Assembly (NCBI RefSeq): GCF_921293095.1
Contig: NC_060253.1
Coordinates: 97,915,073-97,979,072 of the forward strand
DNA length: 64,000 nucleotides
Origin: Ischnura elegans
Taxonomy: Eukaryota; Arthropoda; Insecta; Odonata; Coenagrionidae
Direction: 5' to 3'
In this document: positions 1 to 64,000 of the stretch, piece after piece
How positions within the stretch are numbered: the first letter of the stretch is position 1
Layout of the letters: the number at the start of each line of letters is the position of its first letter
Notes under the pieces: generated by a model
The model's database searches: none
Seen by the model: the letters and a program-made list of their open reading frames with translations, nothing else
Told to the model about the DNA's origin: nothing
Made by a program: the position numbers and the translations under genes

Positions 1-1917
1 ACTTTTGTAAGTGCGTGTCTAGAATATAAATACCGAGAAAAGATTCTTAACATATTGTGTATTTGGTTTATTGCATCTGTTGTGTATTTTATTGCATCTA
101 TTATACATGACTTATTTGGTGGAAACACCTTTCAGGTATTCAATTTCATATCGTGACATTTGCAAATTTCTCTTCCTCAAGGGATTAATTTTTCGAAGAG
201 TTGGAACCAACAGCAATTTTAAAAAAAATAGGAGGAAATAAAATATTTCTCGCTAATATAATAGTCTTATTCGACGTTTAACGTCAATTTTTAAAACCTA
301 AACGTAATGGTGGCGCGGGGTAATAGAAACTAATCTTTTATCCCAATGACAGAGAAAGAAATAGTTGAAGATGAGGTAATAAAATAGCAAATCGAAAAAT
401 GTATGTGTTTACGTTTAATTTAGGGAGTACCCAATAGACGATAAATATGGCCGACTGATGTAAAAGGAGTTGTGAACTTGGATCGGCGCAATCGGTAGAT
501 CGTTGGCGGATAGGCTGGGAACAGCTAGGGTATACAAGTTCGTGTTATCGATGGAATAGCTTATGTTGGCGTGACTGAAGATATAATTGGTGCGAGAGAG
601 AGTGGAGTTACTTGAGTAATATACCTTCAATTTCCAGCTCCACATGACGCTCTTTAGAATAGCCCTTAAATTGGAGAACCCTTATGATTAGGCCTTGAGA
701 TGTGGTTCCCTTTGTGTTGAAGATGGGCAAATGGCGAAGTTTGTACTCGCGCCTACTACTCTCCCTAATTACACCCTTTAAGCCTAATTGCTAGTCTGTT
801 ATGTGACGCAAACCTTAGATCTCGCAAGACTGACAACCGCATAGGATGTGGCTCATTGCTGCTCGTCTAAGAATAGTTCATCTGGGGCGTGTCGATAACT
901 AATAGTTGCTGTCATTGATTTATTACGATTATTTTATTCATGGACTTTTTTCGCAGTTTGTTTACTAGTATTCTTGGAGAATTAACAATAAAACTACATG
1001 CAAAATATACATTAATTATTTATCTGCTCTGTGACATTTTCTGTTACTTAAGATTCGCGCAATGGATGCAATTCTTATGTGGGAAAATATTTGAAAGATT
1101 ATGAAGGCTTAGAGTAGTGACCAATTGCTTAGTTTTTTACATGCCATAGGTCCTTGAAAGATCTTACAAATCAATGAATTGAAATTGTGGGAGTTAAACT
1201 TGAGGAAACGTATTTCTACTTTTATGTTGCAACCGTGGGTCTTATTTGCCAGCGTGCTTCACCGCATTAAATTTAGAATGTCAATTGTTAATATGTTATT
1301 ACATTGAACTAGATCATGGCGTGCAATATGGCGATCATTTTTTCTCCACTTTTCCACCTTTTCTCCACCTTTCAGCTTTTTATGTTGCCCACACATGAAA
1401 GCTGACTTGTGGTTGAACCGACTTCGTAAAGTTATTGTTAGCAAAATAGAAATGTTCTATGGAAAATTTGAATACAACTAAAACCTTGTTCCCTTTCTTT
1501 TAGTTTAATTTGTTTTTTTTCCTGGTTCATCTCGGCTTACGGCTCCATTATTATTTCATAAATTACATTTGATTAAACGGTGTATCCTAAATCTATGTAC
1601 TATTGGATTTGCGCAGATAATTGCGATCATGTGATGACATTTTTTTTTCGTTAAGCCACGGCAACGTGCTAGAACAAAACGAGTGAAATTTTGATTGGGT
1701 CCACTCAGGAATTGAGTGAGTAAATATTTTAATGCAAATAAATTTTAATATGGGTTTTAAAATCACTTTATGAAATCAAAATAAAACTTATCATGGCAAT
1801 CTATAGAACAGTATAATTAAATTGAACGAGGGTAAGTGACGCATGTGACACCTATAATAACATTGGAATCTGCCCGTCGAAAGCTTTAACATAGCTCAAC
1901 TGCTATTGGTGTATTAT
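1..1917. other. AT-rich stretch, no gene recognised
   Basis: No open frame in this stretch has recognisable protein motifs, and I see no inverted or tandem repeat that I can define. The reading frames present are short and of low complexity, so I treat the stretch as intergenic or intronic DNA. Confidence 0.5.
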
Positions 1918-2351
1918 TTATAATTTTTTATGATATTTCATGGAGTATAGGTCAATGTAAACCAAGTTATTGCCAGAGTTTCGATTTATTTAAAATCATC
2001 CTCAGGGCTATGAAAGAGAAAACATGAACAATATAAAATACAAAGATGACAACGATATACAATATTTTTACATAAAAATGTTACGATCGCGTTTTTTATG
2101 TCAAAAATTTTTGTGTATTCTATTCTGTTCTTATGTATATATGTGTATACTTTAAATTATATTACTGTATAAAAAACGCGATCGTAACATTTTTATGTAA
2201 AAATATTGTATATCGTTGTCATCTTTGTATTTTATATTGTTCATGTTTTCTCTTTCATAGCCCTAAGGCTGATTTTAAATAAATCGAAACGTTGGCTATA
2301 ACTTGGTTTATATTGACCTATACTCCATGAAATATCATAAAAAGTTATTAA
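1918..2351. repeat. Foldback element with ~180-bp inverted arms
   Basis: The left arm (about 1918-2100) is the near-exact reverse complement of the right arm (about 2169-2351). The loop between them is about 65 bases. The arms meet at CGCGATCGTAACATTTTTA-type sequence, and the outer parts contain TTTCATGGAGTATAGG and its complement. A few mismatches separate the arms, for example around CCAGAGTTTCG versus CCAACGTTTCG. No transposase is present. A block reading as a CCTGAGGATG motif, a short AT-rich stretch and then CGAAAC resembles the tail found downstream of Penelope-like retroelement coding regions; that comparison is from memory and tentative. Confidence 0.8.
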
Positions 2352-2392
2352 ACAATGTCAAGAATAGAAGAGGAAAATTATTAATTATTTAT

Positions 2393-2570
2393 AATAAAAC
2401 ACAATTGGTCATTTCCACACTGAAATTCAAAACTCAACTACCGACCATGGTTTCAACATATTATGTAATTTTCTAGGTAAAAATGTCTTTAAAATGACAT
2501 AATATGTTGAAACTATGGTAGATAGTTCAGTTTTGAATTACAGTGTGGAGATTACCGTTTGTGTTTTTAT
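2393..2570. repeat. Foldback element of the ACCGACCATGG family
   Basis: A stem of roughly 80 bp runs from AAAACACAATTGGTCATTTCC on the left to its imperfect complement ending near 2570, with its centre near 2482. The left arm carries TTCCACACTG and then CCGACCATGGTTTCAACA at 2441-2458. The same two blocks in the same order occur in the hairpin at 29041-29201, so both belong to one family. No coding sequence is seen. Confidence 0.75.
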
Positions 2571-2847
2571 CATGGATATATCGAACTTCCACCATATCAA
2601 GGCTGAAACGATTTTATACGTATTAGTGCAGTTGATAACTTCTTCTACCGTTGGCATGTTCAGATTCATTATTAGCGCTGAAATTTTAAGGTCAACCTTG
2701 GAATTTTCTGTACTGCATTATGTACTGTATTATTGATAATTATCCAGCTATCTCTTTTAGAGTCCCTTTGATTCAGGATAGGTGATTTCTCTGTTCAGAT
2801 CAATATTCTTTAAATTATTATAAGGCATTCATGAGGAGATTCAAATA

Positions 2848-3098
2848 GATACCTCCACTGCACAAACGCTCAAAAACTGCCCACCGAATCAAATCCGCTC
2901 ATCTAGGCGCCCAAAAATACGAATCTGCTCAGCTGACAGTAGCAGGAGCATAAACGCTCACCTCCGCAGCTTGGGGAAATGACGCTGAGCGCTTATACTC
3001 CGGCTACGGCCAGCTGAGCGCATTCGTATTGTTGGGCTAATAGATGAGAGGCTTGGGATCGGTGGGTAATTTTTGAGCATTTGTGCAGTGGAGGTATC
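2848..3098. repeat. 251-bp palindromic MITE
   Basis: The ends are complementary: GATACCTCCACTGCACAAA at the left and TTTGTGCAGTGGAGGTATC at the right (one mismatch within these blocks). Complementarity continues inward with mismatches almost to the centre, through CAGCTGAGCG-type sequence. There is no coding capacity, as expected for a non-autonomous DNA element. The superfamily is not assigned because no clear target duplication is visible. Confidence 0.75.
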
Positions 3099-3138
3099 GA
3101 AATGACGAAATGAAGATTTTAAAAATATCTCTGTTATG

Positions 3139-3362
3139 TTAACCCATTATAACCGAATGTCGCTTTTAATCAACATCAAAAACGTATAAATTTTCTCCAC
3201 TATTCAGGATATTATTAACTACGCATTATTTTGTGGAGTAAATTGTAATGACGAAATATTTAGCTGCCACGGTAATGATGATTGAGAGCAAAATTTTCAA
3301 GTTTTTAAATTTATTTATTTTAAGATTTATCCCAGAAGCAGCTCTGGGTTAGAAAGGGTTAA
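3139..3362 (+). mobile_element. TTAA-flanked MITE (piggyBac-type), copy 1
   Basis: The element at 3143-3358 is bounded on both sides by TTAA (3139-3142 and 3359-3362). Its ends are CCCATTATAACC and, reading inward from the right, CCCTTTCTAACC, matching at 10 of 12 positions. TTAA duplication with CCC-starting ends is the hallmark of piggyBac-type elements. A second copy in inverse orientation lies at about 20760-20961 and shares the internal block around GCATTATTTTGTG and AAATATTTAGCT. Confidence 0.7.
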
Positions 3363-3457
3363 TGAGATTCAACGACATGTTCATTCAGGTCAATCTATTG
3401 AAATTTCGGGGTAAAAATGATTCCTGGAAGGTCTTGTTATGATGGTTCGGCTTATTT

Positions 3458-4056
3458 TTCCGAAAGCAATAATGTTAATTAAACTGCGGTGCAAAATGAA
3501 TGTTTGGCTCTAGATTTTATTGGGAAAATTTCAGTGTTACGTTGTTTTATTTTATTTCCTCACTTTACAGCAATATGGTCTTCCAGGAATGAGGGTATTA
3601 TTATAACAAATCAATTGGCCGCTGCTTTTTAAAATTAATTAGGTAAGTGCAGTTCGTGAATTCCGATATATATGGACTCATTCAAAATTTTAAATTACTT
3701 TTTAAAAATAGACATGTTGGGATTACTGGGTAATGGAATACTCGCCCATTTGAATAACACCTTCATTAACTCTGAAGTTATTGCTGAATTTTCACGTAAC
3801 GCAACAAAAATGTCCCGAGTCTTGACTTGATTTTTTTATACTATCAATAAAATAGATTAATTGGTGGTTTAAAAATATGAGTGTGAGGCAAAGGCTTCAA
3901 AGATCATACCAGCGCCAATTCACCGACAAAAAAATTGAAAATTTTTTCTGAAAGCAATAATATAAATTCAATTGCGATGAATAATGACTATTTGACTCCG
4001 CCTTTTTCGGATATTTTCAATGTTACATTGTTTTATTTTATTTCTTCTCTTTACAG
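3458..4056 (+). repeat. Diverged ~110-bp direct repeat pair
   Basis: The blocks at 3458-3570 and 3947-4056 are homologous. Each starts with GAAAGCAATAAT, and each ends with TTGTTTTATTTTATTTCnTC followed by TTTACAG. Both therefore end in a pyrimidine-rich tract plus CAG, like a splice acceptor, but the sequence after the AG is not conserved between copies and no exon is recognisable. Confidence 0.6.
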
Positions 4057-4117
4057 CTTGCTTTATGCTTAATTATCAATGGAAATCAGTAAACGGGGGT
4101 GAAGTTAAGATTTGCAT

Positions 4118-4647
4118 TCGTGATATGTGGTGATGGAATTTTAGTTTTTGAAAAATATTTATTACTAGGTCTCCATTAATGTTGTCACCTTCAGAACATC
4201 CCTCATTACGTGTTAGCCAGCACTTCTTCCAACACTCGAAACACTTCTCAGACTCGATCTTTAGGATAGATTTTAGTTCTGTCAGCGATTTATTTTAATG
4301 CTTGTTCCATCTATGCTTGAAAACCTACGACGGCCCTGTAAGGCTCTCTTTATTTATGGAAATAGGAAAAAGTCGCTAGGAGCCATGTCTGGCGGATATG
4401 GAGCCTGGGGAAATGTTACTGTATTGTTTTTCATCAAAAATTCACGAACAAGCAATTAAGTGTGACCCAAAATTTGCCGAGATCATTAAAACACGTTTAA
4501 CCTTCGCGGCTGCCTCAGACAAAGTAAACGATGAATACAACTGAAAATGTTATCATGTATACCAACATAATAAAAATGACCTTCGGAATCTCTAAACTCT
4601 TGTGAAGTTTAAAAATTTAGATCCCATTTTTTTCTGAACACAACTAG
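4118..4647 (-). pseudogene. Mariner deletion derivative, dead transposase
   Basis: Read on the minus strand, broken frames give mariner C-terminal motifs: VREFLMKN, then PPDMAPSDFFLFP (the block carrying the third acidic residue of mariner transposases), an IKRALQGRR block, and a late cysteine block followed by GD. Stops and frameshifts occur throughout. The right terminus (about 4615-4647) reads inward as GTGTTCAGAAAAAAATGGGA and matches the terminal repeat of the second copy at 38061-42810. At about 0.5 kb it lacks most of the ~1.3-kb parental element. Confidence 0.75.
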
Positions 4648-7600
4648 TAATCTTAATGCTACCTAATTAAATTGGCAAAGATTTCAAATATTTGTGTATC
4701 CATCACATTGGTATGATCGAAAAAAAGTGATTGTAAACGACTTCCCTCAGATGAGTTTATAATGCAATTAGAAGTATTTTTTTATATTTTCTGCTCCGAA
4801 AAATTGAAGCGATTCTCCATCAACTGAGGATTTATATCCAGAAAAAGTAAGGTATTATCTATTACTATAAGTGCTTGGTTTGTTCATTTTATCAAATGGT
4901 GCTTTTAATTTCCTGGCCGTCTTTTATATGGGGAAAACCTCTTTGTCACTAAGGGAACCGAATTCGAAGTTATCTTTGTTTGAGCGACGACTCAAATGCT
5001 TCGCTGATTTCCACAAATTAAGCCGTAGTGCCGAAAGGCAGTCATGATCCATATGAACATAAAAGTACGTGCTGAAAGTTTATTTTCCTTTGTAACTTGA
5101 GCGGGAGGCTCGTTGAACGCAAATAAATCCACGTCTCTTTATTGCGCCTCAAAAATCGCATTCGTCGCTGAAAAGCTCTGAACTCATGTTTCCTAAATGT
5201 TTTACCTCATCTTTTGTGAAGTAAGCTCAGACGTCTTTATCCCTCACTGATAGAATGGAGACTATAAAAACTGTGATATCCTCTCCAGAATAATGCAAAA
5301 AATGCTAATATTTGCTCGTGTAGTAGCTTATGGTGGTTGCGATCTGGAAAAAAATCCTTACATAATAATAATCATACATATGAAGTGGTTTTGTGCATCC
5401 AGAATCAGTTTTTCATTCCAATTATTTACTAATCATGAACGATTAGTTGTCACTTGTGTTAATATTTTACGATTTGGATGATGGCGTTCTTTATGCTTTT
5501 TGTTGGATTATTATTCAGCAAAACATAAAATTTTATGGTACAATACAGTACGTCTCATGTGAAAATATCGTGAATGTTGACTAATTTAGGAGCATACTAG
5601 CTTTGAAAATCTTTTTGCTAAAAATAACCGAGAATGCTCTGCTAAAGAGGAAACTCAACAATGCAGGTGGCGTTATGCCCTTCGGCCACTGGAGATGTCT
5701 TGCACTGGAGCGTGAATTTTGTCTTGGATAGCCTCCAGCTACAGAGCTTCGGTCAATATAGTGAAAAAAGGTTGCCGTCTGCTGATGCTGACACAATGAG
5801 GTCAAGACTGAGGACCTTGCCGCTGTAATTTCCCTTCAAATACATCACTTCCCTAATGCACGCATATGCTAACGTGAAAAAATTCATATCATCCTTGGAT
5901 TCTTTTAAGCTTTAAGACCAATTTGCATTTCACAATTTCTCCTTCGTTTATTTATCACTCGGAAGTTATTCTCTTTGATGAAATCGATAGTTTCTGCTGA
6001 GACATTTTCCGTCGTGTCTGACTATGCATATGTATAGTTTACAGAGTGCCGAGGCACTGTTTCAGAAACATATTTAATAAAGAAGATTTTGATATTTTTA
6101 CTATGCTTCTTATTTTCAATTCTATTTTCTCTTTCTCTGAAAATCAGAAATAAGATTAAATGCTATTTATGACCAGATTTTTCTCTTATTTCGTGCGCAT
6201 TTTGATACATTTAGAAGGCATTCGAACATTTTCCGATATGGCGTGCAGACGAATACTTTGATTTTCCATTGATTTTTAGCGTTTCTAGGTCGATTTCAAA
6301 GATAAATTTCTCGACCATCGGTGCTTTTAAGCAGTATTTTAGCTGAAAATAACCAACCTTCGATTCGAAGGATACATATCTTAAAGTTATAAATAACGCA
6401 CTTTTGTCATGATTTCTTGGTGTTTATTTCTTCGGCCGGAGGAAAAAACTTAAATAATTTTGACTAAGCTTAGGCTCAGGTAGCAGTGTGACGTTAAATT
6501 AATAAATTCATTGCGTCAATTTATGCAACGATGACCATGAAAGATGAATATTAAGTTATTGCTGAGGTGAATTTTAAACTTAAAGAATTATCAATATAGT
6601 CTAGTAAGCTTAATTATTTTTTCGTGCTTGTGGAGTGGAATATTATCTCTGTACTATAATTTTATTTAATTTGCTATAATCTGAAATAGTCAGTCACTTT
6701 CCTATAATATTTTCAATATATTTTTTCATATTTTGTATCCCAATACTCGATCACGTATCTCATACATTCATGACCTTAATATATTCGCTATCGACCATAA
6801 TACAATCCAATTCCGTAACTTGTTTAGGCAGTTTGCTGATAGATATCATATATTAAATTTTGATTTCGCCAAAATTTAAATTTCACCAAAAGCTTACTTT
6901 AGCTCAATATTCCATGATCATTTTGATTCAATTCTCTCTCTTATATTATTTATGTTTCCCCTCTCTTTGTACATGGTCCGTTTTAATTTATTGATGCTGC
7001 TACCCTTATTTTCCGTCGAATACTTCCTCGATTTGTGAACGGTTGAATGATTAGTCTTAGGTTCTAATTAATTTAGCTATTAATTTCCATAGAGAATTAG
7101 TCTAATTAATTAATTATATTTAAAAAAATAAATAATGATAATTTGTCCGAAAACTTAGTGGTATTTTAACGGCGATTGTAATCGAAATACTGTGAGCTCA
7201 ATGACAGACTAAGTTTAATTAAAATTAATGCGGTCGGTAGCAGTTCAATGTGAATATATTTGATTAATTAAAATAGGCCTTATATCTTTTCTTTGAGTAA
7301 TTAATGATTAATATGGTAATTTGATGATAATTCCATTATTATATTTGCGGATCGATTTCAGCGGTATTATCATCAACTTGCCCTGGTTCTAGTCAGTGAC
7401 ATTAAATGAGTAGACCGAATTTTAGATTGGAAAATTAAGCAAATAAGATAATTTTCGGGAATTCCACCCAGAGTTTAACTTTATTGGTCCTTTGCGAATC
7501 TGGCCATTACGATTTCTAATTGGGCAGCCAATGAGAAAAATCAGTCGGGGGACAAGTTAGCTCCGTGGAATTAATGACGAGGCTTCCTGCCTGGCTAATC

Positions 7601-7860
7601 CAATTTCCGTTAAAGGGTTTCATCGAGGCCATCTGCTTGTTTTTTTATAGGCGGGCTTTACGGGGGAAGAAAAGGGCGGCTCTGATTGGGGCATTGGTCT
7701 TGAAAGCCACCTAACACGCTTGTCATTGGAAAAAAATCATTCGGCTCAGAATTTTGCAATCTGGTAGCTAATCATTGGAAGGTTACACAAGGAAATTAGT
7801 CTTAGTAGTTTTTTTTCCCGGGTGCATTGTAAAGAATTATCAAAATGTATAGGTTCACTT
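4648..7860. other. AT-rich stretch, no feature recognised
   Basis: No supported gene, structured RNA or repeat boundary was found here. The stretch around 6500-7330 is especially AT-rich. The longest frames are under 80 codons and show no family motifs. Confidence 0.5.
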
Positions 7861-8732
7861 AGGGAGAGATGTCGCACATTTTTAAAAATGACCATATTTT
7901 ATTCTATTTTGCTTTTTCTATTAAACTAAGAAGTAAATATGGTGACTGATCTTGTTTCTGACGTACGCACAAAAATACATACTTATATCATTCTTCTCTT
8001 AGCCGTAAATATTATTTTTGTTAAACATTACCTCGCGGCTTCTATCCAGTATGTTGCGGGTGACATGCCGCACCCATTAAGGTGATACGCCGCATATTAT
8101 TAAAACCGACTAAAACTAATCTGTATTCTGCAGCTCCGTTAAGAAAGAAAAATTGCCGGGTAATTGAAGTTTGGAGGAAAATCAAATGTGCGACTACTTT
8201 TGGTACGCATTTACTATTTTCTAACTAATAGTACCTGTCTACGATTTTAGTGCAACTGAAATGCAGGTTGTAAAAATAGAGCTATGTTTATGTTATTATA
8301 TTATAAATATATACATGTAAAAACAAAGAAATTTAACTAACATGGGCTGTATTTATCCAATGTTTATTGAAAAATACAAGTTGAACCGAAGAAATTCAGT
8401 TAACAGAGACTTAATTTAAGAGTTGTTTTTTAGAATTTCAAAATTAAATTGAAAAATAAGTCAAGGCAACTAATTTAAGTTATACCTTGTTTAAGTCAAA
8501 ACTTGTTGTTGCCTCCAAACTTAGCATAGTATTGTTCAAAATTGGCGCAAAAATAATTAAATACCACCTAACACAAAAACAATTTTCAGTATAAGTATAC
8601 ACCCTAAAACAGTTATTACTTGGCTAAAAACGTGTTACAATTCATTTGAAATCATTTTTCATTCCCTGCGGCGTTACCACGCATGAGAGAAATGCGGCAT
8701 GTGTACCAAAGTTTAGTGCGGCGTCTCTCCCT
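7861..8732. mobile_element. Non-autonomous TIR element with subterminal GCCGCA motifs
   Basis: The left end AGGGAGAGATGTCGCAC is complementary to the right end, which reads inward as AGGGAGAGACGCCGCAC (two mismatches in 17). Copies of the hexamer GCCGCA or its complement recur inside, near 8070-8095 and 8669-8722. Another TGCGGCGGCTCTCC-like end occurs near 9083. There is no transposase frame. The target duplication is not clear, so I do not assign a superfamily. Confidence 0.55.
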
Positions 8733-9880
8733 TTCTCTACGGATGAGACGCAGCACCTTGTGGCTCTACGGCCTTTAGGGCCAACATTTCGTAGCTAGAC
8801 TGAAAACATTCCGAAGAGAACCTACCGTCGCCACAAACCTCAAAAATTCGTAATATAGCAGTAGTTCAAAGTGCGATACGAATGTAGTGCAAGGCGACAA
8901 AAAATTTGTTGGAAAATTACCAGATCTATCTCAGTATTTACGCTTGAAAATCTGTAAAACCTATGAAAAACAAACGGGACATCTTCACTTATTCTCTAGC
9001 ATCTACTCCGTCTCTGCATTTGGCATTTGCCCGCAATGTGTCCGGAAACGCCGTAACTAAGGGGGGTGCGCAGTCTATCCCGTATGCGGCGGCTCTCCAT
9101 GAATTACCCTATCATGTTTTTTTATGGAAATGAGGACTAACGTTTTTATGTTCTCTTCGGACGTGCCTTTATGTTACGAACTCTGGATTTTATCTGATTC
9201 TCATAATTTTCCAGCATTTCAAACTTTCCATATACTTAAAAGTTAGACAGTTGTCATTACCGCATGAACGCAGGTTACGCTGAGTTTTTTTGTACTTAGT
9301 TAGGTTTACCTAGTTCATAAATAGCGAAGTAATAGATTGTGGCACCTTAAACCATATAGTTTTAGGTGCAATTTTCTTTTTTCATTTAATTTAGTAGGCT
9401 GGAGAAACGAAGTATATGTCATTTTCATGAAATTTACAAAAACTGACCCAGTACTTGTACATCTACTCCCTGAATGGCGGCAAAAATAGGCTATCTTTAA
9501 TTGAAATGTTATATGATAATCTGCATTTTTACATAGGGTCTTAAGGCAGTACTTGCCTAGGCATTAGTTTGGTGTTAATTACTATTAGAAAATATGTATT
9601 TATCATTTTGGCAATAAGTATTACACTGTTCGTTAAAATATATGAATCACAGTAAATATATTATTTAGGGACATCGCTTTTTGGGTCATTAGGAAATGAA
9701 AACTGTAATTGAAGTCAAATCTCGTTAGTCACATGAAAATGGAGCAAATCTCGGCTCAAAAAAGCTGGAAAAAGAATACCTAGAAAATATAAGGAATATT
9801 TTATAAAAATTCCTAGTGCCTTAAATTTGCTTTTTAAATACATAGATTTCTTGTAAGATGGCAGATGGCATGTAAGTGGC
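8733..9880. other. No gene recognised
   Basis: Apart from the TGCGGCGGCTCTCC-like fragment near 9083, which may be another end of the preceding TIR family, I see nothing that can be named. Confidence 0.4.
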
Positions 9881-10420
9881 ACGCATGGAAAGTATTTGTT
9901 TTGGATCGCGCAGTCGCGAACCTACCTCCTTCAAGGGTTTCAGAGCCACTCAGCCGTGAACAAATACCCTTGAAGAAAAAAATATCCTGAAATTCTTTTA
10001 ATCCTTTCTCCTGAGCTCCCTTCTCCTCGAAGTTCCAGCGGTAATGGACGTCCAAGGGGGACATTAAGGAAAGGTATGGAATTTGATTCGGCTCTAGTCC
10101 CCCTTTTTTGTTCTCCCTTTCCTCTTTATTGGAACTGCGGCGTGAAAAAGGAGGCGTGGTTGGGCGCACGTGTTTCTCGACGTGGAAGATGGGTAGGGTT
10201 GGTTGTAGTGGGACGGGGGAACCGGAATGAGGGTGAAGGGGTATATCTCCCACCACCTGTTGGCACTCCGTCCGCTCCGGACCGTTGTGATCTTGGCGCC
10301 AGGATCGGCGCCAGTCTGCGGCGCCACGGCCGTTACTGCGTCTTTCCGGGGGATGACTTTTTTTTCGTCAGGATTTCGTCTCCAATACCGACTTCGATCT
10401 CTTGAAATTTCTACTGCTCC
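9881..10420. other. GC-rich islet of unknown role
   Basis: Base composition switches from AT-rich to GC-rich with many CpG (for example 10140-10350) against the surrounding sequence. Several overlapping frames are open on both strands, including a 140-codon frame on the minus strand, but none shows domain motifs and this overlap is expected in GC-rich DNA. A donor-like AAAG|GTATGG lies near 10071 on the plus strand. The islet may be a promoter, an untranslated exon or unassigned GC-rich DNA; the sequence does not decide. Confidence 0.35.
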
Positions 10421-11639
10421 TATTCATCAATAGTAGGGTTGAAGTTCTGGACGCTTTTCAGAAAGCTCGCCTGGGTCGGAAACTTTGCCGTTTGGGTCCC
10501 TACTTCATGTAAGATTCTAATCTTATCGTTCGCGTAGGCTCCAAGTGAGGATGTAGTGACAGAATTTATTTAATGTTTTACGCTACCTACTATATTTTAG
10601 GCACCCACTAGGGAGAGGTAAAAAAACCTTTACTCCTTTTAACTGTTTGTGAACGTTTCGTGTATGATGACAAGTTAGCTAATTCTTTCGCTTATTTTTT
10701 TTCCTTCTCTGAAAATGGAATAATGTAATAGTTACTGTCATAATACTTTTGTGAGTCTTGTATGAATTTTTGGGTTACAAAACATCATGAGAAATGAAAC
10801 TACTCAGTCTGGTAAAAACGATCAGCATGCGAGGCCATTTACTACTGTCGGAATAAAATTGGTGTAGTATATTTTTACGCCTCTATATTCTCCGTCCACT
10901 AGCTAGTTTTCTAAATTCGCTAATGCTATTCTCCTTGAATCATGATAATTACCAAATTTACTAGAAACGATTGAATTGAGGGTTAGCAATTTCTTTCGGA
11001 ATTTAATGGAATTATAAAAAAACGCAAATTTTCTCTAACATTTGCGACCATGAATGGTAAAAATTTCTGGATGTTTTTTCCAGGAAAGGTATTAGTTATT
11101 TAAATTCAAACGGAATTAAATCCATTTCATATAAATAATGTTTCAATCGTTTGTTTTATCATTTTTTTTTCATTTTACGGTCAAATTACTGTTTAACCGA
11201 ACTTCAGTGTCTGGGGAAAGTAAAATTTCTAGTTACCGTTTCGTCCACTGTGTGTAATGCTACTGCATGTCTGATTTTAAACGCATTATATCGCGGTGTT
11301 TTCCACAGATTAATAAAGCTGCCCGTGCAGTGTTCTTAAGGTTCTTCTCTTTTATTATTTAAAGATGACAATTAATGGAATCTCGGATGAGCAAATTAAT
11401 ATATAGTAATGTGAATATGCAGAAAGTGCTTGAAAATATTCAGCGTATTTCCTCAAATCATTTATGAGCTGTGGGCAATCAGAAGTGATTCCTGGTAAAT
11501 TTTATTGCCAGATATGAAGAATTTTCCTATCCCTTTTCAGTAGAACCGTAGGGAAAATAATTTTCCTCCGCAACAGGAAGTGAATGGAAGTTATTTATTT
11601 CTTTTTTAATTTATCCTAATTACCCCCGAAAATAGCACA
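10421..11639. other. No feature recognised
   Basis: AT-rich intergenic or intronic sequence. I see no coding motif and no repeat boundary. Confidence 0.45.
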
Positions 11640-11790
11640 GGGAGGCCTTTACATCAGGAGTTTTAACAATCAACAATAGGCGATCACATACATTCGTGTC
11701 CTGGAAGGGGCAACCTGTCCAGGCGGGACTCGAACCCGCGACCTTCGGTAGGTAGGCGAGGAATTATCCTCACCATCATCGATTTGAGAA
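11640..11790 (-). repeat. tRNA-derived SINE fragment
   Basis: On the minus strand, GGTTCGAGTCC is a textbook pol III B box inside a perfect five-pair T-arm stem (GCGGG/CCCGC) at about 11728-11746. A full cloverleaf cannot be formed because the 5' half does not give acceptor and D-stems. A unique body follows in place of a 3' acceptor stem. This fits the head of a tRNA-derived SINE better than a working tRNA. Confidence 0.6.
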
Positions 11791-12238
11791 TGCTCAACAA
11801 TAACGGCTTTTGAAAAAGGTATTCTCATTTATAACTTGTGCTGATTCCTAGTATATGACAGATATTCACTTAGCCCTTCCATAGCTACCACTATGTCCAA
11901 TCAAGTGATGAATTTATTGTATCTAACTGTTCCTGGTTTTTTTCCCGTCGTACAATGGGAGCGAAGACTTCTCGTGTTTCACACTGAGTAAGATTTTGAA
12001 AATCTTCTTCCAACGTTTCAATGAGCGCCTTGTCCACATCCCTCAGGGATTCAGAAATCAAAATTAGATTCCTGAGTTCCAAGACTATGGGCGCTTTGTT
12101 CATCGAAATGCTGGAAGGAGATATGGAAAATATTACCCGCTGTGAATCCCGATAAATATTAATTTCCATTGCATCGTTTCCCTCGTGTTGTCTTCCCTAA
12201 TTCTGTTCTTGATAAACCGTTTTTCTTACTGTCTACTC

Positions 12239-12547
12239 CAGGGGTGTCAAACTTATTCACCTTGGCGGGCCACATTAGCCAACTCATACAGCTTGAGGGC
12301 CACATATGTATTTCAGGACCAATAACAGGAGAATTTTATAGATTAGGAGGTCAAGATGATAAAATGTAGTCAATTTGTGAAAGAGAGCATTTTCGGAGAA
12401 GAAGAAATTCATGTGGATAATATGGATGAAGTGCCAGTAAGTTTTGATCTTCCAACTGCAGGAGCTGTAAATCTTAAAGGAGCATAGGAAGTGTCGATTG
12501 CGATTGTGGAAGTCATGGTGCCGCGGGCCGCGTGTTTGACACCCCTG
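12239..12547. mobile_element. hAT-type MITE with perfect 8-bp target duplication
   Basis: The element begins CAGGGGTGTCAAAC and ends GTTTGACACCCCTG, perfect inverted ends of 14 bp. The eight bases on each side are GTCTACTC at 12231-12238 and 12548-12555, an exact duplication. CAGGG-type ends with 8-bp duplications define hAT elements. Blocks reading GGGCCACAT recur near the left end. At 309 bp with no long frame it is non-autonomous. The exact duplication and ends suggest a comparatively young insertion. Confidence 0.9.
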
Positions 12548-12639
12548 GTCTACTCTATTATTATCCATCCCATGCCTTCATGATGGATTTTCCCCATATG
12601 AATTTGCGCATGCCCATGTGTCTGGCATGCTAATGTCAC

Positions 12640-12915
12640 AACATAGTCCTGGGTAACGATTCGCTTGGCGTTTACAGCCCTGCGGTGGTGGTCGCAATCG
12701 CGCTGATTCCTGCCGAGGGGGCGGAGAATCAGTCCTTGCCGCGTGGGCGTATCGGAGGCGTTGGTTGACGATCACGTAGCGGAAGTTGCCCGGGCCCGAT
12801 GCGGAAAGAGACGTTCGCATTCTTTGCTCCGGTCTGTCGTCGCTGAAGCTTCCACTTGTAGTCCTCCCAAGATTCGGTGGAAGACATGTCACTACCACTG
12901 CCTCTCAGGAGCACA
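12640..12915 (-). other. GC-rich islet with possible minus-strand coding exon
   Basis: A CpG-rich block has a 61-codon minus-strand frame (12729-12914). Its second methionine starts MSSTESWEDYKWKLQRRQ, a composition that looks more protein-like than its surroundings. No family is recognised. A second minus-strand frame overlaps it, so either or both may be chance. No strong acceptor precedes the methionine. It could be the exon of a gene whose promoter islet is the one near 16.4-17.0 kb, but that is a guess. Confidence 0.25.
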
Positions 12916-13849
12916 AATATATATTTTTGTCAAAGGCCTTATCTCTTTCTATCTCCCACTGAAATCCCTTTGCAAGACGTGGGATCCACTGTGATGGAAA
13001 ATTCTTGGCGAAAATGGAAGATCTTGGCTTCAGGATAGCGTTCCGCTCTTTTTGGTGGGATTATTTCGAAATGCGACGGATGTATCCGGACGATATACCG
13101 ACCTGAATAAAAGAATTTCTGTCGGTTCAAATGAACCTCTTTCGCGCGTTCCAGTACGGAGAATCGAAATTTCCAGTATTCACTTTACTTGTATTGTACA
13201 TCATTTTCCAAGATTTTCACGATAGAAAAGAGAAAAATACGAAAATATCCACGGGGAGACAGGAAAAAAGCATATTGAGCTATTAAGAGTTCTAAAAATA
13301 GATGGGGATATAAATTGAATGTAAAATATAGAGAGTACCGCTCCACCTATCTTGACAGTGAGCCACTGGGATGGAAACTGGTACAATTCATTTTTTTCAT
13401 GGGTATTCAAATGCAATCCTGGCGGAAAATATATTACCGCGTCGACAAACATTCCGCACAAATTGAAATCTAAAATCCACCAATTTTTTTCAATTTACGT
13501 ACCTATAAATCGAAGGAAATTGGAATATTTCTCATAACCCAGTGTCTCTCTTATTACATCTTAATGGAAATTAGAATTTTTTCTGTTTTTCCTTCTTAAA
13601 TGCTTTTATGATACGAAAATTGTGTGCGTCCAGAATTACAGTGCATCCAGTAATGTAATTTAATTATGTAGTATCCATAATTTGCTTTCTCCCACTCAAA
13701 ATTACAGATACAAAATTGTTTCAGAGACGGAGAAATGAGAAAATGTCTCGAGGGTTCTTTTTAATAATTACCTAAATACTTTTAAGTCAAAATCAGCAAT
13801 AAGTTTTTTAAATCCATTTCCATCGAAGCACTTTTTATTTAATAATTGC

Positions 13850-14000
13850 GTCGCAGAGTCGCCCTTCCTCTAGCGGCCATCATTAGCGGGGAGTAACCGT
13901 CTTCCGCACGGTTGCTGCGATTTGGAAGTGACTGCGCGAGTTTGCGGTCTTAGTTCACGGTGCAGTGGAAAGGTGATAAATGGGGCGTCATCCGCCAACG
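13850..14000 (+). other. Small GC-rich islet, possible untranslated exon
   Basis: This is a short CpG-containing patch in AT-rich DNA, ending with GTGCAGTGGAAAG|GTGATA, which would serve as a weak plus-strand donor. No reading frame in it carries motifs. I record it only because of the composition shift. Confidence 0.2.
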
Positions 14001-15204
14001 AACGGTGGCTCACATCATCTCGACAAACAAGTGATTACAGGAAGTGCATGGCGTGTTGTGTAGGATGTGTGTCCCAGGTGCAATAGTCGCCTTCCAATAG
14101 TCCGTCGATTCTGAGGGTAAATATTTTGGACGCGTCAACATCAGTCCTATTACGCAACGAAAATGTTACCCGTTTCGTTCGCTTCAAGATTATGGTCCTT
14201 GTGTTGACGACTCTCATAATTGAAGCTAATATTTGCGACGATACAAAAAAGTCTATCGCTGAAGCTGAGTGGCGTACTAAGTCGGTTATTTCCCGAATCA
14301 TAGGAACTTTGTATCGTGTTTTTTGACTTCATTGTGTCATGAAAAATAGTATTACTTCCCAGCGAGTAATTAGCGCTTAATTGAATGTAATTGGTGAGCT
14401 CAGAAGCAAAATATTTGCTAAATGTCCGTAGAAATGCTTAAATATCATCTCCAAACAGCTACGGCCGTCGAAAAAATTGATGTTTACTCCGTCTTTTTGA
14501 GTATCCAATATTGATTCGAAATTTATGGTGAACAAAAATTCATAAAATATTAGTGGTAAATATCCATTACTCTTGATCTATATAGTTATGATGAGAGATC
14601 TCTATAGGTTTTTGAATCGTGTCCAGTTATCTGATTGTGACATTCTAAAATGTATCGTGAAAGGAATTCTTGGTGGAAATGCAATGAACAAGGATGTTTT
14701 GCATGAGAAAAGTATATGAATAAATTTTTTTGCCCCAGAGAGAGCTATCTGTAGATAGATCAGGTTTATAGCGGGTCGATTATTATTCCCAAGTGACGTT
14801 ACCATGGTGGAGTTTCATTGATATTCTCGCTACAAGGTTTATAAAAAGAAAACAACCCACTAGGAGCTAGCGGCTGCTCGTGAATACCGCGATAGTGCAG
14901 CAATAGACCCTATTGACTGCGAAAATGGATGTCTTAAGACTTGAGATCTTCTGCAAAACCTCTCACTACCATTTTCATTTTTATTGTCAGTTTTTACATG
15001 GATTTGAATGATATTAATAAGAAATGTTCTTTATTTAAGGTGCAAACTTTCCTTTTTTCTTTTATTCGGAATTAATGTTCACTAGAGGAGGAAGGCCATG
15101 GAAAATCCTTTGTTCTTAGGATTTGAACCAAGACAAGTTGAGTGTAGGTAAAAAAAAATTCTCAGAGCTATTAAATAATCGATTATCGTCTAAGTTATTG
15201 TCAT

Positions 15205-15765
15205 TGCTTCGCAGAATGCTACCTCCTCTCTCATCCATGCTTGGTGGCTAGTAACGCTTAATTTACATCTCAATCTCATTTACCTCAACCTTATTCTGTT
15301 ACCTGGAAAGTCTGCTATTGATGTCGTCGAGGAAAGGAGAGACCAGTGTCTGGAAAAAGAAGGATGTGAAAAATCCGTCAGACTTAAGATTTGAGCGAAG
15401 GACAGGTGAGATTAAACATGAATATATGCGATGTGTCGTTAAAACAGTCTGTTATCATTTATATTATTTTAAATGCATCGCAGCGTCATCCTTTCTCTCC
15501 CAGCCGTGCTTGATGAAAAGTAGCGACGGCTTTTTGTGGACTAACTTTGAAATAAATCTCTTCCCGGGAGTGTCAGCAATTAAAGTCGTCGGGAAAAAGA
15601 GAGACAAGTCGTATAAAAGAAGAAGAACTAAGAAAATCCGTCGAAGTTGGTATTTTAGTGTTGGAAATTTGATCTTAAATTAGCAAAAATTATTTACAGC
15701 ATCGTGTAAACACTCATTTTTAATCTATGTTTTTTTTCAATTTGTCGCAGCGTCCTTTCTCCACT
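15205..15765 (+). repeat. Degenerate tandem repeat, period ~268 bp
   Basis: The block CGCAGnnTnnTcc(T/C)TTCTC recurs at about 15208, 15477 and 15744, spaced 269 and 267 bases. Between copies, GTCGTCGnGGAAA and AAAATCCGTC recur at the matching offset (15325 and 15585). An open frame of 121 codons across the repeats encodes a lysine-rich string without known motifs and is probably incidental. Confidence 0.55.
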
Positions 15766-15949
15766 CTTGATATTTCTCTGGGAGATTTTAATTTCAAGTT
15801 TTACTTTAAATGTGATTAGGCTACTTTATCAGTACTGCATCGAAGATAACAGATTCAAAATTTGTGGAAATTAGTCAACGAAGTAAAAATAGATACTCAT
15901 CATTTATTGAAATTTTCGTAAAAATGACGTACTTTTCGTTTATATAACT

Positions 15950-16075
15950 GTCGGTCCCAATGACGGCGGGGTTAAGTCGTTGCCTGGCGATCCTAGGGTC
16001 ACGGGTTCCTCTCCCAATTGCGGTCGGCGGAAGGTCAACGTTTACGATACGTACTTACGTCAGCGATGCTTACAG
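15950..16075 (+). repeat. tRNA-derived SINE head, degraded
   Basis: GGGGTTAAGTCGTTGCCTGG followed about 30 bases later by CACGGGTTCCTCTCCC has the order and spacing of pol III A and B boxes, with a T-loop-like GGTTC. A complete cloverleaf is not formed. Confidence 0.45.
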
Positions 16076-16439
16076 TAAAGCCATCCTTGTCTGTGGAGCG
16101 CGAGCATGTGCCATAGACTTGAACGACGAAGACATACTTTTTTATGTCATTTGTAAAATATTCCTAATTCAAACAATTCATGGGCACGTAATTGAATAGG
16201 TTGTTTTTAGAGTAATATATTTACCAAATGTCTTTAAAAATTACAACATATCCCTATACAGCAACGACTGTCGAATATACTTATAATGCTCACTTAGTCT
16301 TTTTGAGCGTACAATAATGCATCCGAACTTTATGGTGAGCGTAACATCATATCATTGAATTGTTTTACGTTTATCAATCTTGCTAGCAGAAAAGTCGTTC
16401 TCGCGTGACAGAAGGTTGAGGATATACTCTTCGTTTCGT

Positions 16440-17035
16440 TGGCACTTACCTTCCTCCTCCACGACGCCTCGGCGGTAATTGCCGACGCTTTGCAAGTCGC
16501 CCGCGAGGTGGCGACGCCGCCGCCGTCGGCTCTGGAGGCCCCTGCTATTAATCTCTTGCCCAGATGATTGTTACCGCGAGTCGCCGTCCGGCCCTGGTCC
16601 ATGCGGTGGGTGGGTGTCGCCGATCGGAGGCGAGACTGACCGTCGCCGTTGTTACCACAGATTTGACTCCGCGCCCGAAAAGGAGGGGAAGGGAGGGAGG
16701 GGGTGAGAGGGGGGCGTTGTCATGGTGATGCCAGCAGTGTAAGGAGGTGGGGGAGGAAGCAATGCGTGCGCACGTTGATCGACCCGTTTTGTTTCCTAGG
16801 GGGGGGGGGATCTCCGAGGGGGCAAAACCACCCCCTATTCCGTACGGCGCGTGCCGCACGCCTGTCTTCCAGCATGCGTGTCTGCTGCGACAACGTGTTT
16901 TTGCGGGGATACAGTGCGCGCGCGTTCCAGACCGATAGCAGGGGGTGTTTGTTTCTCTCGCGAGCGGTCGCGCCCCCTCCCCCCTCGTATCTACAGTTTC
17001 CCCTACTGACCCACATCCTGTGCCGTCGAAATTGA
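16440..17035 (-). promoter_or_regulatory. CpG-rich islet with strong minus-strand splice donor
   Basis: About 600 bases are strikingly GC- and CpG-rich compared with the AT-rich flanks, including a run of ten G near 16800. On the minus strand the islet ends in GGAGGAAG|GTAAGTGCC, a perfect MAG|GTRAGT donor with the exon edge at 16450. A methionine at 16602 on that strand opens a frame that runs through this donor, but it has no recognisable domain. The arrangement fits a first exon plus promoter of an unidentified minus-strand gene whose remaining exons would lie at lower coordinates. The boundary on the high-coordinate side is not defined. Confidence 0.35.
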
Positions 17036-17102
17036 CTTAAGAGGGCGCATCAGGCCTTATTCACAGCAACTTAACTTGCCGTAATTGTATATGTTATACA
17101 CA

Positions 17103-17361
17103 CAGGGACGCCGACTTACAAAAATATTGGGGGGGCCTAAACCGGGGATCTTGCCTCGGGAAATTATATAGGTAGTGATTTTAAGTGTTTTAAGCATTTT
17201 AGAAGAGTCATATGATCAGTATTAGAACCCTAATAACTCGAATCTCGATATCTGGACACTCCGGGGAAAATCGGCAAGCCTGACACATTTTTTCCTTACA
17301 CCCACAACGAATTTTTGAGGGGGCTCGAGGCCCCTCAGGCCCCATGGAGTCGGCGCCACTG
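17103..17361. mobile_element. hAT-type MITE, family 2 copy 1
   Basis: The ends are CAGGGACGCCGACTTAC and, read inward from the right, CAGTGGCGCCGACTCC. The flanking octamers are TATACACA and TGTACACA (7 of 8 identical), consistent with an aged 8-bp hAT target duplication. The body is about 85-90% identical by eye to the copy at 47177-47450, sharing GGGGATCTTGCC, CTCGAATCTCGATATC and GAATTTTTGAGGGGGCTCG. Confidence 0.85.
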
Positions 17362-18964
17362 TGTACACACATATAATTCATATATGTATGGTCCTTTCCC
17401 CTTGGGGTACAGCGGTACAGCCTCGTCACGGTGAAAAGGCTTGCGCGTTCCTATGACCCCTAGAGCTGTACTGGCTGGGTAGGGCTATCCATATCGAAGG
17501 GTAGGGGCCACGCGAATGGTAGTCCACGTGATGGTGCCACGTAAAACGCACTGTTGGCATGGAAGTGGGAAGCCCTACCTACTATATCCTCCCTGAAAAA
17601 ATGGAGTACAATGAAATGCTTAAGTACACCATGGAAACCTACCTTAATCGGTAGAATACTGTTGGGATTTCAGCCTTAAATAATTTACTCGGCTTTCAAT
17701 GTACATAAGGCCCTTTTTATTGCCTCGTAAAAGACAATTGGAATACAACACGAGAACATCTGCTTCGTAGCAAGCCGGGTTACAGACTGAACGGCCACAC
17801 CAGGCCACACGAGATCATACGTGATTAGAAAAACAAACACAGTGCTGCCAACCCTTAGAAGTGTGTCATTGGTAACTACATCTTACAGATTTACACCACA
17901 ACAAATACTATTATAATAATATGTACGATATACGCTTACTTAAAACGGCGTAACTCGACTTGAAATAAGTAGAAAAAGTAAAAGAGAAGCGTCTACCGAT
18001 GGTTAAATAAGCTACAGAAATTTATCTTACAATTAGATTGATTGGCACACGATGCACCGAACTGTAAGGAATGGAATGTTGGCCTCCATACAGCGCGCAC
18101 GGGAGCAGTTGAAGCCAGGATGAATCCCGTCCTGGCAAACATTACCGACTCTCATTCATTTCAAACAAGAAAGTGCGCAAAATTCGATTTCAAGTAAGCT
18201 TGAGGTGAAAAAGCATTTTGAGTTGAAAAAACTGTTCTTTGGGATCCTAGTAATTCATCTTCCAACCCCATCCGAAATATATGAGCTGAGAAAAAATCAA
18301 AGCTGCGCGATTTCCCATGCATTGAAACTGAGGGCAACTCTGGAGGTCCTTCTCAAGATTACCAGATGCACAAGTTCTTGGCTTCAGTCGGGGAGGAGCT
18401 GTCAGCATTCAAATATTTATAGCTCAGTGACGCGGTGTGAGCTTTGATGGTCTATGCAATATTAAGTCAAGCTATGCTAAGTTAAGTTGGTGTGAACGGC
18501 GCTTCGCTCCCTCTCGATCAGCCTTTTCTGGTGGTTTGTGCGAACTCACTCAGTAATTCAACCGTGAAGGATACTTTGGATAGGTGGAGGTAAATCTCAT
18601 CCCATACTTAATCACAGGTGTGTGAATGTCACACATTCAGAGTAGATGGGGCCAGTTTGTTTCCCTTGGAAATCGCAGGATTTTATTTGGGGTTGTCAGA
18701 AGGATTTGCTCGGAATCATTTGATCAGCAGGCAATAACTCTACCAACAAACTACACTCTCCTTATGTCATCATCTTGAAATTTTCAGGGTGTATGGTGGT
18801 GCATTGTCAACATTTGCCTGTATCTCAAATTATAAAATTACATCTGAGTAAATACCGAGGAAAAATATTTAAATTTGAGAATCAGGCAAACGTTAAGGTT
18901 AGAGTCTACTTTACATTCAGTGAATATTGCAAGATGATAGAATAAGTTTTGAAATAGTTTTTAC
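17362..18964. other. No gene recognised
   Basis: The section 17440-17600 is slightly GC-richer and may belong to an old dispersed repeat, but I cannot define its ends. The remainder shows no motif or boundary. Confidence 0.35.
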
Positions 18965-19297
18965 TTGACCAAAAAAGACGGGTATAGCGGAAATGATGCA
19001 TCCTCTTCGTCACTTCCGTTCTCTTCACCTAGTTTTTTCACTCATCCCATGCTTGATCGCCGACGAAAAAACAGTATAATGGCGCTGTTTCCTCTTATCC
19101 GGAACAGTAATTGGAACAGTAATATGAAATTGCATAGGGCTCGTAGATGGGTAAATATGCTTTATCTGAACGGGAAAGTATTCTTGAAGAGAAAGTATGA
19201 GGATCTACTCAGAAGAGTTGACCAAAAACTAAGATCAATCGCGCCGTTGGGAAGGGTGGAGATAGAACGGTGGAGAGAAACCTGGCGTCGGCATTAG
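18965..19297 (+). other. Unassigned open frame, doubtful
   Basis: This 110-codon frame is rich in Arg, Lys and Ser. It has no signal peptide, membrane span or recognised motif. It starts in low-complexity sequence and overlaps minus-strand frames. I report it only because it is one of the longer frames in an empty stretch; the chance of it being a gene is low. Confidence 0.12.
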
Positions 19298-19374
19298 CCT
19301 GCTCTCTACAAAAGTCGCCTAGGGAACCGCGGCTAACGTACCATCTGACTGACGGAGTGCTGATTTTACAATTT

Positions 19375-19505
19375 CCTTCCGCAAAACACACCAGTAGGGA
19401 TACGGCGAGCTGAAAAATCCCAGTCACTACCAGGGTTTAACCCCGCGACCGCGGGGTGGAAAGCCAACACTCTAGCCACCATCCGATGCCACCGCTCAAT
19501 CATGA
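19375..19505 (-). repeat. tRNA-derived SINE head
   Basis: On the minus strand, GTGGCTAGAGTGTTGGCTTTCC provides an A-box-like start. It is followed by CGCGGGGTTAAACCC as B box, in tRNA order and spacing. The downstream sequence is unique body rather than an acceptor stem, so this is a SINE and not a tRNA gene. Confidence 0.55.
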
Positions 19506-19988
19506 ATTGAAGAAAATAATTGTATCCGACCACTCTAAAAGTTTGTGACGTCATAAGGTATAATAATATTCGATTTGATACCTTATACTTCGTGTCTGAC
19601 TGTGTGCGATGAGACGACGTTTTTTCTCTTTTGTTTTGTTTGCACGTTCGGTACCGATAGCAGGGGGTGTTGTGGCCCTTCCCCGTACAGTTTCCCGATG
19701 TGACCCACTTCAGAAATTGGCTTCATCACTTCCGTTCTCCCCACTTCGTTGAATTCGATCATTCGGCAACTAATGGAAAGGAAGGAGGGGGCGGCATGAT
19801 GGGAACGTTCACTCTGTGCCAAAATTGTGATTTTATTTTGAATTTTCAATCAAAAAATGAATTCGTTAAGATCAATGGTGAGTGCAATGTCGGCGAAATT
19901 AGTGGTTTTCCTCACTCAGCCACTAATTGACCAAGTGAGTAATGAGGAAGACTTAAGAAGGGTAGGAGAGAAGAGAAGCCTCATGTAG

Positions 19989-20225
19989 ACCTTGATAAGA
20001 ATGCGGGACAAACTTACAGGCCATATTTTAATACATGATGGCCTGGTGAAGACAATGGTCGAGGAACAAGTGAGTGGCAAGAACGGAAAAGGAAGACCTC
20101 GAAAAAAATATATGGAACAATAAAGGGGATGTAAAAGGGAAGAAATACGTAGGTGTAAAAAGATAAGCTGATTGCAGAATTGAGTGGAGCACTGCTTCAA
20201 ACCATTCATAGGATTATTGACCAGT
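19989..20225 (+). pseudogene. Non-LTR retrotransposon C-terminal relic
   Basis: The plus-strand frame from 19989 reads LIRMRDKLTGHILIHDGL, then GKNGKGRPRKKYMEQ and a stop at 20121-20123. In a second frame it continues with VKGKKYVGVKR and EWSTASN. These are the conserved tail blocks of arthropod LINE reverse transcriptases (RDKLIGHxLRHDGLL, GKRGRGRPR, and a final EWR-A-NQS). The frame switch and stops show it is dead. The relic at 53200-53570 carries the segment that would lie just upstream. Confidence 0.75.
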
Positions 20226-20759
20226 GATAATGACTTAGCCTCTAGCTATCCGATCATTTGGAATAATTAAGTTAAGCGACTTGTTGATTAAAGTGAATAA
20301 GTCCGTAAGCAGGAAATCCAAAAGTCAATTTAAGTTGGTTTGAAAAATAACTCCAAAAACGGTTTTCCCATTGCCTTCGGCGACCATGATCGAGAACAGG
20401 TATTAATATTAAGAGGTTTAAGTTTAGAGTGGTGCCTTCGCCGAGGGCTAGGCTAGCAGGGAAAGTCCCTCCACCACCAGTTTCACCACCAGATCTCGTT
20501 CAAATTTTGCTAGGTGATAGAAAATGGATACCATGAGGCGAGGTCAATGTTTCAGCCCCCAACGCTCAATACTTTTCGACACATGTGCGACGGAAAGTAT
20601 CAGGAAAACGGCTAACCGCAGCTATGCAACCCGCAGTGCGACAATAGACCCCTATTCTCCGTTGCTAGGATGAAGAGCACTTACGGTGTATTGTAGTGCT
20701 GTGGGTTGCTTAAGCTTTCCTGAGATTTACGTCGCAAATGGTATATCGGATGCTGCTGG

Positions 20760-20961
20760 CACAAATCAAATTTCAAGTTTTTTTTTTACTTTGAAAACTT
20801 GAAAATTTTGCACCCAATCATAATCATCGCTGTAGCTAAATATTTCCTCATTACAATTTACAACACAAAATAATGCATACTTAATACATTTTCTAAATAG
20901 AGCAGAAAATGTGTACATTTTTTATGTTTCTTAGGAGATACAATGGGTTATAATGGGTTAA
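20760..20961 (-). mobile_element. TTAA-flanked MITE (piggyBac-type), copy 2
   Basis: On the minus strand this begins TTAACCCATTATAACCC and shares with copy 1 (3139-3362) the blocks GCATTATTTTGTG, TAAATTGTAATGA, AAATATTTAGCT and GCAAAATTTTCAAG. The TTAA is at 20958-20961. The opposite end is diverged or missing near 20750, so only one terminus is certain. Confidence 0.6.
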
Positions 20962-23254
20962 GCGTTGGTGGGTGTGAGAAACTACGCTTCATGGTTATCC
21001 ATTTCCTATCACATGGTAAAGTTAGAATGAGATTTGATGGTGACACTTGAGGGACTTCCCTTTAAGAGTGGAATCATCACTCTAGCTCACGGCGAGCGGG
21101 TTGAAACCTATTTGTTGATGATTGCCTAACAATATTGAAAAATCGGTTTCTGGGATATTTTTCCTACCAAATTTAATTGGTATTTGAATTTCCTGTCTTC
21201 GAACTTATTCACTTAAATTACGCAGTATATGCGTTGCAGTGGAAAACTATTGGTCTCAGCGTATAAAAAGGTTCATAGGGGTAATGAGGATCATGCCGCG
21301 GACCAATAGCATCACACGACCAATGAGTTGCGCTGAACAGCTGGCCTAAGACCGTTGGCTGAATGGGCTTTACAGTTGATAACGTCATCAGATTCGCAAC
21401 AGTGGTTCGAGTTGACCAGCAACCTCAATGGAAAAGCGTATTGTGGGACCTATCGGCTTACGCATATTATCGAAGTATTCACGAATTGATAAAATTCTAA
21501 AATTATTTTATTTTGAGAATGATGGAAAATAGCGCAAAACGTGTGGTTATTAAGCGGAGTGCTTTGGGATGTAACCTTGAGAAACCGTTTCGAAATCCCA
21601 TTATCATGTGGTAATTTGCGATGAATAACTTCCTTTCATTAAAATATCTAGATTTAATTAATTATTATTAATAAAATATAATATTTTTACTATTTTTACG
21701 TGAAATTCACTCATTAGTGTTAAAGTTGACGGCAGACTGAGGCCGTTGTTAAGTCTTTTATTTGAAGTTATATCTGGTACAGTGAAAACAACTGTATAAT
21801 GTTTACCTCACGTAATTTCTCTTGCTTGAACCTACTCTGAGACGTAGTATGTTTAGCACTTCACTGCCGTTATTTTTAAGGCATGTATCTGCGTACGTAT
21901 ATGATTGAAGATCTCACCCGTAAATGGCATTTTATTCGCTGTTGCGATAGTTGTGAATTATTTTCTTAGAAGTGTGTCAGCAAAGGTGTTTTATCCATGC
22001 ATGAATAGATTCAAGGAGATTATTATCAGTTGAATGACATTAGTTTGAAGAATTGAGGATACATCGGAATGAAACATTTTCGGATGTTGAAGGTCGCATT
22101 TTAAAATTGCCCATGTATCCGTTTAATTTCGAATAATGGAGTTAATGTTAGCAATGAAACTTTGAAGTTTTCTGTATTTTTTCATTCAAATTTCACAAGA
22201 TTTAAGTTTGTTTGGTTTTAAAGCATAAACTTTTATATTTCATGAAGTTATTAGATTGAGAAAACCTCTCCCTGTTATTAATTCTCATGGCATGTACTCT
22301 GTTTCCCAAGGAAAAATTAGTGAACAAATAGGGAATTTTATTTAGTTTACTCCTTTTTCCTCCCCCTGCAGATCTAAATATGTTAAATAAACCTCTAATT
22401 TTAGAGGAAAATTATATCTATATAGGTATGTGCAAATTCATGTATTCCTTACATGTTAAATAGGTAAGATACTGGTTTAAATATTTTAACTAACTTCTCC
22501 GTTGATAGACTCGAAGTGGCACATACCTCAGAATACATTCCTTCCTCAGTCATTTAAAAGCAATGTTTAGCACGCAGATGATAAAAATTAGCTTGAAAAA
22601 TAAAAATCCTCAACGAAAAAAACAGATTATGCTCCACATCGCGGGAGAGGCTTGAATTTTAAAAAGGTCTTCTTTTAATTTCCACGGCTTCTGCTTCTTT
22701 TAGTATTCTAGACTCATTTCAAGCGCCATTTAAGTAGCAGCTTCACCCTAAGGCCTTTTAAAACTCCTAGGTAATGAAAAAGACCTCTGGGACCAGGCCT
22801 TCACGTATTAAAATGCAGTAGTGTAAATACGGATAGTGAGTTGGCCTTAAAGAGACTTCAGTATAGGTGTCAATGAAAAGATTAAGAGTCAAATTTAAAA
22901 TAAGGATTATTTTACACTCTTTATGCAGACTTTAGAGGAAATTTATAATTTCAGGGCATACGTTTCTAACATTCCAGGCTCTCCTTTCAAGCATTTGACT
23001 AAAAGAGTATGGTTGTTTCCCGTAAATATTCATTGTTTGAGGGCGTTTTTTTCAATGCAATATCTCTGATTTCACGTTTATTATTCGTGTAGACGTTTGG
23101 GTAAAAATAATTGGACTCAATCCTACCTCTGTACATATTTTAGATAAGACACTACTGGGCAGCATAATTATTATGTTTTAGAGTCCAGAAAGAGGAGGGC
23201 ATTAAATTGTGTTGTGTGGAAGCGCGCATTGCCATATTTTATCGCTGTAACTAA
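20962..23254. other. AT-rich stretch, no feature recognised
   Basis: No protein motif, RNA gene or repeat boundary is visible. Confidence 0.45.
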
Positions 23255-23836
23255 TAGGATGGTTTCCTTTTCATTTTTATTGCCTAAACCGAAAGATTAT
23301 TACTCCTGAATATTACGTATTTCACGCTTTTAGATTTTTAAATAACGATATCCATTTTTTGCGATTAAATGAAAAGTGAAAATTTTCAAGCGTGCGAAAA
23401 GGCGATGGCTAAGTAGGAATGCTGGGAAAAGCCCATATGACGTCATTCTGGTTCCGGCTGCCGCCGTGTGAGGCCACTTTGGTACGAAGCTATGAGCGCC
23501 GCCACGATGCAGTCTGCTAGCAGTTAGCGCTTGGCTTAAATAAGGATTATTAATACCCTATCAAACGAAGGAAACTTTCGGACCATAGGCAATTTTAATG
23601 AGTGATTATTAAGGGATGACTACTCCTATAGCATCTAGGTTCCTGTGACGTCACGTGGAGTGGCATCGCATGGGTGCCAATCTGGCCATTTTCAAATGAG
23701 GTTGAAATTGACCATTAACATTCGTCTAAACTCGGATTTCAAAAACCAAATAATTTGTATATTATGAATACACTAATGGTTGGTAACGAATCGCAATCAA
23801 TGCATTTTGCTTTCCTTGATGAAGGAAACTACCCTA
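23255..23836 (+). mobile_element. TIR element with TAGGRTRGTTTCC ends, copy A
   Basis: The left end is TAGGATGGTTTCC; the right end read inward is TAGGGTAGTTTCC. The body is homologous to the inverted copy at 58223-58899, sharing GTGAAAATTTTCA, TGGTTCCGGCTGCCGCC-like sequence, CAAACGAAGGAAAC, GTCACGTGGAGTG and CATTAGTGTATTCATAAT. No transposase is encoded, so it is non-autonomous. The target duplication is not convincing. Confidence 0.75.
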
Positions 23837-26800
23837 TTAAAACCGTTCCGCTGATTTCTGGAAATTAGTAATTAAATTGTGATAAATATTCAAATTACGA
23901 TGTATTTCTCGAAATAAAATAATAAAGAAATCCCTAATTGTAAGAACACCTAGGAAAAAACTTGCGGTAAAAATGTTGGGGCTGCAAAAGGCAGTATTTT
24001 GGTCGGAAGATAGAAATTGGAACGTCTCAAAGTGGCATTGCTCTCGACTTTAATTGCAGAGTTTCAAGTGAGCTGGGCGTTTGTTAAATATTGACACATA
24101 TAATAAAATCCTGTCTAATAGTAACATGTCGCAAGGTAACGCAATTCTTGCTGAAAGAGCACATATTGCAAAAAATATCTTCATTCGACAATGAGCGCAA
24201 TTTATTCAATTCAACCAAATCAGGATGATATTCTTTTTTGTGAATTGCGATTTTTGAAGTGATATTGGAAGAGTTTGGAAAAATGACTACTACCTGGTGA
24301 GGTGGTGAGAATCGCCGGATATATGTATATTGTCCATTTTTCAGCCTTTTATCTGAAAGAGCGATCAATGGAAAAATATATAGTTTTGTAAAAATGTTAG
24401 GACTTGTGGACATCGTGTAAAAAAATACGTGTATTAAATTGCAAAAGTAAATATTTTTAATAAATTCGGTAGCATAAAGACAGATCTATATCTCTTTAGT
24501 TAAAGGGAAGAAAACCAGTGAAACACGGAGATCAAAATATCCATTTATAAGAGTTATGTGAAAGAATAACTCGCTTCGCCTCCGTCATAATAGCCTGTAC
24601 TGTTTGGCTCTAAATTACTGGAAATATAAATGTAGAATGCAAGTTTGAACCTATCGGTAGATTGCATCGCGCTTGGTCGTGAACACTAGGTGCGGATTCA
24701 GAAATGATCTCGCGTCAAATTTTAGTGTATAAACTTTGAAAAAGGTCATTTTTCCAAGTCGAAGGGATGGAGATACACTCCTCGCATGCAGGATTCAACC
24801 CTAGTTTTGATCAAAGTTGACAAAAGCTGTACTGAGCAACGGGGTAAAAGTTATCCTACAGTGGAATAAAGTGCTTGCGATTTTTCAACCTACAACGTGG
24901 TTTCTTAAGTTAAAACTATAGCTTTGGACTTCAGTGTTTTTCGAAAGGAACGTAAGAACGAGGTCATAGAATTTGGGTTTCGGGTAAGAAAGAACCGCGT
25001 CGAGTAAGCAGTGGATGATTGTTATCGGAAAAACGGATGAATAATAAGAAAGGCAAGGCCTGGTCTTGCTAAAGGAGTAGGTGCTTGAGTAAAAGGAGGT
25101 AAATTGGAATGCTGGCAGATGTCAAGTGCTTTTCCAGGCTTTTCCAATTCTCCTCTCTTTTCTGTTCGCTCTGAGAGCGATAGGATAGAGCTTTATGACA
25201 TGGAATTTCAATGTTTATAACGTTTCATATTAAAATAAAAGCTGAAAAAAGTTGGCAAATTCTCTGAGGATAGGCATATTGACAAATTAAAGTAAAAACT
25301 AGATTTGGAATGTGTATCATCTAAAGTATTCTAATGTCAACAACAACTTTCTTATCCTACTGATATTAGCGATAATTAAAGTTAGGATTCCTTAAATATG
25401 AGGGAAGAAGAATATAAAAATCGAGAGTGAAAAAAAACGTTGAAAATTGCTTAAATGTTTTCCTTTTCTTGGCTGTAATAGAAGGAGGTTGAGAGTCCCA
25501 TTGGTTCTCAAAGCTATCCTCCTCGATTTTTATTAGATTGGGTTACTTATTTAACTATGCACATGAATGTATTAGTTTTTTACCGTGATTAAAATTCAAA
25601 CCGTTCATTTCACGGGCCAAGAAAATTTATTTTACGTTTAAAAATTATAGAATTTCCTTCAAACGCCTTATTAGGATATCCTTTAGTCTGCGTATTTCTT
25701 TGTGTTATGATGATAATGAATACACATTTTGATAGCTTATGAGATTAATTGTTGACGAATTCACCTTGAGGAAATTCATCGATAGTAATCATATAAACAG
25801 CTGTAGTAATTTTTCACACTTTTTAATTTGCTCGGCCAGTTTCAATGTTTACACATCATTATCAAGAAATGTCTGAGTGAAGAGCAGTTAGCCTGGTATA
25901 CATATTGGAGGTGTAGGTTGGATAAAATTTCGAAGAGGTAAAGGGGGAGGTTGAGGTGGGGTACTCATTTGCGTGACAAAGGTCTAGTCAGGGCCATCGG
26001 GCATTGTTTGTGAGGGGGGAGGAGGGACTGTCACTTTAAGAAAAGGTGAGTTCATCGTCGGCACCAGACCAGACTCCATTAACCATTCCATTCTTCGGAC
26101 CATTAACCAGAATCTCTCCATACAACTTTAAATACACTCCTATATGAAAAATTTCTACAAAATCCAGTTTTTTACTTTCGCCAATTGCCTTGCTTATGAT
26201 CCTTACTGCGATTTATAACATCTGGGCATTTAAATATACGACTTATGGGAAGTGCTGGTTCATGAGTCCTTTCGGTCCAGGCATAGTGGAAGGGATAGCT
26301 TCATAGAGATTTTTCTTTCACGAGATAATGCATTGTTTTTCTTAATTTTTATGAAAACCTTTGTTTTAATGAAACGATGACACGTGTTTAATTTTAGCTA
26401 AGTAACATAAAAGGAATTTTTTTACATCGTATTGAAAACAAATTACCCACGATATACGATTATGGAGGAAGCTCAGGGGAATGTTTACGTTTAGCCGCAA
26501 GTCAATAATGCGAAGAACATTATTATTTTACAGCTCATTACAGCTCTTTTGCGCTCTACAATAATAATGTATTCTTGTTGACGTCGTGCTCATGTCACGA
26601 GTTATTTCTATAACTTATTGCTCTTCTTGGTCACCGTCATCCGGATTGGAAAGCTAATTGTCGTCAGTTAACGTTTTTCAGAACTTATGTATGTGTATCG
26701 CTATAGTGATAACTTTTTCCTCTTTCAACATATAACTTAAAGCATGATAATGATTACCATCGTATCGTCAACAAATTTTCAAGTTCTATGCTGACTCACA

Positions 26801-28960
26801 TACATTGTATGCTTACATCGAATTCCATCTACCTCAAATATTCTGTCTATCCTGATAGTAAAACAATCCTTTTCGTTTTGATGACATATTAATTTGTTGT
26901 TCTCATTAGCTTTTATGAATAATATTTTTATCCGTACATATTATAAATATTAATTTTGAATTATATAATTTAAACATAATTTTCCACTCTTTAATAATTA
27001 TCTAATCATCAAATGCTAACATCCACATGTTCTCCATGATGTTAAATGAATGCCCACAATGAATCTCTCATTATTTGAATTGTTGCAGCTCAGGTCTCTA
27101 ATCTGTGGGATTGAGTTGAAGATCAGCCACCTGAGGAAATAGTTTAAAAGAAAGTGAGAAAAAACTGCTACTTTAATCAGCTTTGGCTGAAGAGGACACA
27201 TTTCTCCCGCTACACTTGAACCGGATACATATAGTATTTTTAGAGCATATTACTTTTTAAAAGCTTAAGCCATCACCATGGAAATATCAGAGGAAATATT
27301 GGAGAGAATACTAAGAAATGAGCGGTACCTCAATTATACACATTTGGCACCTTTTGATAAAATATTAAGGTACAATATTTATAGTTGGAATACAGACAAA
27401 TGTAGAAAATATTCTACTCTGTGGAACGTGGTATTTTTCATGACGATAGCATAAGTTGTTCACATATTATGCGATAGGAAAAAAGACCAGTCGAGCTGAA
27501 GTGATATGTCCTCGTAATGGTGAGTGATATAGTCTTTAGAATCCCAGTTTGTATTCTTTACTAATTGTAATCCGTTTTAACCTTCATGATGGTGCGTCAA
27601 CCATGGGAATAGCTGGAAAAGGTATCCAATTAATTCTTCTAACATCCTGACTATTAAGGAGGTTGGTGCGGGAAATGGAGTATTTTGTAAATCCTAACTA
27701 TATACTTGCTGTGGAAAATCACGGTCCGCTCAGATATAGCTATATATCTGAGCGCACTTTGATTTTTCTCTCACTTAAAACCATATCATGGATTTTGTCG
27801 ATCATTTCGGGGGTAGACACTTTCACAGGGAGCCCGGAACGATGTTTATATTTTGCATCTAAGGACACGTTTAAATTCATTTACCCAATAGTAAATAGTT
27901 TCAAACACAAGAGATGATGTGACATAAACTTTATAAAGCTTAGATTTGGTTTCTTACGGCGTTATTCTTTTTGAAAACTAGTGTTTCATCACTTTTATCC
28001 TTTTTTTATAAACAAATGAAAGATATTCACTGCAATCGGCAACAATAATGAAACTGGCATGAATACAGCTGAAACTTAAACAGCTGCCTAGCCAAGAGTG
28101 TTGCTAACTGAGAAATATTAATTTTAGGTCTTAAGAGTGCAATCTCTCGGAAATTCTAAGGACTTATTAAACGAGCCTCGTATGCTCTCATAAATAGTTT
28201 CTTTGGGCACCATCTTGTAGAATGTATGCGTCATTCGCGTTACGTTATCAAATTTCATGGGAAAGCTTATGCTCCAAAGGATTGGACTTCATTGCATCAT
28301 CCGGGGAAAATTCTGTCGTCTAATTTCCCGTTTAGTGAATGCCATGAATGAACTTCATGACGTTGCTGGGGCGTTCAAATTTCCTTTCGTTACGTCAGGA
28401 AAAATGTTTACCCACGCTTTCAATCTTCCCGCTCGAGTTGCTAAGTTTCTCTCATTTTTTCACGCTCAGAGCAATGTATTAATAGCGATGACTTTTTTTA
28501 CTCTCGGGCGTTTTAGCAAGCCTTTACGACTTCCGAAGAAGTCCGAATGTCGCATCTTCCTCGCCTTAATTACCTGCTAAGCCAACAAAATGAATTCCTC
28601 TTTTATCTATCCATGCGGATGACGGAGATGACGTCGAGCGATGGAGATTTAGTCTCGGTTGTTGACGTACGAGGTAGACAGCTTCTGCGGCCACCAGCAT
28701 CAAAAGTTTGGCCAAATTCGATCTTGTCGCATTAACTTCATCCGGGAGATATCGCTGTCAGTCGAGGATTTCGGTCGCGGACTTTGAGATTTTCATCGTG
28801 AGAGTAGAGGAGCGGATTTGTTCTGCGTCCTCTGTACGAAGAGGACGTGCGTCACTGGCCTCACTTATATGTGTAAGCTAACCGGGATTAATTCGGTGGA
28901 ACCTACGACATTGATGTCAAAAAAGATGAGTACCCCTCGCTTTTGCAAAATAATATATAA
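23837..28960. other. Mostly AT-rich, no gene recognised
   Basis: Several frames of 60-110 codons occur (for example 24084-24413 on the minus strand, 27663-27917 and 28257-28580 on the plus strand). None has a signal peptide, catalytic motif or known domain, and codon content does not stand out. A moderately GC-rich patch at 28540-28860 may be part of an unrecognised exon or regulatory region. Confidence 0.4.
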
Positions 28961-28998
28961 ATAATGATACCGACCATTATTTCAGTACATAGTGCATT

Positions 28999-29466
28999 TA
29001 AAGACACAGTGTCCGGCGTGATACGGCGGAAATATTTTATATTCAGCTTATTAAAACAACTTGTCTGTTTCCACACTCTTTTATTTTCACCGACCATAGT
29101 TTCAGCAACTTTGGCCTTGATAATGGCACAAGTTGCCGAAACCATGGTCGGTGAAAATAAAAGAGTGTGGAAACAGACAAGTTGTTTTAATAAGCTGAAC
29201 ATAGTGCGCTTATTATGGCACTACACACAGTGGTGTTATAGCAAAGGTAACAGTGCCGGAAAGCACTTTTCTATACATTTTTTACAAGTGAAAAATTAAT
29301 GTGCGTGTTTTTTAAATGCAAGTTACGTCTACATACTTTCAAATAAATTTTTGTTTTGGTTACGAATGGATATATTAGAAATTTCGAGGCCCCAAAATTG
29401 ATTAAAGTGTTTCGGCATGATGCGGTGGAAATCTTTGATATTCAGCCTATTAAAACAACTTGTCTT
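28999..29466 (+). repeat. Direct repeat pair flanking a hairpin
   Basis: The block at 28999-29067 recurs, diverged, at 29404-29466: AAAGnnnnnGTnTCGGCnTGATnCGGnGGAAAT, then ATATTCAGCnTATTAAAACAACTTGTCT. The hairpin at 29041-29201 starts inside the first copy and ends in its complement, so the direct and inverted copies form a nested arrangement. Confidence 0.65.
29041..29201. repeat. Near-perfect hairpin of the ACCGACCATGG family
   Basis: The left arm (29043-29113) and right arm (29127-29200) are complementary with only a few differences, and the loop is about 13 bases. The arms contain AACTTGTCTGTTTCCACACT and CCGACCATAGTTTCAGCA. The latter matches the core of the foldback at 2393-2570. A third, isolated ACCGACCATTATTTCAG occurs at about 28970. 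Confidence 0.8.
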
Positions 29467-29479
29467 CCGGCACTGGTAA

Positions 29480-32400
29480 TGGGTCACGCAGACACAAATG
29501 ACGCAGATGATAGATGACGCAGGTTACCGGGTAAAAGTGAGCGGCGTTATGGCATTGGCACTGAAACAGTGATCGATTGAGTGTTTTAAATATGTGAGTG
29601 GAACTGTTACCGATGTTTTTACTATCCGGTATAGGCTAGCTATACTGCTTTTTCATATTCAATGGAAAATATGAGCCTTTTTTATTTAATCCTTCTTTAC
29701 CTTTCCGTCCGCTTTTTTCCCCAACCCAAGTTACTTATCTCCTTTACCTGATATTTATGCTCATGATTTGACTAGAAGGGTGAGCTACCACGCCGCTGAC
29801 ACCGAAACGTTGGTGCACCCGGCATTACTGACACCAAGTCTGCTGAAAGTAAGATCGTGAATCACGAAAAACATACTCAGTCCTAGGAAATATTCAATAT
29901 TAAGTAGTAAGTGATCGATTCGTGCCGTAAAGACCATCAGCGGCGCGCGCCACTTACGACAAAATGCGCCTGGGTGCCACAACTTTCGAGTTTTTACCAA
30001 GGAATATAGAATACACGTACAAGCAGAGCTGGGAAAAATAAAGGTCGTGGAGTATTTAAAATACACAATACCGCTCCTAACTTATTTGAAATGCAAAACA
30101 CAAAATACTTTTGGGATGGGTATTTGGAAAACAAACTACAAATAATGTAAAAAATATCTCTCAAAAAACAAAATATAATTGAATGGAAAATATGAGATCT
30201 TAATGAAATATAACCTACCGTTATGAATAGTTACATACACGAAGAAAACAATTCTAACGAAAACGGAGTAAGTAATCTCTGAAGCATAATACTACAGAAG
30301 TATTATCAGAGCTACTTCAAAAGTATTTTACAAATGTATTTTTTATTTTAGAATGGGAAAATACCATAAATCGGTATTTGAAATACAAGGTACACTCAAT
30401 TCGTGTATTTAACATACCAAATACAAATTAAAAATGCATTTAAAATGCGTATTTTAAAATACTTGTATTCAAAATTATGCCCTGTCTATAAGAGAATGAA
30501 AAAGATAGAAAATGTAGGTATATGTAATACAAGGATATTTTGTACTCATAATTTTTACTGCCGCATGTATTTGGAGGAGGATCAGAGATCATTTGAACGG
30601 TTGAAGAAGCGAAGGGAACGACGGATTGGAGAAACTCATTCATTGCAGTCTGTTCCTTACGAATGTCGCAGAAGCGGCAGCGTCGAAGTGCCTTTTTATA
30701 CGAACGGATATCTATACGCAAAAGCTTATGGCATATCACTTAGGTCATATCGGGATTCCGCCTAAGGAGTCCTTTTTTTTCTATTCCATTTTCCTCTTGA
30801 CCCTTCTATACCGTCTGCTCCCAAAAATTGCTAGAGAAACTCTACGGTATAGCATTTTTGTTTGTCTTAAAAAGTAGATAAATACATATACTAATTTATT
30901 GCTGAAGTATTTTTTTGTTTTCACAGAGAAAAAGGAGCATCATTTATGTTAATTTTCCATATTGACACTTGCCTCTAGAGTGAGACATTTTTGAAGCTTA
31001 AATTATTTATATTCAGTATAAATGTTGCTTCTTGAAACGCTGACCTAATTTGCTCTAATAAGGGCAAGTTATATTTTTATATTACTCGCTATTGCATTTA
31101 TCTTCAGATAAGTGCATCGTTATGCAACATTTTTATCAATATGATAATTTTTATTGTTAATTCATGACTTATTGTCTGATTTTGTCTGATGTTCTCTTTT
31201 GTAATTCATCTGATAGTCTCCACTAAATTTGCATTAGAAACTTTTAGTCAAAAATGCATGAAATAGCATTTAGCATAAAATTAAAGAATAAAACTGACTG
31301 ATGTAATTATTCCAATGATTGATGCTTTATAATGAAATAATATTTATTTTGCGTTTTTTTTTAAACCAAATTTGCCTTTTCGGAGGAAAAATAGGCAATA
31401 ATCAATGATTAATTCTCGTATTTTTCATAAGATAATATAGTTGTGTACCGGCGTGACGATAGGAGCTTAACTATTACCCATATATTGGAACCTAGAAGAT
31501 TTCATCAGTTCTATTCGATGAGAAAACAAACAAATATTCCGAAATAGATATTTGTTCCCGTCGTGATTTTCTGCGTCATTTCTGAACACACCCTACTTTG
31601 TGTTTGAATTGGGATTCTAATTTTATTTCATTCCGTATCCCACGCGGTGCTATCTAATGTAATCTAATCAGGATAATGATATGAATGATCGCGGATCTTG
31701 AATCCCATACTTGCACTGGATAAACACACATGACGTTTTGTTCCGTGGAGTCAAGGGGTGGGGGAAGGAGGTGGGGTGAGATATCGGGAAGGCGGATGTA
31801 ATAATTGGATTGGGAAATAATACGTTTCGCTATCTCTGTGCTGAATTTAGTGTGTACACAACAAAACTGATTCGCGGTTATTGAATGTACCTGCACATTT
31901 GGTATTCTTAATCCCGCAGGTACTATTGGGCGGCTCAACTGTGGCTATTGTGGGAAGCTTCGTGAAGAAAAATAATAAAAGTTGTGAGCCATTTCTAATT
32001 TCTGCGTAAATAATCTTTAAAAAATTCTAGCGTGTTTTAATTCTCCCCAGAAATATCAAGGTGTGGATCAGCTACTTTTAGGCATGCAAAATACTTTCTT
32101 AATGACTTCTCTTCCAAGACCACTTCATAAATTTGATAGGAAATTAGTGTCGCGATCAATACTTTCTTGAAATTGAAATATTAGCGTGCACCCCATGAAA
32201 CTAAATAATTTACCGAAGCTGGTAGTACTTTTTGGTGGGTCTGTTTACTGTACCATTATCAGGACTAATATGATTTTGCACGCTTTCATCACTGTTTTGC
32301 TAGCTTTTCTGATATCATAGGTTCTATCTACGTTAATGAATTATAAAAAAGTAGAAGAGGTGATGTCATATTTATTTACTAGGTGTTGGCATAAAAACTG

Positions 32401-32970
32401 TGGAATGTATGAAAGTATCTTCCTCCTCTAACCAAGATGCAATGATAAGTCGAATTATAGAAATTATGAAAATTACAGAAGTAGATATATTAGACGACCT
32501 CTGGTAAAACCGAGTTGTTTATCAGCTTTTAAGTTAAAAAGCCTTACGACAATTCAGTCACTTATTGCCATGTTACTCTACTAAGTAACCAGAATTCTGG
32601 TTTAGAATACGATCGCATATGGGCGCCTTATTACAAAATTGGAAAGTCGTCACAAAAGTTAGCGGATGAGAAGACCAATTAGCCGAACGGTGGTTGGTAA
32701 CGTATGACGTTGAAGATTGATGGATCAAAGCCATTGATCTGAGCGCGTCATACAATTGAAGCGTTCGAAGCACCTTAAAATTTAAGTCAACGCACACTGC
32801 AGTTCGCTCACGATAAGCCGAAACTGACGACAAATATGATTGTTGCTTGGTTGTGCGAATCAAAAGATTTCTCAGTGAACCTGAAAAGTGAGATAAGGTC
32901 AGTATACGTCATTTTCCATACCTCTCGATGACTCCATTAAACCAGGTTATGACTCGAAAAGGTCAACTGC
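29480..32970. other. No gene recognised; AT-rich
   Basis: Around 30030-30480 the sequence is rich in short AAATAC/GTATTT words, giving weak self-complementarity. The frames at 30403-30765 and 30440-30739 overlap on opposite strands and lack motifs. Nothing else is assignable before the promoter of the gene at 33031. Confidence 0.4.
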
Positions 32971-32976
32971 TGGACC

Positions 32977-32984
32977 TATAAATA
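32977..32984 (+). promoter_or_regulatory. TATA box of first cytokine-like gene
   Basis: TATAAATA lies 54 bases upstream of the start codon at 33031. A pol II start about 30 bases downstream would fall near 33007 and leave a 5' leader of only ~25 bases. It would also skip the out-of-frame ATG at 33003, which favours 33031 as the start codon. Confidence 0.5.
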
Positions 32985-33030
32985 TTCGAACCGTGATTTA
33001 CGATGGAAAGATTGCTGCAGAACCTTCACG

Positions 33031-33600
33031 ATGCAGCCGTCAGCCTACTGGCTTGCTTCCATCCACATGCTCATCCTGTTATCCTGGGCACATCCTAGAT
33101 CGCCAGAAGCAAGCTCTGTAGTCGTCGAACGCTACCCACGGCTTCTTAGGGCCTTCAGACCTCAGGATAGTTTTCTCACGGAGCAGCTGAGGAATCTGGA
33201 GTATAACCCAGGTTACTCCCAGAGGGCCGGTCTCGCCAAGAGGCGTAACGAGGAGCTGACCACTGTGTTTACGTGCCCTAGTCCAGTAGAGTATCCACTG
33301 AGTGTTCACCAGGGTAACATGTTTCACATTAGGGACATCCTGGTGCTGTGTCCTTTCAAAGTTCAGCGGGACTGCGACTCCGATAGGATACCCAAGGTCA
33401 TCAGGAACGTTCGCTGTCTGACAAAAGGTTGCAAGTGCCACTTAAAGGGAGACTACAACTGTGCTGAACTTTCCTCTATAGTAGAAGTGGAATATATAAA
33501 TTCTGGAAACAAAAGGCTAGAGAATGTTACGGTTTCGGACGCTTGCGTTTGTGTGGCTCAAAAGACAATGCACATATATAATAAGCCCCAAATTTATTGA
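33031..33600 (+). CDS. Secreted interleukin-17-like cystine-knot cytokine, paralogue 1
   Basis: This 189-residue intronless frame begins with a signal peptide: a hydrophobic stretch within residues 7-20, with likely cleavage near Ala20-Pro22. A propeptide-like segment follows and ends in AKRRN (residues 69-73), a dibasic processing site. The C-terminal domain has nine cysteines (82, 107, 115, 129, 134, 136, 144, 172, 174). Residues 107-134 (CPFKVQRDCDSDRIPKVI, then a C-x4-C pair) and the final AC-V-CV fit the IL-17 pattern: aromatic or cysteine lead, D-x-D-x-x-R-x-P-x-x-I, C-x4-C, closing C-x-C-V. N165 lies in an N-glycosylation sequon. IL-17 proteins are secreted dimeric immune cytokines. 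PTTH/trunk-type knots share a similar layout and are the main alternative. Its tandem paralogue is at 43887. Confidence 0.75.
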   Translation: MQPSAYWLASIHMLILLSWAHPRSPEASSVVVERYPRLLRAFRPQDSFLTEQLRNLEYNPGYSQRAGLAKRRNEELTTVFTCPSPVEYPLSVHQGNMFHIRDILVLCPFKVQRDCDSDRIPKVIRNVRCLTKGCKCHLKGDYNCAELSSIVEVEYINSGNKRLENVTVSDACVCVAQKTMHIYNKPQIY

Positions 33601-33920
33601 TTAATGTGAGTCCCAATGGAAATATTCCAACGCAGTGAAATGAAATGGGAGAAATGTAATATCGTGTCCTTCAATTTACCCATCTTCTCTGCGAGTTCGT
33701 TGAAAAAAATCTCTTTTATTTTGAATGTATGAATTCTATCTGTCAATATGTTGCATTGTTTTCAGCTTGGTTTAAGCCCTAATATTTAGAATTATAATCA
33801 AAAGGATAAAAGTGAAGCATGTGTTGAAAAAATATCTATGCCTTTGTAATTTGTAAACTTGGCATAATCTTTTTCATGTAATGGAATATCATTTTATGTG
33901 GACGAATTTTACGAGATATA

Positions 33921-33926
33921 AATAAA
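33921..33926 (+). terminator. Polyadenylation signal of first cytokine-like gene
   Basis: AATAAA occurs 321 bases after the stop codon, in the context ACGAGATATAAATAAATGG. It would give a 3' UTR of about 340 bases. A 46-base near-copy of this exact context occurs again at 36187-36232. Confidence 0.5.
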
Positions 33927-34363
33927 TGGAAAGATATTTATAATGTTTGTGGCTCTAATGAATTTATTGGCGCCTTATTCTTGTAGGCTTATGATTAATG
34001 CCTATCTTTTGCATTTACGAGGGCGGTTTTTTTCAATCCCCGCTTGCTCATCAAAAATACCATACAAGCGACAGGCGGGTACGGCGCAAGGTAGGACAAT
34101 TGTGCATTCCCCACACCTCTCGCTCAAGGCATTTCTAACCGTAATTTGTTAGTTTAAGGTTAGTAGAAATCTCATTAACTACACTGCCTCAAATGATTCT
34201 CCCGCCAAGTGTTCACTGCGGAGTGACAGCCAGAAAACTTGCCGAATGGCTTCAGCATTGACATGTCTTGTCCTTTATGCCGCTAAAAGAGCATTTTCTT
34301 TAATTCACCGTGGCTAGAGTGTGAAACATTACGTCCATTTCCATCCAAAAGTAAAGAAGAGAC

Positions 34364-34565
34364 ATGCTGACTTCTGGAAGTGTTCTGATCCGTGACAACG
34401 CCCGTCATCTTAGCGCTTATGCAGCCCAACTACTCCTTGAGCAATTTCAATGGGACATTTTCGATCACCCGCTGTGCAATTCCGACCTAGGGCCGAGGAC
34501 ATTCATCTTTACGCTGGATTGAAGATGTGGCTAGGAGGGAAGCAATTTCGGTTTGTGGTAGTTTC
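34364..34565 (+). pseudogene. Mariner transposase relic (different family)
   Basis: The plus-strand frame reads GSVLIRDNARHLSAYAAQ, then LLEQFQWDIFDHP. It next shows a decayed equivalent of the PPYSPDLAP-DYHLF block, and finally WLGGKQF-like sequence out of frame. DNARPH and EQFxWDxFDHPPYSPDLAP are hallmarks of mariner transposases carrying the second and third acidic catalytic residues. Stops and the lost proline-rich block show it is dead. Its motif wording differs from the mariner copies at 4118 and 38061. Confidence 0.7.
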
Positions 34566-35617
34566 GTGGGGCCAAGAAATAGTCAGGTATAGTGGAGCGA
34601 AGCAACACTCGAGAGAAACCCTTTTCTGAACCTTTTCTCGAGCTCCCAGAGATAAGCCGGGTCTTCGGGAGACGGTCGTCACAGCATGAGGTTACCCTTG
34701 CCGATATGACCAGTAGTAGTACATTTTTTACTTTACTAATGCCAATACTTAGAGGTAAACAAATACACTTCTCATACTCATTGCCGTTGAGCGATTAAAT
34801 GCGTCTTTTGATCGAGGTTCTACGATGAGAAATGAGGATTTTACGAAAAGTGATCAAATTTACGCCGATTGCCTCCACTGAATTGGCAACGCCTAAATTT
34901 TGTGAGTGGAGGGGGGAACGCAAAAAGCTCCTTTCTATCCCCCACTCGAATTTTTAGCTTGTCCACGTGTTTCAGGAATTCTGGTGACAGAGCAAAGGCA
35001 AAGGAAAGGCAAAATTCATTGGAAGTCATAGGCGGCAACAAGCAATGATGAAGGTAAAGTAAAGCTTGTCCACATGCACGATCAATTCGTCAAACGCGGA
35101 GGCCATTTTGTCGAAAGGGCACCACGAGTGTGCTCAATATTTATCAATGAAATAATTTTTAATCAATCAGTTCGTCTTCTGTTCATGACCCATCGGAGGT
35201 TGAAAAAAATGGCCATCGTATTTTGTTGAATTAATAGCTTATAGAAGTTGTCATATTGATTTTGAAATTGTTATTGGATCGATTGATTTTTTTCGTGCAA
35301 TAAGTGATTCTTTAGATATTTTCAAGGTGTATTTTTTTATATTTACGTTAATTGGTTGCTAATATAATTTCGCATCATTAGTAACTCCATTGATTTCATC
35401 TTCTGAATAATTAACTAGTCATGGTGAGCAGTCAGCATCCTGGTGCTGAAATTTTATCCTCTCAGATGATTCTGGGTAATGTTCATTAGCTAGATTATTT
35501 CTAGTGATGCAAGCTCTCAAATACAACCACGGAAGTGTGAAAATATCCGTTTCACTGAAGGTGAATATGCATTCATACTTTTTGAGAGATTTAGTGAGCA
35601 GGCAATTCTTAGAATCC

Positions 35618-35941
35618 ATCTCACATTTTCCAGAAATTGATTAGCCCTCTTTAAACTTAAAGAAATTTTTTTGCGGTATTTCCTTAGTCATTGCTTCGCG
35701 GAAATTCAGATTTACATAATACGCAACTCGACGACCTAAAACTTTGGAGAATGCGGAGACCCTTGATTCGAAACCGAGATCTCAAATTCTTCAGAAATTA
35801 ATCAGCCGTCTTTAAAATTAAAGAAAATGTTCTACGGTGTTTCCTTAGCCATTGCCTCGCGGTTAATTTAGATTTACATACCACAGAATTCAATGACCAA
35901 AAAGTTGGAGAATACGGAGAACCTTGGTTCGAAACTGAGGC
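35618..35941 (+). repeat. Two-copy tandem duplication, ~162 bp
   Basis: Copy 1 (35618-35778) and copy 2 (35779-35941) align end to end. They share CAGAAATTnATnAGCC, CTTTAAAnTTAAAGAAA, CGGTnTTTCCTTAG, CATTGCnTCGCGG and TTCGAAACnGAG. Differences are scattered at about one position in six, so it is an old duplication. No coding sense is seen. Confidence 0.75.
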
Positions 35942-36186
35942 AGGAAGTACGGTTTTTCTAATCGGAATTTTAATGCAATACCTATGATATCGTAAAGATG
36001 AATTGTTGGGTTGTCCATGCGTGTAGCAATCTTATTGTTAGTTTTAAATGCGGCGTCGAACACTGCCGTCCGGCTTCAAATATCCAGTTTTATCAGGTTA
36101 TAGTTTGATATAAGATACCAAAAATTTTTTCGGGGATTCCTTGTCTTTTTATCTCCATAACTCGCTGGGGGACACTGGAGGATTAA

Positions 36187-36232
36187 TTTTATGTGGACGA
36201 ATTTTACGAGATATAAATAAATGAAAAGATAT
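36187..36232 (+). repeat. Near-copy of cytokine gene 3' UTR end
   Basis: The 46 bases match the end of the 3' UTR of the gene at 33031 (about 33891-33936), with one mismatch seen. The match includes TTTTATGTGGACGAATTTTA and the AATAAA signal. A shared TTATAATGT follows in both after a short gap. No homologue of the coding region is visible upstream of this copy. Confidence 0.7.
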
Positions 36233-36239
36233 GTGCCCT

Positions 36240-38060
36240 TATAATGTGGAGGATCAGATTAATGTACGAGAATTTTTGTGAGAGGAATTTTCATAAAATT
36301 TCTTTCTTTTTTCTTCTCGTATGATATATTCTAAATCTAAGGTGAGGTAAAAGCTACATAGAAGTTAGAACCTAAATATTACCTATCCTATCCCTAAATA
36401 GAACCTATATAATATCCTATACCTAAATAGAACCTAAATAAATTAAAGACGGCGGATGTTTGGAGAAGAAAATGTTTTTCTCCAGAGTGAACAAAGAAAT
36501 AATTAACGGATATATTCATTTTTCCCATCCGTAAAAAATGTGTACCATCCATACCTTTCTTTCCAGGATGGTTAATTTTTTACCATCTGTCTCGTTCTCG
36601 ATTTAGATGAATATCATTTCGCATATCGGGACACATCCTTAGAGTTTAAAAGGGATTTACTTGTAGGTTTGGAAACTCTAAATTTATGGGATTAGGTGCA
36701 TGCAAATCGTGAAAGTATTCGATCGTGAAATTAGGTGTAAGAGTGCTCAAAAATCAATAATGGGGCTTTGCAAGGTAATATTAGGAAACGTCAAACCACT
36801 TCTATTTATCTTTATATAAGCATTCTGATTTTATTTTTTTCATTAAAGTACTTACCAAATTGGAGGAAAAATTTTAAATATACTACTTCAGCATGTCTGC
36901 GAAGAATTTAAATATATTAGTTCCCACTAATGATAAACAAAAGGGAAATCAGAAAACAACTACATAACAATTCCCATGCGATGAAGTACATTTGAAAAAC
37001 AAAGGGAAGTACTTCCACTAGTAAAATCGAAATTTATGGACCTATAAAGGGGTTTAGGTTTTGTGTAAAATGCGAGTTAAATCTAAAAACTAGTAATACA
37101 TTGTGGGAAACAGAATATTATGCCATCTTCATTACCCTTTATAGTTACCCATGCTTTGGCTTGCGGGGTAGTGTCTAAAGTTTCAACAAATGGAACATGA
37201 AAAATGAAAATGTGACTATTGAAATAAATTGTAAATGATAAGGATTGCCTAATTTAAGATTTTGCCTCATAAACACATTGAAAATGAAATGATTGAAGAA
37301 TAGAAAGACTAGGATTATGGATCTGGATTTGTTCTGCTGTGGTATATGTATGGTCATGTAAATAATTATAATACAGTTAGTGAAATTAGGATCAGTTTTA
37401 GCGCGAAAATTATTAGTCTGAACTTTCGGAAAAGAGTGCTAAGTAGAGAGTTGGAATAGGAAGGTCGAAATTTACATAAGATGAAGGCAACGACGAAAAT
37501 TTGAAACTTGGTAGTAAGAAATGGAAATACAGGTATATTAATTTAGTTAGTAGGTTTTAGACAATCTCTGGTAAAGCACAAGGTTCCATTTCGTGATGAA
37601 TAAAAAATTTGGGGTGGGAGAACTTAAAAAATTACTTTCCCGTCATCGTTTTCATTGCCGAATTCCTGTTTCTGCCTCACTTCCTTTAACAGCTCATATC
37701 TCGACTACTCATACTAATTGTTCAAGGAGTGACTTGTGCGTCAGCTTCTAATTGCATAAATAATTCGCGGCAAGAGAAAAGACTTCAACTGAAAATACTA
37801 CGTACTCCGCAGTATAGGATCGTGACCGACCGCTGCAATCATTTCATCGTATTGGATTGGCCTTATTCGAAGGGTTTTCGGCCACCAATTCTCCTTGGCT
37901 GACGGCAAATGATTCTTGCATAGTTCTCGTCTTCTTCCTCTCCCAGTTACCGGTGAAAGTGGAGGCGGCTATGATCCAAGAAGTGGAGATACCATGCAAC
38001 ACGGCTTTACTTTTAGTGCAAGAGAATCGCCTGTGAATGGCACTCATTTCTTTCGGTACA
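36240..38060. other. No gene recognised
   Basis: The section 36370-36440 has a short repeat of CCTAAATAGAACCTA units. Frames near 37175-37357 and 37844-38104 show no family motifs. Confidence 0.4.
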
Positions 38061-39389
38061 CGAGGTGTGTAAGGAAAATAAAGGGAATTTCAGTTTTTTT
38101 TTAATTAAAATTATTTATTCGTTTTCATTATTTTGTTTCCGCCTTCAAAATAGTTCCCATTAGTTATCATGTACCTGTTCCTGTGCTTCTACCAATCTTC
38201 GAAGCATTTCTCAAAATCAATCTTTGGAATAGCCTTTAGCTCTATGAGCGATTTCTTTCGATGTCACATATGCTTGTAAAACGACGCACAGTGGGCTGAA
38301 ATCGAAAAAAGCTGGACAAAACCTCGAAAATGGTTTTTTTGAGTATGGAAGTTGAAACTTCGCACAGTTGTTGACAACACATTAGTGCATTTTTTGACGC
38401 AAAATATTTTTCATCGGCTAATTTTTTATATAAAATACATAGCCTCAAAGTTGAACAAATTTGGCGCAAATTGCCCGCTTTGAATTTTTTTCGAAATTCA
38501 GCATGTTTAAACTAATGCCACACCTTTAGTGGTAATTCAATAGAAACAAAAATTTATAAATTTGTTAAACGGTTTGTTATCATCGATTACCATCAACTTT
38601 CACGACTTAGTTGTTGTATTTGTGACCAATACGATACAAAATGGCGGACCCTGTTTTTCGTCGAATTTTTGTGTTTATGTAGGATTTTAAAAAAAGGATC
38701 ACCGAGTTACCTCGAGATATTTACACCACATATACAACAAAGTATATAGATTATGATAATCGGAAGTACAGCTGCGACCACCTGCGACGCCGAAATTAAG
38801 ATCGATTTTTCGAACGTGCGGCACCGCCCGGAGCTGGCTGCTGGCCACGGGAATTGCCGTACTCGACGGATGTTGGATAGTGAATCATTATAAGCAAATT
38901 TATTGTATAAAAGCTATGATATATTATTACTACATTTATTTTCCTTTTGTTGTAACCCGATTTCTTTACTGTCTTGTAATATTTATCGTCGATGCAGTAC
39001 AAAATGGCGGACGCTAATTTCAGTAACATTTTTGCCCGTGTGTGGCTGTATAAAAAGGAGGACACCGAGTTGCTCTCAGATATTTACATCGTAATTGCAT
39101 CAAGCCTTTTAGAGTCTTCATCCACGGAAATAATCTGCGACCGTTGGCAACAAACTAAATAAAATCGATGTTTTTACCATGACGCGCAGTCCGCGGCTGC
39201 TCCTTGGGCTCATGGATTGTCGTGACGCAGCGTACATTATAAAGCGCTATGAATGCAAAGCCTTTGCTGAGAATGTATTTAATGTTTTTATTAACTCAAT
39301 AGGCTTTTAGGCTTCTTTCTCAGTCCTTCCGTTTTTGATAAAAGGTTATCAATGAATATTTAAATGAACCCTATGTACATGTAATAGCA

Positions 39390-40330
39390 TTACTCCGAGT
39401 CGGTTGATGAACTGTCGCTATCACTTCGAGGCTGCAGGATTTCTGGGTCATCGTCATTTAGTAACAGTAAATTCCTCACTTCTATCGGCATTCTTCGGGA
39501 TTTCTTTGTAATTAGGGGTGCGGCTTTGGATATTACTGAATCTGAGGTCAGGAGGATCCGACGAAATGAATCATCGTTGGTAGATATATTCTAGAGTGCT
39601 TCCTACTAAAGCTTTCTCGATATTTTCTGCTATCTTTATTGCGTGCTTCAATTGCTTCTTCACATAATTGCCCTAGAGGAAGAATCATCTCTGAAGCTAT
39701 ACCTGCTCCGTGTATTAGGACCTTATGAACAGTTTGGGGCACCATAGAACTCATATACAAATATTCCTCCGACCTAGGCTCTTGTTGCCAAACTTGCTTA
39801 TACTGCGAATGCCCATAACTTCCGTCGAAACAATATTTACAAATCAGAGTGCACTTCAATTCACTTCTGGCATCAGGAACAGTTGCCACGCGAGCTAGAA
39901 TCCGTGAGGCAGTGTGCGAGAGGAGAGTTTGTTGATTGACTTCGCACGATATTTCTATAATCTCTATGCCATCCGGGTACGCAGTATTTTTAGCAAACCT
40001 CACTATTTCATAGTTCAGGTATAATTTATGACCATGGCTTTCAGCTATTTTCCGAAGACACTTGTAGTGGTTTTTTGTTATGTGCATCGATATGATAACA
40101 GAAAGAGTCTCGTCTTCTGACACCATGGAGGAACCTGAGTTGGGTGTCTTCCATTTAGCTAGGACTCTCCTTGCTCTGCTTGGAATGATCGTTGTAATGT
40201 CCTTCACTAATTTGGAGGCCGCCTCATCTCCTTCCTCTCTTAATGTCATCGATGCTGCGAATGATAAAGTTGCCGCCGAGTGAGAAGATCTAAGACTTTC
40301 AATCTTCCTCCTCTTAGTTCTTTCGCTAAC
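39390..40330 (-). pseudogene. Transib transposase, internally deleted and frameshifted
   Basis: The main minus-strand frame (39548-40249, 233 codons) opens with a RAG1/Transib N-terminal segment; upstream in the same frame, SERTKRRKIESLRSSHSA extends it to about 40315. It continues through HYKCLRKIAESHGHKLYL and the block CFDGSYGHSQYKQVW, which carries the first catalytic aspartate. It then passes directly to TVHKVLIHGAG and QLCEEAIEARNKDSRKYRE, which carries the catalytic glutamate region. The middle of the core, with the second aspartate, is missing in frame. Near 39595 a one-base shift separates the C-terminus, which resumes as ILLTSDSVISKAAPL and ends at TAA 39390-39392. Full Transib transposases are about 600-700 residues, so this is a remnant. 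Confidence 0.85.
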
Positions 40331-40371
40331 TTAGTCATTTTTTTCCGGGCGTCCACCAGATTATAATGGGA

Positions 40372-40590
40372 TCAAAGTGAGTAAAAAATCGCCCTTAAAT
40401 CCATTGATTTAATGCAACAACTCAGGTCACTTATTAATCGCATATACTTACCCGAAGAATTAGAAGCTCTGGTCAATTCTAGAACGTTTTCTGGTACATA
40501 TATAGGTGCTTTCATCCTCTTATTATTTATCCTCAAAAATCTTTCATTGTTTCTACTGCAGGCTTCCCGTTTCCTTTGGTAGCGAATCAA
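40372..40590 (-). pseudogene. Possible upstream exon of the Transib transposase
   Basis: A minus-strand frame starts at 40590 and reaches ASNSSG, followed by a consensus donor GG|GTAAGTATATG (exon edge at 40452). The next coding block begins around 40315. The protein is rich in Lys, Arg and Asn and has no motif I can name. The placement just upstream of the transposase and the good donor suggest a 5' exon, but no acceptor is clear. Confidence 0.35.
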
Positions 40591-42810
40591 AAAATATCGT
40601 GTAAGAAAGTCACTAAGGCCCTTCGTAATTACCTTGCGCGTGAAATTTTTTCGTCAGATATTAGGTACATTGAAAATTCATATCTCTATGCAAAGGATTT
40701 ACATCCGGATTTGACAACCTTTTTATGAAGCAATAGACGAATTACCTCGATACCAGACATTTTTTAAATGCTCCAAATTTGTTGTTCAATTCAACACTGG
40801 TTCTATTTAAGGCGAACGAGTTTCCAATAACAAGTAACATACATGAAAATTAAAGAAAGGGTCAATTCTAGAGGCGTTAATGGTAAATAAAAAAAGGGAA
40901 ATTGCTTATAGCACGAGGCAAATATAAAGAGCTACAAATGAAAATCACTTACCAGTTTGGATGATAGATGCCTGGTGAATGAGTGATTGACACCGCCAAT
41001 GCAGTTAAAGCAGAAAACCGATGAGATTCCGCGGAGTTCTCAATATCTAAAGCGCGTGTATCCAAGTGCATCCAAAATCACCACAGCAAAACTAACCTCT
41101 TTCACTGTATATTCAAAACTAAATTCTTTCTGGAAACGGAATTACCGAAAAAAGGTAAAAGGGACCGCACACGAGCAACGTGGGGTCATAAAAAGACCCT
41201 TTTCGCGACTACCGCATGGGGTGGACGGGCAAATACCAACCAGCTGCAGGCTGGTCGCCTGGTTGTAAAATCTATTTCGTCTTTGAGGTTAGAAGCAGGC
41301 TAACAGAGCCGTTTAACCCATCCAAGGGGTAAAATGCACGAGCGGAATTGTCAGAGTTTTAAGTCAGCTAGTTTGCATTCGGGAATTTGCTAAATAGTCA
41401 CTAGTCAATAAAAATGGATAGAGGAATGAATCCATTTACCTAAAGTGACAACAAACCAACTTGAAATGAAATGGTAATAATTATGTTGGAATAAAACATA
41501 CCCACATCAAAGAATTCATAGCGCTTTATGATGTACGCTGCGTCACGACAATACATGAGCCCAAGGAGCAGCCGCGGACTGCGCGTCACGGTAAAAACAT
41601 CGATTTTATTTAGTTTGTTGCCAACGGTCGCAGATTATTTCCGTGGATGAAGACTCTAAAAGGCTTGATGCAATTACGATGTAAATATCTGAGAGCAACT
41701 CGGTGTCCTCCTTTTTATACAGCCACACACGGGCAAAAATGTTACTGAAATTAGCGTCCGCCATTTTGTACTGCATCGACGATAAATATTACAAGACAGT
41801 AAAGAAATCGGGTTACAACAAAAGGAAAATAAATGTAGTAATAATATATCATAGCTTTTATACAATAAATTTGCTTATAATGATTCACTATCCAACATCC
41901 GTCGAGTACGGCAATTCCCGTGGCCAGCAGCCAGCTCCGGGCGGTGCCGCACGTTCGAAAAATCGATCTTAATTTCGGCGTCGCAGGTGGTCGCAGCTGT
42001 ACTTCCGATTATCATAATCTATATACTTTGTTGTATATGTGGTGTAAATATCTCGAGGTAACTCGGTGATCCTTTTTTTAAAATCCTACATAAACACAAA
42101 AATTCGACGAAAAACAGGGTCCGCCATTTTGTATCGTATTGGTCACAAATACAACAACTAAGTCGTGAAAGTTGATGGTAATCGATGATAACAAACCGTT
42201 TAACAAATTTATAAATTTTTGTTTCTATTGAATTACCACTAAAGGTGTGGCATTAGTTTAAACATGCTGAATTTCGAAAAAAATTCAAAGCGGGCAATTT
42301 GCGCCAAATTTGTTCAACTTTGAGGCTATGTATTTTATATAAAAAATTAGCCGATGAAAAATATTTTGCGTCAAAAAATGCACTAATGTGTTGTCAACAA
42401 CTGTGCGAAGTTTCAACTTCCATACTCAAAAAAACCATTTTCGAGGTTTTGTCCAGCTTTTTTCGATTTCAGCCCACTGTGCGACGGTCCATTAAGGTTC
42501 TCTTTATATTTGGCAAGAGGAAATGTCACTCAAAGCCATGTCTGGCGAATATGAAGGCTAGGGCATCGTTACACCATTGTTTTTGGCCAAACACTGAAGC
42601 AATGAAGTGAGAGCATAAAAACGCCGAGCTAATAAAAACACATCTAAACTTAGCGGCTACAACAGACATAGTAAACAATGAATACAGCTGAAAATAAAAC
42701 ATATTTCAGGGACACGTAAACCGACATAATAAAAAAAATTGGCTCTTGGAATCTCCAAACTCGCGAGAATTTTTTAAATTTAGTTGCCGTTATTTTCTGA
42801 ACTCACCTCG

Positions 42811-43400
42811 TAATTTCCTGTGATGTCAAGCAAATGCTTTCACCGGCTATGCGGTAAAATACATATTAGAAACGGTTTAAATCTTCGGATTATAACGCTA
42901 TCGAAAACATAATTCTGCGACGCCCTAATCTGACACGCTTGTATTTCTCGAAATCAGTAATAATAATTTTTCTGCAAAAGATTCGTGAGTGAAACTTCGT
43001 ACAGGTATTGTTAAATGTGTATGTAAAAATTGTTTATTAGCTTTGATAGCAATAAAGTGAATTATGGCTTACCAAAGTCGGTGTATTCCTTGAAAACCCT
43101 CAAAAAAGATTTAAATATTCGTTAATACGGAGATAAATACTACGAAAATGCCATATCAAAATTCAAGTTGAGTCTTAAACAATGAAATTAGCAGGAAAAA
43201 TTTGTTTTAATTAGTGCTCTCTGTCAGTTTCAGTTCTATTTAAATCCGTATTGTGGATCACGTCTACGTATAGTTTATACGCCATTCGTAAAAATTATAA
43301 ATACCTCTATACGAACCCCTTCTCTTGACTAAAAACTGTTCCTCAAGAGGGAAACTTTGTTTCGAAAATAAAAATGACCATGTCGATTAAAAAGTTATGA
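42811..43400. other. No gene recognised
   Basis: AT-rich sequence between the mariner end and the GC-richer promoter region of the second cytokine-like gene. No motif or boundary is seen. Confidence 0.4.
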
Positions 43401-43683
43401 CACCCGTATCACGGTGGGTGGAGTGGGAGAGGTGTTAAACTGGCCTAATTACAGTTTGAAAGGGATGGGGAAGCCCTGAGAAGGCAGGTAAGTCGGAGAA
43501 ATTTCCTTTACCGCGACGTGCCGTGCCCCTCGGCGGACGCCCACGACTTCTCCAGCTCTTCCGTAGCGCGTCTGGTAGTTCCCCTCACCTGGGGGAAGAG
43601 GATGAACACAAAAGCGTTTTATGATCTCCGCGCGGCCTTCCAATCAGAGCCCACCGCTGAGGTGTCCGCGGCTATGGAAGGGA

Positions 43684-43693
43684 GGGAATCCCT
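43684..43693 (+). promoter_or_regulatory. Possible NF-kB-type site
   Basis: GGGAATCCCT fits the near-palindromic Rel/NF-kB type of site and lies about 100 bases upstream of the TATA box of the second cytokine-like gene. A ten-base match can arise by chance. No comparable site was seen upstream of the first gene. Confidence 0.25.
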
Positions 43694-43790
43694 GCCCATC
43701 GCATCAGCTTCCCAAACGAGAGGAAAAGTGATAATATATTTGGGATGTGTGTATCGGAAGAAATTGCGATCGGCACGTGATACGGACGCA

Positions 43791-43798
43791 TATAAGAG
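43791..43798 (+). promoter_or_regulatory. TATA box of second cytokine-like gene
   Basis: TATAAGAG lies 96 bases upstream of the first in-frame methionine (43887) and 132 bases upstream of the second (43923). A start about 30 bases downstream, near 43822, would give a leader of 65 or 101 bases. Confidence 0.4.
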
Positions 43799-43886
43799 TG
43801 AGGGACACCTCAGGCTTTAACTGCAGACGGCACAGTCGAATCTAAACCCAGGAGCTCCGCAGAGCAACCGGAATTCATCCTCTCTG

Positions 43887-44591
43887 ATGACCATCACTGT
43901 ATCGCGTGGTGTTTTCGCTGAGATGTCGAACCAACGAAGCTGTTGCCTCGTGTCTCTCCCGGTCGCTGTCCTGATCCTGAGCGAGTTGCTGAGGTTGTCC
44001 ATGGTGGACTCTGCCGGTCACCCCGGACGTCTTCAGCACCGGAGGATTGGCGGCTCCGAGGAACAGTCATCGGAAGGCTTTGACTGGGATGAGGCGGAAC
44101 TAAGCGAGATTGATCTCAACCGGGGTCGCCACCCTGGAGTGCTGCATCAACGTAGGGTTCCGGAAGTGGATAGAGCCAACCACGTCAGTCCCGGAGGTTC
44201 AAGTCCCCGAGAGTTTCCCTTGAAGCCGTTGCCGGCCAAGCGGCGAAATTATTTCATGGAGCAGGGACATATGGGCTCCTGTCTGGCAGAGTACAAGTAT
44301 GGGATCAAGGACAAAATCATTCCAATATGCTCCCAACGAGTCGACGAAGAAGACGTGGACCTGGAAAGGATTCCTTCGGTCATCAGACATGTCCGATGCA
44401 ACCATGGAGGCTGCGCTTGCACTAGACTGGGCGATTATCGGTGCTTGGAATTGACGACTGAGATGGAGGTGAACTACAAGCCGGCCTCTGGGAGAATCTT
44501 CATTCCTTACAACGTGACGGTTTCGTATGCGTGCGCGTGTGTGATGATCGAATCTATGACGATTTACAGTAAACTTCCTTTAACTGTATGA
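43887..44591 (+). CDS. Secreted interleukin-17-like cystine-knot cytokine, paralogue 2
   Basis: This intronless frame has 234 codons from 43887. The methionine at 43923 (residue 13) sits closer to the hydrophobic core (residues 19-38) and makes a more normal signal peptide, so it may be the true start. An acidic propeptide (residues about 45-117) ends in AKRRN (117-121), the same processing site as in the first paralogue. The C-terminal domain has cysteines 132, 148, 171, 176, 178, 186, 216 and 218, matching eight of paralogue 1. DVDLERIPSVIRHVRC, then C-x4-C and a closing ACACV, closely follow the IL-17 signature. The sequon at N209 aligns with N165 of paralogue 1. Expected role: extracellular signalling, probably immune. 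PTTH/trunk-like factors are the alternative. Codon use is GC-richer than its surroundings. Confidence 0.75.
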   Translation: MTITVSRGVFAEMSNQRSCCLVSLPVAVLILSELLRLSMVDSAGHPGRLQHRRIGGSEEQSSEGFDWDEAELSEIDLNRGRHPGVLHQRRVPEVDRANHVSPGGSSPREFPLKPLPAKRRNYFMEQGHMGSCLAEYKYGIKDKIIPICSQRVDEEDVDLERIPSVIRHVRCNHGGCACTRLGDYRCLELTTEMEVNYKPASGRIFIPYNVTVSYACACVMIESMTIYSKLPLTV

Positions 44592-45330
44592 GGGAATTCT
44601 AGTTGAAATAATTATTTATTGACTTGCGTGAATGATAGAAGTAATTTGAGTGAACTGTTTCACTTTGTTCACAAAAAAATATTCTTGGCATATCTCTCAG
44701 TGTAAAATGAATGTTGTTCATATTTATCGGTTCTTTCTTTTTTAATAATTTACATTTTATGCTGCTTGGTGGAGTCCCGGAAAACATTGTCCAATATGGT
44801 ATTTAATGTTTATTGTTATTTTGATGCATTTAGTTATAACGAAGGTTAATCATATCTTCAGTTAGTGCGAGCAATCGTAGGCAAAGAATGTTCTGTGATT
44901 ATTATTTTCGGTATTTTGTTTCTCCATACTTCTTGATTCAGCCTGAACTATATGTATTTCATCGTAATAATGATGAATGACTGCCGCATTTGTTACTTTC
45001 ATCATATCACTACTGTCAAAGGAAGTGGAGGGTAAACTAAATACTTGAATTTTGTTAATTAGATCTTTATGTCAAGCTTAATTTATTGCAAATTTAACTT
45101 ATATATGATAATCAGTAAATGTTCCAATTTATATATATTTTGTAATGATTTTCTTTTGCTATTATTTTCAGCTTTATGTTATTTATTGACGTATGTATCA
45201 TGGAGTTGTTGACTTTTTTTAGAATGGAATTTTCCATCTGTAAAAATTATTTTTTAGCCTATTTTGCATGTGATTATACTTCTTTATTTATTTTTAAAGA
45301 TGTTCTGATTGAAAACTTCTAGTCTTTTGT

Positions 45331-45336
45331 AATAAA
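45331..45336 (+). terminator. Candidate polyadenylation signal, second cytokine-like gene
   Basis: AATAAA about 740 bases after the stop codon is the first canonical signal I find downstream. A variant signal closer to the stop could be used instead. Confidence 0.3.
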
Positions 45337-45339
45337 ACT

Positions 45340-47176
45340 ATTATTTATAAAAAGTTTTTACTCTTTTTATGGCATTTTGGTGCATCTTGTTTTCTCTCCT
45401 AACCTTTAGTTATTGTTTAGAAATAACATATGTACATCAGGTTACAACCACTGCATATTTTTTTTGATATATCGTTCGTATTTTTTGTGTTTGAGCAGTA
45501 ACTACCGGTATTTGAACTGTAATATAGTTTCTACGTTGCCGGTATTTCCATCAGCTTCATAAAATTGTACTGTTTTCATTCAGTATTGATTATCTATCAA
45601 CTGTAACTTTTTCAACGAAATGGGTGTAAGTGGATTGACGTTGAAACTAACATAATTTAAGACCGATGACTTTATGTAGAAGGGAGCAAAACTAATGTAT
45701 GAGAAACCACGTCATCATAAGTCTCCTGAAATCTGGTAAAACATATTGTGAATAGGACATTAAATTAATATATACGTATAGAAGATATCATTATAATTTG
45801 GATTTTTTTACTGCAACCAGTTTTAAAATTTGCGTTTCTAAAACGTACCTGCCTGTAACATTATATATTACTTACATAATGTTGATCTGTCACAAACCTC
45901 AGAATGTAACAAAACAGTGAGTAAAAAAATAAAAATTTTGGACATTAGACCAAGTATTCAATAATGAATGTGAACTTGAAACATTTTTCTGACTACTCGA
46001 AAATAAATGAAATTAAAGGATAAATTGTCATTTGTAATTTTACGAGTTCTATGTCTATATTTTTGGGATAGACTATTACCTATAATCAATAAATACTACC
46101 TTTAATGGCTAATAAAATATCCACATATTAGTTTTACGATGAGGGCATTCTAAGAAAAGGTAGTATAAACATGTTAACTTTTCTTTGGCTGCAATCGAAT
46201 GATTGGTTCGCCATACCATACTCACTATACCTCATTTTCTGTCCCATGTATTTCAGCCCATAGTAGTACCAAATTATGTCCTGATAGGTAAAGGTTTTTA
46301 TCGCTTCTATTGCGGGTTGCGGTTTCAAAATTAAATTTCATGATTTATGTTAGCCATAGATTTTGATAATCGTTCATTGTGTGATAGAAACATTCCATAT
46401 TTTATTGCAATGATCCCGTGGTAAATACACGGTTGAACTTATATACATATATTCCATATCTCTCTCGTGCAATCGTCGTCCCCTTGACTAATAAGAATTT
46501 ATAATGATAATATTTCCTGTCTATAAAGTAAGTTATCGATGGAATGAATAATTATAATTCCTCATTTATCAATTATAATTACAATTCCTCATTGCACTGT
46601 CAAAGTACTCATATTTCCTTATCTCAAGATTATTCCTTATAATTATTTGGATTTGAAATGGGCTGCGTCTTTCTTCTATTCTCCTTTGATTTTCCTAATT
46701 TGTGACTTCCTCTACCCATATCGTCGGTGAAACAAAGGTGTTTTGGTGTGTGTTAATTGATGTTAAATGTTTTTAATAATTTGTTAAAAAGTTACAATAC
46801 TTACGACGGAATTTTTAAGGCTCAGAAAACTGGAAATCATCTTTATAAGATGAATATTCTTTCGCTTTCGTTTCTAGATATCTAAGACTCCGATTACTAT
46901 TTAACAACGTACAGTACTTAAAACCATTTTTAAATGGCTATTATTTCTTCTTTTCTCTCCTCCCAAGTGTCCTCATGTAGATCCGAATGCTCCTCGTAAG
47001 CTTTCTACATTTTCATTACCCATATAATGACAATGACATCAGCTCACAGAATGACATAGCTTTGATGGGCAATCTCAAGATAAAAAATATTGAAAACATA
47101 AAAATTGGGGCTGGGAAGAAAAGCAATAAAATGGCTAAGCAAGAGATTAACTTAAACGATTGCCGATGGATACAGA
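45340..47176. other. AT-rich stretch, no gene recognised
   Basis: No motif-bearing frame is seen. Near 46545-46600 a short duplication of AATTATAATTnCAATTCCTCATT occurs. Confidence 0.45.
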
Positions 47177-47450
47177 CAGGGGTGCCGACTTACTAAAAGT
47201 ATTGGGGGGGGCCTAAGCCGGGGATCTTGCCCCGGGAAATTTTATAAGAAGTGAGTTTTGAGTTTTTTAAGCATTTTAGAAGAGAGCATTTTAGAGTCAT
47301 ATGATCAAAATTAGAACCCTGATTACTCGAATCTCGATATCTTGACACTCCGGGGAAAATCGACAAGCCTGACACATTTTTTCCTCACACCCATAACGAA
47401 TTTTTGAGGGGGCTCGGACCCCCTCAGGCCCTACGGAGTCGGCGCCCCTG
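47177..47450. mobile_element. hAT-type MITE, family 2 copy 2
   Basis: The ends are CAGGGGTGCCGACTTAC and, read inward from the right, CAGGGGCGCCGACTCCG. The flanking octamers are GATACAGA and GATACCGA (7 of 8). It is in the same orientation as the copy at 17103-17361 and homologous throughout, with a short local duplication (AGAAGAGAGCATTTTAGAG) that the other copy lacks. Confidence 0.88.
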
Positions 47451-49688
47451 GATACCGAGAATTGAATAATGTGAATAAATTAGCTTTGCCCGTTACTGTA
47501 AAACAGCTTTTAATGCAACAGAAGAAGGAATATCAAAGATCGTTACGTATTCGTAATATATCAAGTGAAAAAACGATTTTTTGGAAGGAAAGGGCAACCC
47601 GGGATAATGATAGAGAGATATATGAATGTATTTTTTTACTTCTTTTATCGTAGTTAAAGGATGAAAGATAGCAATGCGTAATCTGCGTGACCCTCACTAA
47701 GAATGGGGAGGATACATGACATTTTTTTATCATGCTAAAAATGATAAAAAATATATTCCTCCCTCCTAATTGAATCCTCACGCCTTTTATTTTTTGTTTT
47801 TCATGTAGTTTTGGTAACTATTTTTGGTATCTGTCATGCTTTAGTATACCCGTAAGTTTTGGGAGCAAATAAAAAAAATGGTTTCTCAAAATGCATATTA
47901 GGCTTTATGTAAATTTTTAAGCGCAAACCCACAAATTCGCCAAAAAAAAGCCTGGCATTCTTCAGCATACCTGGAAAAATCGGCTGGCACTAAAAGGGTT
48001 AACCACTTTATTCTCTTATTTTTGTCCTTTGGGACGCAAGCAAAAGCTTTTGCGGCGTGGAAATAGAGGTATTCAAGAGATGGGGCACTAAACACGAATT
48101 ATATAGTTTTCAAACGTTTTTCTATCTAAGATCCATGCTGCAATACACTTATTCACTTATTCCATTAAGCAAATGATGTGTAGGTGTGTAACGTACATCA
48201 CAATCTGTAATAAACTTATTTTAATTTAACATTTCTAAATCTCCCCAAGCAATCCCCTTTATTTATTTCAACAACACCTTGGCAATCCAACATATTGAAA
48301 AGCTGCAATTTGACGTTAAAACAACAATTATTTTCGCCATCTTTGCCCATATACCGTGCCGTGACGTCCCACGCGCGTGCGCACCGATGATGTCGTGTTT
48401 TCAAGCAGCCGATGAAGATTAATTTTTAAAGACGCATTCCTTTAGTCCAAAAGACGCATAGTACTTATAAAAAATTGTGCATGTTCCCTATTATGGTTAA
48501 ATCCTTATACTGTCCTTTCCTCTCCAGTCAACATCCTTTCGTTAACATAAGAGTAGTACTTACGATGATTACTCACATCATTTAATAAAATCCAGCAATA
48601 AGAAGTATCGTCCTTCATAATTGAAAAGTATGAATAATATTAGGTATTTCTAGCATTGGGGTCGTAAATTCAGCCGTATAGGTGCAAGCTAATTAAAAAT
48701 TTCCGAGGTGAAACCAATTATTCATTTTTTTCAGGTATTATACGTTTTTTATTTTATTACAGTATCTCGCTGAAAACTCCCATTACTTCACCAACACTTT
48801 GAAAACATAAGGCGAAAGCATTGCAAAGTTAAAAAATATTTTATGAATAATTAATCTTTTTTCATTTCATTTAAGCGCATTAAAGGCATTTAGTAACTTA
48901 GGTTGGAGGATATTTTTAGGAAAATTGAAGGCGCCGTGTGTTTTAAATTGATGTCATTGTACGAGTTGTATTGTTCAGGTTTCAAGATTGTATTTGAGTG
49001 CTCACTTCTTAGGCTCAGATTCATATCCCGGTGGTGGTGGAGATTTTTCCGAGGTTGCTTAAGTGCAGTGCGGAGGCTTAAGTGCAGTGCACTCCGAACA
49101 AAAGAGGAAAATACAAAAGAAAAGAAAAAATTAAAAATATTGGAAATTAAAGCAAAACTCTGCAAAGTATAAAAAACTAAAAAATCGTTCAAAACTCAAG
49201 AACTACAAAAATAAAAGATAATTTCTTGAATAAACTATTTGTTGCCCATTCGGACTCTGCCCGACAGTCAGTTAGGGTTAGTTCATCACAGATTTAATGC
49301 TCAACGCACTCGTTCTCTGGTAGCCCATCTTCCATCTTCTCCTGCACATACTCTGGAAAAGTAACAATGGTTTCTTAACACTCATTTGAGTCATTTGTTC
49401 CCCTAGGTGTATTCCGTTGAACAATCGCTTCTGCCGAAGAGGTGGATAATTCTCACCGGCATGGATAGCTGGTACGCTACCACCTATATAAGCGAGGCGA
49501 ATTGGAGATAAAATTCCAAAGATTCAAGCGTGAAGAAGATAAAATTCATGCAATTTTCCACGATTATTACTCATTATAAATCCCGTGACAAATTGGCATA
49601 AATAGGTTATGTGGGGTCTATAAACCCTATATGAAAGTGCGGGGTTGGAAGGAAATAGGTCAAAAGCATGGACTCACCCGGCAACATA
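47451..49688. other. No gene recognised; possible piggyBac-type end near 48000
   Basis: At about 47981-48002 the sequence GGCTGGCACTAAAAGGG is followed by TTAA. Read inward this is CCCTTTTAGTGCCAGCC next to TTAA, which resembles a piggyBac-type terminus. No partner end was found. Near 49049-49093 GCTTAAGTGCAGTGC is duplicated. Nothing else is assignable. Confidence 0.35.
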
Positions 49689-49844
49689 CGAAGGAACGAT
49701 CATAAATTCAATATTCAATTCAAGTTCAGGAAGCAGAACAAAGAAAGTTTGAAAAAATCGTTACTGCATCGAGGAATTAAGGAGTGGAACGACCTGACTG
49801 AAGATATTTTTAAGATCTTCCCCGCAAATGCTAAAAGTTTTTGA
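49689..49844 (+). pseudogene. Non-LTR retrotransposon 3' tail (Jockey/CR1-type)
   Basis: The plus-strand frame reads RNDHKFNIQFKFRKQN, then SLLHRGIKEWNDLTEDIF, FPANAKSF and a stop at 49842-49844. The pattern of a hydrophobic block, IKEWNDLPxxI and a final FP-x-x-x-F is the conserved C-terminus of arthropod Jockey/CR1-type reverse transcriptase ORFs. Upstream sequence is not readable as protein, as expected of a 5'-truncated copy. Confidence 0.6.
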
Positions 49845-52800
49845 GTAGGTGTTCATCAGGTGATTCTTGGATAATGCCATTGTGTTTTATTATTGAAAGT
49901 TAGAAAGAGGAATGTTTTGTTCAAACTTAATTTGTCACTTGTATGATATTCGAATAAACTTTTCATTCATTTATTTAAATCTCATGCTCCCTCCAGGCAA
50001 TAGCCTACTTGAGGCAATATATATTAAATAAATTTATTTCAATATAGAATTGGAGATCGTCGTTGTCTTCGACATAAGTCACTCCGTCCATTGGGTGGTA
50101 CGCTGCCGTGGCCTCCTTGGCTTGGGTTTTTCTCCACCCTTCCTGCCCGGCCCTTCCCTATGACGCAAAGACCTGAGCTGTCGGTCGTTTCCTCCAATAT
50201 CCTTAATTTCTGCTCCGGCGTTAGTTAGTTTTGGTACTTCCTCGTCTTTCTCTCTTAGTTTTATCTTCTCTTATTAATGTAGAGTTCCTTTCCTCACAAA
50301 AATGCCACTCTTTCCGGGAAGCTACTTGAATGGCCTGAGGATTGCCAAACATTGCCCTACCCACCGTGGGTTTGCCATCCCAGCATTCGGCATCCCAGTT
50401 TAGTGTCGTTGCTTTGCTTCTAGGTGGGAGGAAACGCTGTCGAAAGTTTTTAATGGCTTACGTGGAAGGAAAGCGTTGGAGAGGTACTTTTGATTAGCAC
50501 GTTTTAATCAGATGTTTACTCTTTGTCAGGGAAATCCTACCGCAAAGCACATTTATTTCCCCTTAAGCAGAATCCGATGACGACTTGTCTCAAATGTGTG
50601 ACGTTCGCGCACGTGCTATTTTCCTCAGACTTTAACCACTTAAGCGTTGAGTGAACCTCTTTGCCATTTGAGTATGCTCTCTGGTGTTCCTTTTTTAGGA
50701 TGATTCTTCATTCTCGGTCATCGGTTGGTATATTTTATAAACCTTTAAGAGAATTTTTTGCGCTACAGCATTTCCTAATTTAATTTATATTTTTGAATAA
50801 ATTATTGATAGTTGAAAAAATTCGTAGGTATTTGTTTACCTCCATTCAAATATCTTTAACACATATGATTAAAATATTGTAAATTTGTTTCCTTCAGTTT
50901 ATTTTAGAATGGTCATTTTTTTCCAAGTGCTTTCTGGTAGTAATATTTTCCCAATTATCATAAAAATTCATCCTTTAACGTTATTTGTGACCTCGCTTAA
51001 GGCATACATTGTTCCATGTTTCTGAAAAGGTATATACTTGAACGCTAGTTTTACTTAATAAAAACGACAACTTCCCGCGAGGTATATGGACGCAATGTAA
51101 AGAAATATACATAAAATAAAATGAATATAAATAAATTCCTTTGAATAAAAATAATCGCGGCTTGTAGCCATACCAGGAAAAAAATTACAACTTCATGTTA
51201 GAAGAGCGAATTCGGTTTTAAGCCAGTGCTGTTCTTTGCTTCTCCTTTGTCGCTGAAGAAGATTTGGATAATCTTGTTTGCGGTGAAATTTGGAATCGTA
51301 AATAGAAGAAGATCATAAAAGCTGCAGTGAGGATCAACATCCACAAAAATAGCCAGATAAGATTAGAAATGTCCAAATATAGAGAACTGTTATGCCTGTG
51401 AGAATTTTAGTCTTACTGAACGTGTTTTGACTTATTTGAACAGTTCGGGAATTATTTCGACTTTGGAAGGTTTATCGCCAGAACTTTCTTATCGACCTAA
51501 AAATGTTTTGCTCCTTTCTTTGATGCTGTAATTACCTTGAGGTTTTCCTTGAGTGTAAAGAAGAAAGTTTTTGGGGTCTCTCAGGGTACTTCCTGTTAAT
51601 GAGAATACTTTAAAAACGCAACTTTTGAAATACAAGGAATTGAACTTAATGGGATTTCAGTTCATAAAAACGTCTTCCAAGACACCGAAGTTATTTTAAT
51701 GGTCATGTCTTCCAGAACACACAAATTAGCATAGAATTTTCTTTTCGCATTCATAAATACGTTTCTAGAAATAGAAAAATACTTTTTTCGTAATTTTCTG
51801 TAGGGTATGCGCTATTTTGAGAAGTAAAAGTTCATAGAAACCTGATAAAAAGTTTTAATACGAATTGAAGTGAATATGCTTGAATGTTACAAAAAAATAA
51901 AATTTAACACAAATAAAGAAGGGTCTAACAACAAATTGATTCTATGAATATCGTTACGGTAGATAATAAATATCATTTGAAGAGCTCATCTAAGGCGCGT
52001 TTGCAAATGACATCCCGGTGAGTCTAGTGACTCATTACAACCAGCCAGTTTGCATTGAAAATGATTTTTTGGCGCATTTGAAAGAGTTGTCGGTGGTAAT
52101 GTGGTCAAGGTGAAAAAGGATACGTAAATCTAATTAAGTAGTAATCTTAACTTGAAAATTGAACAACAATACATTTGTATAAGTTGAAGAAAAATTATTA
52201 GGCTGCAGTTTAAATATTTTTTATTAAATGATATTTGATTTTCATTATTATTTCAATTGTTCATTTTCAATTTCATTTTTTAATTTTTTAAATACCAAAC
52301 TGGTATTTTTTATTGTAAGAATTGTTTTAGTGGAATTTACAAGGGCAGAATAAATATACATATGTATTATTATAGAAATTGCAATGATCACTAATTATTC
52401 ACATGCCTAAGATTCGAAGGTTAAGCATAGGATAGACTCTCATAGGAGTTATTTGTTTAGGCAGTGTACATATAGTTGAGATACTTGGTTCGTAATACCA
52501 AATGTCTTTTAGGAGTGTGTTATCAGGTGCCACTCATCCTGGATTTGAAATCATTAAATAGATGTTCAACTCTGTATATTTACTCTTATCTCTTCTATCC
52601 TTCCTAGTATTCGCATCCCATCTTATTCCCTTTTTATAGTAAAATATGGTACTTTTTTCAAGATAATACCGACTCCCATTATTTTTCGGAGACAGTTTTA
52701 AGAAACACTTCACTTAATTAACTAGCGTTGGTGATATTCACCAAAAGATCACAAAAAAGGCTATTGGATACTCACCTCCCTCGATTTCAAAAGAAAAGCC

Positions 52801-53199
52801 GTCTGGTATGCACTTCAAGTTCAAAACAATTTTCCGCGTTACTCGGGCTTTGCTGTATCTTCATTTCAACTCACTCTGCATACCCAGAGTTTTAAGTATT
52901 TAGAGATATAATGTTAAATTTTGTTTTTTACTGCGCTTTTTATTTTTGTTAACTGGTGGTGGGACACCGCTTGAAGATATCTGTGAAGCCACTGCATCAG
53001 ATTTGCAATGTGGTATAAGATTAATTTCGATCGATTGGCTACCAATACACTTAATTCCAAATCGTGTATTTCTGCGTCTTCATCACTGATCAACATTTCT
53101 TAGATTAATTTGACGTAGCTCTCAGCTGAATATTCCCATCAGCATCTTTTGACATCTACGTACTTCTTCAGATATATAGAGAATCCTTTATTTTTCAGT
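49845..53199. other. No gene recognised
   Basis: The section 50040-50420 is less AT-rich and may be an old repeat, but its ends are not definable. The rest is AT-rich without motifs. Confidence 0.4.
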
Positions 53200-53570
53200 C
53201 CATCTTGTCTCAAGGTATGGCCTAGTATGCTGTTCTGTCTTCTTCTAAAAGTTTTCACGAGACAACTCTTCTCTCCTAGTCATCTTATGACTTCCCGATA
53301 ATTATTTACTCGGTCGATCCATCAGATCCTTTTCACTTTCAGGTGGCATCACATTACGAAAGCTTCCACCCTTGATATTTCCACTGCTGTCATTGTCCAT
53401 GACACACTTCCACTGAGAGGCATACTCTTATTGCAAATTCTGATAAATCGTTTCTTTAAGTATATCCTTAAATTTCCCTCTGTAAGTAGATGTTTCATTT
53501 TGACGAATGCTCTCTTCGCCTGAGCTATTCTACTAATAATTTCTTCCTTGCTTCCTCTATCGCTTGTCAT
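53200..53570 (-). pseudogene. LINE reverse transcriptase C-terminal relic
   Basis: On the minus strand the frame from 53570 gives GSKEEIISRIAQAKRAF, KHLLTEGNL, then SGSVSWTMTAVEISRVEAF and a stop at 53349. Other frames continue with WIDRVNN, LGEKSCLVKTFRRRQN and ILGHTLRQDGL. In intact arthropod LINEs these blocks read RIxxAKxAFxxxxxLL, LYGCETWTMTKxDxxRVEAFEMW, WVDRVSN and LIGHxLRHDGLL. It is the same class as the relic at 19989-20225, but mutated and in the opposite orientation. Confidence 0.75.
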
Positions 53571-56253
53571 TCTACATCCCTCGTAACATAATTTATTTAT
53601 ATCTTCCAGTTATTGTTTCCCTATTTTAATGTAATCTTCACTTCTCCTAGTCTGCTGTCTACTAACTGCGTGGACGTGAATTTATGAGAAAATGCGAACA
53701 GCGATACATGGAATGGGTACCTAGACTATCAAGCCAGGAAGTTCATTAATATCTCAAAGCTATAATTTCCACGTCCTGTTGAGGGTAAAAAAATGTATCT
53801 TCGTGCTTAAGGATTCATGGTTTGGAGACGCTTTCCGGGAATAAAAGAATTTAATTTTCCATTTATTTACATATAATTGGGATGCATTTCCTGAATTTCA
53901 TCATCGTATTAACCATTACACTTAGTGGTGAACACATTCCTTTTTTATTAACTTTGAGACTTTGGGTTCGTTTCGAATGTGGTTGTGATTAAGTTTTAGT
54001 TCGAAATCTTACGGCAAATTATTATCTTGTGCCCCTTCAATCTCTGTGGATGACTCGCTATTGCTAAAAGTTGAATACTATCAAATTTTATAGTTTCCCG
54101 AAAGAAAGTGAAGAATTAAAAAAAGTGTTGAATTTTTTCTGATATTAACTCAACCTTAGCGTGCTGAAAATTTGCCATTTCATGTCGAGATTCCGTCACC
54201 GTTCATTGCTTGGTATTTTTATTGGGAAGATGGATGGAACGTCGATGGGAATGGAAAGGAATATTGATGGAATATTTATGGAAAAGATGGGAGATATGTG
54301 ACCATAACGGTTGCATAAATCGTGGATGAGCCCGAAAACGGCCTCGGAATTCTCAGAAAAACGACAGCTTGATGTGTCTCCGCATCGATCCGCCAGTTGT
54401 GAGTCCTGAACAAAAGTTGGAGGACGCGTGGGAATAATCAGAATCTAGGACGATTTTCCAAAGCCTTTGTCCACTTGACTGTAATGCCGACTCACTAGTA
54501 GTGGCATACGTGATACCACTAATATGACCTCGAGAAAAAAATATTTCATTGCAGAGGATGTAATTTATCCCATTTGGAAAGAATGGAATCGTTGCTGTGT
54601 GTGCATTGTGAATATTGCGTCAAATGCTGCCTCCAACTGGTCCCCAATCTTCGCTTTCACGTCATAAGGATTATTCCAAAGTATCTGCATACAAGCCATG
54701 TTTGCTCCCGACAATTGTGTGGGCTAGTGCAGGAACAGATTCGTGATTTCATTTGCGAGCTGGATAATTGAGGTCTGCGAGTAGGCGGCGACAAAATCGA
54801 CGAGCTGTATGGCTGTAATCCCTTCGTATATTACACTTTTCTGTGCTATTTTCGGCCGGCCTCCAAAAAAATAAAACTACACTCACATATAGTCGCTTGT
54901 CTCCTCTTCATTCTATTTCTTTTTTTTATCTCATACTGCTTGCTGATATTATCAGCTGTATTGCAATAATGCTGGTAATTTGTGGGCTATAGTAAGAAAT
55001 GCCTCACTTGGTGTAGATATGGTAGAAAATATTTTTACAATAAATATTTATGAATTACTTGCGTTAACCATTCCGAAAATTAATATAATACACACATGTG
55101 AACCAGCCTGAGGTTTAACTCTCCTTGCAAATTCTGCCTTGCATTCACCTTTGATCTTCACTTATTTTTTATCACATAATTTTTACATATTTCCTTTGAT
55201 TGGCATGTTTTTTATCAAAATTTGTGGCGCAATTGGAACAAGCAAATAATTATTTAAATGCCATAACGGATGATATCTGTGGAATATTTAGGTGGACGTA
55301 AATTTCCATTCCCTAAAATCTATTTTCTACCTATGACGTTAGCATTTACCTAAGCCATGGCGATAATTTTGCAGAAATTTTATGCTCAGTACTTCTCAGA
55401 TTTTAGCCCTAGCAGTTTTATCAATCAATATTCACTCAAAATTTCCCCGTGCATATGTTTAATCATTTTTAAAATCGTTTTCTTAATGAAGTTGTTTCCT
55501 AAAATTGACTTTTCTGATAAAACTTTTACCTAGCGGTTATCTCTACTGTGTGTTTGGCTTCTTATAGATCTGAAATTTCAATGCAAGATACCTAATGATT
55601 TTATTATTTTACTCGTTGTTTATTCTACTACCACAACAAATCATTAAACATTGTTTTAACGTATACATTACGTTTCTACGGTCGAAAGAGTGAAGAAGAA
55701 CACGCGAAAAAATATGAGAACGGCGAAACGGTCGTCTCCTTCATCTCGTCACGGGCAAAATATTTGACTGATGATTTTCAGTGCAATACGCGTATAATAC
55801 GTGTATGATAATAAATACGTCATACATTAATAAAACTTCATATGGTTAAGTTCGTAATGGTATTTAAAATATTCTTTGATGTTTACTGGCAGTATTTCTC
55901 TCAAAAACTGTGCAGAGAAATGATTAAGCGAGCTAGGACCAGTGTTTTATTGGACCACAAAATTGTTTTTCCGCAGAGTGATTTCCGTGATTACGCCAAA
56001 AAGCAATCTCAATAGTACGAACGAAAAGAATATAAATAAAAACTAAATACATAAAGAAGCATTCAACAACTATGATTCCGATTGATGCTGAAAATTATAC
56101 CAATAATTTAAAATCTAAAAAACTACATATTAATGCGTGGGAATTGATATGAAGAGGCGACAAACAAAATTCATTTCGGCATTCATTTTTTTATTCATAA
56201 TTATTTATTATTATTACACGTATTTATTAACATACGACGTATTTGCGTCCAAA
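53571..56253. other. No gene recognised
   Basis: AT-rich. The 65-codon frame at 54574-54771 is Cys-rich at its start (CVHCEYCVKCC) but has no flanking domain and no splice context that I can support. Confidence 0.4.
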
Positions 56254-56606
56254 TAGCTTTTTAAAATTAAATTTTACCCATTCTTTCATTTTTTAAATGG
56301 CCGAAAGGTAGATTTCAATTTCCGAGCTGTAGAAAAGTACATGAACATCGAAGTTACGTATGCTTTATGTAAAAAATCGTCGTTTTCGTAGAGGGCATTG
56401 CCGCGGGGCGATTTTCGTATTTTTTATTTATTTCAAGTAATAAGAACAATAAAAACATTTAATTCCATCAAAAGTTTAGAAATATTTTTTACATATAGCA
56501 TACGTAACTGCGATATTTATGTTTTTACTACACCTTGGAAATTGAAATCTACCTTTTGGTCATTTAAAAAATCAAAGAATGGGTAAAATTTAATTTTATA
56601 AAGCTA
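56254..56606. repeat. Foldback element with ~120-bp inverted arms
   Basis: The left end TAGCTTTTTAAAATTAAATT is mirrored at the right end near 56606. Complementarity continues through TTTACCCATTCTTT, AGGTAGATTTCAATTTCC and GTTACGTATGCT to roughly 56375 and 56490. The centre is a short unique segment containing GGGCATTGCCGCGGGGCG. There is no coding capacity. Confidence 0.75.
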
Positions 56607-58222
56607 ATTGTAATGCAAAGACATTGTTCTCTGTAAAATTGCAAACATTTATAACATTTATGTGTAACCAAATTGCATATTTTACCTTGTTATATTGTAA
56701 AATGCACAAAATATTGCTATTTGGTCAATGAATATCTAGTGAGAAGAGTTTTTAAATATAATGAATTTTAATAGGCTACATGTGTGGATATTAACATTGA
56801 TGCATCAGAATCTTGTTTGTATTGTTTATAATGATCGTTTTACCTATAAATAACTTCAATTATTAAAAAAGAATTTTATTCTCTATAATTTTTCCATTTC
56901 TTATAGCAAAACGAAAGTTTGGGATTCCATGTTGGCCTCCATTATCTGTTATCTCGTAGCCATCATTTGCGCTCTTGTACAATTTTACTCCGACGATAAA
57001 TATTCACTCTAATGAACAAAGTGGTTGCATAATAACCAAAAGCTGAGGTCACCATAGAAACCCTAACTGAAATGTTATAATGGGAAATGGAGAAAAAAAA
57101 TGGAAGAATACAACCTGATTCGCTCATGCGCGCTCTAACTGGTCATAAATCTCAGCACAATTCCTTTTCCTTACGTTTCCGTTTAACTAGCTTGAATATT
57201 TTGTAAAAAATGTGAAATTTTACTGTCAATATTTGTCAATATATTTTTCCGCCTGATTTCCATTTGAATATCAATGAAGTACTCTTAAGAGTTATTCGAG
57301 TAGAATTGAAGGTATGTAAGGAGGAAGAATAACAAAGAAAGACCTGGAATTCATTACGAAGGAATTGGTAGCGAGTCCTTTAGGATTTATTGGAGGGCAA
57401 GTACCTACGTAATTATGCGAAGATTGGTTTATATCTATAGATCATTTGAGAGTTGTGTCAAAGCAGTTTTGGAATATTATTTAGGTTGGAAAGTTTATTT
57501 CTATTAAAATTAAAATTAATTTCAAAAAAGTGAAGTATCAGGTTTTTAATAAACCTATTTATAAGTATTTTAACCAATAAATGTTTCCATTTCTTATTGC
57601 ATAACAGAAGTCCAACTGACCGGTCTTTCTTGTATTGTACCGACCAACAAAAATCAAACATTTGTTGCGTGCTAACTTTTTACTAATTCTACGCGTAAAA
57701 ATAATGGTTTCAAACTATTATTTCATTCGTTTATGAATCAGTGTTAATTAAATTCATATAATATGTTGAGTAGGAATCATTTTAATAAACAGATAAAATA
57801 TCCACTGGGAAGAATCAATGAGGCGGAGATAATGGTAAAAGTGAGAGGATAATTAGAATAAAGGAGAGAGGAAGTATTGAACTTGAAATTGTTTTACAAA
57901 ATGCTTCTTTTCAATTCATTTATACTAGGCGATATTGGATCCGGATCGTTGCTTGACCCCCGGTAAATGAAGAAAACGTTCAAAAACCGAGAGTCACTGC
58001 ACTTCCTCTCTCTTTTTGGACGATTTTACTTTCTTTTTTTGATTTTCTCTCATAAGCCACCGTTGTAGATGACTCACGTGGTTAACTCAAATCTTTTACG
58101 GTGATTTACCATGGTGTACACCTGTCCACCGACAGTAGGTAAAATTCGATGGCGGCGTCCCTGATTATTTTTTTGCGGCGTGCGGGGGTGCTGCGGCTTT
58201 CCCACCATCTCTCCGGCGTAAA
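56607..58222. other. No gene recognised
   Basis: AT-rich sequence without motif-bearing frames or definable repeats. Confidence 0.45.
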
Positions 58223-58899
58223 TAGGGTAGTTTCCTTCATCAAAGAAAACGAAAGGCATTGATTGCGATTCGTTACCTACCATTAGTGTATTCATAATAT
58301 AAAAATTATTTGGTTTTATAAATACCGGTTTAGACGAAAGGCAATGGTCAATTTTTATCCTCATTTGAAAAAGGCCAGATTGGCGCCAATGCGATGTCAC
58401 TCCACGTGACGCCACAGGGACCTAGTTTCTATACGACTAGATAGGAGTTTTACATCGTCTGAGATTACCAATGCATGCATGAGGCACAGAGCTCAGGGAG
58501 GCACAGAGCTCAAACATCTCTTAATAATCACACATTAAAAATACTTAAGTTCGGAAGGTTTCCTTCGTTTGATAAGGTATTAATAATCCTGATTTAAGCC
58601 AAGCGCTACCAGCTAGCAGGGTACCTTGCAACCTGCTAACAACCTGCGTCGTATCAGCGCTCAAAGCCTCGCCCCAAGGTCACCTCACTTGCGGCAGCGG
58701 GAACCAGAACGACGTCACACGGAGTTTTCCCAGCATTCATACTTAGCCGTCGCGTTTTCGAGCGTTTGAAAATTTTCACTTTTCATTTTATCGCGAAAAA
58801 TAGATATCGTCCTTTAAAAATCTAAATGCGTGAAATACGTACTACTGGAGTAGTAATCTTTCGATTTAGGCAATAAAAAAGTACTAGGAAACCACCCTA
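58223..58899 (-). mobile_element. TIR element with TAGGRTRGTTTCC ends, copy B
   Basis: This is an inverted homologue of 23255-23836, with ends TAGGGTAGTTTCC and, read inward from the right, TAGGGTGGTTTCC. It is about 95 bp longer. Part of the extra length is a local duplication of GAGGCACAGAGCTCA near 58481-58512. It is non-autonomous. Confidence 0.75.
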
Positions 58900-59294
58900 T
58901 TAGTTGCTCAATACTAGAAATTTCGTTCCAATCGTTATGACTTATGAAAAAGGTCAAATAATGAATGTGCATCCTTGATTGACTATACAGGTTGGAGAAA
59001 AATTGTGTCGCGAAATTTCAATGCTGGATAGCTGATGCCAGATGGAACGAGGGCCCAGGACGGTCTCGCGGGGTTACTCTCCCGAGGGCCGGGACTGTAA
59101 GCCTTCGCTTTTCACCCGCACTCCTCGGAAGGGAAGGTAAAAAGATAGGGGGCGCCGCACTGTCGTCCCAAATCGAAAATGGCTGGCCAAAATTAATAAC
59201 GTCGTAACCTTACCCAAATTAGGAATAAAACTGGGTGCTTCCATACGATTTTGATCGCCTGGATCTGATTTTGACATTATTTTTACGCTATCTC

Positions 59295-59515
59295 TTCACT
59301 TTAGTATTTTTTGAAAATTGAAGACGGGCGTTTTTTATGGAAATTTGCTCACGCTTGAGGCTCTGTATCTCAGTAACGGGTAAGATCTATGTCAAATGAA
59401 GTACATATCCACTAATTTCAATAAGTTTTAAGTATACCTGCGGAGTTTCAAGTTCATAACTAACAAAAGCCATTTTATAATTTTGTCCGGATTTTTCCGC
59501 TTTCCGCCCAATGTG
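59295..59515 (-). mobile_element. Transib-related terminus, truncated
   Basis: Read on the minus strand from 59515 this starts CACATTGGGCGGAAAGCGG. It is homologous to the end of the Transib at 38287-42481, sharing GGACAAAA, AAAATGGnTTTT, TTGAAACTnCGCA and AGCCTCAA further in. The heptamer differs (CACATTG rather than CACAGTG), so it is a related family or an older copy. No partner end was found in the window. Confidence 0.65.
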
Positions 59516-59545
59516 AAATGTTTAGTGTTGCGATAAAAATTGCTC

Positions 59546-59815
59546 AGACCCAAGTTGTAGATCAGAAAAATTTCTACAAAATTGTCATGTGCTTTTTTCA
59601 CTAATATTTACCATTTCTGAGAAAAAGCCATCAAAAGTTAGCTGGAGCTATCCATTAATGTTCGGAGAGGGCAAAAATATAGTCACGCATATTACGGAGA
59701 ATCCAACTCCAGCTAAATTTCGAATGGCTTTTTCTCATAAATGGTAAATCTTAGAGAAAAAAGTATGTGACCAATTTGTAGAAAATTTCATGATCTACAA
59801 TTTTGGTTTGAGTTA
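59546..59815. repeat. Foldback element, ~105-bp arms
   Basis: The left arm begins CTCAGACCCAAGTTGTAGATC. The right arm ends with its imperfect complement, GATCTACAATTTTGGTTTGAG. Both contain TTCTACAAAnTnGTCA, TTTACCATTTnTGAGAAAAA and AGCTGGAG or their complements. It starts about 30 bases beyond the Transib-related end. Confidence 0.75.
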
Positions 59816-60124
59816 TTTTAATCGTAAAACTAACCGTTTGGCCAAAAAACCTATTTTTTGACCTTAGACCTTGGATAAAATTTTGAGCACTCATGGGATA
59901 GATGGGGACTTAATATAAATCTGGTTTAATACGCCTCGTTCGTAATTATTAATATTAGTATTGGATCCTGTTTTAAGGATTAAGGAATGTATGATATGCT
60001 AAGGTTAATATTTTATTTGAAAGTAGCCGCCTTTCACTTCATGGCATTAGTTCTTAGAAAAGCCGCTAGAGTGCAGATACTTAGTTCTTCCAAAAGCCTG
60101 TAGAGGCGCTGCTTATGCTGTTTG

Positions 60125-60138
60125 GTTGCCATGGAAAC
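60125..60138 (+). promoter_or_regulatory. RFX X-box-like motif upstream of ciliary kinase
   Basis: GTTGCCATGGAAAC fits the RFX X-box form RYYNYY-WW-RRNRAC at every position, with the two half-sites separated by two bases. It lies 314 bases upstream of the MAK/CILK1-like start codon. RFX factors drive ciliary genes across animals, including the nematode MAK homologue dyf-5 among X-box candidates, so the position makes biological sense. Function is inferred. Confidence 0.55.
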
Positions 60139-60451
60139 AGTCGGTTTGAATTCATGACAATCAGCAACTTGAAATCGCTCCACTCTCGAAGGCTGCCCTC
60201 GGGACCTACTTTCCTAAGATCAATATCCTCAGTTTTACTCTAATGGTGATTCGGTTTTTATCCTCCATAACCTACATTGTATCAATCAGTTTTCGATGTC
60301 CAGAACTGACCATGATGAAGTTCCACGTGTATTTTATTCCTTTTGTATAGTGTTCATTATGTTTACGTTCGTCGTGAAAGAGTAACTTTTTGGAGTATCT
60401 ATTATGTATTTCGTGTTGTTAGCTTTAGATTTTATTCAACTCTTGTAAATA

Positions 60452-62769
60452 ATGAACCGTTATGTCACGCTTAGTCAGTTAGGGGATGGAACCTATGGTT
60501 CTGTAGTTTTGTGTAAAAAGGTTGATACGGGAGAAATGGTTGCAATTAAAAGGTATGTGTGACAGTGGCAGGGCTTAAATACTTTCCATTGAAGTACTGC
60601 GAATATTATTTAACATTCTTCCGTTGTTTTTCTCTAGAATGAAGAGGAAGTATTATTCATGGGAAGAGGCAATGAATTTAAGGGAAGTGAAAGTAAGTGA
60701 TTTAAAGTTCTTCTGGTGTTTTTTTATAATGGAACTTGTTTACATATGAGTTTTTATTCTTCTAGTCCCTGAAAAAGTTAAGCCATGCAAATGTGGTGAA
60801 GTTGAAAGAAGTCATTCGGGAAAATGATACTTTATATTTTGTTTTTGAATACATGAAAGAGAATTTGTACCAGTTGATGAAAGAAAGGTATGTGTTTACA
60901 ATATTATTAATTTATATTTTGCCCGTATGCATGATAAATCTGTTGGTTTTGGTTTGATAGCGTGAAATCATTTTTATATCTCTGCTGCTATTTTCTATAT
61001 ATTTGTCGATACTATGAATTTGTGATGCCAAAAATCTCCTAAATTTTGCTCATGAAATATTTCCTGAAGGATTCATGTCGCTGTGGGTATCTGTAAATGT
61101 GAGGGCTCTAAAATCTCCTGGTTGCATACTTTTTTGTGATAGAAAAGAAGGGTTTGATACATAGAAACACACAGAAAATAGACATCTAGTAGATATCTTC
61201 AGATAGATAAATAGTTATCTAATAGACATCTATCATAGATATCTAATAGATATATTATTGTCAAAATAGCAGCAGTTATAATAGATATCTACGGTAGATG
61301 TCTATTAGACATCTACTGTAGATGTCTATCAGATGTCTACTGTAGTTGTCTATTAGATATTTAATTATCTGTTTTATACTTATCTATATCTATAAAAAAA
61401 TTTCTCATGCCTATGCTTGATGCAATTAACATTAGTGAAAAAATTGTCGCCCTATGATCAAAATGAAAACTACAAAAATATTACCATGGCATGGCATTGA
61501 ACTTGTGTTCCCCATTCAATAGCCAAAGGCAAATAACCAACTGATCTTGTTGTAGAGATAGAGCTTTTTTGAAATTATATAATGATTGTTAAAAATACCA
61601 CTCTGAAATTAATTACAGCCAAACTAAGGCCCATTCAATGGAATCATAATCTATTCATAGATGAAAATAGACAATATATAGATACAGTTGGCATAGTCGC
61701 CACGCATCGTTCTACGCGTTGCAAAATTTTTCATGTCCGCCATCACTCCAGTAAGGAACCAAAAAAATTGTCCCTAAATCAAATGTTATATTGCTTCCAT
61801 AGCTCATGAATCGCGTTTTAAAACACATTTTCGGAGATGTATCCAAAATCGCCCCTTGTCACCTGCACATCTAATAGATGTCTAATAGACATCTATTAAA
61901 TATACATCTATTCATAGATGAAAATAGACAATATATAGATATCTATAGATATCTATTTTCCGTGTGGGATATGGTAGGGACCCTGTTCTAACATTGATGC
62001 AGTAGTGAAGTACTACTTCTGGGAACTTACATTTGTTGGCTAGGGCAGCTTGGAAGACTTTCATTGAGACTGCATTACGGTTAAAGATGACTGAAACTGT
62101 TCCCTTGAAACTTATTTTGTACTCTCATAGTTTGAATCTTCAGTCTCACTCTGAGAAAGGTGATAGGGGTCACTAAAAATTTATCATGATATAGTTTTTT
62201 ATGGTGATCTTTCCTTACAAGTGTGATCTAGCATGTATCCACGAGTATATCTACCCTCATCAAAGCTAGTTATCGATGGATGCAACTTATATGTATATTT
62301 TACTGTCTTTTTATTGCATTAATTTATCATATTGGCTTATATAATTTTTGTACTCATTGCTCCATTATTAAGACAAATTAACAAAAATATTAATTATATC
62401 TAAAAAATCATTCACAAATAACATGAATTAGCCAATAGATTGGTATATCAATTATCTTCTTAACATGTTTACAAGAGGGGTTTGGGTAATAGTATAATCT
62501 TCTTTTGATTTAATAGCCAGAAATAATACTCACTAACTCATTATTGCATTTTGCAGGAAAAAACCTTTTCCTGAGTCAGCTGTAAGAAATATTGTTTATC
62601 AGGTTTTGCAAGGGTTGTCATTCATGCACAGACATGGCTTCTTTCATCGAGATTTAAAACCAGAAAATCTGTTATGCTGTGGTCCAGAATTGGTGAAGAT
62701 AGCAGACTTTGGTTTAGCCAGAGAAATACGATCCAGTCCGCCGTACACTGATTATGTGTCAACAAGATG
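60452..62769 (+). CDS. CILK1/MAK: MAK/CILK1-like (RCK family) kinase, 5' four exons, partial
   Basis: Four exons are visible: 60452-60552, 60638-60692, 60766-60887 and 62557-62769, all with GT-AG introns and in phase, giving 163 codons plus two bases. The gene continues past the window. The start [16 protein letters not shown] carries the P-loop (residues 11-16). Lys33 in VAIK, Glu50 in the alpha-C helix (NLREVK), the catalytic HRDLKPEN (Asp125), DFG (Asp143) and the activation-loop TDY (157-159) are present. Numbering matches human CILK1 without gaps. MAK/CILK1 kinases phosphorylate intraflagellar-transport components, act at ciliary tips and limit cilium length. The TDY is the dual-phosphorylation site. 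Exon 4 ends inside the Trp codon of STRW; the following YRAPE exon is not in the window. Confidence 0.97.
61168..61968. mobile_element. Intronic MITE with palindromic TAGATATCTA-type arrays
   Basis: Within intron 3 of the kinase, CACACAGAAAATAGACATCT at 61168 is mirrored by a right end near 61966 whose complement reads CACACGGAAAATAGATATCT. Each end is followed by clusters of TAGATATCTA, TAGACATCTA and TAGATGTCTA, short palindromes repeated many times (61180-61380 and 61870-61955). A 30-base unit containing ATAGATGAAAATAGACAATA occurs twice (61655 and 61913). No transposase is present. The target duplication is unclear. Confidence 0.65.
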
Positions 62770-64000
62770 GTAATAAGATAATTCATGTTGAGTGCCTTAC
62801 TTTATTATATGACTCTTATATAATGTTATTTTTCAAGGTCTTGCTACATGCTACACATGTAAGAGGTAAAGATGAATATGCGGAGCCCTAATTCTGCATC
62901 ATTGTGACTGTCACTTATTCCAGTATTTTATGGAACCTATTTTTCAATTTGCTTTAAGGAAGAATGGGGTTTGATTTTATGCTTCAGGCACATGTCTTGT
63001 CTTCATGCATGATATGCTTAGCTTGTAGCAAGTATGATGATGAAAGCATCATGCTCTAGATGGTTATGGATCCGTTTTTAATCTAATCCTGACTAAATCT
63101 ATGGCTAATCTTCTATATTATTTCTGCTGTATAGATACCTTTTTCTCAACTTGTATACGCAACCAAACTCTACAAATGAAGTACCAAAATGCACCAGATT
63201 TATCAGAGAACATGCAATGGCATACCTTACTTCCCAAATATTGCTATTGTTACCTAAAATTGGTTTTTAAATAATTAAAAAAAAAACCGGTAAATATTCC
63301 TGACGTTAACGGCGCACAAACTGATACATTTGTTCATTTGCAACAATATCTCACATTCTTTAAATAACTTTTATCAAAATGCGGCTGATTCCACATTCAA
63401 GTCTCCTGTTGATACGTAAGTATGAGTAGTCATCATTAGAGCGCGGAAAAAAAGTCTCTTTAAAAGTCTGAGTTATTTCCATGAGAAAGTGGCTGAATTT
63501 AACTGAATTGATGGAGAAAAGAGGGTAGAGATGCGGATTCGTGGGTTTACGTTTTATTTTATGGACTTTTAAGACAGCAGATCACCATAATTTACAAAAT
63601 ATTTTTTTTGATTCTGAATAACACTTTCTTTGATGATCAGCAATTGTTCAAGAATACAGTTGACCCCTGTAATTTTTTTTAGCTGATCAATAACTATCTT
63701 TATTTTGAAATAGGGCAATTAAAGTCAAATTACAGGTTATGGATAAATAATTTAATTATTAATTGCATGATATAAAATAAAGGAAAAAAATGTATTTTCA
63801 TTCACTTTGAGCTGCATTGCCAAAAGATTATTTAATGAAGTAGTGGCAGATAAGGTATTTTTCTATGTTTTCCATGGTAAATTTTGTGCGACATTCGGTC
63901 ATAATAAGTTTATACGGCAAAAACGATCGCTCAACTTCACATGTTGTAATAGGAGCATATCGTAGTGTAGCCACTTCACTTAAGGTGAGTTTTTGTAAAA
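62770..64000 (+). other. Intron 4 of the kinase gene, no further exon seen
   Basis: After the donor at 62770 no frame encoding the expected YRAPEVLL continuation is found up to the window edge, so intron 4 exceeds 1.2 kb. Nothing else is recognised. Confidence 0.6.

What the first reader, a model, noticed from the sequence alone, without database searches (positions are those of the whole stretch)
33031..44591. Tandem pair of interleukin-17-like secreted proteins in an arthropod genome
Two intronless genes on the same strand, 10.3 kb apart, encode signal peptide, propeptide and a domain with eight matching cysteines. The D-x-D-x-x-R-I-P-x-V-I, C-x4-C and closing C-x-C-V pattern is that of IL-17. 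From memory, IL-17 genes are absent from Drosophila and patchy in arthropods, so a local pair would show lineage-specific retention and expansion of this cytokine.
Basis: partly seen in the sequence, partly recalled or inferred. Interest (0 to 1): 0.85.

Follow-up and report, generated by a model that had tools for sequence, protein, structure and literature searches.

The report
Damselfly interleukin-17-like signal genes
This stretch of damselfly DNA carries two neighbouring genes for interleukin-17-like signal proteins, part of a larger family in the same genome together with a matching receptor, although a published survey found no interleukin-17 in the insects it examined.

Summary
Two intronless genes, window 33031-33600 and 43887-44591 (both +), encode apparently secreted precursors with a KRR site and a C-terminal IL-17 domain. 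Pfam lists IL17 (PF06083) and nothing else (32.6 and 24.8 bits; cut-off 24). A profile of eight family members lists only IL-17A/F/25 sequences in the PDB (25 of 25). Low-confidence models resemble IL-17 best, with PTTH close behind. The genome matches Ischnura elegans, a damselfly, by total length, scaffold count and four chromosome lengths. I count eight IL-17-like loci on four chromosomes, and one SEFIR receptor gene on the X. A 2015 survey found no IL-17 in three insects; a 2021 survey found one Drosophila sequence. In decapods the IL-17 homologue is crustacean female sex hormone, with SEFIR receptor candidates. The window genes share its precursor layout but not its cysteine spacing; a chromosome-3 gene nearly has that spacing. 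So: IL-17 family, near certain; cytokine or hormone role unresolved. New members of a known kind.

The parts
32977..32982 (+). TATA box-like TATAAA, 54 bases before the ATG of gene 1
   Evidence: read in sequence; a consensus match only
33031..33600 (+). gene 1, intronless ORF, 189 aa, IL-17-like precursor
   Evidence: Pfam IL17 E 1.1e-7, 32.6 bits (cut-off 24)
33238..33246 (+). KRR (residues 70-72), putative prohormone cleavage site of gene 1
   Evidence: sequence; cleavage inferred
33346..33555 (+). IL-17 domain of gene 1 (residues 106-175)
   Evidence: IL-17-like model
33921..33926 (+). AATAAA, possible polyadenylation signal of gene 1
   Evidence: read in sequence
43791..43796 (+). TATAAG, TATA-like motif upstream of gene 2
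   Evidence: read in sequence; not found by the scan, whose pattern was TATA[AT]A
43887..44591 (+). gene 2, intronless ORF, 234 aa, IL-17-like precursor (alternative start 43923)
   Evidence: Pfam IL17 E 3e-5, 24.8 bits (cut-off 24)
44238..44246 (+). KRR (residues 118-120), putative prohormone cleavage site of gene 2; further RR at residues 52 and 89
   Evidence: sequence; cleavage inferred
44349..44543 (+). IL-17 domain of gene 2 (residues 155-219)
   Evidence: IL-17-like model

Best explanation
The two genes are paralogous members of the IL-17 family in a genome that matches the damselfly Ischnura elegans, chromosome 8. Each makes a precursor with a hydrophobic start that is probably secreted and cut at KRR to release a mature part of 117 or 114 aa with the C-x4-C ... 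C-x-C core. By analogy with IL-17 and with crustacean female sex hormone, the mature proteins most likely dimerise and act on a single-pass SEFIR receptor, for which the genome has one clear gene on the X chromosome. Shown here: the ORFs, family membership by sequence, paralogy, models that resemble IL-17 best, and a receptor gene with transmembrane and SEFIR exons. Inferred: secretion, cleavage, dimerisation, ligand-receptor pairing, and any immune or endocrine role.
For: Pfam IL17 is the only family listed for either protein. The family profile lists only IL-17A, F and 25 in the PDB, 25 of 25 sequences, best E 4.5e-7. The 50 Foldseek rows listed, of 389 at E up to 10, for the gene 1 model are IL-17 family entries. 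Six further loci in the genome share the domain. Receptor: SEFIR 42 bits, E 1.5e-10 after joining two exons across a GT-AG intron, with a transmembrane exon upstream. The precursor layout (signal peptide, propeptide, dibasic site, IL-17 domain, single coding exon) matches published CFSH (PMC6056722, PMC4888303; passages).
Confidence: 0.9

Rival explanations
1. The pair acts mainly as neuroendocrine hormones of the CFSH type, not as immune cytokines, and controls reproduction or sexual traits through the SEFIR receptor.
For: In decapods the IL-17-domain proteins are reported to be CFSHs, with SEFIR receptor candidates from pull-down and RNA interference (PMC10418988, PMC10604874; passages). Signal peptide, precursor peptide, dibasic site, single coding exon and paralogues agree.
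Against: Cysteine spacing differs: CFSH-1 has C-x-C-x4-C-x6-C, the pair C-x4-C-x-C-x7-C. The only N-glycosylation motif lies near the C-terminus, while type I CFSH has it near the N-terminus. The chromosome-3 locus is the better CFSH candidate.
Confidence: 0.3
2. Immune cytokine of gut or haemocytes, as IL-17 is in the sea urchin larva and in mammals.
For: Family membership; tandem paralogues, as in expanded invertebrate IL-17 families (PMC8353272, passages); a SEFIR receptor. The sea urchin gut role is from the start of an abstract in a listing (PMC5457136).
Against: No expression data. The arthropod relatives with tested function that I read about are hormones.
Confidence: 0.4
3. PTTH, trunk or Spaetzle-like cystine-knot proteins.
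Against: No such family was listed by Pfam to E 10 and no such chain by the profile search to E 10, although the PDB holds PTTH.
Confidence: 0.03
4. Non-functional copies left by duplication or transposition.
For: A transposon lies between the two genes; another family locus, C12:46275243, looks truncated at its C-terminus against C2:23646096.
Against: Both ORFs are uninterrupted at 48% core identity with family residues kept, which is hard to explain without selection.
Confidence: 0.04

Closest known systems
IL-17 family (PF06083), vertebrate IL-17A/F/25
   Same: Domain over the Pfam cut-off, C-x4-C ... C-x-C core, RIPxVI stretch, best fold match
   Different: Further cysteines after the C-x4-C (C-x-C-x7-C), a dibasic propeptide, no introns; 20-27% identity in the structural alignments listed
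Crustacean female sex hormone (CFSH)
   Same: IL-17 domain, signal peptide, precursor peptide, dibasic site, single coding exon in Eriocheir CFSH 1 and 2b, paralogues, SEFIR receptor candidate (passages)
   Different: Cysteine spacing, shorter mature part (117 and 114 against 167-168 aa), position of the N-glycosylation motif
Daphnia pulex IL-17 (125692; PMC4517768 Table 1)
   Same: 233 aa, IL-17 domain 156-225, no intron, almost the layout of gene 2 (234 aa, 155-219)
   Different: The table lists no signal peptide for it; its sequence was not compared here
PTTH (Torso ligand)
   Same: Fold score close to that of IL-17 for the predicted models
   Different: Not listed by the sequence profile

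Membership tests
IL-17 family | PF06083 over its curated cut-off | tested here: met
   32.6 and 24.8 bits, cut-off 24; gene 2 only just
IL-17 family | C-x4-C and C-x-C core cysteines | tested here: met
IL-17 family | IL-17 fold | tested here: inconclusive
IL-17 family | SEFIR receptor in the same genome | tested here: met
   C19:81677712-81678653, SEFIR 42 bits after joining exons; nothing at E up to 0.001 before joining
IL-17 family | secreted dimer that signals through a SEFIR receptor | not testable with these tools
   needs biochemistry
CFSH | signal peptide, precursor-related peptide, dibasic site, IL-17 domain | tested here: met
   against PMC6056722; signal peptide by hydropathy only
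CFSH | CFSH-1 cysteine spacing 33-24/25-1-4-6-28-1-17 | tested here: not met
   window pair ends 4-1-7-27-1-15 and 4-1-7-29-1-16 (CFSH)
CFSH | clusters with CFSH in a tree | not tested
   no CFSH sequences were at hand
PTTH/trunk/Spaetzle | match by sequence profile | tested here: not met
   none listed to E 10; whether Pfam holds a model for each of the three was not checked
PTTH/trunk/Spaetzle | fold | tested here: inconclusive

The most novel reading that the evidence does not exclude
Damselflies keep both a CFSH-type hormone gene (chromosome 3) and separate IL-17 branches (the window pair and the chromosome-2 cluster), with one main SEFIR receptor on the X chromosome. The split into hormone-type and cytokine-type IL-17 would then be older than the insect-crustacean split, and an IL-17-type protein hormone could regulate reproduction in insects.
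Probability: 0.22. Interest if true: 0.75.

Novelty: new member of a known kind. Interest (0 to 1): 0.5.

Why it matters
IL-17 was reported absent from Insecta in a survey that names three species (PMC4517768), and a 2021 survey found one Drosophila sequence and none in Apis (PMC8353272). A ligand family of eight loci plus a receptor in an early-branching winged insect would suggest that flies and bees lost most of an older system. [quoted passage not shown] Damselflies can be tested by expression studies and RNA interference, so the question of immune versus endocrine roles of arthropod IL-17 becomes testable.

Tried and rejected
Cystine-knot rivals: no PTTH, trunk or Spaetzle family or chain was listed by sequence; the closeness of the PTTH fold is reported. 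Weak genome matches dropped from the count of eight loci, six in all: C1:111224489 and C9:7607725, both with stops; C4:2284267, C9:54281551 and C4:25888479, all with stops; C5:97146658, whose frame lacks the IL-17 pattern. C2:23462481, which I kept, also shows one stop; it lies upstream of that gene's ATG. A possible second SEFIR fragment, C7:9258301 (E 0.94), was read but never scored by Pfam, since the calls that held it failed. NCBIfam gave nothing. Rfam and tRNA scans of the window gave nothing. The insect odorant receptor search (PF02949), meant to place the taxon, did not complete; the match of assembly statistics replaced it. IL-17 or CFSH of Odonata or other early insects in print: paper searches listed none that I recognised from titles and abstract openings. 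Except for search 90 (odonat, IL-17, immune genes; 0 papers), these listings show 15-25 of 41 to 23,169 papers, so they are a partial look; subscription journals and preprints are not in that library.

Full report
What is there. Two ORFs lie on the + strand at 33031-33600 (189 aa) and 43887-44591 (234 aa). Neither is interrupted by an intron in the coding part. A TATA-like motif lies upstream of each (32977 and 43791). Each protein starts with a hydrophobic stretch, runs through a propeptide to KRR (residues 70-72 and 118-120), and ends with a cysteine-rich domain that holds the protein's only N-glycosylation motif, NVT. The pair is 40% identical over 124 aa. In 20 block shuffles of the window the mean number of ORFs of 180 aa or more was 0.05 against 3 observed.

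Which organism. The assembly has 1,722,721,009 bases in 110 contigs. C2, C3, C8 and C19 are 147,998,192, 139,038,753, 118,119,564 and 123,641,648 bases long. The passages that I read of the Ischnura elegans genome note give 1,723 Mb, 110 scaffolds, and 148.00, 139.04, 118.12 and 123.64 Mb for chromosomes 2, 3, 8 and X (PMC9975421). By this match the window is chromosome 8, 97,915,073-97,979,072, of the blue-tailed damselfly; the record itself was not named to me.

How many. Genome searches with gene 2, PF06083, a chromosome-2 member and the chromosome-3 member give eight loci after dropping six weak matches: the window pair; C2:23449728, 23458221, 23462481 and 23646096; C12:46275243; C3:65690582. 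At E up to 0.001 the PF06083 search gave gene 1 alone. Pfam puts four of the eight over the cut-off (gene 1, gene 2, C3, C2:23646096); the other four score 21.9, 16.8, 15.4 and 11.9 bits. In a tree of the eight the window pair groups together at 93/91, short of the tool's star; no inner branch is starred and C3 has a very long branch. Six-frame search misses split exons, so eight is a lower bound.

The receptor. SEFIR (PF08357) gave nothing at E up to 0.001 and one match at E up to 10, on the X at C19:81677712 (E 0.022, 24.9 bits, cut-off 23). The next exon, across a GT-AG intron, continues the domain; joined, SEFIR scores 42 bits, E 1.5e-10. Against PDB sequences the joined part listed three: an unrelated thiolase (E 0.056), IL-17RB/RA (0.065) and IL-17RA (0.94). 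An exon upstream encodes a transmembrane stretch, and two exons before it look like ectodomain; one has a sub-threshold match to the ILCR1 Ig-like domain (E 0.024), the other none. A search with the second SEFIR exon found itself and a weak piece on C7 (E 0.94), which was not tested further. CIKS/Act1 was not found, which shows little.

CFSH. In the passages that I read, decapod CFSH has a signal peptide, a precursor-related peptide, a KR site and an eight-cysteine mature part with an IL-17 domain (PMC6056722; PMC9662296), single coding exons for Eriocheir CFSH 1 and 2b and several paralogues (PMC4888303), and SEFIR-domain receptor candidates from pull-down and RNA interference (PMC10418988; PMC10604874). 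The window pair has that layout. Its cysteine spacing differs: 4-1-7-27-1 and 4-1-7-29-1 where CFSH-1 has 1-4-6-28-1. The C3 gene ends 1-4-7-28-1-18. Just before the stretch used there is one more cysteine, so that it has nine where CFSH-1 has eight; 33 residues separate this cysteine from the third, which is the first gap of CFSH-1. A candidate first exon with a hydrophobic start and RERRKR lies 3.6 kb upstream, but no GTRAG splice donor was found in it. No CFSH sequence was at hand to align, so this is a lead.

Function. Most likely the mature proteins are released at KRR, dimerise and act on the X-linked SEFIR receptor; every step after the gene and family calls is inferred. I give an immune role 0.4 and an endocrine role 0.3.

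Known or new. IL-17 was reported absent from aphid, honeybee and fruit fly (PMC4517768, passages); a later survey found one Drosophila sequence and none in Apis (PMC8353272, passages). Daphnia pulex has an intronless 233-aa IL-17 with the domain at 156-225, nearly the layout of gene 2. I saw no report for Odonata in the partial listings of the open library; the public gene annotation of this species could not be consulted and may already name these genes. So: new members of a known kind, of moderate interest.

Noticed in passing
window 38287-42481: A DNA transposon of 4,195 bases between the two genes, with inverted ends identical over 892 bases, ends beginning CACAGTG and a CGACG copy on each side; by recall these are marks of Transib elements, relatives of RAG. 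It holds a 233-aa ORF at 39548-40249 (-) without a Pfam match over a cut-off. The identical arms suggest a recent insertion.
   Followed up: partly
G000:C3:65690582-65690941 (-), L026, L042: An IL-17-domain exon whose cysteine spacing is nearly that of crustacean female sex hormone type 1, with a candidate first exon 3.6 kb upstream: a possible insect CFSH gene.
   Followed up: partly
G000:C2:23449728-23646332: A cluster of four short IL-17-like genes without the long propeptide; three of the four score below the Pfam cut-off.
   Followed up: partly
G000:C12:46275243-46275461 (-), L029: A copy of C2:23646096, 79% identical over 632 bases, shorter at the C-terminus and lacking one cysteine of the middle C-x-C; possibly a decaying duplicate.
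   Followed up: partly
G000:C7:9258301-9258453, L054: A weak match (E 0.94) to part of the second SEFIR exon, perhaps a second receptor or a remnant.
   Followed up: no
G000:C3:35.06-35.13, 66.23 and 122.96-123.16 Mb: Clusters of Hemocyanin_M exons (31 matches), some with stops in the match; by recall the HHWHWHLVYP stretch is that of prophenoloxidase.
   Followed up: no
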